The notes under the pieces: model-generated | Database searches by the model: none | Told to the model about the DNA's origin: nothing | What the model saw: only the letters and a program-made list of their open reading frames with translations | Source: Crocinitomicaceae bacterium | GTDB taxonomy: Bacteria > Bacteroidota > Bacteroidia > Flavobacteriales_D > Crocinitomicaceae | Assembly (NCBI GenBank): GCA_024643725.1 | Contig: JAHEMJ010000013.1 | Span: forward strand, 1-64,000 | Reading direction: 5' to 3' | DNA: 64,000 nt | Translations under genes and position numbers: made by a program | Part shown: positions 1 through 64,000 of the stretch, in pieces | How the letters are laid out: every line of letters begins with the position of its first letter | Numbering within the stretch: the stretch's first letter is position 1

Positions 1-2
1 CT

Positions 3-755
3 TTGGTGGTTGGTGCAAAAAATGCATTCAACGTGGCCGACAATACTGCAAAGAATGCATTGACTGGACTAAAAGTTACAGACCGTGTATTTGTAAACGA
101 TGATGGAGATACCAAGTGGGCATTATACATTGTTACGGCGGTGACCACAGGAACGGGTTCTACATCAACTTTCAAAAAGATTGCAGATGAAGACTTGTTT
201 ACCAATGCCCTAACAGCAGCTGCGGTAAAAGCTTCATACGAGAGCAACGCTGATACGTTTGCATTCAACGGAACCTACAAAGGCAAGTTGGATAAAATCA
301 CGGTTGCAGCAAACGTGAACCTTGATACCATTAAATCAACCGCTGATTCAGCGCTGTCCAATGCAGCTACGGCACAATCAACGGCTAATAGTGCATCAAC
401 CGCTGCTAGTTCTGCTCAAAGTACTGCCAATAGTGCTTCAACTGCTGCTTCTGCTGCGCAAACAACCGCAAACAACGCTGCTACCGCTGCGGCTACGGCA
501 CAAAGTACGGCCAATGCAAAAGAAGATGCTTTTACCGAAACAATTGAAACGTTCACTGCCCTTACAGGTGCTGCAAATACCGCTGTTTCTGTAACCTTAA
601 CACAAACCCCTAAAGCAGGCTTCAATATTCATGTATTCTTCAATGGAGTTCGTGTAAAAACCACCAGCAACACGGGCGGCTCAAGAAACCTAACATTCAC
701 CGTTCCTTACCTCACTGAGCCAACAGACGACATTGTTGTGAACTACACTTATTAA
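3..755 (+). CDS. tail-fibre-like structural protein (5' end probably outside window)
   Basis: The reading frame is open to the left edge and the track's TTG at base 3 is not convincing, so this is probably the C-terminal part of a longer protein. Residues 113-175 are an almost uninterrupted series of seven-residue Ala/Ser/Thr repeats such as TANSAST, AASSAQS and TANNAAT, as in fibrous trimeric phage tail proteins. The last ~75 residues look like a compact beta domain (IHVFFNGVRVKT and later strands). It is followed after 19 bases by the Hint-domain protein. I infer a receptor-binding or tail-fibre role; no specific family is recognised. Confidence 0.6.
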   Translation: MVVGAKNAFNVADNTAKNALTGLKVTDRVFVNDDGDTKWALYIVTAVTTGTGSTSTFKKIADEDLFTNALTAAAVKASYESNADTFAFNGTYKGKLDKITVAANVNLDTIKSTADSALSNAATAQSTANSASTAASSAQSTANSASTAASAAQTTANNAATAAATAQSTANAKEDAFTETIETFTALTGAANTAVSVTLTQTPKAGFNIHVFFNGVRVKTTSNTGGSRNLTFTVPYLTEPTDDIVVNYTY

Positions 756-774
756 TCCTAAAATCAACTAACTA

Positions 775-1611
775 ATGGAAAAAATAGCATCCAAACAAGT
801 AGAAGGAGTTGTTGACCTGAATTCATTTCAACGCATCCCCGCCCGCAAAGAATTTTTGGGCGGTGTTGGCGCAGGTTATGGGTCGACGGGACATTTTCCT
901 TTGCTTTCTGGTGGCTTTATTTATTGGGTACTCAATCCCGATTCAGAGCCGCAAGAAAACGATTACAGAATGGGCGTAAGCCCTGATACCAGGCTTTTAT
1001 CACTGCAAGTTTTAAAAAATGGAACTTGGGTAAATGCTTGTTTGGATGGCTGTTCTTCCACCACCACCTCTGGCGGTGGAACAATCGACCCTGGCACAGG
1101 TGGTGGCGGCGGAGGCGGCGGTGGATGTTTGATTTATGGAACATTAATCCTACTTCCAGACGGCTCAACTAAAAAAATTGAAGACCTTGAATTGGGTGAT
1201 TTTGTAAAAACAGTGGCAATCACTGGATTAGACAGTGAGCAGGAAGACGCATGGAAAACATTCTCAACAGATACATTCACACCAAGTGAAGAAAGTTCCG
1301 TTGTTGTGGGAATTCAAAAGTCACAATATGCCTACTACTATTTGATTAATCAGGAACTCAAAATCACGTTCGAGCACCCCTTGCTTGCACTTCGTGAAGG
1401 AATCTATGCCTTTAAAAGAGCTAGTGAGCTTGTTGTTGGGGATCGTATTTACCATTTCACACTGGGATTGCAAGAAATATCAAGTATTGAGCGCATCGAT
1501 GAAACGGTGAATGTAGTCAACATCAACGTGGAAAGTCAAGACACTTATTTCGCTGAAAACTATTTGGTTCATAACCTAATTGATCCCAATCTGGAAAAAA
1601 CATACATCTAA
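775..1611 (+). CDS. phage-type protein with C-terminal Hint (intein/hedgehog-like) autoprocessing domain
   Basis: Residues 1-100 are an unrecognised domain that continues the structural block. A run of nine glycines follows and ends exactly at Cys118, the expected first residue of a Hint domain (GCLIYGTLILLPDG, then IEDLELGDFVKT). ITFEHPLLA resembles the block with the conserved TxxH-type histidine. The domain ends with YLVHN at 263-267, the usual terminal His-Asn, followed by Leu and a ten-residue tail. The residue after HN is Leu rather than Ser, Thr or Cys. From knowledge of bacterial intein-like domains this favours N-terminal cleavage or transfer over protein splicing. Hint domain assignment is firm; function on the particle is inferred. 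Confidence 0.8.
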   Translation: MEKIASKQVEGVVDLNSFQRIPARKEFLGGVGAGYGSTGHFPLLSGGFIYWVLNPDSEPQENDYRMGVSPDTRLLSLQVLKNGTWVNACLDGCSSTTTSGGGTIDPGTGGGGGGGGGCLIYGTLILLPDGSTKKIEDLELGDFVKTVAITGLDSEQEDAWKTFSTDTFTPSEESSVVVGIQKSQYAYYYLINQELKITFEHPLLALREGIYAFKRASELVVGDRIYHFTLGLQEISSIERIDETVNVVNINVESQDTYFAENYLVHNLIDPNLEKTYI

Positions 1612-1621
1612 CAAATAAACC

Positions 1622-1891
1622 ATGAACTCACAAACTCGCTTAAAACTTACACTCTCGGCTGCTGCATTTTTAGCAATAGTCACGCTGCTTTCCATTTATT
1701 CAAAAATGGAAGGTGTCGCTACTGCTAGTATCGCAGGAATCATGACCATTTTATCGGCCTATATCTGGTCGCAAACCACTAGACCCTCAAAAGATGAATA
1801 CGCTCATAAAAATACTCGCAAACAAACAAGTCCAAAAAATACTGTTGCTACTGCTTTTAATAGGCGCAGTTCTGCTGCTTTGGAAAAGTAA
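1622..1891 (+). CDS. small two-helix membrane protein, holin-like candidate
   Basis: 89 residues with two predicted membrane segments, about residues 10-25 and 30-50, then a short basic tail. The last ~98 bases overlap the next gene in another frame, so the tail from about residue 58 is dictated partly by that gene. Its position just before a spanin-like protein and a transglycosylase suggests a lysis role such as holin, but no family is recognised. The start at 1622 is an ATG ten bases after the previous stop. Confidence 0.55.
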   Translation: MNSQTRLKLTLSAAAFLAIVTLLSIYSKMEGVATASIAGIMTILSAYIWSQTTRPSKDEYAHKNTRKQTSPKNTVATAFNRRSSAALEK

Positions 1892-2411
1892 CCAAGGGTT
1901 GAAACAGGATAATGCAAGATTGACAAACAACATAGAAGCCTTGAATACATCAGTAAAATACATACAAACACAAAACGGAAAGCTCGCAGCTCAAACCGAT
2001 GTGTTGCTAGTACGCACTGGTGAGTTAAAAGAACTTTTTCCTGTCCAAGCCAAAACGGTAACGGATATGGGAATTAAATTAAACAGGGCAACGCAGCTAA
2101 GCACTTCGGTGATTGAAACGCAGAAAAATATCATCACCGTAGTTAGAGATAGCATTGTTCACGACACGGTTCGGGTAAAAGTATTTTCCTACAAGGATCA
2201 GTGGTATCAAATCAGCGGAATCAGTGATGAGCAAACCCAGCAATTGAGCATTTTTAGCACAGATACGCTTACGCAGGTTGTTTTCAAAGGAGAAAGAATC
2301 AAGCCCTGGCTTTGGATATTCTCCCCTAGAAAGCTCCAACAAAGAGTAAGCGTTTCTAATCCTAATTCCACCATAAAATATAGCAGTCTTATTCAAATCC
2401 AAAAACAATGA
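1794..2411 (+). CDS. membrane-anchored coiled-coil protein, Rz/i-spanin-like
   Basis: 205 residues: a short basic N-terminus, one strongly hydrophobic segment (residues 14-30, KILLLLLLIGAVLLLW), then a long helical region (about 33-115) with coiled-coil character, then a mixed C-terminal part containing the DSIVHDTVRVKVFSYKDQW stretch. This layout, together with a neighbouring transglycosylase and small membrane protein, resembles inner-membrane spanin subunits of phage lysis cassettes. The family link is by architecture only. It overlaps the preceding gene by 98 bases and the next mini-ORF by four (ATGA). Confidence 0.6.
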   Translation: MNTLIKILANKQVQKILLLLLLIGAVLLLWKSNQGLKQDNARLTNNIEALNTSVKYIQTQNGKLAAQTDVLLVRTGELKELFPVQAKTVTDMGIKLNRATQLSTSVIETQKNIITVVRDSIVHDTVRVKVFSYKDQWYQISGISDEQTQQLSIFSTDTLTQVVFKGERIKPWLWIFSPRKLQQRVSVSNPNSTIKYSSLIQIQKQ

Positions 2412-2545
2412 ATAAAATAATAGTTGGCGCAGCAGCTCTGGCCTTGTTGGCATTGCTCAAGAAAAACGCGAAGAGCACAGACGATAATCCCACCATTACT
2501 CCAGCTCAAAAAGCGCAGAGAACGATCACATTTTATAAAGCATAA
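2408..2545 (+). CDS. 45-aa membrane mini-protein, possible outer spanin or lysis accessory
   Basis: Too short for the ORF track. The ATG overlaps the previous stop as ATGA and the gene ends two bases before the next ATG, so it sits exactly in the operon's coding gap. The protein has a hydrophobic N-terminal segment (IIVGAAALALLALL) followed by a polar tail rich in Lys, Thr and Asp. There is no lipobox Cys, so it does not look like a classical outer-membrane spanin lipoprotein. The coding call rests on coupling and the membrane segment. Confidence 0.55.
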   Translation: MNKIIVGAAALALLALLKKNAKSTDDNPTITPAQKAQRTITFYKA

Positions 2546-2547
2546 GT

Positions 2548-3222
2548 ATGGCAGAGTTAGCAGTTCCAATTCCAATGACCCCACGCATATTTTATCCTGA
2601 AGCAGCATTGCCGCAGAATAAAACAAAGATGGAAACCATTGCCAAAAAGTATTTCAATGAGATTAAGCTCGCTGAGACACTCACCAATGTCCCTGGAGCA
2701 ATAATCCTTTCTATCATTTTCACTGAAAGTGCAGGCAATCCTAGTATTGTAAGCTCGTCAGGCGCTGTGGGTTTGATGCAATTAAAACCACAAACTGGAA
2801 ACGATGTGATTCATTTGGAAAACAAATCCAAAAGGCTGACAGCACCTGAAATTGAGCTGTTGAAAAAGCATTTAGGTGCAAGGGTTAACGGCCCGTTGAA
2901 ACAGCAATACCTATCTCATAAGATCAAGGAAAATAATTACACAGGTAATGTCATGACCCGTGCTGATTTACAAAAGCCAGAACTCAATATTTTGTTAGGA
3001 GCTATGCTTATTGGTATTCTCATAGATCAACATTATGAGCAAGGTGTTTTAAGACTAGATAAGGCGCTGGTTCGCTACAACCAAGGTTACTTTTTTAAAC
3101 CAGGAACAGGAACCGTTGAGCAAGTATTGGATCGCGTAAAAGGTCGCAGCCGCGAGGCGTATTCTTACATCATAAAAGTAGTGGGTAAAAATGGATTACT
3201 AGAAACCCAATCCATGGTATAA
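2548..3222 (+). CDS. lytic transglycosylase (SLT/lysozyme-like fold)
   Basis: 224 residues. IIFTESAGNPSIVSSSGAVG followed by LMQLKP is the classic SLT core: catalytic Glu60 in the ESAGNP motif and the GLMQ strand. A later YNQG motif matches the conserved AYNxG of the family. It cleaves peptidoglycan glycan strands; in this context it may act in host lysis or as a tail-associated enzyme during entry. There is no signal peptide, consistent with holin-dependent export. An insertion of about 60 residues (84-145) between GLMQ and YNQG is longer than usual. Its stop overlaps the next start as TAATG. Confidence 0.82.
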   Translation: MAELAVPIPMTPRIFYPEAALPQNKTKMETIAKKYFNEIKLAETLTNVPGAIILSIIFTESAGNPSIVSSSGAVGLMQLKPQTGNDVIHLENKSKRLTAPEIELLKKHLGARVNGPLKQQYLSHKIKENNYTGNVMTRADLQKPELNILLGAMLIGILIDQHYEQGVLRLDKALVRYNQGYFFKPGTGTVEQVLDRVKGRSREAYSYIIKVVGKNGLLETQSMV

Positions 3223-3980
3223 TGAATCAATTTGAGCTCAATAAACAAATCCAACAGTTGATCCTAAAAAAGGATAAAGCAGGCGAAGCGTATGGTTTCG
3301 ATGAGAAGAAGTTTATCGCTCAGTATGAAGGTTCAGGCGGACAAGGTTCAAAGGGAGCTACTGGCGAAGGTGTGCTGTATGAATTTTTTACGCCTGATTT
3401 TGTTTGTGAGCTCATGTGGAAACTGGCATACCGTTATGGATTTAAAGCTGGTGGAACAGTGCTTGAACCAAGTGTAGGAACGGGCAATTTGCTCAAATGG
3501 GCACCGAATAATTCCAAGTGCTATGGATTTGAAATCAACCCAATATCCAAACGCATCACAGAGATTTTATATCCCGATGCAAAGATTTACGAAGGCTATT
3601 TTGAAACCGCATTTTTACAAGCGCCTCGCTACACGGCAAGACTAAAAGATAAACTCACTTGGCTTGAGGGTTACCCATTTTCATTGATCATTGGCAATCC
3701 ACCCTACGGTAAATACAAAAACAAGTACAGCAGTTATTTCACCAAACCCAAAATGCATCAAATAGAATTGTTTTTTATGCATTACGGATTACAGCTGCTA
3801 AAACCAGGTGGAATAATGGTGTATGTGACGGGTAGTAATTTCTTGCGAAACGGCATCAGCTACCAAAGTGAAAAATTAGAGATTCAAAAGCTAGCGGATA
3901 TTGTCGATGCGTATCGTTTACCTCCTGTTTTCAAATTTTCAAAAGTGCCAACCGACATTATCGTTTTTAAACGCAAATAA
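3222..3980 (+). CDS. DNA adenine-N6 methyltransferase
   Basis: 252 residues. The SAM-binding motif I is VLEPSVGTGNLL and the catalytic motif IV is IIGNPPYGKY, which marks an amino-methyltransferase of the N6-adenine type. There is no recognisable target-recognition domain and no partner endonuclease next to it, so it is probably a solitary phage or element methyltransferase that protects the element or modifies packaged DNA. It is coupled to the previous gene by a one-base TAATG overlap and followed closely by the JAB protein. Confidence 0.85.
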   Translation: MNQFELNKQIQQLILKKDKAGEAYGFDEKKFIAQYEGSGGQGSKGATGEGVLYEFFTPDFVCELMWKLAYRYGFKAGGTVLEPSVGTGNLLKWAPNNSKCYGFEINPISKRITEILYPDAKIYEGYFETAFLQAPRYTARLKDKLTWLEGYPFSLIIGNPPYGKYKNKYSSYFTKPKMHQIELFFMHYGLQLLKPGGIMVYVTGSNFLRNGISYQSEKLEIQKLADIVDAYRLPPVFKFSKVPTDIIVFKRK

Positions 3981-3982
3981 TT

Positions 3983-4741
3983 ATGAAATACAATCAGCCC
4001 AGCATACAACCACAAATGGTATTCGATAAATCATCCTACAGTGATTTGGAAACCCAAATTGATGAGCTTGATGCAGAATTTAAAGTCCGCGAAATCGAAG
4101 TTACTTTCAATAAGGAAGCCTATTTCTTTGGTCAGGTAACGAGCTCCAATGATGTGTACAATTTCCTAAAGGAACAAATCTTGAAAGGCATTGAAGTTCA
4201 GGAGCATTTTATTGCATTGTACCTAAATCAGGCCAACAAAATCATCGGCTACTACCACCATTCAACAGGGACAATCAACGCCACCATGGTGGATACTGAA
4301 ATTGTAGTGGCCGTTGCTCTGAAAACTCTGGCAAAGTCTGTGATTATTTCTCACAATCATCCAAGCGGAAACTTGCAGCCATCAGAGGCAGATAGGCAGC
4401 TTACCCGAAGATTAAAACAATCATTAAAACTCTTTGATGTGTATTTAGTTGACCACATTATCGTCACCAAAAATGGCTACTATTCATTTGCTGAAAAAAG
4501 TGAAAGTTCGCTTTCTGGTGATCAATCAAAAGTGAATCCAATGGAGCAAAAACTGCGTGAAGAGATTCTCAAGCAGCTCAAAAAAGTAACCCAAGCCAAT
4601 GCCCCAAATTTGTTTGTCATGATGCAGTCGCCCCAGGGTTATGAGCAAGTAGAACAAATGGTCATCCGAAAAGTGCTGCATGAGCAAATGGTTCCTGCGG
4701 CCGTAATTCCTATGCTTGAATCTGAAATGGAAATGATCTAG
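3983..4741 (+). CDS. RadC-like JAB/MPN-domain protein
   Basis: 252 residues. The JAMM metal-binding motif ISHNHPSGNLQPSEAD (His-x-His ... Ser ... Asp) is intact, in the context typical of the RadC C-terminal domain; the N-terminal HhH part of full RadC is absent. Members in mobile elements are common and their biochemical role is unresolved. After the JAB domain is a ~70-residue tail that ends LESEMEMI, similar in character to the tails of the next two proteins. It is followed with one-base overlap by a GTG start (TAGTG). Confidence 0.85.
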   Translation: MKYNQPSIQPQMVFDKSSYSDLETQIDELDAEFKVREIEVTFNKEAYFFGQVTSSNDVYNFLKEQILKGIEVQEHFIALYLNQANKIIGYYHHSTGTINATMVDTEIVVAVALKTLAKSVIISHNHPSGNLQPSEADRQLTRRLKQSLKLFDVYLVDHIIVTKNGYYSFAEKSESSLSGDQSKVNPMEQKLREEILKQLKKVTQANAPNLFVMMQSPQGYEQVEQMVIRKVLHEQMVPAAVIPMLESEMEMI

Positions 4742-5391
4742 TGGACACCCAAAGCCCTGTATATCTCAGAGCCCGAATAGATATGATTCGGGATGTGTTA
4801 TCGAAGTCCGATGCAAAGGACTTTCATGTGGCACTTCTTCGAAACGGAGTGTTTCCAAAGGACAGAGATGAAAAAGGCTTGGTGGAAGTTTATGCCAAAC
4901 AAAAGGATTATTCCAATGAACCGTTGAGCTTCACTGAGCTATGTACGTTCAATACCTGGTTTAATTTATACCCCGAAAAAGTGTGTGGGGAAGAGGTGGT
5001 AACGACCAGTAGAGAGTTTCCGATTTCTATCAAAGGAAATGAAACATGGATTACCAATACCATCAATCATGCACTGGGTGATTTTCAATTGCTGTTGGAG
5101 CTACCAGGTGATTGGTACATTGACTACTTCGATCCGAGCAATGAGGATTTCTCCGTGGACTACCGACTGGGAAACTACAAAATACAAATCTTCTCTCATG
5201 GGGTCGATTACAATTTTCAAATACAAAATGGAGACTTCCTACTGGAAAACATGAATTACCGATACATCGAAGATGCTAATGCCCATGCTTTACGATTTAT
5301 GCAATCTAATCCTGTGGCTTTCACAGATGTTTCGACTTTAGAGATGGAGGCATTGGCACTCGAATACGAACTACAATTAAAAAGACTATGA
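4741..5391 (+). CDS. unknown protein of the phage-like block with shared C-terminal tail
   Basis: 216 residues with no recognised domain. It starts at GTG overlapping the previous stop by one base and ends overlapping the next ATG by four (ATGA), so it is translationally coupled on both sides. The middle part is acidic and rich in aromatic residues. The last 18 residues, LEMEALALEYELQLKRL preceded by Thr, closely match the C-terminus of the following helicase-like protein (LELEALALEIELELINF). This suggests a shared docking or targeting peptide. The function is unknown. Confidence 0.7.
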   Translation: MDTQSPVYLRARIDMIRDVLSKSDAKDFHVALLRNGVFPKDRDEKGLVEVYAKQKDYSNEPLSFTELCTFNTWFNLYPEKVCGEEVVTTSREFPISIKGNETWITNTINHALGDFQLLLELPGDWYIDYFDPSNEDFSVDYRLGNYKIQIFSHGVDYNFQIQNGDFLLENMNYRYIEDANAHALRFMQSNPVAFTDVSTLEMEALALEYELQLKRL

Positions 5392-8300
5392 GCTATTTAT
5401 CAGGCATATCAAGCATTCATTCTTTAGGGACATTGAACCCTTATACATCCACAAAAATTAGAGGTAATTCTCAAGTGGTGGAGCGCATCCTAAAACAAGC
5501 AAGCGAACTACAAGGACTTGGCGATACCGAAGGGAAAAAGATTCCCTTTTCTGACGTAGTAGCCAAATACAACAAGGGAATTACCGAACCTGAAATCAAA
5601 GCTTGGGTCTGGTACAAAAGAAAAACTGGCGTTCCCATGAGCGGTTGGGAAACTTACTACTTAAAAGGAACAGGAAAGGCTTTAGAAGAGCAGCTCTTTG
5701 ACTTGGTTCGGGCTGGCGCACTTTTTTACCATGCAGGTGAATTGCTGCCTTTTCCGACCTATACCTATGGCAATATGTACGATAGGTTGACCCAACTTGA
5801 AAATGACAAAGAGGATATTGAAAAACATTTCGGACTAGAAATATGGGAGAATCACAAACAGGTAATTGAAAAAGCAAAGCCTGAATTACTCACTGTTGAA
5901 AATGCCGATGAAAAAGAGCGGCCAATCATTACGGCTATTTCTGATTTTGCTGTTGACCCCCTATTGTTTTATGTAACCAGTGTTCGTGAGGAATACATGG
6001 ACTTAGAAAATGCCGAGGAGCTGAAAAAAGTCAACGGTAAAATCGAACGCAAAAAAGACCGTGAGAAAATCAACATTCGTTTTGACGGTGAAACAAAATA
6101 CACACTGCAACATGTTTTCATCAAGTGGTTGTTCACCTTGAACAATGACACCGATTTTGAAAAAAGTTCCGCCATTGACATTGCCGATTATTACCTGGCA
6201 AACCGATCGCTACGTGATGACAAACTATCCAAGGAAGAAAAAGCAGAGCTGAGAGCTAATGCCCGCATTGAGGGTGAGAAATTGTTCTCTAAATTCCTGC
6301 ATGAGGTCTTGGCCTTTGACGACCAACACAAACTAAACTATGCCTGGAACCGATTGTACAACGGGCAATCCGATATCAATTACTCCAAGGTTCCCATTGG
6401 CTTTGAATGTTCTGCTCGCTTTAAGTCTGGCATTCTACAAATCACAGACATTCAGCGCGAAGGTGTGGCGTTTATGGAAGCCATGGGTTCGGGCATTAAT
6501 GCCTTTGATGTGGGAGTGGGTAAAACCATGACCGCCATTGTGAACCTGGCGCATAACCTGTATTCGGGTAAATGCAAACGACCAATTGTAGTGGTTCCCA
6601 AACCGACTTACAAAAAATGGATGAACGAAATCATTGGTTACAAGGATAAAAAAACGGGTGAATTCGTATCAGGCGTATTGTCTCATACAGGCATTACAGT
6701 AAACGACTGGTATAACCTTGGAACGGACATCATTGATAAAATCAATTTGAATGCGCCTGTGGCCGAACGATCCATTACCATGGTGACATACGAAGGATTC
6801 AAACGCCTGGGATTTGGAGAATCTGTTTCGGATGAGCTATTTACAGAACTGGTAAACATTCTGGGTCAGAGCAAAGAAAAGTCTAGCCGCGATAAAGAAA
6901 TTGAGTACCAAAAATTCAGAGAAATGATTGGCGTGGGATTGAAGAATTCCATTGCCGATATAGACGTGCTTGGTATTGACTATGCGGTGATTGATGAAGC
7001 ACACAGGTGTAAGAATGTATTCGCCTCTGTAAAAAGTGATGATGAAGGAAACAAGCGCTACAACATACAGTCTGCCACCTCTGAAATAGGACAAAAAGCG
7101 TTTTTGATCCTTAGCTTCATTCAGCGCAAATATGGCCGAAATACCATGCTACTGACAGCAACTCCTTTTTCAAACTCGCCACTGGAGATATATTCGATGC
7201 TTTCACTTGTGGCCTATGATTCTTTGCGCGACAACGGTATTTTAAACCTGGATACGTTCTTTGATTTGTTTGTGCTGCCAACCGTAGAATGGGCTGCCAA
7301 CTACAAAGAGGAAATTGTAGAAAAGGAAGTGATCAAAAGTTTCACTAACCGCAGGATTTTACAAAAGCTCATCTACAACCATATCCTATATAAAACGGGT
7401 GAAGAAGCTGGTGTGGTTCGACCAAAAAAAATCAACTTGCCGCTGCTGTATAGTTTTGAAAATGCAAAGGAGCGCTTGACGCAAGACAAGCAGGTGCTTA
7501 CCTACATCAACATGACCCCAAAGCAACGGGAAAATCAAAATGGCATTGTGGCCATGGCGAAAAGTTCTACGCAAGGGAAATTGGATATGGGTAATTTATT
7601 TAGGGCATTGGCGTACAGTTTGGACAATGCACTGTCTCCATATTTATTAAACGGAACACCAGAGGATTACAAAGATTTTGTAGAGCAAAGTCCGAAGATT
7701 GCCTATGTCATGGACTGCATCAAATCAGTAAAAGCATGGCATGAGCAGCACCAAGAAACCGCTAGCGGACAGGTGATATACATGAACCGTGGCAAACTAT
7801 TTTTTCCGCTGATTAAAGAATACTTGGAAAAGGAAGTAGGCTACAAGCGTGGGGTGATGTACGACAAAGTGAAAGTGGATGAAGTAGAAATCATCTCTTC
7901 TGAAATCAACGATACGCGAAAAGAAACCATCAAAGAAGCGTTCCTGGATGGTGTGGTGAAAATCATCATTGGAACCGCCACAATCCGTGAAGGGATTGAT
8001 TTACAAAAACGCGGAACGGTTATTTACAACTGCTATCCTGAATGGAATCCAACGGATATTCGACAGCTGGAAGGCCGAATTTGGCGCCAGGGAAATCAGT
8101 TTCAGTATGTGCGTATTGTGATGCCATTGGTGCAGGACTCCATGGATGTCTTTGTGTTCCAAAAGCTAGAAGAAAAGACCTCACGTATCAATGACATTTG
8201 GTTCAGGGGTGACAGAGGAAACGTGCTGGATTTAGAAAGCATGGATCCTGAGGAGATTAAGCTGGCTCTTATTACCGATGTTGACCGTTTGGTGCGTATG

Positions 8301-9059
8301 TTTTTTGACCAGGCGAAGGAGCAATTGAATCGCGATTACAAAAAAATCGGACTAGCCATTGAGATGCTCAAAGAAGTACAAAGCGATATCAGGGACTATA
8401 AAATTTACCGTGAAAAATCCATTGAAGCCATTCGCAGTTTTTATACGTCATTGTTGGCATCGAATTATTTGGTAGAAACACCCAAAGTAGCGGAAGATGG
8501 CGAAGTGATCAACAAACAATCCAAGAAAGCAAAGGAGCTAAAAGAGGATATTGAAGCGGTACTGAATTCAACGGATCAACAGGACAAGGAAATTCTTGCC
8601 ATCGGTCGAAAAATAGAAAGTTCGTACCAGGTACTTGGCATTTACTTTTCAAACCGCTACTACCTCAATTATTTCAAGGAATATGTAAGCAAGGTGCGAA
8701 AAACAGAACGCACTCTGCTCAAACCAAGAGGATTTTCACTCTCCAGTGATTTAAGTCCTGTAATGGCGCAATACGAAGCGGAGAAACAAGCTGTAATTAA
8801 CCAATCTCAAAGTTATAACGGCGAAGAAAACTCTCCCAAATGGGCGGAGCTTAGACTAGAAATCCAAGCAAAAAAATCAGCATTACAAGTAGAAGGTAGA
8901 AGTGCCCAGGATAGAGCCTCCGAATTTCAGCGCTTGAATTATCTTCTGGAATACCGAACAAACCTGGCTCCAGCTCCAGCAACACCAACATTCAATACAA
9001 GTGAATTAGAGCTCGAAGCTTTAGCCCTTGAAATAGAACTCGAACTTATAAATTTTTAA
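5388..9059 (+). CDS. very large SF2 helicase-like ATPase
   Basis: 1223 residues. A Walker A-like GVGKTMTAI motif near residue 377, a DEAH box (VIDEAHRCKN) near 535, the TATPFSNSP motif III and the motif VI-like RQLEGRIWRQGN near 890 define a Snf2/SF2-type translocase core. The ~350-residue N-terminal extension and a ~270-residue helical C-terminal extension are not recognised. Such proteins are frequent in Bacteroidota phages and elements next to methyltransferases. No methylase motif is visible in this chain. It ends with the Glu/hydrophobic tail shared with the preceding protein. Likely roles are DNA remodelling, replication or anti-restriction; none is proven. Confidence 0.85.
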   Translation: MSYLSGISSIHSLGTLNPYTSTKIRGNSQVVERILKQASELQGLGDTEGKKIPFSDVVAKYNKGITEPEIKAWVWYKRKTGVPMSGWETYYLKGTGKALEEQLFDLVRAGALFYHAGELLPFPTYTYGNMYDRLTQLENDKEDIEKHFGLEIWENHKQVIEKAKPELLTVENADEKERPIITAISDFAVDPLLFYVTSVREEYMDLENAEELKKVNGKIERKKDREKINIRFDGETKYTLQHVFIKWLFTLNNDTDFEKSSAIDIADYYLANRSLRDDKLSKEEKAELRANARIEGEKLFSKFLHEVLAFDDQHKLNYAWNRLYNGQSDINYSKVPIGFECSARFKSGILQITDIQREGVAFMEAMGSGINAFDVGVGKTMTAIVNLAHNLYSGKCKRPIVVVPKPTYKKWMNEIIGYKDKKTGEFVSGVLSHTGITVNDWYNLGTDIIDKINLNAPVAERSITMVTYEGFKRLGFGESVSDELFTELVNILGQSKEKSSRDKEIEYQKFREMIGVGLKNSIADIDVLGIDYAVIDEAHRCKNVFASVKSDDEGNKRYNIQSATSEIGQKAFLILSFIQRKYGRNTMLLTATPFSNSPLEIYSMLSLVAYDSLRDNGILNLDTFFDLFVLPTVEWAANYKEEIVEKEVIKSFTNRRILQKLIYNHILYKTGEEAGVVRPKKINLPLLYSFENAKERLTQDKQVLTYINMTPKQRENQNGIVAMAKSSTQGKLDMGNLFRALAYSLDNALSPYLLNGTPEDYKDFVEQSPKIAYVMDCIKSVKAWHEQHQETASGQVIYMNRGKLFFPLIKEYLEKEVGYKRGVMYDKVKVDEVEIISSEINDTRKETIKEAFLDGVVKIIIGTATIREGIDLQKRGTVIYNCYPEWNPTDIRQLEGRIWRQGNQFQYVRIVMPLVQDSMDVFVFQKLEEKTSRINDIWFRGDRGNVLDLESMDPEEIKLALITDVDRLVRMFFDQAKEQLNRDYKKIGLAIEMLKEVQSDIRDYKIYREKSIEAIRSFYTSLLASNYLVETPKVAEDGEVINKQSKKAKELKEDIEAVLNSTDQQDKEILAIGRKIESSYQVLGIYFSNRYYLNYFKEYVSKVRKTERTLLKPRGFSLSSDLSPVMAQYEAEKQAVINQSQSYNGEENSPKWAELRLEIQAKKSALQVEGRSAQDRASEFQRLNYLLEYRTNLAPAPATPTFNTSELELEALALEIELELINF

Positions 9060-9062
9060 ACC

Positions 9063-10526
9063 ATGCTAAATACGAACAATTACTTTTCAAAAGCCGCAAG
9101 TATCAACTGGGATAGTCTACCCGAAGCCCTTACAAAAGGACATAAACTTGTAGAAGGAGCATCACAAAATAACTGGGCTGCATACAATTCAAACGAAAAT
9201 ATCAAACGCGTTGTTGATGCATATTTCCAAAAGCTAACGGAATACCTGGATAAAAATCCTAGCTCAGTGGTGGCTACTTCAAAGTCATTGCCAACAAAAA
9301 CCGTAAAGTCAAGTCCAAAACCTGCTGCGGCAAAGCCAGCAGCTGCAACGCGAAATATGCCACCTAAAAAAGCAGCGGTTGAAAAAGAACAATACGATAG
9401 CGAAGATGTAGAACTCATTGATACCGATGTTCAATTTATCAAACGTTATGCAGCCATGCATGGAAAGGTTAAAAGTCAGGCTCAAATATTAACTCTCTTA
9501 CACAGTCTGCAAAAAGCCATTATTGAACGCAGAATAGGAAAGGACTCCCCTTACGCCAAGGAGATTGATATGATGCAGAAACAACTGATTTCCTGTTACG
9601 AAAAAATAGGCGACATGGCAGAAATCAAGATTGACAGCAAAAACTTAAAACGCTACCTTGAAATTGCACATAGTCAGGAAGGCATGTTTTCTGTTTCCTT
9701 ATTAAAGTCCTACATCGCACTCAATGGAAAGAAAGATGTAAAAGACAGGTCGCAAAGGTTATTTAACCGCATAAAAAAGGCTGTTGAGCAAGGAAAGATC
9801 ACTAAATCGGACAAGTATGCCGATAAGTTAAATGAAGCCTACCAAACGCTTAAAAACTACATTGACGGTGATTCGGCGATGCTCAATATCAACAAGGCAC
9901 AGCTTAATGGATTAATGGGCATTTTGGGCGAAAACTTGTTCCATCAAAAAAAAAGCCTCAGCGGTTACGACGATGACAATGGAATGATTGTGAGTTCAGG
10001 TGAATTGCTTGCCATGGATTTCCAAACCATAGGCTTACAAGGTCGATACAAAGAACTCATTGGTGATCCGAGTGTAGGTTTCACAGCCATGGTTTACGGG
10101 CTACCAAAGTCTGGAAAATCAACCATGTGCTTGGACTTTGCAAACTACCTAGCAGCAAACCACGGTAAGGTATTGTACTGCGCCATTGAAGAAGGATTTG
10201 GCTATACCCTAAAAGAAAAAATTGAACGCTTAAAAGCGCATCACTCAAACCTGTATATAACCGACCGTGTTCCTGAAAATCTGAATGATTTTAACTTCGT
10301 GTTCATTGATAGCGTTTCCAAAGCAGGAATGGATGTCAACGACATTGACGCATTAAGAAAAATGCACCCTGAAGTCTCTTTTATTTTTATCTACCACACC
10401 ACCAAGGAAGGAAAATTCAAAGGCGTGAATGAACACGCCCATGAAGTTGATGTAATTGTACAGGTTGAAAAGGGAAAAGCAACTTCCACGGGCAGGTTTA
10501 ATGCTGGTGGGGTGATGGAGATTTAA
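9063..10526 (+). CDS. RecA-like AAA ATPase with Lys/Pro/Ala-rich linker
   Basis: 487 residues. Residues 1-70 form a small helical domain; 80-120 is a Pro/Ala/Lys-rich linker; a long helical region follows. The C-terminal ~160 residues are a RecA/RadA-type ATPase: Walker A GLPKSGKST near residue 345, a Walker B-like FNFVFIDSVSKAG strand, and a sensor-like FIFIYHTTKEG. It may load or drive recombination or replication on element DNA. It is the last + gene of the block and meets the downstream - gene tail to tail with a four-base overlap. Confidence 0.78.
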   Translation: MLNTNNYFSKAASINWDSLPEALTKGHKLVEGASQNNWAAYNSNENIKRVVDAYFQKLTEYLDKNPSSVVATSKSLPTKTVKSSPKPAAAKPAAATRNMPPKKAAVEKEQYDSEDVELIDTDVQFIKRYAAMHGKVKSQAQILTLLHSLQKAIIERRIGKDSPYAKEIDMMQKQLISCYEKIGDMAEIKIDSKNLKRYLEIAHSQEGMFSVSLLKSYIALNGKKDVKDRSQRLFNRIKKAVEQGKITKSDKYADKLNEAYQTLKNYIDGDSAMLNINKAQLNGLMGILGENLFHQKKSLSGYDDDNGMIVSSGELLAMDFQTIGLQGRYKELIGDPSVGFTAMVYGLPKSGKSTMCLDFANYLAANHGKVLYCAIEEGFGYTLKEKIERLKAHHSNLYITDRVPENLNDFNFVFIDSVSKAGMDVNDIDALRKMHPEVSFIFIYHTTKEGKFKGVNEHAHEVDVIVQVEKGKATSTGRFNAGGVMEI

Positions 10527-10873
10527 TAAGTGCCATCAACGGTTGCAATAACATAAGCACCGCTGCTTGTTTGTTGCGCCAATACTTTTCCGTCTTTGAT
10601 TATTTTGACTGTAACGGTTCCGCTACCTGTGTTGTTTTGAGCAGACATATATAACCATCGCGTACCCGTTTGTGTCCAGGTGTATGTCCATCCACTGCCA
10701 ACATTTGCATACTGGACAGTTCCACTTGGTGCACCTTCACAGGTAATGCTATAATCGTCAGCAGAACCGCTCACTTCATATTTGTAACTTGACTGCATAG
10801 ATTCTTTAGAGCACCCAGTAATTGAAATAAAAATCATAGCAAAAAATGCGAATCCGATTGTTTTGACACTCAT
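10523..10873 (-). CDS. small lipoprotein with beta-sandwich domain
   Basis: 116 residues. A hydrophobic signal sequence ends in the lipobox ITGC (Cys21), so the protein should be lipidated. The remainder alternates in beta strands with GWTYTWTQTG and an NTGSGTVTVKIIKDGKV hairpin, resembling small secreted immunoglobulin-like/MmpS-like domains. I cannot assign a function. It is two bases downstream of the exported protein gene and probably co-transcribed with it. It is a moron-like cargo pair between the phage-like block and the WYL regulator. Confidence 0.7.
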   Translation of the reverse strand: MSVKTIGFAFFAMIFISITGCSKESMQSSYKYEVSGSADDYSITCEGAPSGTVQYANVGSGWTYTWTQTGTRWLYMSAQNNTGSGTVTVKIIKDGKVLAQQTSSGAYVIATVDGTY

Positions 10874-10875
10874 GG

Positions 10876-11421
10876 TTAGAGCATTTTAGTTTTTGCCTGT
10901 TCGAGCAACCCATACAATGTTGTTAGATCAGCAGCTTCAAGCCAAACATAACTTTTCCCATCAAATTTTTCTAGTTTCAAATAACAAGACCAAGCACCTT
11001 TGCTTGTAAAGCATCCTGCCTCAAAACCACCACGACTTCTATAATATACTTCAGTGTAGTTTGTTGGTACAGTGATCATAACCTTTTCTTGCATTAATTT
11101 AATTGATTTCATAAGACCATCAATTTCATCGACATCAAGAACGGCCACTTTTGTGTCTGTAGAATATTGGGTTACAACATCGACTTCAAATTTGAGAGCG
11201 GATTTTTTTACACTCGAAATTAAATCAGTGTAATACAATACTTGAACTTTTGCTTTTTTCAATGAGCCAACTTCCACAAACTCTTTTTGCATAAGTGTTC
11301 CAGCTTTTGCTGAAAAGGCTTCGGCATTACTGATCTCTTTCTCTTTGGTAGGGGTTTGTGCAAAAATCTGTGCAGCAAACAGAACTGACATCATCAGGGT
11401 TACAATTTTTTTAGACTTCAT
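10876..11421 (-). CDS. exported protein of unknown function
   Basis: 181 residues with a clear signal peptide (KKIVTLMMSVLFAAQIFAQ, cut after the AQ typical of Bacteroidota). The mature part has no recognised domain; it contains two cysteines (GGFEAGCFTSKGAWSCYL) that could form a disulfide. It is followed two bases later by the lipoprotein gene, and its start region faces the divergent WYL-type regulator, suggesting shared control from the 11,422-11,536 intergenic region. Confidence 0.7.
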   Translation of the reverse strand: MKSKKIVTLMMSVLFAAQIFAQTPTKEKEISNAEAFSAKAGTLMQKEFVEVGSLKKAKVQVLYYTDLISSVKKSALKFEVDVVTQYSTDTKVAVLDVDEIDGLMKSIKLMQEKVMITVPTNYTEVYYRSRGGFEAGCFTSKGAWSCYLKLEKFDGKSYVWLEAADLTTLYGLLEQAKTKML

Positions 11422-11536
11422 ATTTATTTGAGTTAATTATTAATGTCGACAAAATAACCCAATCTTTTTGCCAAATAGGGTCAACTACTTGGTAGGTTGC
11501 AATCATTTGACTTTATTTGTCAAAATATTTTTCAAC

Positions 11537-12427
11537 ATGTTTAATCAGAATAGAATTTACAGGCTATTTCAGCTGATAAATTACTTGAAAGCTCGCCCTG
11601 CAAAATCGGTGCGAAGCATCGAAACATTCCTAGACACATCTGAAAGAACAGTGTATCGGTATCTCGATTTACTAAAAGACCTTGGTTTTACTATTGAGAA
11701 AGACAGCAACAACAAAATATTTATTGCCGCTTCATCTGATATTGATCTTATTCCGTTTACACCCCAAGAAGCAGACTACCTTAAAAAACTCATATTATCC
11801 ACTGGAAAGAAAAATCAATTGGCCCAGAGTGTTTTGCAAAAAGTGCAGCAATCTAGCGAAATAGAATTAGGGGCTGAAAGCTTATTTAAGGCGCACCTGG
11901 CAAAAATCGTGGAGCAAATTTCAGTAGCAATCATTGAAGGAAAGCAGCTTTTAATCAAAGGGTATAGTTCTGCCAACAGTCAAAGTGTTTCAGACCGCGT
12001 GGTAGAGCCCACATGTTTTACTGATAATTACGATGCTGTTTCAGCATTTGAAATAAAAACAAGGCTCAATAAGTATTACAATATTGAGCGAATGGCTAGC
12101 GTAGAAGTGTTAGAAACACCCATGAAACATGAAGCCCAACATGAATTTTACAAGCCCGATATTTTTGGATTCCAAGGCAAAAGCATAAACAAAGAAATTG
12201 AATTGCAAATGTCCATGCGTGCCTGTTTATTGCTAAAGGAAGAGTACCCAATGAGTGCCGCATTCATAAAGCCAATTCCAGAAACTGGCAAGTATTATTT
12301 CAAGGCAAATGTGCAAAGCTTCAAGGCGCCAGGGCGTTTTGTTTTGGGCTTTTTAGAAGAAGTACAAGTGGTTGGCTCAAAAGAATTTATCCGCTACATA
12401 CAGCGGGTAGTTCAAAAGAATAATTAG
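11537..12427 (+). CDS. HTH/WYL-domain transcriptional regulator
   Basis: I start at the ATG at 11,537 (MFNQNRIYRLFQLINYLK) rather than the track's TTG at 11,468, because the family begins with this helix and the 23 upstream residues look non-coding. Residues 1-60 are a winged HTH of the DeoR-like type (VRSIETFLDTSERTVYRYL); the C-terminal ~170 residues resemble the WYL/WCX ligand-sensing architecture. WYL proteins often regulate phage defence and element genes. It is divergent from the exported-protein gene and overlaps the - strand lipoprotein gene by four bases at its 3' end. Confidence 0.8.
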   Translation: MFNQNRIYRLFQLINYLKARPAKSVRSIETFLDTSERTVYRYLDLLKDLGFTIEKDSNNKIFIAASSDIDLIPFTPQEADYLKKLILSTGKKNQLAQSVLQKVQQSSEIELGAESLFKAHLAKIVEQISVAIIEGKQLLIKGYSSANSQSVSDRVVEPTCFTDNYDAVSAFEIKTRLNKYYNIERMASVEVLETPMKHEAQHEFYKPDIFGFQGKSINKEIELQMSMRACLLLKEEYPMSAAFIKPIPETGKYYFKANVQSFKAPGRFVLGFLEEVQVVGSKEFIRYIQRVVQKNN

Positions 12428-12666
12428 TTCTTTTTACGTCTGTATTTCCCTCTCGTTTGATAATAGTACCTGGATCTATTTTGACTTTTAATCGCGTTCT
12501 TTTTGGTACTTACAGGCATGCGTACGTATCCCTTTCTAAATTTGCCTTTATAGTCAATGCTCGGTTTTACATAAACGGGCTTTCTTGCGCTACCTGATTC
12601 TGAATTGTTATCACAGGCGGAAACAAATAGAACAGCAAGTACAATAAATAAAAACTTAATTTTCAT
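12424..12666 (-). CDS. small basic lipoprotein
   Basis: The start is taken at the ATG at 12,666 (MKIKFLFIVLAVLFVSAC), not the longer track start, because this gives a proper lipoprotein signal with Cys18 and an ATGA overlap with the upstream gene. The 62-residue mature part is very basic and Tyr-rich towards its end (SRYYYQTRGKYRRKKN). Function unknown. It is the last gene of the minus-strand run and converges with the WYL regulator. Confidence 0.65.
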   Translation of the reverse strand: MKIKFLFIVLAVLFVSACDNNSESGSARKPVYVKPSIDYKGKFRKGYVRMPVSTKKNAIKSQNRSRYYYQTRGKYRRKKN

Positions 12667-12911
12667 GAAACCAATATTTGCCAAACCACAAAGACCACCG
12701 CTAGCGGAATGCTTAACAAAAACACCAGGCTAACCAGGCAACCCTTGGAAGTTTTGTTATACACTTTATTGTACAACGCTTTCTTTGGATCCGTTATCCA
12801 TCCCATTCCTCTAGGAGCCTTAAAGCCTAAGTTGTGGCGAATGATACGCTTAACCGAAGTACGGGCAGCAATTCGTTTGGTGAGTGACGGTATGCGGAAT
12901 CCGAATTTCAT
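12663..12911 (-). CDS. conserved small membrane-associated protein of Bacteroidota elements
   Basis: The start is set at the ATG at 12,911, eight bases after the caspase-like gene stops, instead of the track start at 12,980 inside that gene. The 82 residues have a basic N-terminal half (KFGFRIPSLTKRIAARTS, later GFKAPRGMGWITDPKKALYN) and one C-terminal membrane segment (VSLVFLLSIPLAVVFVVW). I recall near-identical N-terminal motifs in unnamed small proteins of Bacteroidota genomic islands, but no function is known to me. It overlaps the lipoprotein gene by four bases. Confidence 0.65.
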   Translation of the reverse strand: MKFGFRIPSLTKRIAARTSVKRIIRHNLGFKAPRGMGWITDPKKALYNKVYNKTSKGCLVSLVFLLSIPLAVVFVVWQILVS

Positions 12912-12919
12912 TTTTATTT

Positions 12920-13867
12920 CTATAATTTCTTTTCTGATGCGAGTCTCCAATATTGATAGCCTATTGCTGTTAATCTGCAAGATTTAGAATTCATTGCTGC
13001 ATAATACATGTGTTCTTCATCTACAGGTACAACAAGTCCAATTGTGACATATTCTTGAAGTAGTTTAAACGTTTTCACTTTCTGCATATCATGATTTTCA
13101 AAAGTGTCTTCAAATTCAGGGTCCAAATTAAAATGTTCATTTGGGCTAGGAAATAATTCAACAATCATTCTAAGCTTATCAATTGGAACTCGTGGATTTA
13201 TTTTTCTTAATTGAACAAATTTTGAAACATTGGTTTTAAATATAGGTCTTTGATCCCACGCACCTAATGCTTCATCTACATAAGCATAAACACTACCTGG
13301 AGTTACATTCCCTCTTAAATCGGCTGCTCCACCTTCAAATGCATCTAAAAGAAGGGAAGTGAAAACTCCACCACCATTTACTTCTATGGAAGATTCGTTA
13401 TCTCTACAAGCAGTTAAAACTGTAATACCATCGGAAATCTGTGCTAAAGTTGAATCGCCAAAATTAGGATTCCCAAATATTCCTGAATGACAACAATCAA
13501 GAATAATTACTTTGTCTCTTGCACCTGAACGATTAGCTATTTTAAGAATATCATCCATGCTTATTCCTTCATCATAACTTTTATAATCACTAGTTACAAG
13601 ATAACCGCCAGTTGATTTAATTAATCCATGTCCTGAAAAATAAAAAAGAGCTACATCAGATTTTCCTTCAAATAGTTTTTCAATTGCTTCCCGAATCTTA
13701 ACTTTATTAGCAGATTCACCTGGATCAGTTATTAATTTGACACTAAAGTTTGGTGAGCCGTCCGAATGTTTTTCTAAAACATTTGCAATTTCAATTGCAT
13801 CCTTGACACAGCCATTAAGAGGTGCAGAAGGATAATTATTAATTCCTATTACTAGTGCCTTTCTCAT
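12920..13867 (-). CDS. caspase-like protease (peptidase C14), candidate type IV Thoeris effector
   Basis: 315 residues. Residues 1-210 are a caspase/metacaspase fold: start strand ALVIGINNYPSAPLNGCVKD, catalytic His80 in YFSGHG and catalytic Cys126 in LDCCHSG, both intact. The C-terminal ~100 residues form a separate domain ending in AAMNSKSCRLTAIGYQYW, a candidate ligand sensor. It lies three bases downstream of a TIR-like gene, so the two are almost certainly co-translated. From established work on TIR-caspase (type IV Thoeris) defence, the TIR protein makes a cyclic ADP-ribose signal that switches on the protease, which then kills or arrests the infected cell. The enzyme identity is clear; the system assignment is strong inference. 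Confidence 0.88.
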   Translation of the reverse strand: MRKALVIGINNYPSAPLNGCVKDAIEIANVLEKHSDGSPNFSVKLITDPGESANKVKIREAIEKLFEGKSDVALFYFSGHGLIKSTGGYLVTSDYKSYDEGISMDDILKIANRSGARDKVIILDCCHSGIFGNPNFGDSTLAQISDGITVLTACRDNESSIEVNGGGVFTSLLLDAFEGGAADLRGNVTPGSVYAYVDEALGAWDQRPIFKTNVSKFVQLRKINPRVPIDKLRMIVELFPSPNEHFNLDPEFEDTFENHDMQKVKTFKLLQEYVTIGLVVPVDEEHMYYAAMNSKSCRLTAIGYQYWRLASEKKL

Positions 13868-13870
13868 ATT

Positions 13871-14284
13871 TTACGATAACTTTCTAATGCCTGTAATTAT
13901 TGATTCTGTGTTCCAGCCTACTATAAGGTCTGCTGCATCTGTTACAACCTTACTTGTTCTTTCTGAACCCCAAGGTTCAATTGCTAGAATTGGTTTTTTA
14001 ATTGAAAATTCTCTTGTAGCAATTAAAATTTCCTTATTAATCCATTTACTATGTGTGCTATAAACTCCTGACATTAAAATCACAACATGACTTAATTGAA
14101 TTTGCCTCTTAATAGCCTCATACAATAATTTTTCATTTGGTGCATTATGAATAGGGTCGTCTTTAGGCACAGAAAAATTTTTGTACATAAAGTGTGACCT
14201 ATTATCTAGCATGCTAGTTAGCTTTATGTAAGCATCTGAATAATTCCAGGAATGACTAATAAAAAGATTATGTGTTTTTGACAT
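13871..14284 (-). CDS. TIR-like protein (ThsB/DUF1863 type), candidate Thoeris signal synthase
   Basis: 137 residues covering a single TIR-like domain: LFISHSWNYSDAY at the N-terminus, NFSVPKDDPIH in the middle, WINKEI with Trp81 and putative catalytic Glu85, and AIEPWG near the end. This pattern is that of Thoeris ThsB-type TIR proteins, which convert NAD+ into cyclic ADP-ribose-type messengers upon phage infection. The gene lies 23 bases after hsdR and three bases before the caspase-like gene, giving a two-gene TIR-caspase unit embedded in the restriction operon. Confidence 0.87.
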   Translation of the reverse strand: MSKTHNLFISHSWNYSDAYIKLTSMLDNRSHFMYKNFSVPKDDPIHNAPNEKLLYEAIKRQIQLSHVVILMSGVYSTHSKWINKEILIATREFSIKKPILAIEPWGSERTSKVVTDAADLIVGWNTESIITGIRKLS

Positions 14285-14307
14285 CTTTAATTGTTTAAAA
14301 TTATTTT

Positions 14308-17300
14308 TTACGCTCTCAACATCCTTTTGATTGTATCCTGCATCGCATGTTTAAATCCTTCATCCTGAGAAATTAATCGATACAGATCAAGTTCGTTTTT
14401 GCGTTGTTTACCCATGACTTCATCAAAGATTTTACTGAAAGCAATTTCTCTGTTTTGTACATCAGAATTGTCAGCATACTTTTCTTTGAAGTCGCTATGC
14501 TCTTTCATTTTCTGTGCGAGGTTCACAAACTTGGCTCTTTGTTCATCAGGTGTGGCTTCCCAACCTTGAAACCAGCGTTCGTTAAAGCTTTTAATAATTA
14601 AATCCAACTCGTCTTTTTCAGATTCAGCTCCATGAGCACCTCTTGGATTTGGATTCTGTGGGTCAACTTCTGTTTCTGATGCATCAAGGCCTATAGATGT
14701 ATTAAGCTTTACACGTTCTAAACCGTAGGTCGAAAGGTCAACGGAATTTAATAAACCATCTAAGGCATCTTTTTCATTGTCTACAATGATGAGTTTTGGA
14801 ATTAAGAATTTTAAAAACCAAAACAGTTTTTCCCAAGCCAGAACTTCATACGGCATGATGGAAGCCATCTGCCCGTATATTTTTACAAAATGTTTTGCTT
14901 TAATTTTATAATCTGCTTTTGCCTTGTCTTCTAACTCTAAAGTTGTATTAAATCTTTCAGCAGCAATATCAATTATCGGACTTAACTCTTGGGCATTTAC
15001 CCCTTTAAAATACTTTTCTACAAAATCTTCTACTTCACTCCATTCATAAACACCTGCATCATCCAAATTTGATTTTAATTCGTGAAGCACATTGATGTCT
15101 GTAGCTTTACTTAATGAGGTAGCAGTATAGAATGGGTCGAATGATTTCTTAATATCTTCAGTTGCATTGTAAAAATCAAGAATGAATAAATCTTCGGTTT
15201 TCTTTCCGAGTTTATCAGATGAACGATTTAATCTTGATAGAGCCTGAACAGCAATTACACCTTGCAGTTTTTTATCGACATACATGGCGGTTAATTTGGG
15301 TTGGTCATAACCTGTCAGATATTTATTTGCCACTACTAAAATTCGATATTCGTCCATATCAACATAACGAGCAATCTTGTCGCTGATATATCCAGGGTCT
15401 GTTGGTTTAGCTGTGTCAAGATGAGCAGGAAAGTCATTGATACTTTCCTCCGTATATTCAATTCCTTTTATTTTTTTAACTCCTGAAAAAGCAATTGCAA
15501 TCCTAAATGGATTTCCTCTTTCTTCAAGTAATGTTTTTAAAGAAAAATAATAGTTAATTGCGGATTCAATGCTTTGAGTAGCAACAATTGCTTTGGCTTT
15601 GCCTTTTAGTTTTTTGGTGTTTACCAATTTCGTTACAAAATGCTCCAGCATAATGTCCGCTTTAGTAGCAATGGTTTGCTTGTTTTGCTCTACATAGGTT
15701 CTTAGCTTCTTTTGAGCTTTTATAGAATCAAACAGTGGGTTCTCTTGAATTGACTTTTCAATTTCGTAGTAACTTTTGTAGGTTGTGTAATTAGCAAGCA
15801 CATCTAATATAAAACCTTCTTCAATGGCTTGTTTCATAGAATACAAATGAAAAGGCTTATATTTTCCATCGGCTTGTTTTACGCCAAAACGTTCTAGTGT
15901 ATTATTCTTAGGTGTTGCAGTAAAAGCCAGATATGATGCGTTACCACGCATTTTACGGGAACGCATGGCTTCTAATATCTTGTCTTGTGGGTCTTCGTCT
16001 TCTTCTTCATTCTCATCTGAAGTATTGCCCATAGCTTGGTTCATTTTACCTGCTGCTGTTCCACTTTGACTGCTGTGTGCTTCATCAATGATCACAGCAA
16101 ATCTTTTATCGCTTAAATCGGCAATGCCATCAACAATAAACGGAAACTTCTGAATTGTGGTAATAATTATTTTCTTTCCACTTTCTAAACTTTCTTTTAG
16201 CTCCTTAGATGAATAGGCAGGAGCTACAATGTTTTTTACTTCCGAAAATTCTTTGATGTTTTCTCGTAGCTGTTTGTCTAATAATCTTCTGTCAGTAACT
16301 ACAATTACCGAATCAAACAAAGGATTGGAAATGCCTTTGCTACCTGGTATTGTATCAGTTGCAGGGTATGTTTCAATCAGTTGATAGGCAGCCCAAGTAA
16401 TGGAATTAGATTTGCCAGAACCGGCCGAATGTTGTATTAAATAAGTTTGCCCAACGCCTTTTTTACTGGCATCCGAAATAAGTTTTCGCACCACATCCAA
16501 TTGGTGGTAACGGGGGAAATACAAGGTTTTCTTGTTTAATGGGTCGGTATCTTTTCCATCAAAACGAACAAAATGCTGAATAATATTGGCAACGCTGTTT
16601 CGTGTAAATATTTCTTCCCACAAATAAGCTGTTTTATGACCGAATGTATTGGGTGGATTTCCTTTTCCAAATAAGGGTTCTCGCTGCCCTAAATTAAAAG
16701 GTAAGAAGTAAGTGCTTGCACCATTCAACTTGGTGGTCATATACACTTCATCGGTATCAACAGCAAAGTGAACAATGCAACGCCCAAAGTTTAATAAGGG
16801 CTGCGTAATATCTCTTTTGTATTTGTATTGATTTTGTCCATGCACCTTTGCATTCTGACCTGTCCAATGATTTTTTAATTCCATGGTGGCAAAGGGTAAG
16901 CCGTTTACAAAAAGCACCATGTCTATTTCTTCGCCAGTATTGGTTAAGGAGTAACGAAGCTGACGGGTAGAACTAAATTGATTGCTTTCAAAATTTTCCT
17001 TCACCGTTTCGCTACTGCTGGCTAATGGCAAAGGATACATTAGGGTAAAGTGTGCATCATCTACATCTAAGCCTTTACGAAATGAACGAAGGATACCGTA
17101 TTTTTTTATCATACGGTCTAAGCGTTCCAATATTTTTAATTTCCAATCGCTTTGTTTTTGTAGTTTGGCTAATTCTTCTTTTTGGGTGCTTTGTAAAAAA
17201 TCCCAAAAGCGCTGTTCATCAATTGCATACTTCGCATTATAATCTTCCGGCAAGCCAATGTAGTAGCCATTACCACTGCGATACAATTCTGCGCGTTCAT

Positions 17301-17412
17301 TCACTGTATTGAAAGCAATATTTTGCTCTTTCAACTCTTCAAGGCAAGTACCTGTAAGTTTTTTTTCTATGGCTGACTCTAGAGCTTGTTCGTTGGTTTT
17401 AGATAGACTCAT
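14308..17412 (-). CDS. hsdR: type I restriction enzyme R subunit
   Basis: 1034 residues, the usual length. The N-terminal nuclease domain carries the PD-(D/E)xK signature (EIDMVLFVNGLPFATMELK). The motor has Walker A (SAGSGKSNSI), the DEAH box (VIIDEAHSSQSG) and TATPKNNT. The C-terminal helical domain would contact the methylase complex. HsdR translocates and cuts unmodified DNA with HsdM and HsdS. Its start overlaps the end of the DUF4062 gene by 14 bases, so all belong to one operon. No inactivating change is visible. Confidence 0.95.
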   Translation of the reverse strand: MSLSKTNEQALESAIEKKLTGTCLEELKEQNIAFNTVNERAELYRSGNGYYIGLPEDYNAKYAIDEQRFWDFLQSTQKEELAKLQKQSDWKLKILERLDRMIKKYGILRSFRKGLDVDDAHFTLMYPLPLASSSETVKENFESNQFSSTRQLRYSLTNTGEEIDMVLFVNGLPFATMELKNHWTGQNAKVHGQNQYKYKRDITQPLLNFGRCIVHFAVDTDEVYMTTKLNGASTYFLPFNLGQREPLFGKGNPPNTFGHKTAYLWEEIFTRNSVANIIQHFVRFDGKDTDPLNKKTLYFPRYHQLDVVRKLISDASKKGVGQTYLIQHSAGSGKSNSITWAAYQLIETYPATDTIPGSKGISNPLFDSVIVVTDRRLLDKQLRENIKEFSEVKNIVAPAYSSKELKESLESGKKIIITTIQKFPFIVDGIADLSDKRFAVIIDEAHSSQSGTAAGKMNQAMGNTSDENEEEDEDPQDKILEAMRSRKMRGNASYLAFTATPKNNTLERFGVKQADGKYKPFHLYSMKQAIEEGFILDVLANYTTYKSYYEIEKSIQENPLFDSIKAQKKLRTYVEQNKQTIATKADIMLEHFVTKLVNTKKLKGKAKAIVATQSIESAINYYFSLKTLLEERGNPFRIAIAFSGVKKIKGIEYTEESINDFPAHLDTAKPTDPGYISDKIARYVDMDEYRILVVANKYLTGYDQPKLTAMYVDKKLQGVIAVQALSRLNRSSDKLGKKTEDLFILDFYNATEDIKKSFDPFYTATSLSKATDINVLHELKSNLDDAGVYEWSEVEDFVEKYFKGVNAQELSPIIDIAAERFNTTLELEDKAKADYKIKAKHFVKIYGQMASIMPYEVLAWEKLFWFLKFLIPKLIIVDNEKDALDGLLNSVDLSTYGLERVKLNTSIGLDASETEVDPQNPNPRGAHGAESEKDELDLIIKSFNERWFQGWEATPDEQRAKFVNLAQKMKEHSDFKEKYADNSDVQNREIAFSKIFDEVMGKQRKNELDLYRLISQDEGFKHAMQDTIKRMLRA

Positions 17413-18949
17413 TTTTTATTTTTTTTAATTCTTCTTGTCCTAATTGGGTAAGACGATACTTCTGTTTTTTACTTTTTGGCTTATCAGGAATTGTCATTTC
17501 AATCCATCTATTTTCTGTTGCAGGATCTAAATAGTTTTCATTAAAATTGGTTCTGTGTGATAATTCGAGTTTTGCCATCATTTCACTTCTGCTAATCTCA
17601 CCTTGCAGTATCCATAGTAACCGATGTGCCAAGTTTTCTATATGAATAAATTTTTGTTCATGTGCGGTATCATGTGCGGTATCATGTGCGGTATCATGTG
17701 CGGTATCATGTGCGGTATCATGTATTCCTTTTGCAGTAGCAGAGGGTCTCCATAAAATTACCTTAAATCCTTCATTAATAATAAATTCGGGAGCAATCAA
17801 ATCTGCTTCTTCAGAGAGTTTAATCATTTCTAAAATACCCGTTCCATACCTTTCAATATCGCCTGTTAAAAACATGCAATTTGCTAATAATGGATTGTGA
17901 GGGTAAGAGCCATGTGCCTTTGGAAGGTCGGATAGCTCTAATTCGTCGGGTAGGCTGCCGGGATTAAATATTTCTATTCGGTTTTTAAAAATGGATACTT
18001 GAATACTTGCCTTGCTATAATAGTCTCTGTGAGCAACTGCATTTATAATGGCTTCGGCAATGGCTCTACGAGGAATTTCATAGGTAGTACTTACCTGATT
18101 ATTTGCTTCTCGAGTACCTGTGCTAAGACTTATTTTAGAGAGTACAAAATCAACTGCGCGCTCTGCCATTTCAAAGGCAGTTCCACTAAATTCTTTATAA
18201 TCAGGAATCGGCTTTTCTACTACGAAACCATGAAAATGGGCACATTTTACAGTTGATGTTGTGAAAAAACGTTGTGGTTTTTTTCCAAAAGCTAAAATGG
18301 CACTGTTGGTTAATTCATGATTTCGGATAAGATTGAGGTGAATCAATACCTGCTCAATAGGGGCTGTCTCTGGCACCGGAAAATTTCGTTTTGCTCTTGC
18401 CGTGCGCACAAATTGCTGAATCAATAAAGGATCAATATCATCTATTGTAGCTTCGCTGTTTATACTTTCATCAAATTCGTGACTATTTATTTTGCCGGTT
18501 TGTTTCAAGTAGCGAACACATGAATTGTACACTTCTTTTTTTAAATCTTCGATGGTTTCAAAACGTTTGCGAGAAACATCATCGCCCACTTTTTTGATAA
18601 ATTTGAGTTCTTTAAGGTGGCGATTTTGATCCGTGTATCCTTTAATAAATACCCATTTTTGCAGAAAATTTCTTTTTGCTTCGTTATACTCATTTTCTGT
18701 GGGAGAAATGCCTTGAGCATCTTCAAATCCATAATCGTTACCCAAAATACCGATATAGATATTAGACGCAGCCACTTCGGCCAAATACACTTGAGACGCA
18801 CTATGACCATTGGCTGCTATTTCTTCAAATAAAAACACCTCAAAAAAACTTCCCAACAAGGCATCATTCCGGATGTATTGACCCAAAGCCTTACGCTCTA
18901 GTTCAAATTCCTTTTGCACACTACTGATGAATATTTTTAAAGGCTTCAT
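17399..18949 (-). CDS. DUF4062 plus ATP-binding (AlbA/HATPase-like) protein inside the hsd operon
   Basis: 516 residues. Residues 1-100 match DUF4062 (KIFISSVQKEFELERKALG, then IGILGNDYGFEDAQG). Residues ~190-430 resemble the AlbA_2/ATP-dependent helicase-like proteins with the HATPase-type motif EAIINAVAHRDYY. A stretch of five HDTA repeats (encoded by a 12-bp tandem repeat) precedes a C-terminal winged-helix-like part (YRLTQLGQEELKKI). Proteins of this family often accompany type I RM systems; a regulatory or sensor role is inferred. It starts two bases after hsdS ends and overlaps hsdR. Confidence 0.8.
   Translation of the reverse strand: MKPLKIFISSVQKEFELERKALGQYIRNDALLGSFFEVFLFEEIAANGHSASQVYLAEVAASNIYIGILGNDYGFEDAQGISPTENEYNEAKRNFLQKWVFIKGYTDQNRHLKELKFIKKVGDDVSRKRFETIEDLKKEVYNSCVRYLKQTGKINSHEFDESINSEATIDDIDPLLIQQFVRTARAKRNFPVPETAPIEQVLIHLNLIRNHELTNSAILAFGKKPQRFFTTSTVKCAHFHGFVVEKPIPDYKEFSGTAFEMAERAVDFVLSKISLSTGTREANNQVSTTYEIPRRAIAEAIINAVAHRDYYSKASIQVSIFKNRIEIFNPGSLPDELELSDLPKAHGSYPHNPLLANCMFLTGDIERYGTGILEMIKLSEEADLIAPEFIINEGFKVILWRPSATAKGIHDTAHDTAHDTAHDTAHDTAHEQKFIHIENLAHRLLWILQGEISRSEMMAKLELSHRTNFNENYLDPATENRWIEMTIPDKPKSKKQKYRLTQLGQEELKKIKNESI
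17659..17718 (-). repeat. 12-bp in-frame tandem repeat, five units (HDTA repeat)
   Basis: Five perfect copies of CATGTGCGGTAT on the + strand, encoding HDTA units in the DUF4062 protein, plus a partial sixth. The copies are identical at the DNA level, so they arose recently or are kept homogenised by slippage. Unit length 12 keeps the frame, so number changes would lengthen the linker before the C-terminal HTH without breaking the gene. Confidence 0.95.
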
Positions 18950-18950
18950 G

Positions 18951-20249
18951 TTAACTCACTTTTATTTTACCCGTTACCGCACTATTTATTAAGGTGGCTT
19001 TGTATTCTTTTAGCTTTTCTATTTCTTGCTCTTTGAGGGAAATGGCGGTATCTACTTTCAAATTTATATTCTCTACATAATTTCTTATTTCATCCATTTC
19101 ATTAATTGGCGGTATTGGCACTTCAATCGAATTCAAATTTCCGATGGTAAGTTGATTAATTGTTGAAGTTAAAAACATACCCGACAGAGCTTTGAATATG
19201 GATGAATTTAAAATACAAAAAATATAAGGATTGATATCCGACCTAAAAACTGTTGTAAATGCCCCAAATGAATGACCAGCATCAATCTTAGTTGCTAAAG
19301 CACATTTGCCAATTAAGTCTCGGCTCCCGTTTCTAGAGCAGATTAAAATATCATTTTCTCTGATTAATAATTTTTCAGGAATTCTTGATTTTACATAAGC
19401 ATTTTCTTTTTCACCATACTTAAACTTTCCCTCGAATAAATTTGAAGATCTTAAAACTAAGGTTCCTTCTTCTATGCCGCATAAATCATTTGGATTATAG
19501 GTTAGCCCAATAATTGAATTTCCTAAATGCTTCAACCTTTTTACCTCCCAACCCTCCGGTATTTCCCCAATCCATTCCACCCCACTATCTTTCATTTTCA
19601 AATTGGGGTTTAACCCACGGGTAACCGCTTTGTGTATGAGTATTTGCCTGCGTTCTTTGAGCAGTTCTATTTGTTTTTGTTTGATGTCGATGGCTTGGTC
19701 TAGAAAGGCAGTTTTGCGGTCGAGAAAGTGAGCAATGGCGGTTTGTTCTTCCATTGGAGGAAAAATCAAATCACAATTAGCAATGTCGTTCCAATTTAGA
19801 GTTTGCCTTACACCTGAACCCAATAATTTCATAAATTCCACATCAAAACGATGCAAAAAATATTTATAAAATGTTTTATCAAGCTTAATTGAATTGCCTA
19901 ATACAATATAACCTGAGCTTACAACAACATCAATATCTGACAAGGCAATTCTCAAACTAATTAAGTCATAGTTTAGATTAAGGGGGTTTACTAAAAAATC
20001 ACCTCTTAATACTACCTGATAGGATTTCTTTGTTGACTCAGGAATTTTTTCATCATCCTTGTAAACTACTTTTCCAAAGCTAATTGAACCACAATTCAAT
20101 TCAGGATTACTTCGTTTCTTTATCTCATGGAAAACTCGCTTGAATTTTTTTATTTCCCAGTGGGAAGGAACATCTACAATCCAATCAACTCCTGAATGTT
20201 TATATGCTGGATATTTATTAACCGTTTTATTTTCTATTACCGTTTCCAT
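18951..20249 (-). CDS. hsdS: type I restriction specificity subunit
   Basis: 432 residues with two target-recognition halves. Each begins with the same kind of segment (GVDWIVDVPSHWEIKKFKR and GVEWIGEIPEGWEVKRLKH), each followed by a variable domain and a central helix (QKQIELLKERRQILIHKAV; EQEIEKLKEYKATLINSAV). HsdS gives the DNA target to both HsdM and HsdR. Its start overlaps the hsdM stop by one base (TAATG). No second hsdS fragment or inversion partner is seen in the window. Confidence 0.95.
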   Translation of the reverse strand: METVIENKTVNKYPAYKHSGVDWIVDVPSHWEIKKFKRVFHEIKKRSNPELNCGSISFGKVVYKDDEKIPESTKKSYQVVLRGDFLVNPLNLNYDLISLRIALSDIDVVVSSGYIVLGNSIKLDKTFYKYFLHRFDVEFMKLLGSGVRQTLNWNDIANCDLIFPPMEEQTAIAHFLDRKTAFLDQAIDIKQKQIELLKERRQILIHKAVTRGLNPNLKMKDSGVEWIGEIPEGWEVKRLKHLGNSIIGLTYNPNDLCGIEEGTLVLRSSNLFEGKFKYGEKENAYVKSRIPEKLLIRENDILICSRNGSRDLIGKCALATKIDAGHSFGAFTTVFRSDINPYIFCILNSSIFKALSGMFLTSTINQLTIGNLNSIEVPIPPINEMDEIRNYVENINLKVDTAISLKEQEIEKLKEYKATLINSAVTGKIKVS

Positions 20250-22633
20250 TAAGCTAGATTTAAAATTTCACGAATTAAACCATCACTCAATTCTTCCAGT
20301 TTTAAAATATCGGCACTAACTTCATCAATGGCACGTAAAGGTTTGTGGCGGTAGAAGTATTTATTAAAACTTATTTCGTAACCAATTTTGGTGGCATCCA
20401 GGTTTATCCAAGCTTCGGCAACGTGTGGTTTTACTTCACGCAAAAAGTAGCCGTAAATGTTTTCTTTCAGAGGTACATTCTCCGTATCACGTAAATCGCT
20501 TTCGGTTTCGTATTCTATATACCAGCCACGGCTGGTAGGCTCGCCTTTTTTGGAAGTAGCAAAATAACCGTAATCGGCAAGTTCCGTTTCTCTGCAATCC
20601 AAGTGCTCCAGCAATTGTTCTAATTTATCCCCCGTTAATTTAGTAATGCCTTTTATAACTTTTTCGGCTGTGGCATCGTACCAACTTACGGCATTCAAAA
20701 TGGCATTTTTTTCTGAAGCAGAAAGTTTTGCTTTCATCGTTTTCAATGCTTCATCTACCTTTTCTTTGAATACATTAAAGTCGTTGTATTCATCATTGCC
20801 AATGGTTTTCATCAACTCAGTGGCGGTATTTAATAACTCTTCTTGCTTTGTCCAAAGGGCTTCGCTTACCAATGTTTTACTTTGTTTGGCATTGAGGTTT
20901 AACTCATTTTTTTCGCACCATTCCGTTATTTCTTTTTCATGTTTGGCCAGGTCGGTATACACCTTTTCTCCAAATGTTTCATACGCCCACACCATTGGCT
21001 CACGCAAGGTTTTATCGAAACGCAGTTCAGCAATACGTTCAGCGGTAAATTGTGATTTCATTCGCTTAGGTCGTTCAATGGTTACTTTGTAATAACCAAA
21101 GTCGGTATTGTCAAACAGTTTCGATGCGATACCTTGTTCTTCTTTTGTTTCAGGATGTATTACCCGATCAACGGCTTGCATTTTTTCATATACCGATACT
21201 ATTTCACGAATATGTTCGGGTGCAAACTCACAGTTTTTATTTCCTAAGTTCTTACGCAGTTTTCGGAACAATAATCCCGCATCAATCAATTGCACTTTGC
21301 CTTTACGGTTCTTTGCTTTGTTGTTGCTTAAAATCCAGATATAAGTAGTAATGCCCGTATTGTAAAACAAGTTATTGGGCATTTGCACAATGGCTTCTAA
21401 CCAATCGTTTTCAATAATGTACCTGCGAATATTACTTTCGCCACCACCGGCATCACCTGTAAACAAACTACTTCCATTATGCACTGAAGCAATACGAGAA
21501 CCCAAAGGACTTTGTGTTAAGGGTTTCATTTTGTTTACCATTTCCATCAGGAAAAGCAACTGCCCATCAGATGAACGGGGTGTTGCATCAGCGTCTTCTT
21601 CAATACCCCAATAGTTTTTCAGTTTAATTTGAAAACGAGGGTCTATAATATCCTTGCCATCTTTAATAAACTTCTGCTCACTCGCCCACGACTTTCCGTA
21701 AGGCGGATTAGAAAGCATAAAGTCAAAGCTTGTTCCGGAAAACTCATCGGTAGAAAGGGTTGAACCCACACGAATGTTTTCAGGGTTGTTGCCCTTAATC
21801 ATCATATCCGATTTGCAAATGGCATAGGTTTCATCGTTTATTTCCTTACCATACAAATACACATCGCCTTTGGCTTTGATTTCTCCCTCATCATCCTTTA
21901 CAAAATTCTGCGATTCAGTAAGCATACCACCGCTGCCACAAGCCGGGTCGTAAATGGTCATTACGGGTGGGAGTTTATCTCTAACAAGTTCAAAAATAAT
22001 GTGCGTCATCAAGTCAATAACTTCACGAGGAGTAAAGTGCTCACCGGCTTCTTCGTTATTGTCTTCGTTAAATTTCCGAATCAATTCCTCAAACACATAG
22101 CCCATTCCCAAATTGGTTAACGGTGGCAGTTTCCGACCGTCAGGATCATTTTTTTCGAAAGGGGTAAGGTTGATATAAGGCGAAGTGAACTTTTCAAGCA
22201 CATTCAATAAAACATCTTTCGATGCCATGTGTCTCACTTGACTTTTGAGTTTAAATTTTTCAATAATCTCTTTTACGTTTCCACTAAAGCCGTTCAGGTA
22301 ATCTTCAAAGTTGGCTTCCAGTATTTGTTGGTTATTGGTAGCTGTGTCGTGCAAGCGTTGCAAGGTCCATTCGCTAGTATTGTAAAACACAAAACCACTG
22401 GCTTGTCTCAAACCATTTTCGTCCCATTCGGTAAACTTGGCTTCCTCTTTTTGGAAAACCAATTCTTCAAGAACTGCTTCTTTGGTAGGCTCTAGCAAAG
22501 CATCCAGTCTGCGAAGCACCACCATGGGTAAAATTACATCGCGGTATTTTCCTCTTACATATACGTCACGCAAACAATCGTCTGCTATTGACCAAATGAA
22601 GGATATTGATTTATTATGTACGGCTTGGTTCAT
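20249..22633 (-). CDS. hsdM: type I restriction modification methylase, long form
   Basis: 794 residues, longer than the ~500 of many HsdM proteins, with an added helical C-terminal region of ~250 residues. SAM motif I is YDPACGSGGML and the catalytic motif is NPPYGKSW; the N-terminal helical HsdM domain is present (SFIWSIADDCLRDVYVRGKY). It methylates adenine in the HsdS target. It is first of the hsd genes and lies five bases after the XRE controller. The long form is a known subtype. Confidence 0.94.
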   Translation of the reverse strand: MNQAVHNKSISFIWSIADDCLRDVYVRGKYRDVILPMVVLRRLDALLEPTKEAVLEELVFQKEEAKFTEWDENGLRQASGFVFYNTSEWTLQRLHDTATNNQQILEANFEDYLNGFSGNVKEIIEKFKLKSQVRHMASKDVLLNVLEKFTSPYINLTPFEKNDPDGRKLPPLTNLGMGYVFEELIRKFNEDNNEEAGEHFTPREVIDLMTHIIFELVRDKLPPVMTIYDPACGSGGMLTESQNFVKDDEGEIKAKGDVYLYGKEINDETYAICKSDMMIKGNNPENIRVGSTLSTDEFSGTSFDFMLSNPPYGKSWASEQKFIKDGKDIIDPRFQIKLKNYWGIEEDADATPRSSDGQLLFLMEMVNKMKPLTQSPLGSRIASVHNGSSLFTGDAGGGESNIRRYIIENDWLEAIVQMPNNLFYNTGITTYIWILSNNKAKNRKGKVQLIDAGLLFRKLRKNLGNKNCEFAPEHIREIVSVYEKMQAVDRVIHPETKEEQGIASKLFDNTDFGYYKVTIERPKRMKSQFTAERIAELRFDKTLREPMVWAYETFGEKVYTDLAKHEKEITEWCEKNELNLNAKQSKTLVSEALWTKQEELLNTATELMKTIGNDEYNDFNVFKEKVDEALKTMKAKLSASEKNAILNAVSWYDATAEKVIKGITKLTGDKLEQLLEHLDCRETELADYGYFATSKKGEPTSRGWYIEYETESDLRDTENVPLKENIYGYFLREVKPHVAEAWINLDATKIGYEISFNKYFYRHKPLRAIDEVSADILKLEELSDGLIREILNLA

Positions 22634-22638
22634 TTATT

Positions 22639-22950
22639 TTATTTTGAAACGGTTCTTAAATATTTTTCTAATGATTCAATAAAAAATGGCTCATTGCCAT
22701 AATCATTTTCAATTTTCTGATTCAACAATTGTATTTGCATTTCTTTGTAGTCCAAATCAAACAGTTCTGATAAGCCATTGAGCATGTGTGATTGAAGTTG
22801 TCTTTCTCCATTTTCAATCTTGCTCAGCAGCGAAATATCTATTCCTAGTTTATCAGCAACAATCTTTAAAGAATACTTTTTCTCTTTGCGCAAACCATGA
22901 ATAAATTTTCCGAATTCAATTGGCTTTTCCATTTCTTTATTAATTATCAT
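22639..22950 (-). CDS. XRE-type HTH regulator of the restriction operon
   Basis: I use the ATG at 22,950 (103 residues); the track start at 23,028 would place a perfect palindrome inside the coding region. An ATG at 22,932 is also possible. The HTH_3 domain is clear (FGKFIHGLRKEKKYSLKIVA, then SLLSKIENGERQL). It is followed five bases later by hsdM. By analogy with controller (C) proteins it should set hsd timing when the element enters a new host. The operator candidate lies directly upstream. Confidence 0.85.
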   Translation of the reverse strand: MIINKEMEKPIEFGKFIHGLRKEKKYSLKIVADKLGIDISLLSKIENGERQLQSHMLNGLSELFDLDYKEMQIQLLNQKIENDYGNEPFFIESLEKYLRTVSK

Positions 22951-22957
22951 AATTACC

Positions 22958-22975
22958 TTTGACAAACGTGTCAAA
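22958..22975. promoter_or_regulatory. palindromic operator TTTGACA-N4-TGTCAAA
   Basis: A perfect 7-4-7 inverted repeat (TTTGACA aacg TGTCAAA) lies just upstream of the XRE gene start. A TATTTTTG sequence matching the Bacteroidota -7 element on the minus strand overlaps its outer edge (22,972-22,979), so a bound dimer would block transcription. The geometry is that of a self-regulating XRE operator. A matching -33 element is not obvious. Confidence 0.7.
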
Positions 22976-23056
22976 AATAGGAAATAAATATTGCTATTTA
23001 ATACCTTATTTTGAAAATTTTCTGCCATTTAAGGTCAAAGTGAGTAATACTGCGGA

Positions 23057-23066
23057 ACCACGTGGT
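23057..23066. promoter_or_regulatory. 10-bp perfect palindrome ACCACGTGGT
   Basis: A symmetric 10-bp sequence between the primase-helicase terminator and the XRE promoter region. It could be a regulator site or part of the terminator structure, since GGTAAAA beside it can pair with TTTTACC at 23,099-23,105. Function unknown. Confidence 0.35.
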
Positions 23067-23073
23067 AAAAAAG

Positions 23074-23101
23074 AAAGTCCCACGGAAATCCGCAGGACTT
23101 T
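23074..23101 (-). terminator. rho-independent terminator after primase-helicase gene
   Basis: Stem AAAGTCC/GGACTTT with an inner CGGA/TCCG stem and matched CA bulges. Read on the minus strand it is followed by CTTTCTTTTTT. It sits about 55 bases after the primase-helicase stop and separates that transcript from the restriction operon. Confidence 0.75.
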
Positions 23102-23156
23102 TACCAGAAAAGGGGGACTAAATCTGGTAATTTCGTAGTAAAAACTCCGAATATTG

Positions 23157-25232
23157 TTAGAAAGGCATGTTAACTAGACAGTATTCTAGCGCATTTGAGG
23201 GGTTTTTCTCGATGATTCCATTCTCGCGCATGAATTTGATATACGACCTAGCAGTTCTCTCTTTTACATCCATGCTTTCCATGAGTGCTTTGTATAGATT
23301 TTGGTTGCTGATGTACACACGGTTCTTGAAAATTTCGTTTGCCACATCCTTCAGCTCACTGGTTTTTCTGATTTCAGAATCCTCTTTGCTTTTTTCACCC
23401 AGGTAAACATGTCGGCCTTCGGTCTTACTCCAGCCAAATTGCATCATGGGCACATCTAATGGCGAACCATCACGAACTTTTAGTGCTTTTACCACGCTGC
23501 AATTGTTGTTATCGTCCTTTTCAATCAATAAAATACCTGCGGCCTTTCGCTGAACCTCTGATCCAAGGTGTCCGCGAAGTTTCATGCCCGATGGCGCAAG
23601 GTGCAATACACAAATAATAACGGTATTGTAAATGGCTGCCATTCTAAAAAGTTCCTCAACCAATTTCACGGAGCTTTCTTCATCGTTTACGGCTCCCAGC
23701 AAATCGGCAATACCGTCAATGACCACCATGTGAATACCACCGTGCTCATAAAAGAACCGATCCATGGATTCCAGGATCAAATTCATGCGCTCACTTCTTG
23801 AAATACCCACCAAGCAAAAAGCTTTGAACCAGGAAGGTGGTTTTTCTTGAGAAGACCTGCGAATAATGTAGGTTAGATTCTTGTACAACTGAAATTCCGA
23901 TTGCTCTGTATCGTAAAGCAATACAGCTCGCTGCTCAATGTTTTCTTTGATGGTGGTTCCTAGGGTGTCAATTTCTATTTCACCTGGTTTAATGGCTCCA
24001 GAAAGAATGCCTCCTAAATAATTGGTTTTACCGCTGCCTTCGGATCCAGCCACACAAACAATGTTTCCAGGTGTACCAATGGTAACGTCGTTTATGGTAA
24101 TGAGCGGTTCGGGTGCTTTTGGTGGATTGTCAAAATCAATTTCGCAGCTCTTCATTACTGCAATGGTGTCCTCGTACAAGTGATCGAGCATTTCACGAAA
24201 CAGCATCATCAAATCATCTGCCGAATGGTTCAAGCGAAAAAAATCTGAAATGTCTTTCTCTGTTTTATCGCCCGATAGTGGCAGGAGTAAACTTTTAAGC
24301 TGGTATTCTTTTAAATCTTTGGTAAGCTTCTCCATAGATGCTTTACCCGTTTGATCAACATCGTATAGTAGGGTGATGTGCTTGAATCGGTAACCCAAGC
24401 CCCTGATTAAATTCTTTGGAATGTGAGCCGTTTCACTGTTAAAACAAATGGCATGAAAACCATGGGAAACCAAACTCAACACATCTTTTTCTCCACCTGT
24501 AATGAAAAGTACATCGCCTCTAATCGGCAATTGGTCAAATCCAAACACATAGCTCTCGGTTACTTCGCCTGTGTACAAAAAGCGCAACTTCGAAAAGGGT
24601 CGATAAAGTTTCGTGTACCTTCTTCCATTGTAACCAAACATGGGTTGCTCATCGGTGCTTCCTAGGGCATATTCACTGCCGTCTTTGCCAATACCAATAA
24701 AGCGTTCAATGGCCGTTACATTGAAGCGATCTAAAATGTCTCTGGTAATTCCGTATTGCGCCCAAAATAGAATTTCACTTTCGTTGAATTCCCTGGTTTG
24801 AATCGGCAATTTGGTTTTCGCTGTTTCAAATCCATCATGAATGGAAGGTAGGGAGGAGGCTCTTTGAACTTCACCTTTGGTATCCCTTACAATCCGATTT
24901 ACCTTTTGGTCGTTATCTTCCAGGCAAAGGCCTAGTTCGTTGTCTATGATTTCTAAGATTTTAATGAAATCTTGTCGGTCATCACAGCTGAGTCCAAATA
25001 TTTTACTGACAAAGAAAAAGCAATCGCCACTGTATTCGGCATCCCCGAAATCCTTGAACTTGTAAATAGATGATTTCTTATCAAAATACAAATAGCATGA
25101 TGCTTTTGAATCCTGATAAAACGGGCTTTTAAAGGATTTCCCAACCTTTGAAAATTTACTTCCGAGGAAGTGTTTAAAAATGCTTAATCCGTTGTTGGTT
25201 GCTTGAAGAATTGAATCTTTATTGAGTGACAT
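23157..25232 (-). CDS. Toprim primase fused to RecA-like (RepA/DnaB-type) ATPase
   Basis: 691 residues. Residues ~240-320 are a Toprim domain (FITGGEKDVLS, with Glu248, and LLYDVDQTGKAS with the DxD at 291-293). Residues ~385-590 are a RecA-like ATPase (Walker A GSEGSGKT at 396-403; Walker B MVVIDGIADL; CVLHLAPSGM sensor; helicase-like GSEVQRKAAGILLIEKD). A C-terminal winged helix follows (VKERTARSYIKFMRENGII). The layout is that of mobile-element primase-helicases that start element replication. No zinc finger is seen at the N-terminus. It follows an excisionase-type gene by 19 bases. Confidence 0.87.
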   Translation of the reverse strand: MSLNKDSILQATNNGLSIFKHFLGSKFSKVGKSFKSPFYQDSKASCYLYFDKKSSIYKFKDFGDAEYSGDCFFFVSKIFGLSCDDRQDFIKILEIIDNELGLCLEDNDQKVNRIVRDTKGEVQRASSLPSIHDGFETAKTKLPIQTREFNESEILFWAQYGITRDILDRFNVTAIERFIGIGKDGSEYALGSTDEQPMFGYNGRRYTKLYRPFSKLRFLYTGEVTESYVFGFDQLPIRGDVLFITGGEKDVLSLVSHGFHAICFNSETAHIPKNLIRGLGYRFKHITLLYDVDQTGKASMEKLTKDLKEYQLKSLLLPLSGDKTEKDISDFFRLNHSADDLMMLFREMLDHLYEDTIAVMKSCEIDFDNPPKAPEPLITINDVTIGTPGNIVCVAGSEGSGKTNYLGGILSGAIKPGEIEIDTLGTTIKENIEQRAVLLYDTEQSEFQLYKNLTYIIRRSSQEKPPSWFKAFCLVGISRSERMNLILESMDRFFYEHGGIHMVVIDGIADLLGAVNDEESSVKLVEELFRMAAIYNTVIICVLHLAPSGMKLRGHLGSEVQRKAAGILLIEKDDNNNCSVVKALKVRDGSPLDVPMMQFGWSKTEGRHVYLGEKSKEDSEIRKTSELKDVANEIFKNRVYISNQNLYKALMESMDVKERTARSYIKFMRENGIIEKNPSNALEYCLVNMPF

Positions 25233-25251
25233 ATAAAAAGTTGTAAGAAGG

Positions 25252-25560
25252 TTAAATGATTGATTTTCTAGCAGGCTGGTAGCCTTTTTTCACATAGTTG
25301 ACCAGGTCTGATAAAATCAGTCGCCGCTGCCGACCCACATGAGTGTAGGGCAATTTGCCGTCTCTCATGAGGATGTACATTTGTGCTCTAGAAAGTCCCA
25401 GGATTTTTGCCGCACTGGCAACATCCAGGTATTTCATTTCCTTCTTAGGTTCTTTTACTTCTTCAGCAAGTTGGCTCAGGATACGCTCAACTTTCATAAG
25501 TCTTTCTTCCAGCAATTTAATGCTAGGTATTTCTGTACTATTGGTTTTGTTTTCCCACAT
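25252..25560 (-). CDS. excisionase-family HTH DNA-binding protein
   Basis: 102 residues. An N-terminal helix is followed by a MerR-like HTH_17 domain: YLDVASAAKILGLSRAQMYI, LMRDGKLPYTHVGRQRRLI, then a basic tail. Such proteins act as excisionases or as regulators of replication genes in Bacteroidota elements. It is upstream of the primase-helicase and probably in the same transcript. Its upstream region contains tandem 11-bp dyads that may be its operator. Confidence 0.85.
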   Translation of the reverse strand: MWENKTNSTEIPSIKLLEERLMKVERILSQLAEEVKEPKKEMKYLDVASAAKILGLSRAQMYILMRDGKLPYTHVGRQRRLILSDLVNYVKKGYQPARKSII

Positions 25561-25562
25561 AA

Positions 25563-25638
25563 GCTGCCTATAAATTAATTAGGCTGCAATGCTACCAACA
25601 CTTTTCAGCTTGCTTATTGTACTACAATTGTACTACAA
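25563..25638. promoter_or_regulatory. operator-like region: imperfect IR and two tandem 11-bp palindromes
   Basis: Two adjacent identical copies of TTGTACTACAA (25,617-25,638), each a 5-1-5 palindrome, lie upstream of the excisionase-like gene. Next to its start codon, GCTGCCTA (25,563-25,570) faces TAGGCTGC (25,580-25,587) with one mismatch. Two dyads in tandem spaced by one helical turn fit cooperative binding by a small HTH dimer. Regulation is inferred. Confidence 0.6.
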
Positions 25639-25647
25639 TGATTTTTT

Positions 25648-26494
25648 TCAAAGACCCCTGGCGCAATAATTATCGAAAACCTCCATGAGCTCTTTCAAGT
25701 AGGGCTTTTGTTCAATTTTTCTATTTTTTGCCGCTTGCAACGTAGAATCGATGTTTCCAATCTGGATATTGAAAAACCACATTAGGATCCCAAAAAACTC
25801 CTTCTTGGTGATTTTAGGGCGATCTATCGCCTTAACGGAATTACTCTCGTAAACCGATACAAAAAGCTCAATAAACGCGACTTTATCCCGTTGCCATTGG
25901 ATGAGGGTCATTCCACTTCCTTTTGGAAATAACGATAGTTGACCCGACATGTAGGCCGATAACTCTTGTTTTGTTGGGATGGATAAATCCTGGTTGTTTT
26001 GCAGTGCGACTTGCCTTGTGGCATATTTGTTCAAATGCGAGATGCGATGCAAGTAGAGCTGTTCTAAAAGTTCGAGCATTTGATACTGAACGGTAAAATA
26101 GTCAAGAATTTTTTTTTATGACTTCACTGTTTACGAGCTCCCTGGAAATGGATTTATGGAGCTCAACACGATGAAGCAATACCTCGACATAATCTTTGGG
26201 AAAATACCGTTGTCGAAATTCCCTGATCTCAAAACAGTACAAGTCAAATTCCCTTTTAATCGAATCAGCTTGATGGAGTGAGTTGTTCATCATTTCATCT
26301 ACCAGCCTTTTACAGGGTAGGTAGAAGGTGTAGAGGTACTCGTGATAGGTGACGGTTGATTTTAGGCCGTTAAATTCCACTTCTTGGGAATCGTCAATCT
26401 CAAAAAGTGAAATCTGTTTTCTAAGGGATCGCGGATTGACATTAATTCGGGCAATTTTCAATTGCGCCAATGCATTGTTTAATAATTCTTTCAT
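25648..26494 (-). pseudogene. rteC: RteC-family regulator, split by a one-base frameshift in an A9 run
   Basis: The track shows two ORFs (26,102-26,494 and 25,648-26,079). The C-terminal one carries the RteC signature (LIQWQRDKVAFIELFVSVYE and FFNIQIGNIDSTLQAAKNRK). On the minus strand the junction holds nine adenines (+ strand T9, 26,109-26,117). Removing one A makes a single frame reading ...SEVIKKILDYFTVQYQMLEL..., giving 281 residues, a plausible full RteC length. RteC proteins control excision of Bacteroidota conjugative transposons. The break could be a sequencing error, a real mutation, or a slippery site used on purpose. The N-terminal half alone is not recognisable. Confidence 0.8.
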
Positions 26495-26940
26495 GACTTA
26501 TACGTTTTGTTAAAAAATGATAATAATAACGAAAGTCATTTGTCAAATGAGGTCAAAAAGAAAATTACTTTTGATAGGCCAAAATGGTAAAATCACCTAC
26601 TTGGCAATTGGCAAGGGTATATATATACACCTTGCCATTTGCCAACCTAGATATGATTTCGCGCAATGCCTGTAAACAGTGGGTTTGAGGGTGTTTTTGA
26701 GGGGATTGATGATTTTTGTCAAATACTTATCGAAATCTCAAGAAATTCGGAATTTCCGAATGTGTATATTAAACTCTAAATAGACTGATTTCAATGTTCA
26801 TTTGTTCAAAGTTCATCGGGTAGTGCTGCGAAAAGTCAACATAGATAAGAGAGTTTTCTTGTGACAAAGGATATTATAAATTTGTCACGAGAAAGATATA
26901 AGTTAACCGACTACTAAATCTTTTACACTAAACGGACGTG
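26495..26940. other. 446-bp gene-free, palindrome-rich region
   Basis: No supported gene. It holds four dyads: CATTTG-T-CAAATG (26,537-26,549), a 16-bp inverted repeat with one mismatch around a GTATATATATAC core (26,601-26,645), ATTCGGAA-T-TTCCGAAT (26,745-26,761), and CTTGTGACAAA/TTTGTCACGAG with 12-bp spacing (26,858-26,891). TTGTCAAAT also recurs at 26,716. This density suggests an origin, recombination or excision control site near rteC and the replication genes. Confidence 0.65.
26601..26645. repeat. 45-bp inverted repeat with alternating TA core
   Basis: Arms TTGGCAATTGGCAAGG and CCTTGCCATTTGCCAA pair over 16 bases with one mismatch; the centre is GTATATATATAC plus one base. Each arm contains a second-order repeat of TGGCAA. 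An AT-rich core flanked by dyads is typical of replication origins and regulator sites. It is the strongest structure between rteC and the Abi gene. Confidence 0.8.
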
Positions 26941-27864
26941 CTATTTCCAAATTGGTTGTTTTTGCCAGTTATTTAAAAATCCTAGTTTATAAATTGGCAA
27001 GTTTGGATTGGATGCAAAAAGGTCTAAAATTTTAATTTTAATTTGATGTGTCGGCGTTACTTTATTGCATAAATAAATCATTGAAGTTATAATTAGAAAT
27101 GGTTTTTTGCATTGCACGGGAAGCAATGAACTATTTAACCAGTCCGCTTTGGGATTATTGAGGGTTTCAATAGGTATTTTTACCAAATTTCTACTCCAAA
27201 GTCTTGAATGATGAGCAATTATGTTTCTAACATAGGTTATTGATTCAAGCCAGCTAGAAAGCTCACTATGCAAGTTTAGCCCCATTTCCTTAGCAATGGT
27301 TGCTTTTTCAGGAAGCTGGTGTTTTAAATTCTTGTAAAGTTTAGATAGCGTCCCCATTGAGGCAATTTCTAAAATTTTCCAGGAATCTGAATCTTGATTT
27401 GGATATCTTCTTTTTTGGTCTTTAATGAAAATTTCTTGACTTCGGTTGAATTCCTTCTTAAGTTCAGATACTATATTTTGATGAATGGTAACAGTTGGAT
27501 CAGATGGCAATGGCGTATTTTCAAATAACTTATTGTCTAAATACCATAAACTCCCATATGCAATTGACATATGGTAAATCATCTTTGTTCGTAACGCAAT
27601 TTCAATTCTTTCAATTGCATCAAACAGTATTAACCTTAATTTTCTATCGAAATTGTATCGTTCGATAACATCCTCAAAATAAGTGTTTGGCTTCAAGGCA
27701 TGGGAAGAAACATCTTCTTGCATATCCCACCAATATCCCTTTAAACGGTAATAGCTAATGTTTTCTAAAAAATGGTATGCAGACTGCTCATCATTGAAAA
27801 GCATACCTCGTTGCTTTAACAAGGCAATTTGATCTGCTATGGAGTAAGGAGTTTTATTTGCCAT
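26941..27864 (-). CDS. AbiD/AbiF-type abortive infection protein (Abi_2, HEPN)
   Basis: 307 residues matching the Abi_2 family: early motif YSIADQIALLKQRGMLF, then ISYYRLKGYWWD, then ERYNFDRKLRLILFDAIERI, and the HEPN-type catalytic motif RNIIAHHSRLWSR (R-x4-H). HEPN proteins of this family are thought to be RNases that arrest phage-infected cells, and related AbiF proteins are described with small non-coding RNAs and as relatives of Cas13. It is monocistronic with its own strong promoter and a leader hairpin. No antitoxin gene lies next to it. Confidence 0.88.
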   Translation of the reverse strand: MANKTPYSIADQIALLKQRGMLFNDEQSAYHFLENISYYRLKGYWWDMQEDVSSHALKPNTYFEDVIERYNFDRKLRLILFDAIERIEIALRTKMIYHMSIAYGSLWYLDNKLFENTPLPSDPTVTIHQNIVSELKKEFNRSQEIFIKDQKRRYPNQDSDSWKILEIASMGTLSKLYKNLKHQLPEKATIAKEMGLNLHSELSSWLESITYVRNIIAHHSRLWSRNLVKIPIETLNNPKADWLNSSLLPVQCKKPFLIITSMIYLCNKVTPTHQIKIKILDLFASNPNLPIYKLGFLNNWQKQPIWK

Positions 27865-27880
27865 AGCTATAAAAAGAATG

Positions 27881-27914
27881 ACCCGCTAGCAGATCTTACG
27901 GTATGCTAGCGGGT
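27881..27914 (-). ncRNA. leader hairpin of the Abi gene: attenuator or short ncRNA candidate
   Basis: An 11-bp perfect stem, ACCCGCTAGCA/TGCTAGCGGGT, closes a 12-base loop. It lies 17 bases upstream of the Abi start codon and right behind the predicted transcription start. On the minus strand the stem is followed by CATTCTTTTT, so it could terminate the transcript early and release a ~50-nt RNA. The link to AbiF-associated RNAs is inference. Confidence 0.5.
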
Positions 27915-27924
27915 ACTGTTGGTA

Positions 27925-27957
27925 CAAATGTACAACAATTTTTAAATTCTCTACAAA
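27925..27957 (-). promoter_or_regulatory. Bacteroidota-type promoter of the Abi gene
   Basis: Read on the minus strand: TTTG (27,957-27,954), 21 bases, TACATTTG (27,932-27,925). Both elements and the spacing match the Bacteroidota -33/-7 consensus exactly. Transcription should begin near 27,918, placing the hairpin at the 5' end of the message. Confidence 0.8.
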
Positions 27958-28130
27958 TTCAAATTTTTTTTAACTCTAATTTTTTTTAAAATTTAATTAG
28001 GTTCATTATCTTTGTGAAACCCAAGGGAACTCAATCTGGACAATCAAGCCCTCCTTTTGGCTGCTTGGTTTCTAAGGGGGTTTCCAAAGGAAAATAGAGA
28101 AGTAAAATACTTGATATATAGGATTTTAGG

Positions 28131-28164
28131 GCTTATGGTTCATAATCCTCTCTCTCCGCCCAAG
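28131..28164 (+). other. tRNA-Ser-like 3' end fragment, candidate attR
   Basis: GGTTCATAATCC followed by TCTCTCTCCGCC has the length and layout of the T-loop and acceptor end of a tRNA-Ser (typically GGTTCGAATCCC then TCTCTCTCCGC), but the T-arm does not pair and the conserved T-loop A is lost. No matching 5' half (GGAGAGA) is found. Gene content changes here from element to chromosome and a terminator follows, which fits the right attachment site of an element integrated at a tRNA 3' end. Confidence 0.45.
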
Positions 28165-28289
28165 AATCAAAAAGCTAGCCGTTAGGCTGGCTTTTTTTGT
28201 TTTCAAGCGCGTCAAAAGCTTGCTTTTGTAAGCGTATTGAAAACAAAAAAAGCCAAAGTTGCGCAGCAACTTAGCTTTTTAGATTCTTG
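28161..28289. repeat. 129-bp nested inverted-repeat element
   Basis: Outer arms CAAGAATCAAAAAGCTA and TAGCTTTTTaGATTCTTG match over 17 bases with one bulged base. Inside are a 10-bp hairpin with T7 (28,171-28,198), a perfect 16-bp inverted repeat (28,191-28,206 with 28,237-28,252) and AAGTTGC-GCA-GCAACTT (28,256-28,272). It may be a MITE-like element or a stacked terminator region. Confidence 0.8.
28171..28198 (+). terminator. rho-independent terminator
   Basis: Stem AAAGCTAGCC/GGCTGGCTTT (one G-T pair) with a GTTA loop, followed by seven T. It ends any + strand transcript coming from the tRNA-like or small-RNA region. Confidence 0.8.
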
Positions 28290-28369
28290 ATGCGCCTCCC
28301 CAAAAACGGGATCACGAGCGGCAGCGAGTACTCCGGAGTTAATGTGCTAATTTGCCAATGTGCTAATGT

Positions 28370-28757
28370 GCCAATGAGCTTCGCGTAGTTGATTTATCGC
28401 ATCATCTTTTCAGAGCAAAGCGATGAAAACAAACCTTTCCAACAGAACGTGCAAGTGAGCAGAGCGAACAAGAAAAAACAATCACCAATACAAATCAATT
28501 GAATCTGCCAATGAGCTTCGCGTAGTTAATTTATCGCATCATCTTTTCTGAGCAAAGCGATGAAAACAAACCTTTCCAACAAAACGTGCAAGTGAGTAGA
28601 GCGAACAAGAAAAAACAATCATCAATACAAATCAATTGAATCTGCCAATGAGCTTCGCATCGTTAATTTATCTCATCATCTTTTCTGAGCAAAGCGATTA
28701 AAAGAGTCCTTTCCAACAGAACGTGCAAGTGAGCAGAGCGAACAAGAAAAAACAATA
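28370..28757. repeat. 137-bp tandem direct repeat, about 2.8 copies
   Basis: Copies begin at 28,370, 28,507 and 28,644 (each with GCCAATGAGCTTCGC) and differ at a few positions; the third lacks the last ~23 bases. Each contains GAGCAAAGCGAT and GAACGTGCAAGTGAG-like segments. There is no convincing reading frame through them. Shorter TGTGCTAAT/TGTGCCAAT repeats lie just before at 28,341-28,375. The stretch 27,865-28,801 therefore has no gene. Confidence 0.93.
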
Positions 28758-28801
28758 AGAATGATGAATTTTCGTTATTTTTATCCCACAATTTATCGAT
28801 T

Positions 28802-29305
28802 TTGACATTTCACACAAGCATTCGTACCGTCTATTATTGCTCACTTGAGCGCGCTTTTAAATCACCGATATTGTGCGATGTAACGAAAGTACATACTGGA
28901 TTTGGGCTCATGCCCAAAATAACGCATTGCACGGACGATGAACATTGGGGTCAAGTTCCATCGTCCAAAAAAGTATATGCCGCAAAATCTTTCACCCAAA
29001 AAGGCGGCTACGTCTCGATGGATCATGTCCTAGAGCGAATCGAAAACCAATACTGGAAAATTAAAGTGGATGATTTTCAATCGTGGATGCTTGGTTTTTA
29101 CCAGTTTGTTGGGGAATGGAAAACGACGGAAATCGAACCTAACGTCATTCAAATTGATTACTCGTACACGATGTATGCGAAAGGCATTCTATATTATCCC
29201 TTAAATTGGCTTTTCACCAAACTGTTTTGGAAAAGGTACATGAAGCAAGTAATTCGAAATATTGAAGAACTGATTCGGACAGAGGAAGAATATAAATACC
29301 TTTAG
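28802..29305 (+). CDS. SRPBCC-like (polyketide cyclase/START-like) protein
   Basis: 167 residues. The start is a TTG; no in-frame ATG precedes the conserved beginning (FHTSIRTVYYCSLERAFKSPI), so TTG or a nearby alternative must be used. The pattern of an N-terminal strand, CSLERAFKSPI helix and WKIKVDDFQSWMLGFYQFVG core resembles the SRPBCC ligand-binding fold. The last ~40 residues contain a hydrophobic helix pair. It is the first ordinary chromosomal gene right of the element. Function unknown. Confidence 0.65.
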   Translation: MTFHTSIRTVYYCSLERAFKSPILCDVTKVHTGFGLMPKITHCTDDEHWGQVPSSKKVYAAKSFTQKGGYVSMDHVLERIENQYWKIKVDDFQSWMLGFYQFVGEWKTTEIEPNVIQIDYSYTMYAKGILYYPLNWLFTKLFWKRYMKQVIRNIEELIRTEEEYKYL

Positions 29306-29354
29306 CCAATGGTATTTAATACCTAACTCCCTCCATGTGTAACTTTTCGCGTTA

Positions 29355-29362
29355 TACATTTG
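29355..29362 (+). promoter_or_regulatory. -7 promoter element TACATTTG
   Basis: An exact match to TAnnTTTG, 20 bases before the start of the first outer-membrane paralogue. No good -33 element is seen at the right distance. Confidence 0.5.
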
Positions 29363-29382
29363 TCTAACTTACAAAATACTAC

Positions 29383-30687
29383 ATGCATAAACGGCTATTT
29401 GTCCTCTTATTTTTCACGAACCTCCTTGGCTTAAAGGGACAAATTGAAAAACAAAAACCTCGTGTTTCCGAATTAGATTTTTCTTATTCTACTGGCTATC
29501 AACACGTCCGAATGGAGAACATGAATCGTTATTACTTGGACACTTTTGCAAAACCCAACGATATTTTTACAAAAAATGTGCACCACACATTGAGTCGTAA
29601 TTTTCAGTTATGCTATCATTTTAGTCATTATTTCGGAATTGGGATGATGGCTAAAACGGATCTTTTTCAAATGGATCATTCATCGCCAACTTATGTTATG
29701 GATGAAGTCGGCACAATCACTGATACCTTTTCCACCAAAAGTCAATTAAACTTTCGGAAAGCATCTATTGGTTTATTTGGTGCATTTGATTTGGGGGAAT
29801 TTGTGCAAACAAAAACGAAACAAGCCTATTTTAAGAAATGGAAAGCAAATGTCCTAGGTGGAGCCTCAATCGACTTGTACAACATCGAATTGGGATCGAC
29901 TTCGCCATATTTCTCCCACAACTATTTATATTTCGCACCGTGTATTGGTGGATTTGCTCAATTAAAAATAAACTACCCCATTTTCTCGTGGAAATTCGCC
30001 GAAATGAGATTGGGATTGAATTTGGGCTATCAATTCTCAAAAACAAAGACACTGCGAACAGACCAAAGTGGTGATTGGATTGTTTATGGCAAATATCCCA
30101 TCAATGCAGATTTTTCAGGAATCAACCTTGGACTTGGCCTATCCATTGAATTAACGGACCACAAATTTTCCGCACGCGACAACGCTCCATCAAAAAATGC
30201 GCTTTACTTGGATGTTTTCGGTCAAAGCACCTACGGTTCTTTCATCTATGAGCGGATATTTAACGTGGAATCAACAAGGGCTCAACATGCCCTTTCTGTT
30301 GGATTCATGCGCTTAAACCGCATTCCATGGGATTATTTAGGCGTTCTCTCCATTCCCTTGGCCTACAATGCGTATTTTGATTTCAATCGAACAAAGAACA
30401 AACCCAGTAAATTGGAACTTGGCTTTGGTTTAACTGCTTTAGGAATAACGAGCTTTGACTACGACCCCAACCAAAAGACACAATACCTTTATCCAAGCTT
30501 AAGATTCGGCTACTGCTACCACAGTTATCACAGTGGACTATTATTCAAAGCCACATTCACTCCATTGCTACCAGGATTTGTCAGAGAGGAATTTATGAGT
30601 GGACACGAAACCTATTTTGGTTCTGCTGGATTTTTTGATGAATATGTTATGCCTTGGGTAGGATTAAGCATTGGGAAAACGTTTTGA
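29383..30687 (+). CDS. putative outer-membrane beta-barrel protein, paralogue 1
   Basis: 434 residues. A signal peptide (KRLFVLLFFTNLLGLKGQ) is followed by repeated amphipathic strands rich in aromatic residues and Gly, as in outer-membrane barrels, ending in WVGLSIGKTF with a terminal Phe. It is clearly related to the next gene: both share GYQ(H/R)V near the N-terminus, SYP/NYPIF strands mid-protein, the NALYLDVFGQ/NAIYVDLLGQ segment, FNRTKNKPSKLELG and the final SIGKTF. No specific family or cargo is recognised. Confidence 0.7.
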   Translation: MHKRLFVLLFFTNLLGLKGQIEKQKPRVSELDFSYSTGYQHVRMENMNRYYLDTFAKPNDIFTKNVHHTLSRNFQLCYHFSHYFGIGMMAKTDLFQMDHSSPTYVMDEVGTITDTFSTKSQLNFRKASIGLFGAFDLGEFVQTKTKQAYFKKWKANVLGGASIDLYNIELGSTSPYFSHNYLYFAPCIGGFAQLKINYPIFSWKFAEMRLGLNLGYQFSKTKTLRTDQSGDWIVYGKYPINADFSGINLGLGLSIELTDHKFSARDNAPSKNALYLDVFGQSTYGSFIYERIFNVESTRAQHALSVGFMRLNRIPWDYLGVLSIPLAYNAYFDFNRTKNKPSKLELGFGLTALGITSFDYDPNQKTQYLYPSLRFGYCYHSYHSGLLFKATFTPLLPGFVREEFMSGHETYFGSAGFFDEYVMPWVGLSIGKTF

Positions 30688-30876
30688 TAAAACCAAACAC
30701 CACTCAAATTAGAACTTGTTCTATTTTTAATCCCTGATTTTAAGCAGACTACATTTAAATCACTATTTTTGATAGGATGTACTTCAAGAATCATGTTTCA
30801 TGAACTATTTTCAACGCACCACTGAATGATTCTTTCATACGTTAAGAAAACCAGCTATGCATTTTTTGATTTTAAT

Positions 30877-32100
30877 ATGAAAAAACACCTATTTATACTT
30901 TTCCTTACTTTTTCCGTTCAAATGCTCTTCGCTCAAGAAGCAAAGAAAAAAGGCTTTTCAAATTTAGATATCACCTTGAATAGTGGATACCAAAGAGTTG
31001 ACATGAAAGACTTGAATGCGTTTTACGGAGATTCAATTTTCGTCTCCTCGAAGGCCTATAAGCCTTTACACCATGCGTTTTATAAGGCGTTGCAACTGAA
31101 CTACCGATTGACACCCTTTTTAAGTGTTGGAACTCAATTAAAGATGGATCAAGCAAGCGTAGAGGATCGTTTCACGGTGTTAAATCGATCCATCGCAGTC
31201 ACTGGTCAACTAGATGGAATGGCGCTCCTACAAAAACTGATTCGTAAACCAATAAAGGATGATTGGGATCTTCAACTTCAAGCGGGATTGTCTTTCAACG
31301 TTATGCAAATTAAAGAAAGTGACCCTCCTTATTTTTGGAGCTGCATTCCTGAATCGTGGTACTATTCGGCTAATTTAGGTGGGAACGCACAGTTAAAATT
31401 GAGTTATCCAATTTTTAAAGGCTCAAATATGCAGTGGCGACTTGGGTTGAATGTGGGTTATCAATATGCACATTCAAATGAGATAGTCGCATACCGAGAA
31501 TACGCAAGTAGCGTCATTCATAAATCCGTTTCCTTGGGTTTCTCGGGATTTAATTCTGGATTAAGTCTGAGCTGTGAAATCAACAAATTCAAATCTCCCC
31601 GTCGCGCTGGCTCATCAAATAACGCCATTTATGTGGACTTGCTAGGTCAAACTTATTTTGGAGCAATCGTTTACGAACGTAGTTTGAATGTCGCTTCAAA
31701 TGGTGTTCAACACAGTGTTTCTGGAGGATTTCTTTCCTTAAGACAAGCACCATGGTATTTCTATAATCATTCAGTAGTTTATCTACCATTTTCATATAAT
31801 GCCTCATTTGATTTTAATAAAACTAAAAATCTGCCAAGTAAATTGGAGCTTGGTGTAGGTCTTACCGCTTCGCTGTTAAAGGGCTATGGTGCCTCCATTC
31901 CTTATCGCGATCAAACAATTCATCCATGTCTGCGCCTTGGTTATACATACCATAGTTACCGAAACGGCTTGCTATTTAAAGCTACGATTATTCCACAATT
32001 ACCAGGAATTTCGAACACTTTTATTAATAATACGAGAAAGACAAGTTACAATTCCCCACTAATTCCTAGTTTCTGCATCAGTATTGGAAAAACGTTTTAA
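30877..32100 (+). CDS. putative outer-membrane beta-barrel protein, paralogue 2
   Basis: The start is moved to the ATG at 30,877 (MKKHLFILFLTFSVQMLFAQ) because this is a complete signal peptide; the 17 upstream track residues look non-coding. The 407-residue protein parallels its neighbour over its whole length (for example FDFNKTKNLPSKLELGVGLT and the final SIGKTF), so the pair arose by tandem duplication. Divergence is considerable, so the copies are old. Role unknown. Confidence 0.7.
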   Translation: MKKHLFILFLTFSVQMLFAQEAKKKGFSNLDITLNSGYQRVDMKDLNAFYGDSIFVSSKAYKPLHHAFYKALQLNYRLTPFLSVGTQLKMDQASVEDRFTVLNRSIAVTGQLDGMALLQKLIRKPIKDDWDLQLQAGLSFNVMQIKESDPPYFWSCIPESWYYSANLGGNAQLKLSYPIFKGSNMQWRLGLNVGYQYAHSNEIVAYREYASSVIHKSVSLGFSGFNSGLSLSCEINKFKSPRRAGSSNNAIYVDLLGQTYFGAIVYERSLNVASNGVQHSVSGGFLSLRQAPWYFYNHSVVYLPFSYNASFDFNKTKNLPSKLELGVGLTASLLKGYGASIPYRDQTIHPCLRLGYTYHSYRNGLLFKATIIPQLPGISNTFINNTRKTSYNSPLIPSFCISIGKTF

Positions 32101-32248
32101 TGTGCTTCCGCTGCTCCGCCTCGGTGGAGGAGTACCAATGTTCTATTGGGCTTGGATCGTGTAGGCTTGCTCATGAGATTTACTTGAAACAATCATTGGT
32201 TTAACTAGATTTCATCACATCTTAAACTACCAATCTCTCGGAGTTCTG

Positions 32249-32256
32249 TATCTTTG
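32249..32256 (+). promoter_or_regulatory. -7 promoter element TATCTTTG
   Basis: An exact TAnnTTTG match, 25 bases before the MFS transporter start. The -33 element is unclear. Confidence 0.5.
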
Positions 32257-32281
32257 CGACTCAAACTAGACCCAAGATCCC

Positions 32282-33553
32282 ATGAATGTCATCAATCCGA
32301 AATCGGCTTTGCTTTTTATTTTAGTAACGATATGCTTAGACTCCATTGGTTTGGGAATTATCATTCCTTCCTTTCCAATCTTGGTTTCTGAAACGGCTCA
32401 TGTCCCAATTGGTCAAGCCTCACAATATTTCGGATGGGTCATGGGCGCGTACGCATTCATGCAATTCCTCTTTTCGCCATTGATTGGAAATTTAAGTGAC
32501 CGCTTCGGACGTCGTCCCATTTTGTTGATCTCTGTCCTTGGAATGAGCTTGGATTATATGGTCATGTATTTCGCTCCGGATTTATGGTGGTTGGTGATCG
32601 GACGTGCAGTCTCTGGAATCTTTGGTGCGAGTTTCACTTCCGCTTCGGCCTACATAGCAGATATTTCCACACCGGATAAACGTGCACAGAATTTCGGCAT
32701 GATCGGTGCAGCCTTTGGCATTGGATTCGTCATTGGACCGGCAATTGGTGGACTCCTTTCAGACTTTGGTGCACGCACACCGTTTTTAGTCGCAGCCTTC
32801 TTTTCGATGGCAAATTTCATCTACGGATTTATCGTTTTGAAAGAATCCTTGCCAGTGGAAAACCGACGTGCATTCGAGTGGAAGCGTTCGAATCCGTTTG
32901 GAGCATTGCAACAAATAAAACGATTCAAGAAACTAAAGTATTTATTCCTTGTTTCTTTCTTGACCATCTTAACAACGATGTGCGTTCATTCCACTTGGAA
33001 TTTCTATACGATGGAGAAATTTGGTTGGACAACCAAAGAGGTAGGCATTTCTCTCGCCGTTGTTGGGGTTTGTTTTGGGGTCGTCCAAGGAGCACTTACC
33101 GGTAAAATCGTCGCGAAATTCGGACAGAAAAACGCAGCGAAAATAGGTTTATTCTTATCCATTTTTGTGTTAATTGGTTTGGGACTCATTTTTCAAGGAT
33201 GGATGATGTACGCCATCATTCTTCCATACGCATTCACTGGAATTGTTGACCCTGCCATTCGTTCCATCATTTCTGGTCAAGTTCAAAGCAATGAGCAAGG
33301 AGAATTGCAAGGAATCTTCACCAGTTTGATGAGTTTAGCTGAAATCATCGGTCCACCATTGTTCATGTGGTTCTATTACAACTTCAAAACAAGTGTACCT
33401 CATTCCAACATCGGACTCGGAACACCGTTCTGGATAGCCGCGTTTATTGCGCTATTGGCATTCGTGTTGATTTCTTGGACACTGAAAGGATATGCAAAAT
33501 CGGATAATGATTCAGATTCTCAACCTGAAGGTAAAGAGCTATTGAATCACTAA
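32282..33553 (+). CDS. MFS efflux transporter of the TetA/DHA1 type
   Basis: 423 residues with about 12 membrane helices. Motif A is present after helix 2 (GNLSDRFGRRPILL) and helix 1 shows DSIGLGIIIPSFP, as in TetA-like drug:proton antiporters. GPAIGGLLSDFG in helix 5 is the motif C-like antiporter signature. The substrate cannot be told from sequence; proteins like this are common in Bacteroidota chromosomes without proven resistance. It converges on the following T9SS gene with a 15-base overlap. Confidence 0.88.
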   Translation: MNVINPKSALLFILVTICLDSIGLGIIIPSFPILVSETAHVPIGQASQYFGWVMGAYAFMQFLFSPLIGNLSDRFGRRPILLISVLGMSLDYMVMYFAPDLWWLVIGRAVSGIFGASFTSASAYIADISTPDKRAQNFGMIGAAFGIGFVIGPAIGGLLSDFGARTPFLVAAFFSMANFIYGFIVLKESLPVENRRAFEWKRSNPFGALQQIKRFKKLKYLFLVSFLTILTTMCVHSTWNFYTMEKFGWTTKEVGISLAVVGVCFGVVQGALTGKIVAKFGQKNAAKIGLFLSIFVLIGLGLIFQGWMMYAIILPYAFTGIVDPAIRSIISGQVQSNEQGELQGIFTSLMSLAEIIGPPLFMWFYYNFKTSVPHSNIGLGTPFWIAAFIALLAFVLISWTLKGYAKSDNDSDSQPEGKELLNH

Positions 33554-34537
33554 CTTCTCTGTGTAACGCAATTGATTTTCAGAGGAGACTTTCAAAATGT
33601 AAGTTCCTTTGGGTAGATTTAAATCCAACTCTTGGATTTTAGCTGTTGACTTTCCACTGTAAACCAGGGATCCTGAGATGGTAAAAATCTGCACATCATT
33701 TTGCTCGAAAGGAGAAACCAAGGTGATAAAATCTGCAGCTGGATTTGGGTAGAGTAGGTATCCATTTTCATTCAATTCAGGCATACCAACATGATTTATG
33801 TAATATTCACAATCAACATTGTTTGGATTTACTGTTAAACTGTCATCTTGGAAACAGCGAAATCTGAGGTATGTCCATTCAAATAATAAGGTTGTATCAC
33901 AAGAAGAAACAGGTGCACCGACCCCTGGGAAATATCCACCTTTCATTGGGAAAAGCCAAGCTCGAGCAGAATAAGTGGTATTGTGGTTGCCATACCGGGC
34001 ATTCACGGAGCCATTCAATTGAGTTAAATTCGACAAGCTGGATTGGAGTTCCATGGTAGGATATGATTCATTTCCTATCTGCATGCTACCGGTGCTTATT
34101 ACCGAAGTAGATGAAATAGGGTTGCAGAAATCTACTGGATCCTCATAGGTTACAATGGGATAATTTTCCCCTGGGTTTTTAGTGAAATCGTACAATAATT
34201 CATATTGTTGGTCTACCAAATAATATACTTGATGGTCGTTATTCCAAGTATATTGATCGGCGAGCGGCGTAATAGTCGAAAGGTGGACTATCTGGTTTTG
34301 ATCTGTGAAAAAACGATACCTGGTAGATGAGAACACTTTTGACTGATGTCCATACAGCATGGTATCTCCCACGTGCTCTGTTTTTATAAAACCAAATGAA
34401 CCATTTAGATAATCAAAATCATAATGCCAAACCGCATTGTTTTGAACCCAAATACTCGATTGAGCCTTGATTTCCACTCTGAAAGAAACGAATGAAATCC
34501 ATACAAATAAGAAGAAGGAGAAGGGTGTATTTTTCAT
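33539..34537 (-). CDS. T9SS-sorted secreted protein
   Basis: 332 residues with an N-terminal signal peptide (FFLFVWISFVSFRVEIKAQ) and a C-terminal type A sorting domain: YLLYPNPAADFITLVSP, then LDLNLPKGTYILKVSS and KLVIQ. It should cross the outer membrane by type IX secretion and be anchored or released. The middle part is not recognised, but the overall layout is like the 302-aa protein at 57,417-58,325. Confidence 0.85.
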   Translation of the reverse strand: MKNTPFSFFLFVWISFVSFRVEIKAQSSIWVQNNAVWHYDFDYLNGSFGFIKTEHVGDTMLYGHQSKVFSSTRYRFFTDQNQIVHLSTITPLADQYTWNNDHQVYYLVDQQYELLYDFTKNPGENYPIVTYEDPVDFCNPISSTSVISTGSMQIGNESYPTMELQSSLSNLTQLNGSVNARYGNHNTTYSARAWLFPMKGGYFPGVGAPVSSCDTTLLFEWTYLRFRCFQDDSLTVNPNNVDCEYYINHVGMPELNENGYLLYPNPAADFITLVSPFEQNDVQIFTISGSLVYSGKSTAKIQELDLNLPKGTYILKVSSENQLRYTEKLVIQ

Positions 34538-34578
34538 TTTTAATGATTTTTTTACACCCTAAATATACAACATTCTTT

Positions 34579-36792
34579 CTACAATCGAATCGTCATCGTC
34601 CCGTAAATCGATCTTCCTTGAGAAGGCAATAATCCTGGACCAGGGAATCCACCACTTCGACGTGTGGCGTATATTTCGTTCATGAGGTTGTTCACACCGA
34701 ATTTCAATTGGTAATTTTTATTGAACTTGTAGGAAATAGAAACATCGTGAAGTCCATACGCTTTCAATTGTCCAACAGTCGCATTGCTATTTGGAAGAAC
34801 CGTATTTGCCGCATCTGTAAACACACTTCCGGTGTAGGAATATTGGTAATTGAAGGACAATCCTTTGAAGTCGTAGTTCAATCCCGTTCGCAAGAGTTGA
34901 CTTGGCGCATATTCTACTTTTTTTCCTTGGATGGAAGTCGCTGGATCTTGTGCCAACAAAGGATTGTTCCATCGCACATATTCAGCGGATTGTAACGTTC
35001 CACTCACATAAACACTCAATAGCTCGCTTGCAGCTGCTTCTTTCGAGAATGGATTGAAGAACGTGTATTCTCCGTACAATTCAATTCCTTTACTGACAAC
35101 ATCTCCAATGTTCGTTTTATACGGAGCATTGTTCACCGTTAAGGAACCAATTTTACCATTGTACACCAAGTAAAAAGCATTGAGGTCAAAAGATAGCTGA
35201 CCATGTCGACTCGAGAATATACCTTTCGTTCCTAATTCGGTCGTGTATCCATGGACATCTTTCATATTCGGATCTACTACCTCTGTGGTTGAAGAAGGAA
35301 TGAGTTCGCTGTACATGACTGGTCGGTAGTTTTGCGTGGCGTTTCCGTAGAGAGACCAATTCATGCGCTCTTTTTGAACCAAGGAAAAAGTACTACTGAT
35401 CCCACCCAATAAAATCATGCGCGTTTTTTCTTGTTTGGCAAGGATGCCTCCCGTCACATTGTTTGTGCGTCCGGAAAGTTGATTCGCTAAATACTCAAAA
35501 CGGAATCCAGGCGTAATACTTGCTCGTTTTCCTATCCTAAATAAATGCTCCCCAAATAAAGCGGCATTTTGTGTTCCCAATTGCAGTTCTTTTGGAAAGG
35601 CATTCCCAACGATGTCTGGTTTGACAGTGATATCGAAAGCGGTTCCAGTGGTACCAACTCCTTGTTGTTTGCGTCCAATTTCGCTATTGCACAAACGTGC
35701 ACCCAAGGTCCAAGTTTGCTGCACACCAGCTATTTTGTAGTAATTCATCCAACGTACTTCGGTAGACTGAGTGAGGTAATGATCCACATCGACTTGACGC
35801 GTCGCATATTGTCCGGTACTTGTATTGATGGTATCCAACACCGAAAGCGGCTTCAAGAATCCAACACTGTTACGATCCGAAAAGGTATACGCCGTGTAAA
35901 AGTTCAACTTTGACTTGTTTTTCAGTGTAAATTCTCCCTGTATGGATGCCGTATTCCAAAATAATTGAAACCAGTTTCTTGAACGAACGGAGGTGTCCGC
36001 ATGGGAATACAATAGACTGTCATGGATACCGCCTGCTTGCTGCGACAAGTATTGACTTTTGGAGTATTCTGCGGAAATTTTTCCATTCTTGAATTGATAA
36101 CTGACTTTTCCAAAATAACTATTCGTTTTGTACTGACTGTTTTGACGGAATCCATCTGCATCGCGGTGATGAACGAAGCCATAGTAACTCCAATTTTTCT
36201 TCGTCCCGCCGATGGCCGTAAAACTATTGAAGAGTCCATACGAACCGACAGTTTGCGCATTTTCCATCGAAAATGCTTGATCGCTCAATTTGTCTTTGAA
36301 TTGATAATTGATCATTCCTCCGAATTGCGTTCCATATTGAAGCGCTGATGATCCACGGTGAACTTCGATTTTAGAAACAGCATCCAAAGTAGGGGTGTAG
36401 TACGATTCAGGATACCCCGATGGATCCGCTGCAATATCGTAGCCATTTTGACGCATGTTAAATTCCCATGAGCGATTGGCGCTTAATCCACGTGTGGAAA
36501 TACTTGTTTGTAGTCCAGATGCATCGTGCTCACTCACGTATAATCCCGGGGTGCGTTTGAATAATTGTCGGTAGTTGTTGGTACTGAGATCCATTTGTTG
36601 TGGATTTAAGATCAACAATTCCATTTTCTTTCCAGCCACAATTTTCATGTTGTAGGTACTGTCAGAAGTCACACGCGTATTTTGATAAGTACGCACCAAA
36701 ACATCTGCTTTTGTAATGGTTTTTTGATTGTCTTGTCCGAATGCACTTGATCCGAATCCAATGGCTAGAATAACTAATATGTATGAACGCAT
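34579..36792 (-). CDS. TonB-dependent outer-membrane receptor, FecA-like
   Basis: 737 residues. Signal peptide (SYILVILAIGFGSSAFGQ), then a plug domain (LFKRTPGLYVSEHDASGLQT, KIEVHRGSSALQYGTQFGGM) and a 22-strand barrel ending GTMTIRL. There is no N-terminal carboxypeptidase-like or sigma-regulator extension. An upstream Fur-like box points to iron or siderophore uptake. It has its own promoter. Confidence 0.9.
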   Translation of the reverse strand: MRSYILVILAIGFGSSAFGQDNQKTITKADVLVRTYQNTRVTSDSTYNMKIVAGKKMELLILNPQQMDLSTNNYRQLFKRTPGLYVSEHDASGLQTSISTRGLSANRSWEFNMRQNGYDIAADPSGYPESYYTPTLDAVSKIEVHRGSSALQYGTQFGGMINYQFKDKLSDQAFSMENAQTVGSYGLFNSFTAIGGTKKNWSYYGFVHHRDADGFRQNSQYKTNSYFGKVSYQFKNGKISAEYSKSQYLSQQAGGIHDSLLYSHADTSVRSRNWFQLFWNTASIQGEFTLKNKSKLNFYTAYTFSDRNSVGFLKPLSVLDTINTSTGQYATRQVDVDHYLTQSTEVRWMNYYKIAGVQQTWTLGARLCNSEIGRKQQGVGTTGTAFDITVKPDIVGNAFPKELQLGTQNAALFGEHLFRIGKRASITPGFRFEYLANQLSGRTNNVTGGILAKQEKTRMILLGGISSTFSLVQKERMNWSLYGNATQNYRPVMYSELIPSSTTEVVDPNMKDVHGYTTELGTKGIFSSRHGQLSFDLNAFYLVYNGKIGSLTVNNAPYKTNIGDVVSKGIELYGEYTFFNPFSKEAAASELLSVYVSGTLQSAEYVRWNNPLLAQDPATSIQGKKVEYAPSQLLRTGLNYDFKGLSFNYQYSYTGSVFTDAANTVLPNSNATVGQLKAYGLHDVSISYKFNKNYQLKFGVNNLMNEIYATRRSGGFPGPGLLPSQGRSIYGTMTIRL

Positions 36793-36813
36793 CGCTTATT
36801 GTTTTTGTGGGGA

Positions 36814-36844
36814 CAAAGTTAGCGGGACGATGCAGCGGAGTCAA
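36814..36844 (-). promoter_or_regulatory. promoter of the TonB receptor gene
   Basis: Minus-strand TTG (36,844-36,842), 20 bases, TAACTTTG (36,821-36,814). The -7 element and spacing match the Bacteroidota consensus. The start codon is 21 bases beyond the -7 element. Confidence 0.75.
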
Positions 36845-36861
36845 TACCACTTTTAAGGTAT

Positions 36862-36878
36862 TTTAGAATGATTCTAAA
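36862..36878. promoter_or_regulatory. Fur-like palindromic box
   Basis: TTTAGAAT-G-ATTCTAAA is a perfect 8-1-8 palindrome with the 7-1-7 geometry of Fur-family boxes, placed 18 bases upstream of the -33 element of the TonB receptor promoter. I infer iron-dependent control by a Fur-family regulator. Confidence 0.65.
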
Positions 36879-36940
36879 TAAGATGTATTTAAAGTAAGTA
36901 GGGAAAGCGGAAGAAGCGTAAATGAACTGTCTTTAAACTA

Positions 36941-36982
36941 AAAATCGCTCTTTCAAAAAGTTGGCTTTTCAAAAGAGCGATT
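36941..36982 (-). terminator. rho-independent terminator after SPFH gene
   Basis: Long hairpin AATCGCTCTTT/AAAGAGCGATT with an inner AAAAG-TTGG-CTTTT stem; read on the minus strand it is followed by TTTTT. It lies 22 bases after the SPFH gene stop. Confidence 0.8.
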
Positions 36983-37004
36983 GACTTGCTACGAAAAAGA
37001 ACCG

Positions 37005-37775
37005 TTATTTCTCGTTAATCATCACAGGAAGTTTTCCATCCGTAATAATCACTTTGGCATTTGGCGATGTCGACAATCCTTTTAACATTTCGATGTAGTT
37101 GTATTTCAACAAGGATTCTGTTAGTGAGCTATCGATGATGTTTTGCGCTTTCTTGATTCCTTCTGCTTCAATGGACAATCTTTCCGCTTCTTTCACGGCT
37201 TTTTGAATGACAAATTCCATCTGTAAAGCCGCTTGCTCTGCACTTGCTTTCGCTTGAATCGCTTGAGTCATGGCATTTGGCAAACTAATTTCTTTCAATA
37301 AAACAGCATCTATCACGAAACCTTTATCGCCGATATCGGAAGTCAATTCTTCCACCATGACGTGCTCTACTTTTTTACGGTCCACCGCGTATAATTCCTT
37401 TGCATCGTAACGCGCGGAAACTTGTCTTGCAGTAGCAATGAAGTTACTTTCCACAATAACTTTCTGGTAATTCAATCCGTAGTTTTGGTAGATGGATTTC
37501 ACCATGGAAGGATTCACGTGGTACAGCAAAATGATTTCCGTTTTAACACTTAATCCTTCTTTCGTTGGAAGCTCCAATACCTGGTACAATTCAACCGTTC
37601 GCACGTTGATTTTAATGACTTTCGAAACAAAAGGATTAAACACGCGAGGACCTGCATTTAATGGATTTTCGCGCAATTTTCCAAAGGTTTGTTTTAGTCC
37701 AATTTGTCCTGGACGAATAACCGTGCAAGATGCCAAAGCGATTCCTGCAAGGAGGGTGAGGGTGATTTTTTTCAT
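37005..37775 (-). CDS. SPFH/prohibitin-like lipoprotein
   Basis: The start is set at the ATG at 37,775 (MKKITLTLLAGIALASC), giving a 256-residue protein with a lipobox and Cys17; the track adds 21 doubtful residues. Residues ~25-200 are an SPFH/band-7 domain (VIRPGQIGLKQTFGKL and onwards), followed by a helical Ala/Glu-rich segment (QAKASAEQAALQMEFVIQKA). SPFH proteins form membrane scaffolds; this version is anchored by lipidation rather than by a helix. Confidence 0.85.
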   Translation of the reverse strand: MKKITLTLLAGIALASCTVIRPGQIGLKQTFGKLRENPLNAGPRVFNPFVSKVIKINVRTVELYQVLELPTKEGLSVKTEIILLYHVNPSMVKSIYQNYGLNYQKVIVESNFIATARQVSARYDAKELYAVDRKKVEHVMVEELTSDIGDKGFVIDAVLLKEISLPNAMTQAIQAKASAEQAALQMEFVIQKAVKEAERLSIEAEGIKKAQNIIDSSLTESLLKYNYIEMLKGLSTSPNAKVIITDGKLPVMINEK

Positions 37776-37810
37776 GTGATTTAAATTAAAAATGATGTTG
37801 GTTGATGAAC

Positions 37811-37834
37811 GTTTGTTGCACGCGTGTAGCAAAC
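37811..37834. promoter_or_regulatory. imperfect 24-bp palindrome upstream of the SPFH gene
   Basis: GTTTGTTGCACGCGTGTAGC followed by AAAC is symmetric around CACGCGTG with two mismatches. It lies 36 bases upstream of the chosen start and could be an operator or leader hairpin. Confidence 0.4.
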
Positions 37835-37925
37835 GCATGAAATAAACATAATTGGGTGCATTTTTCGGATGATTGCAGAAAATGGGGCGCTTAATCGATC
37901 AAATTTTCATTCTCCGATGGAAATC

Positions 37926-38315
37926 CTATATCAAATAGGAACAATACTGAATGTATTTCGGAAGGCTTGTTGCAACGACTGATGCCTGAACCAAGTTTTT
38001 CTTCTGTTTTGAAAAAGCATCAATGGACCGATCTTTTACGAAATGATGAACGAAAAAGGGCAGGTGATCACTTGCGTCTAAGTCATCCGCTTCGTCGTTT
38101 TCATCGCAATCCATACCATCAATGTCCAAAGCGTAGGCTTCGTCGTGGCAACGATGTGACTTATGCTCACCTGAATCACACGAACAAAATCCCTCGTGAT
38201 CTCCGAAAAGCGAAACTGACTTCAACGCATGCCCACAGTAATGAAAATGAACAGAACCTTTCAGTGCAATGCTCAAGTAAATGGGGATGAATAAAAAATG
38301 AATCAGTCGTACCAA
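37926..38315 (-). CDS. HYC-type Cys/His-rich exported protein
   Basis: 129 residues from a TTG start. A hydrophobic signal-like N-terminus ends in VHFHYCGHALKSVSLFG, the HYC motif of a Bacteroidota family of small proteins often found near metal-uptake genes. CSCDSGEHKSHRCHDE and later Asp/His-rich stretches could bind metal. I infer an envelope metal-related role. The position between TonB receptor and iron-transport-like genes supports this. Confidence 0.7.
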   Translation of the reverse strand: MVRLIHFLFIPIYLSIALKGSVHFHYCGHALKSVSLFGDHEGFCSCDSGEHKSHRCHDEAYALDIDGMDCDENDEADDLDASDHLPFFVHHFVKDRSIDAFSKQKKNLVQASVVATSLPKYIQYCSYLI

Positions 38316-38399
38316 GGTATCTTTTTTAACGAATGTACACTTTTACATCAATCAAGCCTTTGAAATCAAACTATTTAACAAGAATTTAAGAATTGGAAA

Positions 38400-38825
38400 C
38401 TACGCGCGTTTCCCCAAACGATATCCCAAGTATGCCATTGGAACATACGCAACGATTAAATCCAAAAGTACAAACCAAATGGGCGTTGTTGGCAACATGA
38501 CCACCATGGATACGCCGCCCATTAAGAAAAGGATTCCAGCCATCATGGAGAAAATCAATTGTTGCGATGTTAAAAAGCGTGAAATTAAAATCGCTGCAAT
38601 CAAAGTTCCCAAGGCATGTGCAAGAAAAGGAAAAACAAAATGTTCTGGACCCATGTGCGGCATGGCAGCTTGAAGACCTTCCATTGTTTTTAAATCAAAT
38701 CCTTTGGGTGGAGAAATGACCTTATTGCTGATATTAATGATCGCCCCATTTAACATGGCACCACTAAAAATGGCGATAAAAATGACAGTAGTGCGTTTGA
38801 GAATGTGTAATAATGTAGTGAACAT
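38400..38825 (-). CDS. four-helix membrane protein, unknown
   Basis: 141 residues with four predicted membrane segments and a conserved-looking loop (SPPKGFDLKTMEGLQAAMPH) between the first and second. It does not match a family I can name. It follows the ferritin-VIT1 gene by 12 bases on the same strand and is probably co-transcribed. Confidence 0.65.
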   Translation of the reverse strand: MFTTLLHILKRTTVIFIAIFSGAMLNGAIINISNKVISPPKGFDLKTMEGLQAAMPHMGPEHFVFPFLAHALGTLIAAILISRFLTSQQLIFSMMAGILFLMGGVSMVVMLPTTPIWFVLLDLIVAYVPMAYLGYRLGKRA

Positions 38826-38837
38826 GATTTTAATTTA

Positions 38838-39938
38838 TTATCCTGCAATCGAAACACCAATAACGTGTCCAATTCCAAATGTGATGGCTGCTGCCGCCAG
38901 TCCAAAAATAACTTGTCGCATCCCTGAAAAAAGCAAGCTTTTACCTGTAAAAAGTGTAATGGATCCACCGATTAAAAAGAGTCCAGCAGCACTTAAAATG
39001 GAACTAAATAAAACTGCTTTCATTCCACCAATAAAGAAGAATGGAATGACCGGCAAAATGGCACCAACCGCAAAAAAGATAAAGGAGGCAAGCGCTGCTT
39101 CCATCGCAGATCCTTTCAAATCTTCCGCGTTGATGCCTAATTCTTCCTTCACTAAAATTTGGTGTGCATGGTCTTTATTTTGCATGATTTCCTTTGCCAT
39201 GGACATCGCCTGTTCTTCTGGAATTCCTTTGGAAATGTAAATCAAGGCCAATTCCTTTTCTTCACCTTCTGGATTGTGTTCCAATTCTTCCATTTCGAGT
39301 TCCATTTGATTCTCAAATAACTCCTGTGAACTTTTTACGGAAATCCACTCACCTAAAGCCATGGACAAAGCACCAGCTAATAATCCTGCGATTCCCGTTA
39401 ACAATACTTCTTGTTGTCCGCTTGATGCTCCTGCGATTCCCATCACCAAACTGAAATTGGAGACCAATCCATCGTTTCCGCCCAATACGGCTGCTCGAAG
39501 CGCATTTCCACCTACGGATCGATGTCGTTTTTCGAAGCGAGCCAAGTTGGAGCCAGAAACGTTTTTATTGTGGTTTAAAATATTTCGTAGAATAGTCACA
39601 TGGGCCGTATCCGAAATGGAGGATTCCGTTTTGGTCGTTTTACGCGCATTGACTACCGCAGATGAAATGCTTTTCTCTGTGTCTAACAACACCCCTAAAA
39701 CATAATCGTATCCAAGTACTTTTCCAATGCGCGCTAAGGTTTTTGCGCGCCAAGATGGACCCGGAAGTTGATCCAACGGCAATTGATTGCTGTGCGCAAA
39801 CGCTTCTGCGTGACTTTGTTCAATGGCACTCATTTGCTCGAAAACCTTTGCTACGTTTTCATCCTCTTCATGTTTTGCCAATAGAGCATAAAGGAAACTC
39901 GCATCAATTTCCGTTTGGATACTTTTTAAATTAATCAT
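38838..39938 (-). CDS. ferritin-like domain fused to VIT1/CCC1 iron/manganese transporter
   Basis: 366 residues. Residues 1-130 are a helical ferritin/rubrerythrin-like domain (ASFLYALLAKHEEDENVAKV, EQSHAEAFA), with Glu and His in metal-binding positions. Residues ~150-366 are a VIT1/CCC1 transporter (VLGGNDGLVSNFSLVMGIAG, ALSMALGEWISVKSSQELFE) with about five helices. The architecture is that of MbfA-type proteins, which export iron and protect against peroxide stress in other bacteria. The soluble domain probably senses or delivers the metal. Confidence 0.88.
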   Translation of the reverse strand: MINLKSIQTEIDASFLYALLAKHEEDENVAKVFEQMSAIEQSHAEAFAHSNQLPLDQLPGPSWRAKTLARIGKVLGYDYVLGVLLDTEKSISSAVVNARKTTKTESSISDTAHVTILRNILNHNKNVSGSNLARFEKRHRSVGGNALRAAVLGGNDGLVSNFSLVMGIAGASSGQQEVLLTGIAGLLAGALSMALGEWISVKSSQELFENQMELEMEELEHNPEGEEKELALIYISKGIPEEQAMSMAKEIMQNKDHAHQILVKEELGINAEDLKGSAMEAALASFIFFAVGAILPVIPFFFIGGMKAVLFSSILSAAGLFLIGGSITLFTGKSLLFSGMRQVIFGLAAAAITFGIGHVIGVSIAG

Positions 39939-39994
39939 GCCGTTGCTTCGTTAAATAGATGGTTGAAATTAAGGATAATTTCCGATTTCTCCTG

Positions 39995-40753
39995 TTACTC
40001 GATGGGTCCTGGTTTGAAAATCAAGTTCCGCGCTCGTTTGTAAGGAAGAAAATACTTGAAATCCACGGAGAGATACGATCCGTTCATATTGCCATATACG
40101 ACACGAGCGTCGTTGACATATTTGTATTTTCCAACGAATTGAAAGACGGGGGACATCGCCACTCTGGCCGTTCCACCAATGTAAAACACACCACTTTTTT
40201 TCGTGCGAAATTCGAATCCCGTACTTGCCGTTAAATCAAGGGCGTTTTTTTTGTGAATGTCAACAATTCCCAAATGAAAAAACTCATGTATTCCATAAGG
40301 ATGATCAATAATCCCAACATTCGAAGGCTTGTTCTGCAAGGCAATTCCAAGGGAAGCATTCGCGAAAACGACTTTGCTTAATTTCACGTTGATCACTGCC
40401 GCCAACGGTATGTCGTACTGAATGAAGTGCATCGTATTGTGCGCGACAATATTCGAGTCCGTTCGCTGCATGGTAATGCCATAAATGCGCTGCACGTAAT
40501 TTAGTCCCGTTTCGATGGAAATCAATTCACTCAATCCGAGTCGAACAACTCCTCCAAACGTATAGCCGACTTGCTGTTGAATGGTTGTAGTGAAGTAATC
40601 TTTTGTTAAGGTCATGGAGTTCGGTCCAATCGTATTCGACGGAATAATCATGCGTGTTTGAAAACCAAAATAATTGGGAACACCGAACTTATTTTCCTTT
40701 TGGGAAAACAACGAAAAGGGCAGAAGAAATAAGATGATAATGATTACACGCAT
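39995..40753 (-). CDS. small outer-membrane beta-barrel protein
   Basis: 252 residues with a signal peptide (VIIIILFLLPFSLFSQ) and alternating aromatic/polar strands typical of an 8- to 10-strand barrel of the porin-like PorT/OmpA-like group (ETGLNYVQRIYGI, STGFEFRTKKSGV). The C-terminus is not the usual aromatic residue, being followed by a short polar tail. Function unknown. Confidence 0.6.
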   Translation of the reverse strand: MRVIIIILFLLPFSLFSQKENKFGVPNYFGFQTRMIIPSNTIGPNSMTLTKDYFTTTIQQQVGYTFGGVVRLGLSELISIETGLNYVQRIYGITMQRTDSNIVAHNTMHFIQYDIPLAAVINVKLSKVVFANASLGIALQNKPSNVGIIDHPYGIHEFFHLGIVDIHKKNALDLTASTGFEFRTKKSGVFYIGGTARVAMSPVFQFVGKYKYVNDARVVYGNMNGSYLSVDFKYFLPYKRARNLIFKPGPIE

Positions 40754-40801
40754 ATCGACAGAACGTAAAAATACGAATAGTTGTATAGTGTGACTCGATT
40801 T

Positions 40802-41389
40802 TTATTCAGCGATCCAAGTCGTATTGTATTCTATTGGACGCCGGTGCGCTTGTGGCCATTCAATTTCCGGATATCCTACATAAAAGATTCCCAAGCACTT
40901 ATCACGATCACTTAAACCTAAGAACGAAGTCATTTCACTGGAGTAAATCAATTTTGGCGTTGCCCAAAATCCACCCAATCCATACGCTGTGCAACTCAAA
41001 TGCATGTTTTGAATGGCACATGCAACCGCTTCAATTTCCTCGATTTCTGGAATTTTCTCTTCCTCTTGACGTTTCATACTCACGACAATCACCGCGGATG
41101 AAATCAAGGGACGACGCAACAACTTTGCTAATTTCGCATCGTTCTGCTGTTCAGTTGGCGTTAATTTCAAATACGTTTCTCCGAGAAACGTGCTCAATTT
41201 TTGTAATCCTGCATCCGTGAATACATGAAAGCGCCATGGTTGTGTATTACCATGTGTCGGAGCCCATTGCGCATTCGTTAGGAGCATGTCAATTTGTTCC
41301 TTATGGACTTTCCGAGTGGAAAACTGCTCTGGATAAATCGTTCGACGACTCTTAATTAGCTCATTGATTTCGGATAAATTGAAACGCAT
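40802..41389 (-). CDS. nitroreductase-family flavoenzyme
   Basis: 195 residues of the NfsB/BluB-like nitroreductase fold: INELIKSRRTIYPEQF at the start, ANAQWAPTHGNTQPWRF-like FMN phosphate-binding segment (AQWAPTHGNTQPWRFHV), and AIQNMHLSCTAYGLGGFWAT. It reduces nitro compounds or quinones with NAD(P)H in the cytoplasm; the physiological substrate is unknown. Confidence 0.88.
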   Translation of the reverse strand: MRFNLSEINELIKSRRTIYPEQFSTRKVHKEQIDMLLTNAQWAPTHGNTQPWRFHVFTDAGLQKLSTFLGETYLKLTPTEQQNDAKLAKLLRRPLISSAVIVVSMKRQEEEKIPEIEEIEAVACAIQNMHLSCTAYGLGGFWATPKLIYSSEMTSFLGLSDRDKCLGIFYVGYPEIEWPQAHRRPIEYNTTWIAE

Positions 41390-41404
41390 AAATTGTATTT
41401 TTCA

Positions 41405-41412
41405 CAAAGATA
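41405..41412 (-). promoter_or_regulatory. -7 promoter element of the nitroreductase gene
   Basis: Minus-strand TATCTTTG, an exact TAnnTTTG match, 16 bases upstream of the ATG. The -33 element is not clear. Confidence 0.5.
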
Positions 41413-41449
41413 ACTTAATTCAATTGGAAGGAGCGCTAGGTGGATTTTG

Positions 41450-41457
41450 TATCTTTG
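41450..41457 (+). promoter_or_regulatory. -7 promoter element of the GH38 gene
   Basis: TATCTTTG exactly matches the consensus and lies inside the track's extended ORF, supporting the downstream ATG at 41,476. A TTG at 41,424 is 23 bases upstream, slightly long. Confidence 0.55.
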
Positions 41458-41475
41458 AAAAAACCTAATTGTTTC

Positions 41476-44190
41476 ATGAAATACGTATTTCTTCTTTCCA
41501 TATGTAGTGTATTGTTCAGCTCATTCGGACAAAAAATCAATCAAGTTGACGGATATTCCTCCAAAATTACGGGAGAAGTCCTTCGTTATTTTTCTCCATT
41601 GCACGAATTTGCGGATAGTTCTTTATTGACCCGTTGCAATGGATCATCGCCGATTGAAATGAATGGACAAATATCCACCGGCAAAGGAAAAACGACACAA
41701 TTTCGTTTTTTAATTGGACACTCATCCGGAACGAGTGCAGCGAATCGTCATTTCAACATCAGCCTCAACGGACAATCCTTGTTTATCCTGGAAACACAAC
41801 AAAAACGAACGGGAATTTTCCGTGAAGAAAAGCAAGTAAATTCCAATATTTCCTATGCATTACAATGCATCGAATACGATATCAACAAAGATGTATTTGC
41901 TTGGTTATACATCACTGTTCCCACATCCTGGGTCACCGAAAAAGCCCATTTTCAATTCAAGGGTGCAGATGAACAAAGCAGAGATTGGCTCATGGTTTTC
42001 ATGCAGGAAAGCACATGGAAGTTTCAATTAGAAGCAAGTAATTTAATCCTCAAAAACGCCAAATTACGTGAGTTAAACTTGCGTTTGCAAAATCCACTTT
42101 ACACGGAGTCAAAAGTCATTCGGGTCGACTCTCGTTTTTTTCACAAAGAATTCAAGGTAAGTCCGGGATATAATCATTTGTCTTTCGCTGGATACCCCAT
42201 GGATTTCATAGGAACGGATACGGTTCGCATCACCATGGAAAATCAAAAATTCCAGCAAATCATCCAACTTCAAGCTACAAAAAACTACCAATTCCACATC
42301 ATTCACCATTCGCACAACGATATCGGATATTCGTATTTGCAAACAGAAGTGGAACGCATCCAAACGAAAAACATCCGTGATGCGCTGAGTTGGATTTCCA
42401 ACAATCAAGCGAGCACCGTTGAAGCAGTGTGGCACATCGAATCACTATGGGCAGTCGAGAATTTCCTGCGCAACGCCACGGAAACTGAGACCCAAAATTT
42501 TATTAAGGCCGTAAAAGCCGGAAACATTGTCCTCTCGGCGAATTACGCAAACGTTCTCACTGGACTTTCCCAACGAGAAGAATTGAATTGGTTGGTCGAA
42601 TATGCGAAACAACTCGAACAAACCTATGGCATTCATGTTTCCAATGCGATGATCACTGACATACCGGGAATTACCCACGCTGGACTTGAAAATTACACCC
42701 GAAATCACATCCCATATCTGTCACTTGGACCAAATTACGTCGAGAACTTACCGGATCATGGAGATCGAGTAGGAGGGGTCATCAAAGAAAATGGCGATCG
42801 CGTTTTTTATTGGAAAGCGAGTCCAGATTCGAACGAAAAGCTACTCGTTTGGACAGCAGGCAAAGGATATTCCTACTTTCACAACATTCAGGACAATGAA
42901 AAAGAAGCGAAATGGGAATCGCGCATTTCTGCGTATGTGCATCAATTAGAATCGACAAATTATCCATACGACATCGTACAATTGCGCTATACAAAGAATG
43001 CGGATAATGGCCCGGTTGACACGAACTTATGTCAATTCGTCAAAGCTTGGAACGAACGATATGAATCTCCAACCTTGGTGTTGAGTAACGTGGATAGTTT
43101 GTTCGCCCAATTTGAACAAAAGTACGGGAATCAAATCCCCGTTGTAACTGGAGAGATTAGTCCATACTGGGAAGACGGCGCATATTCCACCGCTGTCGAA
43201 GAAATGGAAAACCGCAGCCTTTCCGTGAAAACAATTTCCATGGAAGCTTTTGCAAAAAAATCCAAGCAATTCGACCAACACGCAAAGGAATTTTACCAAT
43301 TACACCGAAACATCATCCTGTTCCATGAACACACCTGGGGATCCTGGTGTAGCATTTCCGATCCCGAATTATTTTTCACGACAGAACAATGGCGCATTAA
43401 GAAGTCCTTCCTTGACTCAGCCCGTCAACAATACGAGCGATTGAGCAAAACACTTGGATTTAATGCTGTTTCAACAAGCATCGCACCGACTGTCACAAAG
43501 AGCATCATCACTGATTTCCAAGTGGATTTGAGCACCGGAGGTATTTCCAAATTGATTGTTCAAAACGAAGACTTAACAGCCCAAGATCTACCGGATGATC
43601 TCATGCAATTCATCTACAGTAAAGGAATCGCACCGATGGAATTCTATCGTCCACAAAACATTCAACCGTCCAACGAATGGGAGGATGAAAATCGAAAATC
43701 CATTCAACTGAACATGGAATTGGAGGGTGTTCAAAATTTAGTCGTTCAATACAGTTGGATGAAAAACACCAATCGAATTTCGGTTCATGTAGCATTCGAT
43801 AAAAACGAGACATTGGAAAAAGAATCCATGCACATGGCCTTTCCATTTGAACATTCCAATTGGCAATTGCGTTATGGTGACAACGATAAAATGCTGAACT
43901 ATCCAGCAGATCAACTACCAGGATCAAACAAAGAGTTTATCTGTGCGAGTCAGAAGGTAGCATTAAGCAACGGCAAACGAACGATCAGCATCCAAGCGCC
44001 AGCTTTCAGTTTGTTTGAAGTCGGAGGACTGATCAATGAAGAAAAAGTCAATGGAGCGAAAGTTTGGACAAGATCAAACGCACCGGTAAATCCATTATAT
44101 TTGTATGTGCTCAATAACTATTGGCACACCAATTACAAGGCATCACAAGGTGGACACTTTTCCTACGATGTCTATTTGGATATAGAATAA
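41476..44190 (+). CDS. glycoside hydrolase family 38-like (alpha-mannosidase-like)
   Basis: The start is set at the ATG at 41,476 (MKYVFLLSICSVLFSSFGQ), a signal peptide, giving 904 residues. The first GH38 zinc motif is HHSHNDIGYSYLQTEVER; a likely nucleophile Asp is in AMITDIPGITHAGLENY; a further zinc ligand region is FHEHTWGSW. The N-terminal ~280 residues are a separate beta domain not common to short alpha-mannosidases. It should cleave mannosides or related glycans in the periplasm or outside. Substrate is unknown. Confidence 0.82.
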   Translation: MKYVFLLSICSVLFSSFGQKINQVDGYSSKITGEVLRYFSPLHEFADSSLLTRCNGSSPIEMNGQISTGKGKTTQFRFLIGHSSGTSAANRHFNISLNGQSLFILETQQKRTGIFREEKQVNSNISYALQCIEYDINKDVFAWLYITVPTSWVTEKAHFQFKGADEQSRDWLMVFMQESTWKFQLEASNLILKNAKLRELNLRLQNPLYTESKVIRVDSRFFHKEFKVSPGYNHLSFAGYPMDFIGTDTVRITMENQKFQQIIQLQATKNYQFHIIHHSHNDIGYSYLQTEVERIQTKNIRDALSWISNNQASTVEAVWHIESLWAVENFLRNATETETQNFIKAVKAGNIVLSANYANVLTGLSQREELNWLVEYAKQLEQTYGIHVSNAMITDIPGITHAGLENYTRNHIPYLSLGPNYVENLPDHGDRVGGVIKENGDRVFYWKASPDSNEKLLVWTAGKGYSYFHNIQDNEKEAKWESRISAYVHQLESTNYPYDIVQLRYTKNADNGPVDTNLCQFVKAWNERYESPTLVLSNVDSLFAQFEQKYGNQIPVVTGEISPYWEDGAYSTAVEEMENRSLSVKTISMEAFAKKSKQFDQHAKEFYQLHRNIILFHEHTWGSWCSISDPELFFTTEQWRIKKSFLDSARQQYERLSKTLGFNAVSTSIAPTVTKSIITDFQVDLSTGGISKLIVQNEDLTAQDLPDDLMQFIYSKGIAPMEFYRPQNIQPSNEWEDENRKSIQLNMELEGVQNLVVQYSWMKNTNRISVHVAFDKNETLEKESMHMAFPFEHSNWQLRYGDNDKMLNYPADQLPGSNKEFICASQKVALSNGKRTISIQAPAFSLFEVGGLINEEKVNGAKVWTRSNAPVNPLYLYVLNNYWHTNYKASQGGHFSYDVYLDIE

Positions 44191-44205
44191 CTAAACCTAC
44201 TTGAG

Positions 44206-44373
44206 ATGAAAAAAATGCTCGCTATCATTGTTGGACTTGTTACTGGAACTAGCGTGATGCTTTTATTCGGATATCCATTGACACAAGCGCTTGTCACAGG
44301 AAGTTGCGCGATGATTGGTATGTACATTGGACAGTACCTTAGCAAACGTCGAGCAGAAAAGAAGGCAAATTAA
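44206..44373 (+). CDS. 55-aa membrane protein
   Basis: Too short for the ORF track. ATG at 44,206, 15 bases after the GH38 stop; 55 codons then TAA. Two hydrophobic segments (AIIVGLVTGTSVMLLFGY, LVTGSCAMIGMYIGQYL) and a basic tail (SKRRAEKKAN) are typical of a small inner-membrane protein. Function unknown. Confidence 0.6.
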   Translation: MKKMLAIIVGLVTGTSVMLLFGYPLTQALVTGSCAMIGMYIGQYLSKRRAEKKAN

Positions 44374-44453
44374 TATAATAGAATGAACTTGAAATTATCG
44401 TTTCATTTTCATTAAGACGCAACATTTCTTATCATTCAAATTGAACCTCTTAT

Positions 44454-47144
44454 ATGCGAAATCTACTCAAATTTATTTTCACAAGTTTCTTCATTCTTTG
44501 TGAAGTAGAATCAATAAATGCTCAAGTTGCTGAATGGACAGCAGTGAATCCAGGGGTCGGCACAAGTACTTGCATGGATCAATTTAATAACTCCTTCACT
44601 TGTGGTCAATATATCGGCCCCGCAAACATTGGAAACTATACATTTCAAGGTTTTGGTTTACAAGATGTAGTTGTTCAGAAATACAGTCCTTCTGGAAACT
44701 TGCTTTGGGCAACAGATTTTGGCGGAACACAAAGTGATTATTCTCAAAAGATGACATACGACGGACAAGGGGCTGTTTGGATCACAGGACAATTTTCAGG
44801 AACGATGACCGCAGGAGCATTTACCCTAACTTCCGCAGGAGGTTCCGATGTCTATTTAGTAAAAATCGATGCTGCCTCCGGTGCGATTCTTTATGCACAA
44901 AGAGCCGGAAATAGCGGGAATGATGTTGGAATGGCGGTAGCAGCAGACGCAAATGGTAATATCCTTTTATCCGGGACATTTAATACAAATTTCAACTTCG
45001 GTTCTGTTTCCATTTCAGGTCTTGGAACTTATGAAGTTTTCTTAGTGAAATTAACGAATGCAGGTGTTCCTCTTTGGGGAAGCGGAATCAAGGGCACGTC
45101 TATAGAAACCATGTGGAGCTTGGCTGTAGACGCGAATGGAAATAGTTACATTGGTGGATATTCAAGTTCAGCCGTTGCAAACTTTAATGGTGTCAATCAA
45201 AATTTTAGTGGTCAAACGCATTTTATCGTAAAATTTAATCAACTCGGAGTTTTTGATTGGATCTCCACTTCTGTTTTCTCCGGAGAACTAGATGGCTTAG
45301 CCACAGACAATGCCGGAAATGTATATTTTACTGGGAATTTTGATACGCAAGCAAGTTTTGGAGCCATCAATTTAACCGGTGTAGGAATGGATGATATTTT
45401 AGTCGGGAAAATTGATCCATCAGGTGCATATTCTTGGGTGACTTCTTATGGAGGAGGAGGAAATGATGACGGATATGGAATAGCGAGTACGGGAAACGGA
45501 GAATTGTTCATCGTTGGAACGTTTCAAGGAGCATTTACGCTTGGTTCGTGTAATTTTAGTTCTGGTAGTTTTTCAAAGTCATTTATTTTCAAACTAAATT
45601 CCTCGGGCGTTGTCCAATGGGCAGCACAATCATCCGGGGCTTCAAGCTCCCATATTTCCAAAGGAATAATTGTAAATGATTTTGATGATATTTATTTGAC
45701 AGGATGGGGCAGTGGAACCTTTAATATGGGAGGTAATGCTGTCAATTTAAGTGCTGGTGGGTATTTGGTGAAAATGAGTGACAACGCAAACATAATCCAA
45801 GGAACTGTATTTACGGATGTGAATGCTGACGGACAGTATAACATAGGTGAACTGGGAATTCCAAATGTAATCCTTGCTTTGAACAGTGGACCAGCAGTTA
45901 CTGCTTCCAACAATTTTGGAAATTACAACATGTTTACTGTCAGCGGAAGTCAAACGGTCTCAATTCCAAACTTACCACTATATCATACCCTTTCGACTCC
46001 AGCTAACATTACGGTTAATTTTACAGGAATGGGAAATCTGGACACAGCCAATGTTTTTGGACTTATCCCAGTGCCTAATATGAAGGATTTAAACATTGAT
46101 ATTACTCCGATTTCCGCACCAAAAGCAGGACATGTACTGACGTATTTGATAACATACACCAATCAAGGGACTATAAGTCAAAATGCGAGCGTGACATTAC
46201 AAGCGTCATCATTGATGTCTTATTTGGGGACTTCGCCCGCGGCAACATCTGTAAGTGGACAATCCATGACTTGGGATTTGGGCTTACTTATTCCTCAACA
46301 AAGCGGAACCTTGTTTGCGCAGTTTAATATTCCTGCAAATACTTCTATTGGAACCATGATTCAGTCCACAGCTAGTATTTCACCAACAATAAACGATCAA
46401 ACGCCTTCCAATAACACACAGCTCAATTCCGTTGCTGTAACTGGGCCATTTGACCCGAACTATAAGGAAGTCAACGCAGATACATTGTACGATGTAATGG
46501 GATCCGATTATTTAGAATACCTCATTCATTTTCAAAATGTAGGCAATGACCTTGCATACAATGTTATCATCATTGATACGATGTCCACTCTGTTGGATTT
46601 AACCTCCTTTGAATTGATTTCGAAAAGTCATCCGAACTTAGATTTCAATATCAAGAACGGCAACATTGCTGAATTTCGTTTCAACAACATTATGTTGCCG
46701 GACTCTTTATCAGATCCAATTGGATCTCAAGGCTTTGTTAAATTTCGAGTAAAGTATGTGAATGCTATTCCTTTATACACTAATCTTGAAAATTTCGCAG
46801 ATATTTACTTTGATTACAATACGGCAATTCGTACCGATACGGCCAATACTTATTTTTCTACCACAGCGTCTTTTCACGAATCGAATGAATCCATTTCCAA
46901 CTTGGCGGTTTATCCAAATCCGGCATTGGATGAAGTCCATCTTGCGTTTGAAAAAATTGCTGGTACTTTGGCGACTATGGAGCTTCGTTCTTTATCCGGA
47001 TCTATCTTTTTAGTTCAGAATTTTGATGTTGATTTAACGAACGTTGACACAACACTATCTTTCACTTCACTTGCAAAAGGTGTTTATTTCTTGTCCCTTT
47101 CGGATGGAAAAAACATACAAGTTGTGAAACTGATCAAGCCATAA
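44454..47144 (+). CDS. large T9SS secreted protein with SBBP beta-propeller and conserved-repeat domains
   Basis: 896 residues: signal peptide ending NAQ; about 400 residues of SBBP-type repeats (GNLLWATDFGG, DVYLVKIDAASG, DANGNILLSGTF); an SdrD_B-like segment (GTVFTDVNADGQYNIGELG); a DUF11-like segment (AGHVLTYLITYTNQG); the Bacteroidota FDPNYKEVNADTLYDV repeat domain; and a type A sorting tail (LAVYPNPALDEVHLAF, KGVYFLSLSDGK). A surface adhesin or matrix protein is the likely role. Confidence 0.88.
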   Translation: MRNLLKFIFTSFFILCEVESINAQVAEWTAVNPGVGTSTCMDQFNNSFTCGQYIGPANIGNYTFQGFGLQDVVVQKYSPSGNLLWATDFGGTQSDYSQKMTYDGQGAVWITGQFSGTMTAGAFTLTSAGGSDVYLVKIDAASGAILYAQRAGNSGNDVGMAVAADANGNILLSGTFNTNFNFGSVSISGLGTYEVFLVKLTNAGVPLWGSGIKGTSIETMWSLAVDANGNSYIGGYSSSAVANFNGVNQNFSGQTHFIVKFNQLGVFDWISTSVFSGELDGLATDNAGNVYFTGNFDTQASFGAINLTGVGMDDILVGKIDPSGAYSWVTSYGGGGNDDGYGIASTGNGELFIVGTFQGAFTLGSCNFSSGSFSKSFIFKLNSSGVVQWAAQSSGASSSHISKGIIVNDFDDIYLTGWGSGTFNMGGNAVNLSAGGYLVKMSDNANIIQGTVFTDVNADGQYNIGELGIPNVILALNSGPAVTASNNFGNYNMFTVSGSQTVSIPNLPLYHTLSTPANITVNFTGMGNLDTANVFGLIPVPNMKDLNIDITPISAPKAGHVLTYLITYTNQGTISQNASVTLQASSLMSYLGTSPAATSVSGQSMTWDLGLLIPQQSGTLFAQFNIPANTSIGTMIQSTASISPTINDQTPSNNTQLNSVAVTGPFDPNYKEVNADTLYDVMGSDYLEYLIHFQNVGNDLAYNVIIIDTMSTLLDLTSFELISKSHPNLDFNIKNGNIAEFRFNNIMLPDSLSDPIGSQGFVKFRVKYVNAIPLYTNLENFADIYFDYNTAIRTDTANTYFSTTASFHESNESISNLAVYPNPALDEVHLAFEKIAGTLATMELRSLSGSIFLVQNFDVDLTNVDTTLSFTSLAKGVYFLSLSDGKNIQVVKLIKP

Positions 47145-47154
47145 TAAAGAAGAA

Positions 47155-48147
47155 TTACAGCGCCAACTTCGATTTATTCAACCAAATCAATTGTACTTCG
47201 GTTGTTTCTTGTAGTCGTTCCGCAAGTTTAAAATAGCGTTCGGACAAAGAAGAAAGAAAGTCCTGAGCTTTGTTGCCTTCATCGCTCAATCCTTTCAGCT
47301 TGTCAATTCCCCAGAATTTCACCAAGTGATCGATGATATTCGCGTAGTCGTGACTCGTGTACACGCCAATTTTTTGTGTTATGGAAGCGTAATTCACGTA
47401 TTGTTTTTTCTCCGTACCAAAGTCCATAAGAGAAGCAGGCATGACAATTTTTTTCTTCATCATTTGAACGAAGGCAGCTAATCCACCATTCGGATCCGCC
47501 TCCAAAACTTTACTCATAAAAAACTTGTACGCTCTTTCGTGCAAAGCTTCTTCACCTGCGATGGTGTTACAGATTTTTGCCAACAATTTATCGCCAGATT
47601 TAAAGGCAATTTTCCCTGTGTTTACATGGGATATTTTTGTGGCACGTTCTTGAAAAGAAGTGTATATCAATCCATTATATGGATCTGCAGCGGTTTGCAA
47701 ATCGATGCCATTGTGAATCAACCGTTGGATGGTGATTTCCACTTCTCGCATGTCCACGCGTCCACTGAGGTACAAATATTTGTTCAACAAATCACCATGA
47801 CGATTTTCTTCTGCTGTCCATAATCGCGACCAGCGCACCCATGAATTTGAGCTCGCCACATTGCGCTCTTCGTTGACACCTTTCAACAAATTGAAGAAGG
47901 TTTGATAACTTGGTAACGCTTCTTCGGTAATCATGTTTCCCACCAAGGAAACCATGACAGTATCTGGAACTTGTGCAATTCCTTCTTGTAAAACACGTAC
48001 TTGATCAGCAAAATCTGCATCCGCCGCATTGGGGATGAAGTCCGTTGGTTGCCAGCTCGTTTCAGGCGTTTTCATTTTTTCATCGATGAACTGCTCAACG
48101 TGTTGTTCAATCGACGCGATCACTTCCATTTTTTCTTCGAATGCCAT
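47155..48147 (-). CDS. acyl-ACP desaturase (ferritin-like di-iron)
   Basis: 330 residues with both di-iron motifs of plant-type stearoyl-ACP desaturases: WTAEENRHGDLLNKYLYLSG and AGEEALHERAYKFF. It inserts a cis double bond in acyl-ACP using oxygen. This gives the window three desaturases of two different fold types. It has its own promoter and does not belong to the lipid operon. Confidence 0.9.
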   Translation of the reverse strand: MAFEEKMEVIASIEQHVEQFIDEKMKTPETSWQPTDFIPNAADADFADQVRVLQEGIAQVPDTVMVSLVGNMITEEALPSYQTFFNLLKGVNEERNVASSNSWVRWSRLWTAEENRHGDLLNKYLYLSGRVDMREVEITIQRLIHNGIDLQTAADPYNGLIYTSFQERATKISHVNTGKIAFKSGDKLLAKICNTIAGEEALHERAYKFFMSKVLEADPNGGLAAFVQMMKKKIVMPASLMDFGTEKKQYVNYASITQKIGVYTSHDYANIIDHLVKFWGIDKLKGLSDEGNKAQDFLSSLSERYFKLAERLQETTEVQLIWLNKSKLAL

Positions 48148-48193
48148 GCTGTTTGTTTGATTAATAGTGCGTGATCGGAAAAGAATATGCGTG

Positions 48194-48201
48194 CAAAAGT
48201 A
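48194..48201 (-). promoter_or_regulatory. -7 promoter element of the acyl-ACP desaturase gene
   Basis: Minus-strand TACTTTTG matches TAnnTTTG exactly, 46 bases upstream of the ATG. Confidence 0.45.
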
Positions 48202-48369
48202 CCCTTAATTAAGCACTAAAATTCGAATTTTTAAGCCAAAATTGTTAGATGGTTAGTCCTCAAGGTGTTAAAGATTTAAATGATTGCTTTACCCCATCAA
48301 AAACCGAACAAAAACCTTTGTCCTAACAAGGAAAATCACTAAATTGGTAAACTGAAAAATTTGATTAAA

Positions 48370-49305
48370 ATGAGTATTATTTTACAAGACACAAAAGAGA
48401 TTCGTAAATTGATTCCACATGAACGTTCGAGCAAATTACATCGCATCAATGATTTCAAAGGTATTGCTTCTATTTTACTAGAATGGACCTGTATCCTCGC
48501 ATGTGCTTGGTTATGTCAAACCTATTTCTCTTGGTACTTTTATTTGTTTTCGGTGATCTTCATTGGTGCACGCTATTTAGCTTTGGGATTAATCATGCAT
48601 GAGGGCGTTCATCAACTCGTTTCGAAAAACAAATTTGTCAACGATTGGTTATCTGAAATCCTATGCGCTTGGCCTTTGATCATTTCCATGCGTTCTTATA
48701 GGGTGAAACATTTGGCGCATCATGCAAAACTAAATTCAGATGAAGATCCGGATTTCGTTGCGAAGTTTGATCCAAACTGGCGCTTCCCGATGAAGAAGAA
48801 GCAATTCTTTAAAGTGTTGGCGATTCAACTATCTGGAATCGGTGTATTTGAAACATTCAAAGTGATGTCAAGCGCTCAGATGAAAACAAAGAAGGACAAA
48901 GCTCCACGCTGGTATACGTTTTTACGGGTATCTTTTTACCTATCTGTGTTAGCTGGATTTATTCTCACTGGACACGGAATGACCTTGGTTCTTTATTGGT
49001 TGATTCCTTTCGTTACCTGGACCCAAATAGCCAATCGCTTGCGTCGCATTGCGGAACATTCAGGAATTCCAGATAAACCGGCTGACCTTCAGACCAGAAC
49101 GACAACTCACGGATTGCTCACACGTATTTTTCTTGCTCCGAAGTACATTTCCTATCACAATGAACACCACATATATCCAGGGATTCCATGTTACAATTTA
49201 CGTGCAACCCATCGGATGTTCAATCAACATGATGTCATCAAACAAAACTTGCACGTATCAAAGTCCTATTACGATGTGTACAAGGAATGTATTTCAGCCA
49301 AATAA
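48370..49305 (+). CDS. membrane fatty-acid desaturase/hydroxylase
   Basis: The ATG at 48,370 (MSIILQDTKEIRKLIPH) is preferred to the track TTG at 48,361. 311 residues with the three histidine boxes of integral membrane desaturases: HEGVH, HLAHHAK and HNEHHIYPGIPCY, and several membrane helices. It acts on acyl chains or another lipid in the inner membrane. It ends three bases before the end of the opposite-strand desaturase, which has the same HHxYPGIP signature. Confidence 0.87.
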   Translation: MSIILQDTKEIRKLIPHERSSKLHRINDFKGIASILLEWTCILACAWLCQTYFSWYFYLFSVIFIGARYLALGLIMHEGVHQLVSKNKFVNDWLSEILCAWPLIISMRSYRVKHLAHHAKLNSDEDPDFVAKFDPNWRFPMKKKQFFKVLAIQLSGIGVFETFKVMSSAQMKTKKDKAPRWYTFLRVSFYLSVLAGFILTGHGMTLVLYWLIPFVTWTQIANRLRRIAEHSGIPDKPADLQTRTTTHGLLTRIFLAPKYISYHNEHHIYPGIPCYNLRATHRMFNQHDVIKQNLHVSKSYYDVYKECISAK

Positions 49306-49308
49306 ATC

Positions 49309-50241
49309 TTAGAATTTCTTTCCCGTTTTGGCGGAAGTTCGAAAGACATAATCTTCACCTTTCATGGACTTTGCCTGAACAAACCAATGGATGTAGCTCG
49401 GCTCTTTTGGTAAATTTATATCAATTTTTTGCAGGTAATACGCTGGAATTCCAGGGTACACATGGTGTAATTCATGGTGATTGAAATTGAAGAGAAAGAG
49501 TGCTTCAAACCAAGCATTGACATAAAAGCTACGTGTATACGTTACTTGATCTACATAAGGAACCGGTTTCACTTCTGCTCCGTTCGAAATGGGAATATCT
49601 ATGTGAGAATGTTGAGTCATGATGACCAATTCCTTCCATATCAAACTAAGAAGAAAAGCAGGAAGGACGAAGTGGATCAAGAATGCGTTAAAAAACAAAC
49701 CGAGTAGGAAATAAAACGCCACGTACGCAACCATATGCAAAATCGTCATCCGAAATTTCTGAGCGTTTAAATGACGCTTTATTTTCATTACATTCCAGTA
49801 ATTACTGACCATGTACGACAAAAAGAAAAGAGGGATAAATAAAAACCAAGACACATTGACCACCCATCGCATTATTGGAGAATCTTGTGGTTCTACCGTT
49901 TTCTCCGTGGTCGGATCTTTGTCTCGCCAGCCTGTCCACTTATGATGCAGGTTATGCATGTGCGTCCACGAATAGAATGGAATCACCGTTAACAATCCGA
50001 GAACATGTCCAAAAAACGTATTTAAAAACCGTGTTTTAAAAAAATTCAAATGTCCACACTCATGCAGTAAGATAAAGGTTTGCAAGAAAAAAAAGGATAA
50101 AAGCAATTGACCTGTCGAATAAAGAAACATGTTCGGTTGCAGGGACAAAAATACACCGAATACGCACAACGCTGTTGGGACAAGTAAACTTAAAAAAGCC
50201 TTGTCATCACGTGCCTTCCATTGACTGATATCCTTCGTCAT
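49309..50241 (-). CDS. membrane fatty-acid desaturase, last gene of lipid operon
   Basis: 310 residues with His boxes HECGH, HMHNLHH and HHELHHVYPGIPAYY and about four membrane helices. It starts three bases after the methyltransferase stop and closes the six-gene minus-strand operon. In that context it may desaturate or hydroxylate an isoprenoid-type or acyl-lipid product. It is related to the neighbouring + strand desaturase by its histidine boxes but not closely elsewhere. Confidence 0.87.
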   Translation of the reverse strand: MTKDISQWKARDDKAFLSLLVPTALCVFGVFLSLQPNMFLYSTGQLLLSFFFLQTFILLHECGHLNFFKTRFLNTFFGHVLGLLTVIPFYSWTHMHNLHHKWTGWRDKDPTTEKTVEPQDSPIMRWVVNVSWFLFIPLFFLSYMVSNYWNVMKIKRHLNAQKFRMTILHMVAYVAFYFLLGLFFNAFLIHFVLPAFLLSLIWKELVIMTQHSHIDIPISNGAEVKPVPYVDQVTYTRSFYVNAWFEALFLFNFNHHELHHVYPGIPAYYLQKIDINLPKEPSYIHWFVQAKSMKGEDYVFRTSAKTGKKF

Positions 50242-50244
50242 TCC

Positions 50245-51213
50245 TTACTTTGCTTTTTCCAACACAATGGTTTGCATGGATAGATTTAATACTTTTTGAA
50301 AAATCAACACAGGTGTTAAGAGCAATTGTCCCAAGAAATAAGGGAATATGATCTTATTCAAATTTAATCCTTTGCCAATTAACTTGAAATAAGCACCCGC
50401 GAAAATATAGAAATACGGAGGAAAGGCACCCCATGCTCGGTATTTCACAACCTTGAAACCGTTCCGTTCCATCATTTCAACAAACTTCTTTTTATCAAAT
50501 AGGATGGTGTGTTGTGGCGCTTGGACACCTGGCCATTTTTTTCCAAATAAACGGTAGGTGAAACTATCCAATCTCGGTACTTCGATGATTAATTTACCAT
50601 CATCCTTCAGTACTTCTTTGGCTTTCTCCAAGGTTTTAATTGGATCGTAATCATGCTCTAGAAAATGCCACATCGTGATAAGGTCGTAGCGTTTACTTGA
50701 CATTTCTTGTTCGTAGAACAATCCTTCGTAAAATTCAATTTTATCAAATCCCGGATATTCGAGTCCTTCTTTGAAATCTACACCGCTGATCTTGCAGTTG
50801 TATTTCTTGTTCATGTGCAAAAGAAAAGTACCGACAGCGCATCCAACATCTAGAATTTCTGTTTCTGAATCAAAACGCACATGTTTGGAGACCAATTTAT
50901 CTTTTTCACGATCGTGTTTATTCATTGTCCACTCATACAGAGGTGTAAGTACTCCCCAATTTTTTTTCTTGCGATGAGCGATGTATTCTCCATCATAAAA
51001 TTCTTTGATTTGATCCACGGAAATCCTTGGATTTTGATACACCAATTGACATTGATTGCATTTCACATATTGAAACTCCCCATCTTTTCCCGTAAGGTCT
51101 TCTTGACCAATGAGAAATAGGGAATAATCATCCGAGCCACAAGAATAACAATTAACTTTTTCAAAGCGATAATGCGCAGGATTGTTTACTTTTTTTAGAA
51201 ATAGTTCGTTCAT
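50245..51213 (-). CDS. zinc-ribbon SAM-dependent methyltransferase
   Basis: 322 residues. The N-terminus has a CxxC...CxxC ribbon (NCYSCGSDD and KCNQCQLVYQNPR); the SAM fold follows (EILDVGCAVGTFL, YDLITMWHFLEHDYDP). The C-terminal ~80 residues are hydrophobic and may bind the membrane. The type is common in cell-envelope and lipid or sugar tailoring. It overlaps the UbiA-like gene by four bases and is three bases ahead of the desaturase. Confidence 0.85.
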   Translation of the reverse strand: MNELFLKKVNNPAHYRFEKVNCYSCGSDDYSLFLIGQEDLTGKDGEFQYVKCNQCQLVYQNPRISVDQIKEFYDGEYIAHRKKKNWGVLTPLYEWTMNKHDREKDKLVSKHVRFDSETEILDVGCAVGTFLLHMNKKYNCKISGVDFKEGLEYPGFDKIEFYEGLFYEQEMSSKRYDLITMWHFLEHDYDPIKTLEKAKEVLKDDGKLIIEVPRLDSFTYRLFGKKWPGVQAPQHTILFDKKKFVEMMERNGFKVVKYRAWGAFPPYFYIFAGAYFKLIGKGLNLNKIIFPYFLGQLLLTPVLIFQKVLNLSMQTIVLEKAK

Positions 51214-51932
51214 TTGATTAGGGAATTAATGAATATACACAAAGGATAATAGGCGATGGGGAGGTAATGTAGGTACTTCCAACGAGGAAAGAACCAAACA
51301 AGTAGCATCGGAATCAATATGAAAACTGGAGCGAAGGGAAACGAAATGGAAAACAAAGTAAAGAATCCAGCCGTTGCCAAAGCGCCCAAAGCGACAAATC
51401 GTTTCAGGTCGCCGATCTTTTTGTCCTCCAGTAAATCATACGACAACAGGATGAAAAAGGAACTCAAACAAATAAAAATTAGCGCATTCGAGGCATACTG
51501 AAATACCAAACAATAGAGCAGGACTGGATATTTCAACAAGGGAATCAGCGAAAGAACGGAAAATTGTTTCTGAAAAAGGACATACAACAACAACGAAGCA
51601 AAAATGAATAAGGAAACAATCAGACCAATTTCTTTGGAATACATGAAAAGCAAGGATTGATAAGCCAAGCAACTAACTGCGGTAAAACGAAGAAAAGTTG
51701 GATAGTTTCCGGGGGATAAATAGCTACGATCTGGGTGATGGCTTCGATCGTAAGAAACGGAACAGGCATCGTCGAGTAAACGAAAGATAAAAAACGATAG
51801 CACTAAAAAGATTACCCGCGAAAGCTCATCCACTGCTTTCAATCCTGGAGAGTAAATCAACAAGGAAAACAATATGGCCAATCCCAAGAAAGACCAAGAC
51901 TTTAAACGTGTCTGTAAGTAATGTTTAATCAT
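51210..51932 (-). CDS. UbiA-like integral membrane prenyltransferase homologue with altered Asp motif
   Basis: 240 residues with about seven membrane helices. LDDACSVSYDRSHHPDRSY aligns with the first UbiA motif NDxxDxxxD...PxR, and YDLLEDKKIGD with the second. The central Asp of the first motif is Ser here, and the leading Asn is Asp, so catalysis may be altered. UbiA enzymes join prenyl diphosphates to acceptors in the membrane. It overlaps both neighbours (8 and 4 bases), so it is part of the lipid operon. Confidence 0.65.
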   Translation of the reverse strand: MIKHYLQTRLKSWSFLGLAILFSLLIYSPGLKAVDELSRVIFLVLSFFIFRLLDDACSVSYDRSHHPDRSYLSPGNYPTFLRFTAVSCLAYQSLLFMYSKEIGLIVSLFIFASLLLYVLFQKQFSVLSLIPLLKYPVLLYCLVFQYASNALIFICLSSFFILLSYDLLEDKKIGDLKRFVALGALATAGFFTLFSISFPFAPVFILIPMLLVWFFPRWKYLHYLPIAYYPLCIFINSLIK

Positions 51933-54363
51933 GTTGAATCAATTGAATTCTACCTAGATTGCCGTCCAAAATGACTTCATCATTGTCTTTTAACGATCGT
52001 GTGATGTGGTCGATACCAATCACTGCTGGAATCCCGAATTCACGTGCAACGATAGCTCCGTGGGACAAGGCTCCTCCGCGTTCGACAATCAGTCCACCGA
52101 TTAATGGAAAAACCATCGCCCAACCCGGATCCGTTTGCTTGGTGACCAAAATATCACCTTGTTCAATTTTATTTCCTTCCAAAACCGATTCCAACACTTT
52201 CACTCGTCCACGAATACGTCCACCACTCGCTGCAAGTCCACGAAATTCTGTCGCGCCTTCTACAAATGAAACCTCACCTGCGATGGATTCAGGTCGTTCG
52301 CCAAAATTAGTGGAGAAATTACTCGGAAATTCCTTCTTTGATTCCTCCTGAAAATGCTGTATTCGTGTCGATATTTTTTCTTTCAAGAGCCCGCTATCCA
52401 TGGCCGAAGAACCAATAAGTTCTCCAATTTCCTTGTAACTTAAATACAAGATATCTTCTGAATCACTAACATTTCCTTTATTGACCTCCTTTGCGCCAAT
52501 TCGCTTAACGACCACTTTGAATTTGTAATACATCTCTGCTTGCTTATATCTCACTCGCTCTCGACTAGAAATTGCATTTTTACAAAGGGTTGCAACTAGG
52601 TAAAGTTTAATAACCTCAAATAAAGTCACAGGCAACAAAACATGCCATTTCTTAACGATTTTCCAGACAAAAGTGCGCATCGCTTTTTTTCGTTCTTGGT
52701 CCTTTTTTTCAATGACCGCACGTGGATTAACTGCATCGTTTCTCATATAACTTTGCACTAATTCCACGAATTTAAGAGGTTCCTCGATGTAATTGCGCTT
52801 AAAGAACATCAATTCGCCTGAACAGCGAAAACCCCATGTTTTCAAGTAGTGCTGAAATCCATTAAAAACCGTTTTCCACTCAGGTGCATATTGAACTTTT
52901 TCCCAAACGACATCGGTTGGATTTTCAAGGAAAAAGGACTTTCCTCCTTCGACTTGATCGATTTGAACGACTAAGTCCCAAATGTCATTTAAAGGCTCAC
53001 TACTGATGAGACCAGGAATGGCTTGTATCAAGGTATTGTGGACACCCACGCTTTCTTCACCAAAGTACGAATGTGCCATTTTTCCCAAAAGCTTGTAATG
53101 AATCATCGAAAAGAAGTCCGCAAGACTTGCGTGATACCATTGATTGAAACGCAAATCCAGGAATTCGTAGAACAATTTGGCATCCATTTGATCCCCTTGT
53201 TCTTCGTCTACTTTTTGTGAAAAACGACTGACTTTCCCTTCAATATTTTGCACATGGCTTTCCAAGCGAATGTTCAAGTAAATCAAACGCCACACCAATT
53301 TCATTAAGGAGGTTCGATTCACACTTGAATGTGTTGCCACATCTTGATCAGAATATCCAACGAATTGATTAAATGCCTCTTTAAAATAAGCCCTCAAAGG
53401 AGAACTAGACATGACGTTGTGAATGTTTGTCATGTTGTAGTAAATGCGGTTTCCCCAAATACCTACCGTATTGCTAAAATCATATTCCAAAGAACGCAAG
53501 GTTTCTCCGTCAATTTGTAGAAGCTTCGAAATGTTTTTGAAATAATGGTAATAGGAATCCCGTGCAATCGAATACAGTAGGGGAGAGATTGGATCTGGAT
53601 AATTTTCGTTTAGGTTGGTATTCGACCAATAGACTTTTTTCGTCACTTGAACCGTAATCGGACGTGCTTGTACAAAATAAATCTGATCTCCTTTCGAAAC
53701 CCATTCAATATCCAAATGACAACCATATTGATCTTTGAGTTGGAAACTTTTCGAAATCAATACTTTGGCATTGAAAGGCAAGTCTAGCTGATCGATATTT
53801 GCTCTTTTAACTGAAAAGTTTTTCGGAGTAATTTTTCCTGCAACGAGTTGTTCCCCGGCCCCTTGGACATATTCCGTATAAGAAGAAAACTCATCGGTTG
53901 GTGATTGCGTGAAGGTTACTCCGGCGTAATCCGCTTCCAAAAAGACTTGAATCACGAGTGCCATTTCGGTCAGTCGCTTTCCTGAAATCTGTTCATAAGC
54001 TTTTACGCGCTCGTTTTCGAGTCCTTTCCAACATTGCAGAATGGTCGCTTCCACGGCGGATAGTTCATTTTCAACTACAATGGAATCCAATTGTCCGGCA
54101 AAAGAATGATGCGCAGAATCCTCGCCAATTGCCGAACTTCTCACGATAAGCTTTGCACTATTCAATTCAGCAATGGCATGTTTCAACTCCTGTTGAAATC
54201 CAGCGGGCCAATGTTTAGCAGCTTGATAGTCCGTTAATAGAGCCTTAGTTATGGCAAAACCTTCCGGCACATCAACACCATATTCCAATAATTTGGATAA
54301 ACTAGCGGCTTTACCTCCAACTAAAATTTCGTCCAATGAATGAGTTAACTTACGAATGTACAT
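51925..54363 (-). CDS. PEP-synthase/PPDK-like phosphotransferase
   Basis: 812 residues. Residues ~1-330 are the PPDK-type ATP-grasp domain (LVGGKAASLSKLLEYGVDVP, IVRSSAIGEDSAHHSFAGQ, and HLDIEWVSKGDQIYFVQARP). Residues ~340-700 are an unrecognised helical middle. The end is the swivelling phosphohistidine domain (GDILVTKQTDPGWAMV, GGALSHGAIVAREFGIPAVI). The PEP-binding TIM barrel of true PEP synthase is missing, as in rifampin-phosphotransferase-like proteins. It probably phosphorylates a small molecule with ATP. It overlaps both neighbours and is central in the lipid operon. Confidence 0.85.
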   Translation of the reverse strand: MYIRKLTHSLDEILVGGKAASLSKLLEYGVDVPEGFAITKALLTDYQAAKHWPAGFQQELKHAIAELNSAKLIVRSSAIGEDSAHHSFAGQLDSIVVENELSAVEATILQCWKGLENERVKAYEQISGKRLTEMALVIQVFLEADYAGVTFTQSPTDEFSSYTEYVQGAGEQLVAGKITPKNFSVKRANIDQLDLPFNAKVLISKSFQLKDQYGCHLDIEWVSKGDQIYFVQARPITVQVTKKVYWSNTNLNENYPDPISPLLYSIARDSYYHYFKNISKLLQIDGETLRSLEYDFSNTVGIWGNRIYYNMTNIHNVMSSSPLRAYFKEAFNQFVGYSDQDVATHSSVNRTSLMKLVWRLIYLNIRLESHVQNIEGKVSRFSQKVDEEQGDQMDAKLFYEFLDLRFNQWYHASLADFFSMIHYKLLGKMAHSYFGEESVGVHNTLIQAIPGLISSEPLNDIWDLVVQIDQVEGGKSFFLENPTDVVWEKVQYAPEWKTVFNGFQHYLKTWGFRCSGELMFFKRNYIEEPLKFVELVQSYMRNDAVNPRAVIEKKDQERKKAMRTFVWKIVKKWHVLLPVTLFEVIKLYLVATLCKNAISSRERVRYKQAEMYYKFKVVVKRIGAKEVNKGNVSDSEDILYLSYKEIGELIGSSAMDSGLLKEKISTRIQHFQEESKKEFPSNFSTNFGERPESIAGEVSFVEGATEFRGLAASGGRIRGRVKVLESVLEGNKIEQGDILVTKQTDPGWAMVFPLIGGLIVERGGALSHGAIVAREFGIPAVIGIDHITRSLKDNDEVILDGNLGRIQLIQHD

Positions 54364-54887
54364 CAGATGGAACGTTTAATTTTTAACGAATACAGGATCA
54401 CTGAAGTGACAAATGAAATGACCATAGCACTGATAAACAGGATGAAACAATCCAATAAAGGACAATTAGTTACTACGTAATAATACAAAAAAATGGCTAG
54501 AAGTGAATCCGCTCGATCGATGATAATTTGCAACACTTTGTATTTCTCCGAATGTCCACCATTTGGAATGTGTAACTTCCGTTTTACATACGAATTTGGT
54601 AATTCTGCTAATAAATATACGATGCCCATACCTAATCCAAAAAGAATCACATTCAAATGATTACCGAGAAATGGTCCAGACAAAACGCTTCCCATCCAAG
54701 CGAAAAATGCACTTAAAATGGGTAGTATGATAAATCCACGCCATGTTTTATTCTGTCCAAACAATCGCACTGAAATGGGGATTTTGAAAGAACGAAGCAG
54801 ATCCCATTTCACGAAGACCATGTGAATGGAGTTTGCTAGAATCATGGGAATGAAAATCAATAGGATATGTTGGGGTAGGTTTGCCAC
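54363..54887 (-). CDS. CarS-like (CDP-archaeol synthase/DUF46 family) membrane protein
   Basis: 174 residues with about five membrane helices. FGQNKTWRGFIILP and LAELPNSYVKRKLHIPNGGH, followed by IDRADSL, match the conserved segments of archaeal CDP-archaeol synthase (GKNKTWRG...; ...NSxxKRRxGI...; D(Q/R)xD). In archaea this enzyme loads CTP on ether-linked lipid; bacterial homologues are known but their substrates are not settled. It lies ten bases after the HMGR-kinase gene and overlaps the next gene by one base. Confidence 0.75.
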   Translation of the reverse strand: MANLPQHILLIFIPMILANSIHMVFVKWDLLRSFKIPISVRLFGQNKTWRGFIILPILSAFFAWMGSVLSGPFLGNHLNVILFGLGMGIVYLLAELPNSYVKRKLHIPNGGHSEKYKVLQIIIDRADSLLAIFLYYYVVTNCPLLDCFILFISAMVISFVTSVILYSLKIKRSI

Positions 54888-54897
54888 GTTAAGTGTT

Positions 54898-57216
54898 TTA
54901 GATGGATTGAATCATTTTAAGAGCGACCGCAAACACACGGTTAATGAATGGATAGTGAACCAAGGTACTTCCAGCTAAATAAAAGCTCACACGTGTCAAT
55001 AAAAACTCATCTCCAGCGATTTTAAAATCGTCCAAATAATCTTGGTAGGAGTAAGTCGTATCGTTCCATTCTTTCATCAAGTGAAAATGTTGTTTGAGAA
55101 CACTTTCCAATTCAGTGGTTGTAAAATCTTCCAGCAATGTAAAGGCTAAAAATTCAAATACATCTCGTTGTGGAACGTTAAAGGAGGCTAGTTCCCAATC
55201 ATACATGCAAAGTCTTCCATCCATTCGAACGCCGACATTCCTTGGATTAAAATCATTGTGGACGAGCGTCAACTTGCTTTTTTTCATTGGCATTTCTTTC
55301 ATCCATTGATCGAGAACTGAATCCAAATACTGAAAGGCTTCTTCCATATTTAAAAATTCATAATCCTTGGAATTCAAACGATTGAATTGCCTGTATAATT
55401 CCAACGCTTTCGAAGGATCAAAAACAACCACCGCCGGAACTTGTCCTTTGGTTTCCTCATTAACGAATTCGGAATGTATCGCATGAATGGCTTGAATGGC
55501 ATTCATTTTCAGTTGTTCCGTCCACTTTTCAGGATGGTTCTCAGAATTAAAGAGTTGCATAGTTGTCGCTTCCAATCGTTCCATGAACAACAAATAAATC
55601 TCGGCTTGTTCATCGATTTTTGAACCGTAAAAGGCAGGAATTGATCGATTACCCAAATTCGTGAGTGCTTGATATACTTGAATTTCCTTTTGTTCACAAT
55701 TGGCGTATTCCAAATATTGGCGATGTTCAAATAAGGTGTCTGAAAGTTGAACATTTAAGTTACTGGCCATAAACCGCAATCCATCAATGACTTCCGTTCC
55801 CAATGCTTTGCTTTTCATCAACACGGGAATAAGCGATTCATCCGCCAAAGTCAGATCTACTTCAATGAATCCAATGATTTTCTTGGAAACCCGACTGGTA
55901 AGATCCATCAGGATGCCATTCTCCAAATTGGAGTCGTTCCGAAACTTGAACGAAGTAATTTGAGGGTGAAATAAGTTCATTCCCTTTGAGATAAACGCCA
56001 AATCAATGTCCGATTTCAACAACCAACTAACGGGCTTATTACGTCCTAACTTCTGATGCGCTCGTACAAATTGTCCACTAACAATTGCTGCCAGCGTAGA
56101 AACCTCTAAGGATAATGCAAATCCAGCAATCAATTTTGAAAAGCGTTCAACCTTACCAATTCCTTTGCAACCCATTAATTCGAGCATCTTCGAAAAAGCC
56201 GGTAAATGTGTTCCGCCCCCAACAGTTCCCACGACTAAATTTGGCAAACTCAAAGAAATGTACAATCCTTCGGATGTCTGTTCCATTTGCAAAATACCAG
56301 TAGAGGATTCATGAATGCATGCTAAATCTTGTCCGGTAGCAGCAAAAATTCCTGCAATGGTATTCGCCACATTAATGTTGTATCCAATCATCCCATCCAT
56401 GCGACTGATAGCCATGGAGTGATTGTAGGAACGAAACATATCGTCCGCGGTTGTTCGCAACGTTTTTTCAACGATTTCATTCGATAAGAAACATTCACTG
56501 ATAACGTGTGTTCCTCGTCCATTTTGCATGGAATAAAACGATACTTTTTTATCCGAAGCACCGTTTCCATCAATGACAAAATGCAGGATTTCGATTTCCG
56601 TTTCCTGCTGAAAATGTTCATCAATCCACAGGCAAGCATGCCAAGTACAACTTGTTGTCATATTTTGTCCAGATGCATCGCTGGTGGAATAAATAAACTT
56701 CAGGTGGGCAATTTTCCCAATGATCACCGAAGAAATCTCCATCAAATCTGCGTAATTGGAATATTTTTGAGTGACCTTTTTAATTTCTGTGAAGTTCTTT
56801 TTGATCCATTGATCAAAAGCAATAGCTTCGGACATTTGTCCAAATGTGAACATTGGTGTTCGAAGCATTTTTTGATGAACAACATGCGCTTTAAATCCAC
56901 CACATTCACTTATCGCTTTTGCACCTCGATTCATGCTAGCGGCCAAAGCTCCTTCCGTGGTTGCCACTGCTGCATGCACCATTTCCGATTGATCTCCATC
57001 CACAAAACGCAGTGGACCAATAAGTCCAAGAGGGATTTCAACCGTTCCAATGAAACTTTCAATGTTATTTTGAATATTTTCGAGGCGAATGTTCACAGAG
57101 TCCAACTCTCCATCTAACTCAACCATAGACTTCAAGTAAGCCATTCTAAGTTCATATGCCGTTTGATTCATTAATCCACGTCCTGGCGCCAACTGATAAT
57201 CATTCTTCATCTTCAT
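54898..57216 (-). CDS. HMG-CoA reductase fused to APH-type kinase
   Basis: 772 residues. Residues ~45-425 are class I-like HMG-CoA reductase with the catalytic residues Glu88 (TTEGAL), Asp180 (SDASGQNM), Lys223 (SDKK) and His387 (VRAHQK), plus VGTVGGGTHLP. Residues ~490-765 are a phosphotransferase of the APH/choline-kinase type: N-lobe about 505-550, catalytic HNDFNPRN at 653-660 and metal-binding Asp673 in YDWE. The first half makes mevalonate; the second would phosphorylate a small alcohol. A typical HMGR has no kinase; this fusion is unusual. It is first in the six-gene lipid operon. Confidence 0.88.
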   Translation of the reverse strand: MKMKNDYQLAPGRGLMNQTAYELRMAYLKSMVELDGELDSVNIRLENIQNNIESFIGTVEIPLGLIGPLRFVDGDQSEMVHAAVATTEGALAASMNRGAKAISECGGFKAHVVHQKMLRTPMFTFGQMSEAIAFDQWIKKNFTEIKKVTQKYSNYADLMEISSVIIGKIAHLKFIYSTSDASGQNMTTSCTWHACLWIDEHFQQETEIEILHFVIDGNGASDKKVSFYSMQNGRGTHVISECFLSNEIVEKTLRTTADDMFRSYNHSMAISRMDGMIGYNINVANTIAGIFAATGQDLACIHESSTGILQMEQTSEGLYISLSLPNLVVGTVGGGTHLPAFSKMLELMGCKGIGKVERFSKLIAGFALSLEVSTLAAIVSGQFVRAHQKLGRNKPVSWLLKSDIDLAFISKGMNLFHPQITSFKFRNDSNLENGILMDLTSRVSKKIIGFIEVDLTLADESLIPVLMKSKALGTEVIDGLRFMASNLNVQLSDTLFEHRQYLEYANCEQKEIQVYQALTNLGNRSIPAFYGSKIDEQAEIYLLFMERLEATTMQLFNSENHPEKWTEQLKMNAIQAIHAIHSEFVNEETKGQVPAVVVFDPSKALELYRQFNRLNSKDYEFLNMEEAFQYLDSVLDQWMKEMPMKKSKLTLVHNDFNPRNVGVRMDGRLCMYDWELASFNVPQRDVFEFLAFTLLEDFTTTELESVLKQHFHLMKEWNDTTYSYQDYLDDFKIAGDEFLLTRVSFYLAGSTLVHYPFINRVFAVALKMIQSI

Positions 57217-57271
57217 CCACTTTATGTCAACAAGAAAGGGAAACTTCCTTTCCGTTTTTAGTCATTTCATA

Positions 57272-57279
57272 CAAACATA
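57272..57279 (-). promoter_or_regulatory. -7 promoter element of the lipid operon
   Basis: Minus-strand TATGTTTG, an exact TAnnTTTG match, 55 bases upstream of the HMGR-kinase start. No TTG is found at 19-21 bases, so the -33 element is unknown. Confidence 0.5.
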
Positions 57280-57416
57280 AGTGAATTTCGCTAATTTCAT
57301 TCCGCTAATTCCGCAATCTACCCGTGGTAATTTGCGCAAATCGCAAATTTTAAAAAATTAGGCTAAAGTTTAAAGGAGCAGGTATGAACGATTAATTTTA
57401 ATTTCAGATTTTGAAA

Positions 57417-58325
57417 CTACTTCAACACCTGAATTCTCTGCAAGTTCATGACCCCATTGAATTGAGTGAACAATAGATAGCTGCCTGATTTTAGCGAACT
57501 GATGTTCATTTCAGATTTCGTACTTCCAGTTAAAACGGAATTCCCAAGTAGATCAATTATATTAAACAAGATTTCCGCATCGTTCTCCGCAGCCAAATAA
57601 ATCAAGCCCGAAGCTGGATTTGGATAAACGAATTGTTGATTTAGTTCTTTCTCTTCGATTCCAATGGTAGCTTGAAAATCACATGCGCTTGTCAAACCGG
57701 TAGAGTACAACGGCATATTTGGATCTTCATAACAACGAAGTCCAGAAATATAGGACTCATCGCAAGTATAACTCCATTCTGGAAACAGGTTAAACATATA
57801 ACGTGTATCTCCAATTCTTTCGATGATCTCGGAGTCGTAAGAAAAGTTGGACATGTTGTCAAATTGCGTGACATAGGATACGTGAAGACGTTTTAATGGC
57901 TCACCATTTATGCTAACAATGTCCGTTGAATTGACATGAACAGAAATGGTATCTTCGTCGTTCATATCAGGTACACGAATAGACCATGAATCACCTATGG
58001 AAACATTCATGCAATATAAAAGCTGAAAGGAATCGTAAGCTGGTTCGTAGAAATAAACCGAATCGTTCGAATAATAAGTAAATTTCGTTCCTTGTCCGTC
58101 ACCACATAGAATGGGCATGTTGACGTGAAGACGGTTACATAATTTACCATGAATGATACTATCACCATCTGAAACAATCTGGACATAACCTTCCGTTATT
58201 GGACCTGGAACAACGTACACCCTTGAATAATACCAGGTAGCACCTTGATTACCAAAGTATTGCGCTTGTGATTTCGTGAAAATAAAGAGGAAAGCGACGA
58301 CGATAAATTTGAGAAGATTTTTCAT
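57417..58325 (-). CDS. T9SS-sorted secreted protein
   Basis: 302 residues. Signal peptide (NLLKFIVVAFLFIFTKSQAQ), unrecognised middle with WYYSRVYVVPG and many Tyr/Asp residues, and a type A sorting tail (QFVYPNPASGLIYLAA, SLKSGSYLLFTQ). The layout parallels the protein at 33,539-34,537, and both begin the mature part with an uncharacterised domain of ~200 residues, suggesting one family. Confidence 0.83.
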   Translation of the reverse strand: MKNLLKFIVVAFLFIFTKSQAQYFGNQGATWYYSRVYVVPGPITEGYVQIVSDGDSIIHGKLCNRLHVNMPILCGDGQGTKFTYYSNDSVYFYEPAYDSFQLLYCMNVSIGDSWSIRVPDMNDEDTISVHVNSTDIVSINGEPLKRLHVSYVTQFDNMSNFSYDSEIIERIGDTRYMFNLFPEWSYTCDESYISGLRCYEDPNMPLYSTGLTSACDFQATIGIEEKELNQQFVYPNPASGLIYLAAENDAEILFNIIDLLGNSVLTGSTKSEMNISSLKSGSYLLFTQFNGVMNLQRIQVLK

Positions 58326-58472
58326 ATCTTAAAATTGTTTGAATAAAACGCTAACGTTAAAATTAATGAAAAGGAAATTAGAACTTATTCTATTAATAAA
58401 ATTCTGTTTTATCCTAAGCTGAGTGATGATGAATATCCGACATCCCCATCATTCTATTTTAATATGCTGGGA

Positions 58473-59054
58473 TTATCTTTCATCACTCAACACATCGCTC
58501 TTATCTGCGTTTGTAAAGACCAAATCTTTTCTATCCTGATACAATGAAGCCGATTTGTGATGCTCTTCTAAAAATAACAAGGGAGGTAGTTCCTCTTGTG
58601 AAACAAAGAGTTCTCTCCGTTCGGTAAAGGATGGATTGAATGAAGATTCTTCTACCTGCATGGTTTTCCCATTTAATAATTGGATGATTGTATCCACTTT
58701 CGGAACGAAGATAGTGTCCGCCATTAAATAAACTGGCTTCTGTATAATTTTCATAGAATCAAACTGCTGAGAAATGCTGTTATAAGTGATTAAAGCAGCG
58801 GCTGCCGCTGATGAAATGGAAACCGAGATCAAACGTAGAATATGACCATTTTTTTTCGGAAGAAGTAAGGGCTTCGGTATGACATCTTTATAAAGATACT
58901 TACTTTCGAAACGAAGTTTATGCTCAAGATTAAACGTATCTTCAGAGATGTTTTTTAGCACAAATTGCTGTTCCTCGAGGGATAATTCATGGTAAAAACC
59001 TTTTTCAAAAAGGTCCAACAAACGTTCTTCCGTATGTGTCAAGTTCGTTTTCAT
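58473..59054 (-). CDS. putative anti-sigma factor
   Basis: 193 residues. The N-terminal ~60 residues are a helical soluble part (LTHTEERLLDLFEKGFYHEL), followed by a single membrane segment near residue 75-90 (ILRLISVSISSAAAAALITY) and a periplasmic C-terminus. This order, and its position one base after an ECF sigma gene, is that of a transmembrane anti-sigma factor. No ZAS motif is visible. Confidence 0.7.
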   Translation of the reverse strand: MKTNLTHTEERLLDLFEKGFYHELSLEEQQFVLKNISEDTFNLEHKLRFESKYLYKDVIPKPLLLPKKNGHILRLISVSISSAAAAALITYNSISQQFDSMKIIQKPVYLMADTIFVPKVDTIIQLLNGKTMQVEESSFNPSFTERRELFVSQEELPPLLFLEEHHKSASLYQDRKDLVFTNADKSDVLSDER

Positions 59055-59055
59055 T

Positions 59056-59655
59056 TCAACTTAGTTTAAATTCTTTTCCAGGTTGTTCGGGTTTAAATTC
59101 ATTTAGATCCTTAGCAATCTTCTTTGTTGCGTAGAATAAACGAGATTTAACGGTCCCTTCAGAAATTTCCAATATTTCAGCAATTTCCTTTACGCTGAGT
59201 TCTTCCATATAGCGAAGAACAAAAGGTAATCTTTGAAATTCCTCCAATTGATTTATGGCTTGTTTCAAGGTGTCATGAAATACAGATATGTCGATTTGGT
59301 TATCAGACCAATGAATCCCGTATTCGATATTTTGATTCTCTTCGTCAAAATCTATAAAGGACTTTTCACGATAAGAAGTTTTGACCATGTTACTTGCTAT
59401 GGTGTACATCCAAGAGTAAAATCTTTTTTGTGAGTCAAAAAAATGGTGTTTTTCCAATAAGCGAAGAAACAAATCTTGAACTAAATCTTGTGATTTTAAC
59501 TCGTTTCCATTCGTCATACGCATAAAGAATCCAAGTAGTTTTTTCGCATACCTAGCATGGAGTTCCGTTAAAGCGTCATTGCAGTTTCGTGTGGACAACA
59601 ACTGCATCAACGCTTCATCAGAAAATGAAGTGAATTCTTTTTTAAATCCAAACAT
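59056..59655 (-). CDS. ECF-type RNA polymerase sigma factor
   Basis: 199 residues with sigma2 (SQDLVQDLFLRLLEKHHFF, FYSWMYTIASNMVKTSYR) and sigma4 (LPFVLRYMEELSVKEIAEIL, EISEGTVKSRLFYATKKI) regions. It starts one base after the upstream exported protein gene and ends one base before the anti-sigma gene, so the three form an operon controlling an envelope response. Its regulon is unknown. Confidence 0.92.
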   Translation of the reverse strand: MFGFKKEFTSFSDEALMQLLSTRNCNDALTELHARYAKKLLGFFMRMTNGNELKSQDLVQDLFLRLLEKHHFFDSQKRFYSWMYTIASNMVKTSYREKSFIDFDEENQNIEYGIHWSDNQIDISVFHDTLKQAINQLEEFQRLPFVLRYMEELSVKEIAEILEISEGTVKSRLFYATKKIAKDLNEFKPEQPGKEFKLS

Positions 59656-59656
59656 G

Positions 59657-60790
59657 CTATTCCGTCATGGCTTTTTGGATTTCAGACTCAATATGAAGCT
59701 CAGCACCGATAGACTCTAGTAAATTTTTGTAGCGAGATATCCCTTCCAAATCTTCCACTGCTTTTGCGTTTTGATATAACTTAATCAATCCAGGGACATA
59801 CATGTATTTGATGCGTGAATCTAAATCTCCAATGCTATATGAAAAAGTTCTTGTAAGATGATCTAAAAGAAATTTCTTTTCAAAGTTGCGTTTTAGAACA
59901 GATACATTATCTACGATTTTATCGCTGTAGATGTAAGTTAATCCTGTCAAATACAAATGATCCAAAATAATCGAATCGTTGAATTGCCCGGATGCAGAAG
60001 TAGAAACATGAACGGGAATATTTACCGAATTACTAAAAATATGTTGAAAAATTGCATGCTCAGACATGGATACAGGCGCCCAATTAAATGGTGAAATTCC
60101 TTTTTCAGTAAATATTTTTGAACGATAATCACCCATCTGAATCAAAGACGTGTTAATCACGGTGACATCCTTTCTATAATTCATTCCTTCTTGTGTAATC
60201 CATAGCGCGTAGGTATCATTATCTCCCGCTGTAAACACAATACCATTCTCAGAAACTTCGGTCAGTACATTATAGGCCCAATTAATTGCACCTACTGGCA
60301 TTCGGTTCATTTCAAAAAGTTTTTTTGCGGTATTTGTAAACATCAATTTATCCCTTTTTAATTCCGAGAGAATGAGGTAATCCAATAAAACTCTTGGATC
60401 ATTTGGTCTTAATTCATAAGCCTTTTTTAGGTTTTTTTCATCACTATTACCAAGTCCACTATCCCAATACATCACATAATTAGCTTCAAAACTTTCAGGT
60501 AAAGCCTTCATTAAATCCTTTGCAATTTGATGACCTAACTCGTTATAAAAGCCACGCTCTTTTGAATCATCACTACAATTTCTCAAAGCCCTAACAGCAC
60601 TGTAATAGTTGATCCATGCTTCAGCATCCTTTTTATTTTTATCAATATCCGCTTTCCACAATTTCTCTTGTGATTTGTACCAATCTACTTCGTGCCATTC
60701 GACAATAATACTGTGCACCATTTCTTTTTTCTGTGCCATTAAATTTGACACCATCAAGAGTAAACATAAACTTCCTACAATCTTTTTCAT
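59657..60790 (-). CDS. exported helical-repeat protein with DUF2723-like GDNDT segment
   Basis: 377 residues: signal peptide (KKIVGSLCLLLMVSNLMAQ), then TPR-like helices (KKAYELRPNDPRVLLDYLIL). The stretch GIVFTAGDNDTYALWITQEG followed by NYRKDVTVINTSL closely resembles the C-terminal soluble segment of Bacteroidota DUF2723 membrane glycosyltransferase-like proteins. Here it occurs without the membrane part. It is the first gene of the sigma/anti-sigma operon, so it may give or receive the envelope signal. Confidence 0.72.
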   Translation of the reverse strand: MKKIVGSLCLLLMVSNLMAQKKEMVHSIIVEWHEVDWYKSQEKLWKADIDKNKKDAEAWINYYSAVRALRNCSDDSKERGFYNELGHQIAKDLMKALPESFEANYVMYWDSGLGNSDEKNLKKAYELRPNDPRVLLDYLILSELKRDKLMFTNTAKKLFEMNRMPVGAINWAYNVLTEVSENGIVFTAGDNDTYALWITQEGMNYRKDVTVINTSLIQMGDYRSKIFTEKGISPFNWAPVSMSEHAIFQHIFSNSVNIPVHVSTSASGQFNDSIILDHLYLTGLTYIYSDKIVDNVSVLKRNFEKKFLLDHLTRTFSYSIGDLDSRIKYMYVPGLIKLYQNAKAVEDLEGISRYKNLLESIGAELHIESEIQKAMTE

Positions 60791-60917
60791 GTTATAACGA
60801 TTTTAAAATTTGGTTGTGCACGACCTTTTTTTGGTTAAACTTATAAGTAATACTCAGCTTGATCATAAACGTTCACGAAAATGACTTAAAAATACAGAAG
60901 TTGGGTTGTTTCGATGA

Positions 60918-61287
60918 GAAGGTTCAGGATTACACTACCGCGTATTCCTTGGTGGGAGTTCTTGACAAGCACAAACCCTAAATTGCTGCGCAATTTGCGG
61001 TTATTTTTGTTTTTATACGCTTATCAAAATAAATTTTGAACGAAGGTTCAGGATTACGCTACCGCGTATTCCTTGGGGGAGTTCTTGACAAGCCAAACCC
61101 ATAATTGCTGCGCAATTTGCGGGTATTTTTGTTTTTATACGCTTATCAAAATAAATTTTGAACGAAGGTTCAGGATTACGCTACCGCGTATTCCTTGGGG
61201 GTAGTTCTTGACAAGCCAAACCCATAATTGCTGCGCAATTTGCGGGTATTTTTGTTTTTATACGCTTATCAAAATAAATTTTGAACG
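60918..61287. repeat. 122-124-bp tandem repeat, three copies, each with a terminator-like hairpin
   Basis: Copies begin at 60,918, 61,042 and 61,164 with GAAGGTTCAGGATTAC. Each contains an ATTGC-TGC-GCAAT hairpin flanked by ACCC and GGGT in copies 2 and 3, followed by ATTTTTGTTTTT. Copy 1 differs most. No gene lies between 60,791 and 61,333. Confidence 0.93.
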
Positions 61288-61295
61288 CTTTAAAA

Positions 61296-61328
61296 ACAAA
61301 AAACCCGGCACTTGCGTGCTGGGTTTTT
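61296..61328 (-). terminator. rho-independent terminator of the tRNA-Arg gene
   Basis: Stem CCCGGCAC/GTGCTGGG (one G-T pair) with loop TTGC; on the minus strand it is preceded by the tRNA and followed by TTTTTTGTTTTT. The + side also has TTTTT, so it may work both ways. Confidence 0.85.
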
Positions 61329-61333
61329 GCTTG

Positions 61334-61407
61334 TGACCTTGTCAGGATTCAAACCTGAAACCTTCTGAGCCGTAATCAGATGCGCTATTCAGTTGCGCCA
61401 CAAGGCC
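61334..61407 (-). tRNA. tRNA-Arg(ACG)
   Basis: Minus strand, 74 nt. Acceptor GGCCTTG pairs with CAAGGTC (one G-T). The anticodon arm is TCTGA-TTACGGC-TCAGA, giving anticodon ACG, and the T-arm reads CAGGTTTGAATCCTG. The 3' CCA is not encoded. It has a terminator directly downstream. Confidence 0.95.
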
Positions 61408-61578
61408 GTTTCTGAGTGCAAAGATATACAATTTTCGATAATGGTGTGATTATTCGTGAAAAAAATGCGGTAAACTAGCCATTTTGTTGTGTTTTAAGTG
61501 TCGATATCGCTTGACTTCAGGTGATTATCCATGAAATTTGAACTTATATCGCTAACAATTGTTCTAAAAAGAAAACAC

Positions 61579-62169
61579 ATGAAAAAAATGACCTATATCC
61601 TCGTTGGTTTTGTTGGCATCATTGTCTTATTCTTTGTCGTTATGTCCTTCCGTTACCAAAATATTGAATCTCCAGATTATGTTGTATTGAAATCATTCGA
61701 CAAAAATATTGAGTTGAGAAAATATCCTCAGATGATCGTTGCGAAGACAAACCTGAAAGATAAATCTTTCGACAATTCAGGAAGCGATGGATTCCGCAGT
61801 ATCGCGGGATATATCTTTGGTGGAAATGAAAAAGCGGAAAAAATCGCCATGACTTCCCCTGTTATCATGGAACTAAGCGACTCTGCAACGATGTACTTTG
61901 TCATGCCCAGCAAATACAAGAAAAGTGATTTGCCGAATCCATCGAATAAAAACGTGGAAATACAAGAAGAGGCTTCAAAAGTATTGCTAGTGGTTCGGTA
62001 CGGTGGATTCTCTAACGATGAACGCATTGAAAGTCACACCGAAGTCCTTCGTCAAATCATTCAAAAACATCACTTGAACGCAACAGGACCATTCATGTAC
62101 ATGGGCTACAACGCTCCGTGGGACATCATCAACCGTCGCAATGAAGTAGCGGTGGAAATCATCCCGTAA
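61579..62169 (+). CDS. SOUL-family heme-binding-like protein
   Basis: The start is the ATG at 61,579 (MKKMTYILVGFVGIIVLFFV), giving 196 residues with one N-terminal membrane anchor. The remainder is a SOUL domain: PDYVVLKSFDKNIELRKYP, GYIFGGNEKAEKIAMTSPV, FVMPSKYKKSDLPNP and YNAPWDIINRRNEVAVEI. Family members bind heme or handle tetrapyrroles; in bacteria the role is unclear. Confidence 0.88.
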   Translation: MKKMTYILVGFVGIIVLFFVVMSFRYQNIESPDYVVLKSFDKNIELRKYPQMIVAKTNLKDKSFDNSGSDGFRSIAGYIFGGNEKAEKIAMTSPVIMELSDSATMYFVMPSKYKKSDLPNPSNKNVEIQEEASKVLLVVRYGGFSNDERIESHTEVLRQIIQKHHLNATGPFMYMGYNAPWDIINRRNEVAVEIIP

Positions 62170-62252
62170 ATTCATGTTGCTTTTATGCTAACATCTGATT
62201 GATTATTGCTAATTTTCGGAAAGAACCTTTTGTATTTTCGACAAATAAAGCA

Positions 62253-64000
62253 ATGACCATGTATCCATACCAAATCAAAAGCCTTGAAGCTTACCAGCAA
62301 GCATATCAAAAAAGTGTTGATCATCCTGAAGAATTTTGGGCAGAAATAGCCGAGAATTTCGTTTGGAAAAAGAAATGGAACAAAGTCCTGGAATGGAATT
62401 TCACAGAACCTTCTGTCAAATGGTTTCAAGGTGGAAAGCTAAACATTACGGAAAATTGCTTGGATCGCCACTTGGCTAATCGAGGTCAAGAAACGGCCCT
62501 GATTTGGGAATCCAATAATCCACAGGAAACATCTCGGACGTTTACCTACATCGAATTACACCACAAAGTCATGCAGTTTGCTCACGTCCTTCAAAACAAT
62601 GGCGTGAAAAAAGGCGACCGTGTGTGCATCTATATGGGAATGATTCCGGAATTAACGATTGCCACTTTAGCCTGCGCTCGCATTGGTGCGATTCACTCCA
62701 TTATTTTTGGGGGATTCTCCGCTCAAGCCATTGCTGATCGCTTGGACGATGCCCAAGCAAAGTTCATTGTGACCTGTGATGGTGCTTTTCGCGGTGCAAA
62801 GGACATTCCATTGAAAGCGGTCATTGACGATGCTTTGGTTGGGAATGAATTCATCGAAAGGGTCATTGTTTGCGAGCGAACATCGACACCAGTATCGATG
62901 CTAAAAGGACGCGATGTCTGGTGGACCGATGAAATTCAAAAAGTGGAGGATGCTGGAAACCCATTTTTCCCTGCCGTGGAAATGGATGCCGAAGACATTC
63001 TCTTTATTCTATATACTTCCGGTTCTACTGGAAAACCGAAAGGGGTCGTGCATACGGTTGCCGGCTATTTGATTTGGACCAATTACACCTTCGTGAATGT
63101 CTTTCAATATCAACCTGGACAAATTCATTTTTGCACAGCGGACATCGGCTGGATCACTGGTCACAGCTATATTGTATACGGACCTTTAAGCGCCGGAGCA
63201 ACTTCACTGATGTTTGAAGGAATTCCAACGTATCCGGATGCCGGACGATTTTGGGATATCGTAGATAAATTTAAAGTGGACATTCTGTACACCGCACCAA
63301 CTGCAATTAGAAGTTTAATGGGCTTTGGCTTGGAACATGTGGTGGACAAAGACTTAAGTTCCTTAAAAGTACTCGGGTCCGTGGGAGAACCAATCAACGA
63401 AGAAGCATGGCATTGGTATGCTGAACACATTGGTAAAAATAACTGTCCTGTCGTCGATACATGGTGGCAAACGGAAACGTCCGGCGTACTCATTTCAAAC
63501 TTAGCGGGAGTCACCCCAAGTAAACCATCTTTCGCTACATTGCCATTGCCAGGAGTACAACCTTGCCTAGTGGATGATGCCGGTAATGAAATCGAGGGAA
63601 ATGGCGTGAATGGAAACTTGTGCATCAAATTTCCTTGGCCAGGAATCATACGCACTACTTACAATGATCATGAGCGCTGCCGTCAGACGTACTTTTCCGT
63701 CTATGAAAACTATTATTTTACAGGTGACGGATGTTTACGCGACGAAGATGGTATGTATCGCATTACGGGACGTGTAGATGACGTGTTGAATGTTAGTGGA
63801 CACCGAATCGGAACAGCGGAAGTGGAAAATGCCATTAACATGCACACTGGTGTCATTGAAAGCGCTGTAGTTGGATATCCACACGACGTGAAAGGACAAG
63901 GAATCTACGCATATGTCATTATGGAACAGCATCATGCGGATGCCACGATGACCAAACAAGATATTCTTCAAACCGTTTCACGCATCATTGGTGCCATTGC
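62253..64000 (+). CDS. acs: acetyl-CoA synthetase, 3' end outside window
   Basis: Not in the ORF track because it runs off the right edge. ATG at 62,253 (a second at 62,259). About 582 of the usual ~640 residues are present. It shows the adenylate-forming signature YTSGSTGKPKGVVHT, DIGWITGHSYIVYGP, DTWWQTETSG, TGDGCLRDEDGMYRITGRVD and VSGHRIGTAEVE. It makes acetyl-CoA from acetate, ATP and CoA. The missing C-terminus should contain the lysine that is acetylated. Confidence 0.95.
   Translation, partial: MTMYPYQIKSLEAYQQAYQKSVDHPEEFWAEIAENFVWKKKWNKVLEWNFTEPSVKWFQGGKLNITENCLDRHLANRGQETALIWESNNPQETSRTFTYIELHHKVMQFAHVLQNNGVKKGDRVCIYMGMIPELTIATLACARIGAIHSIIFGGFSAQAIADRLDDAQAKFIVTCDGAFRGAKDIPLKAVIDDALVGNEFIERVIVCERTSTPVSMLKGRDVWWTDEIQKVEDAGNPFFPAVEMDAEDILFILYTSGSTGKPKGVVHTVAGYLIWTNYTFVNVFQYQPGQIHFCTADIGWITGHSYIVYGPLSAGATSLMFEGIPTYPDAGRFWDIVDKFKVDILYTAPTAIRSLMGFGLEHVVDKDLSSLKVLGSVGEPINEEAWHWYAEHIGKNNCPVVDTWWQTETSGVLISNLAGVTPSKPSFATLPLPGVQPCLVDDAGNEIEGNGVNGNLCIKFPWPGIIRTTYNDHERCRQTYFSVYENYYFTGDGCLRDEDGMYRITGRVDDVLNVSGHRIGTAEVENAINMHTGVIESAVVGYPHDVKGQGIYAYVIMEQHHADATMTKQDILQTVSRIIGAI

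Follow-up and report, generated by a model that had tools for sequence, protein, structure and literature searches.

A short two-faced peptide that ends two adjacent, unrelated proteins in the genome of a Crocinitomicaceae bacterium can be regarded, on the sequences compared here, as established to be a constrained, portable and element-specific tag on several DNA-handling enzymes of a provirus family. Our leading reading, which we hold tentatively and with a little less than even confidence, is that the peptide forms a helical docking tag recognized by a common receptor, and that its most likely role is to load DarB-type anti-defence enzymes into virions. The stretch of DNA analyzed (the window, 64,000 nucleotides) begins at base 1 of a 293,846-base contig, within a fibre-like gene, and the left part of the element has thus been cut away; the capsid part is absent from the window. 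The features on which the argument draws are collected in Table 1, where the open reading frames (ORFs) are mechanical calls.

Table 1. Genes and tail features of the provirus block in the window
Feature	Position	Strand	Remarks
Fibre-like protein, truncated by contig start	3..755	+	phrog_32345 tail fibre
DUF6549 / phrog_14010 protein	1794..2411	+	Family matches
Lytic transglycosylase (SLT)	2548..3222	+	PF01464; no tag
N6-adenine methyltransferase, same module, untagged in window	3222..3980	+	PF07669; PHROGs 1685/10089; counterpart tagged in G818, G843
RadC/JAB protein	3983..4741	+	PF04002; end LESEMEMI (4715-4738), not tag
216-aa protein	4741..5391	+	N-terminal domain, optional ~90-aa domain, tag
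Tag of 216-aa protein, LEMEALALEYELQLKRL	5338..5388	+	17 codons, stop 5389-5391; score 28.4; kept in 22 relatives
SNF2-type helicase, 1223 aa, DarB-like class	5388..9059	+	PF00176, PF00271; PHROGs 1685, 11801, 10089
Variable linker ahead of helicase tag, TNLAPAPATPTFNTSE	8958..9005	+	32% pairwise identity vs 89% in tag
Helicase tag, LELEALALEIELELINF	9006..9056	+	17 codons, stop 9057-9059; score 42.7; kept in relatives
RadA/Sak4-like ATPase, untagged, possible receptor	9063..10526	+	PF13479; phrog_6891/124

The initial annotation had proposed that three consecutive proteins, encoded in the order RadC/JAB protein, 216-aa protein and helicase with overlaps of 1 and 4 nt, share a C-terminal peptide. 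Its letters and positions for the three C-termini were exact, and the sharing stands for the 216-aa protein, which has no match in Pfam, PHROGs or NCBIfam, and the SNF2 helicase, whose tails are identical at 11 of 17 residues. By a position-specific score trained on the helicase tails of relatives, these two lead the 154 ORFs of the window and the next-best reaches 6.0; when the C-termini of all fetched loci (2,658 distinct sequences) were scored, 73 reached 14 or more and the range 10-14 was empty. The coding pattern for EALALELEL matches once in the window and not at all in shuffles. The two tails are not the product of a recent DNA duplication, because the same codon is used at only 4 of the 11 shared residues. 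The third protein does not belong with them: the RadC/JAB end scores -3.2 (rank 18), the RadC relatives end in LETELEMV, LEQELEMI, IESDLDML and the like with no variable linker ahead, and LESEMEMI is, by this context, part of the conserved end of the RadC domain, which rules it out as a tag bearer.

The tail is held far more tightly than the sequence around it. Among distinct helicase relatives, mean pairwise identity is 89% over the 15-residue tail; the linker reaches 32%, and the final 60 residues of the core 68%. The ratio of nonsynonymous to synonymous codon differences is 0.24 in the tail versus 0.85 in the core; these ratios come from pairwise counts, which are not independent, and for L044, one of the 32 rows, the internal copy was used. 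The tag follows the pattern h-c-h-c-A-x-A-h (h, hydrophobic; c, charged) over 15-17 residues. The 216-aa protein also occurs in a 127-aa form, which is without the domain of about 90 residues and keeps the tail; in L019, a different insert occupies the site of that domain. Each tail has a significant hydrophobic periodicity (0.0002-0.014 of shuffles), and moment analysis does not distinguish a two-faced helix from a strand with a twist of 160 degrees, since the second harmonic of 100 degrees is 160. AlphaFold2, given 22 sequences, models the tail of the 216-aa protein as a helix (197-215, pLDDT ~73) preceded by a linker of lower confidence. On this model, which is of moderate confidence, the tag is probably alpha-helical, with the linker as a flexible tether. 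As a separate observation, the helicase frames of L019 (10001-13939) and L031 (3273-6889) are broken, with the L019 tail in a short ORF of its own downstream, which is either genuine decay or assembly error.

If such tails occurred as often in random chromosomal proteins as in this gene block, the idea of a common signal would be refuted, as the initial annotation had recognized. The scans do not refute it. Seven matches to the coding pattern were found in 86 genomes of the genus, all seven at the C-terminus of this element's helicase; the elements are related by descent and such counts are not independent. Across 396 genomes of the phylum there were also seven matches, namely one in this genome, one in G232, two in G247 and three that are probably chance. 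A homologue of the capsid candidate described below occurs in three genomes, G232 and G247 among them, and the matches in these two likewise lie at helicase C-termini. A shorter pattern is insufficient as proof phylum-wide, because its reversed control gives 9 matches in the 396 genomes. These background rates derive from pattern and protein searches. In IMG/VR, the pattern EALALELELEL found one GC-rich match, taken as chance, and EA[EQ]AL found 22, most of which belong to an unrelated internal repeat family; two are true tagged helicases, on two metagenomic viral contigs (L179; L185, the same as L119).

The tail is missing from several counterparts of the tagged proteins. It is present neither on the SNF2 homologues of G017, G019, a Chryseobacterium plasmid bearing conjugation genes and Leptospira phage LE1 nor on the Strawberry-notch homologue in the portal-bearing Bacteroides phage BS-TP4. 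The related provirus in G286 has virion genes, no recognized helicase and no tail, and none of the virion proteins inspected in copies of the element is tagged. Queries of IMG/VR with the helicase and the 234-aa capsid candidate, and of the phage collection with the 234-aa and 216-aa proteins, returned nothing, and our literature search found no paper containing the peptide strings in such a context. It should be noted that the relatives are mostly metagenome bins, so their host names are uncertain; for example, helicase copies that are 71-99% identical (L002-L035) lie in bins named Chitinophagaceae, Flavobacterium, Crocinitomicaceae and others, which reflects either a broad host range or mis-binning.

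Within the provirus family, the tag moves between proteins. It is borne by the SNF2 helicase, the 216-aa protein, a Strawberry-notch helicase, a separate methyltransferase (G818) and an LPD1-domain protein (G843). The same type of provirus in G232, G247 and further genomes of the class has a Strawberry-notch helicase in place of the SNF2 enzyme, with a tail of the same kind at its end; this helicase is usually fused to the methyltransferase and sometimes to RadC. G818 encodes the methyltransferase separately, with a tail of its own, and in G843 the methyltransferase, the helicase and the LPD1-domain protein are each tagged, at or close to the end. Fused proteins keep tag copies at their junctions in L044 (an SNF2 version, in which the 216-aa protein is joined to the helicase), G247, G720, G768, G677 and G700; methylase and helicase are fused in G232, G247 and G768, and the junction copy of G232 has decayed. 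The description of the tail as C-terminal is therefore right for both window proteins and not strictly so for the family, where fused relatives carry internal copies. The domains are shuffled in L130 (G768:C41), where RadC is C-terminal behind the helicase and an internal tag copy stands immediately ahead of it.

The tags of an element also change together. Basic tags were found in G700, G677 and G843 (LRLRARALKIKLLLAI, LKLKAKALLLLELEAA and VKLRAKAILILQKQM, respectively), with the h-c-h-c-A-x-A spacing retained and E changed to K/R. G700 and G677 have two basic copies each and G843 has three, with no acidic copy within any of these elements. The basic-tag helicases form one clade nested among the acidic ones (helicase tree, 87/88), and the reversal is therefore best read as a single event that altered several tags together. 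Such a concerted change is expected if the tags share one partner, and it is likely that all tags of one element bind one shared receptor. When a charge-complementary receptor was sought, no element protein inspected was found to flip its sign alongside the tag; the partner may read the Ala/Leu face instead of the charges. A portable tail, a variable linker, at least four kinds of protein, no tagged chromosomal protein in the genus and a coordinated reversal together strongly support the earlier suggestion of a common docking signal on unrelated proteins.

The host element is likely a tailless provirus. Its organization is best seen in G084, which has long flanks and where virion, lysis and enzyme genes lie on one strand upstream of the helicase, in the order small membrane-anchored proteins, transglutaminase-like protein (a weak match), 234-aa protein, glucosaminidase, fibre-like protein, transglycosylase, methyltransferase, RadC, the counterpart of the 216-aa protein, helicase and ATPase. 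Ten proteins of this run upstream of the helicase were searched and neither a terminase nor a portal was found; no typical packaging ATPase was recognized in the element. The 234-aa protein is modelled as helices plus a jelly roll (pLDDT 71), and its best solved match is the capsid protein of Sulfolobus polyhedral virus 1 (E 2.8e-4, TM 0.44/0.55), followed by capsids of large DNA viruses, making it a candidate single-jelly-roll capsid protein. The missing left part of the element was not found elsewhere in the Crocinitomicaceae genome, where searches with the transglutaminase-like protein and with the capsid candidate gave no matches. A serine-recombinase gene (Pfam) adjoins the module in G247, and unclassified candidates lie at the equivalent site in G232 and G671. 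The family is undescribed, and a search of 50,697 phage records suggests that it has no close relatives among them.

Several further observations concern the element and its surroundings. Both G247 copies (L108-L115; G247:C3 40-120 kb and 152-222 kb) are split, with recombinase, ATPase and helicase on one strand and the virion genes on the opposite strand about 25-35 kb from the helicase part, ordinary host genes lying between. In the transglutaminase-like protein of L068 (4820-6616; a weak match), residues 117-168 include DCDC, QHVYV and VIDG, arranged as in a Cys-His-Asp triad, and judging from these motifs it could be an active virion enzyme. This protein and its relatives have a conserved Lys-rich end with TVKTVKLF-like last residues after a variable stretch, and the protein at 6636-7178 of L068 and its relatives have a conserved acidic end with (Y)IEII, again after a variable stretch. 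In the fibre region of the window, positions 775-1611 encode a protein with an intein/Hint-like domain (weak PF14890, TIGR01445; PHROG 38766, virion structural protein); a homologue occupies the equivalent site in L005, and other relatives have there a short protein without this domain. To the right of the provirus block, at 12920-17412, caspase-like, TIR-like and type I restriction HsdR-like proteins were recognized by eye, and these genes adjoining the element are possibly a defence cluster.

Loading of the tagged enzymes into particles is plausible on genomic grounds, because their genes follow same-strand virion and lysis genes, because they are homologous to the P1 DarB class, and because the tail is confined to this provirus family. 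By homology, the tagged enzymes probably have an anti-defence role. In the mechanism that we propose, DarB-class DNA-handling enzymes would bear a probable helix of about 15-17 residues on a flexible linker, through which the tagged proteins of an element would bind one receptor encoded by that element, most likely a component of the particle during assembly or a chaperone that assists it. The methyltransferase, helicase and partners would thereby be packed into the virion, travel to the next cell along with the DNA and protect the incoming DNA there, as DarB does in P1. The precedent of P1 DarB, which is packaged via a 30-residue peptide, supports this reading. Against it stand the position of the tag, C-terminal or internal where the P1 and T4 signals are N-terminal, the RadA-like ATPase, which is linked to the tag as tightly as the virion genes are, the untagged RadC and SLT proteins, the failure to find a conserved element protein that flips charge with the tag, and the capsid part missing from the window. 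A broader version, in which this Bacteroidota provirus family, undescribed and probably tailless, would draw on a single exchangeable peptide code to bring varying sets of anti-defence enzymes into its particles and in which the acidic and basic versions could be non-interchangeable addresses, seems to us on the doubtful side.

The linkage of the ATPase gives rise to the main rival, which we consider a distinct possibility without expecting it to be correct. Here the tag would build an intracellular enzyme complex on a hub, in the simplest case the adjacent RadA-like ATPase, and a polyvalent protein would be rebuilt from separate chains without packaging. Wherever the flank is visible, the ATPase gene lies immediately after the tagged helicase or one gene off, and its homologues adjoin Strawberry-notch versions as well as SNF2 versions; moreover, the tags sit on pieces of a module that is fused in other elements. 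However, several fused proteins still keep two tags, which mere joining of chains would not need. The N-terminal part of the ATPase is basic in acidic-tag and basic-tag elements alike, and charge pairing thus does not track the reversal.

Self-pairing of the tag, in which coiled-coil formation or stacking of strands would bind tagged proteins directly to each other, is improbable in our judgment. Two hydrophobic faces separated by charged stripes and multiple tagged proteins in one element would suit such pairing, but the sign of the charge is uniform among the copies of an element, which argues against tag-tag contacts, and there is one good tag per protein in the L119 element, L671-type fusions and others. 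Slightly less credible again is a processing or degradation signal, with the tail either marking domain borders for protease cleavage or acting as a degron at the C-terminus. Internal copies do occur at domain junctions, some Strawberry-notch versions end in LAA or FAA (LELLAA, LNFAA), and the weakly matched transglutaminase-like virion protein has Cys, His and Asp in a plausible order. Yet window-type ends are INF, KRL, LSF and similar, those of the window itself being KRL and INF rather than the LAA of an ssrA-like degron, and a two-faced constraint over 15 residues together with a charge reversal exceeds what a cleavage site or degron needs. Chance, or the composition of Leu/Glu-rich helix ends, is very improbable as the source of the resemblance: a look-alike does end a ClpP-like protease in a viral contig (DFEAEALRIELELLAI; L181 3735-4418), judged to be chance, and the reversed control of the shorter pattern has its matches, but the contrast in constraint between tag and linker contradicts it, and the restriction to one element family and the coordinated changes argue against it.

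If the tag loads cargo, as we tentatively prefer, it would be a shared address for anti-defence proteins of the kind that the P1 authors sought without success among the Dar proteins. The injected effectors of this provirus family would then be findable from sequence alone, and the peptide would be a candidate handle for placing chosen proteins in bacterial virus particles. Even if it serves in assembly instead, the tag would exemplify polyvalent proteins that are split and rejoined with docking retained.

Known systems resemble the provirus or its tag in part. Tailless membrane-containing jelly-roll viruses, such as Sulfolobus polyhedral virus 1 and the double-jelly-roll groups (PMC5894146), may resemble the element in its capsid candidate, which is modelled as a jelly roll, and in its several small membrane proteins; no sequence relatives of the provirus were found in the phage collection and no typical packaging ATPase was recognized. 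PLxRFG-motif phage proteins offer another named short motif on phage polyvalent proteins, and one weak helicase match bears that name, but the sequence of the motif and the viruses differ. In encapsulin systems, unrelated cargoes encoded near the shell gene carry a short C-terminal peptide behind a flexible linker. The provirus tag is likewise short, C-terminal, preceded by a flexible linker and present on unrelated proteins, whereas its shell candidate is a single jelly roll and the tag functions, or at least survives, internally; no encapsulin name was among the family matches obtained for proteins of the element.

The closest comparisons are with polyvalent proteins and with P1. In the parts consulted of the account of polyvalent proteins (PMC5512222), the same domains appear: an adenine methylase with an SNF2 or Strawberry-notch helicase, RadC, RadA/SMS and LPD1. 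The DarB-like pairing of that account is found in the window, with methylase and helicase in one gene run, and so are the RadC and RadA-like partner domains, with LPD1 in G843. Polyvalent proteins are defined there by at least two domains per polypeptide, an arrangement seen in relatives; in the window the domains are separate genes, hence the same module in split form and not itself a polyvalent protein. Those parts mention no shared tag, whereas the separate genes of the window are linked by a common one. P1 DarB and the T4 internal proteins likewise join a short terminal peptide to a large anti-restriction protein, of the methylase/helicase class in the case of DarB (PMC9024508). The first 30 residues of DarB are enough for capsid targeting, the peptide alone brings a fluorescent protein into the capsid, and the authors' search for a sequence that the Dar proteins have in common was unsuccessful (PMC9024508). 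The P1 and T4 signals are N-terminal, while the putative loading tag of the provirus is C-terminal or internal in every case; unlike the P1 Dar signals, it is common to several proteins, and it comes in both acidic and basic forms.
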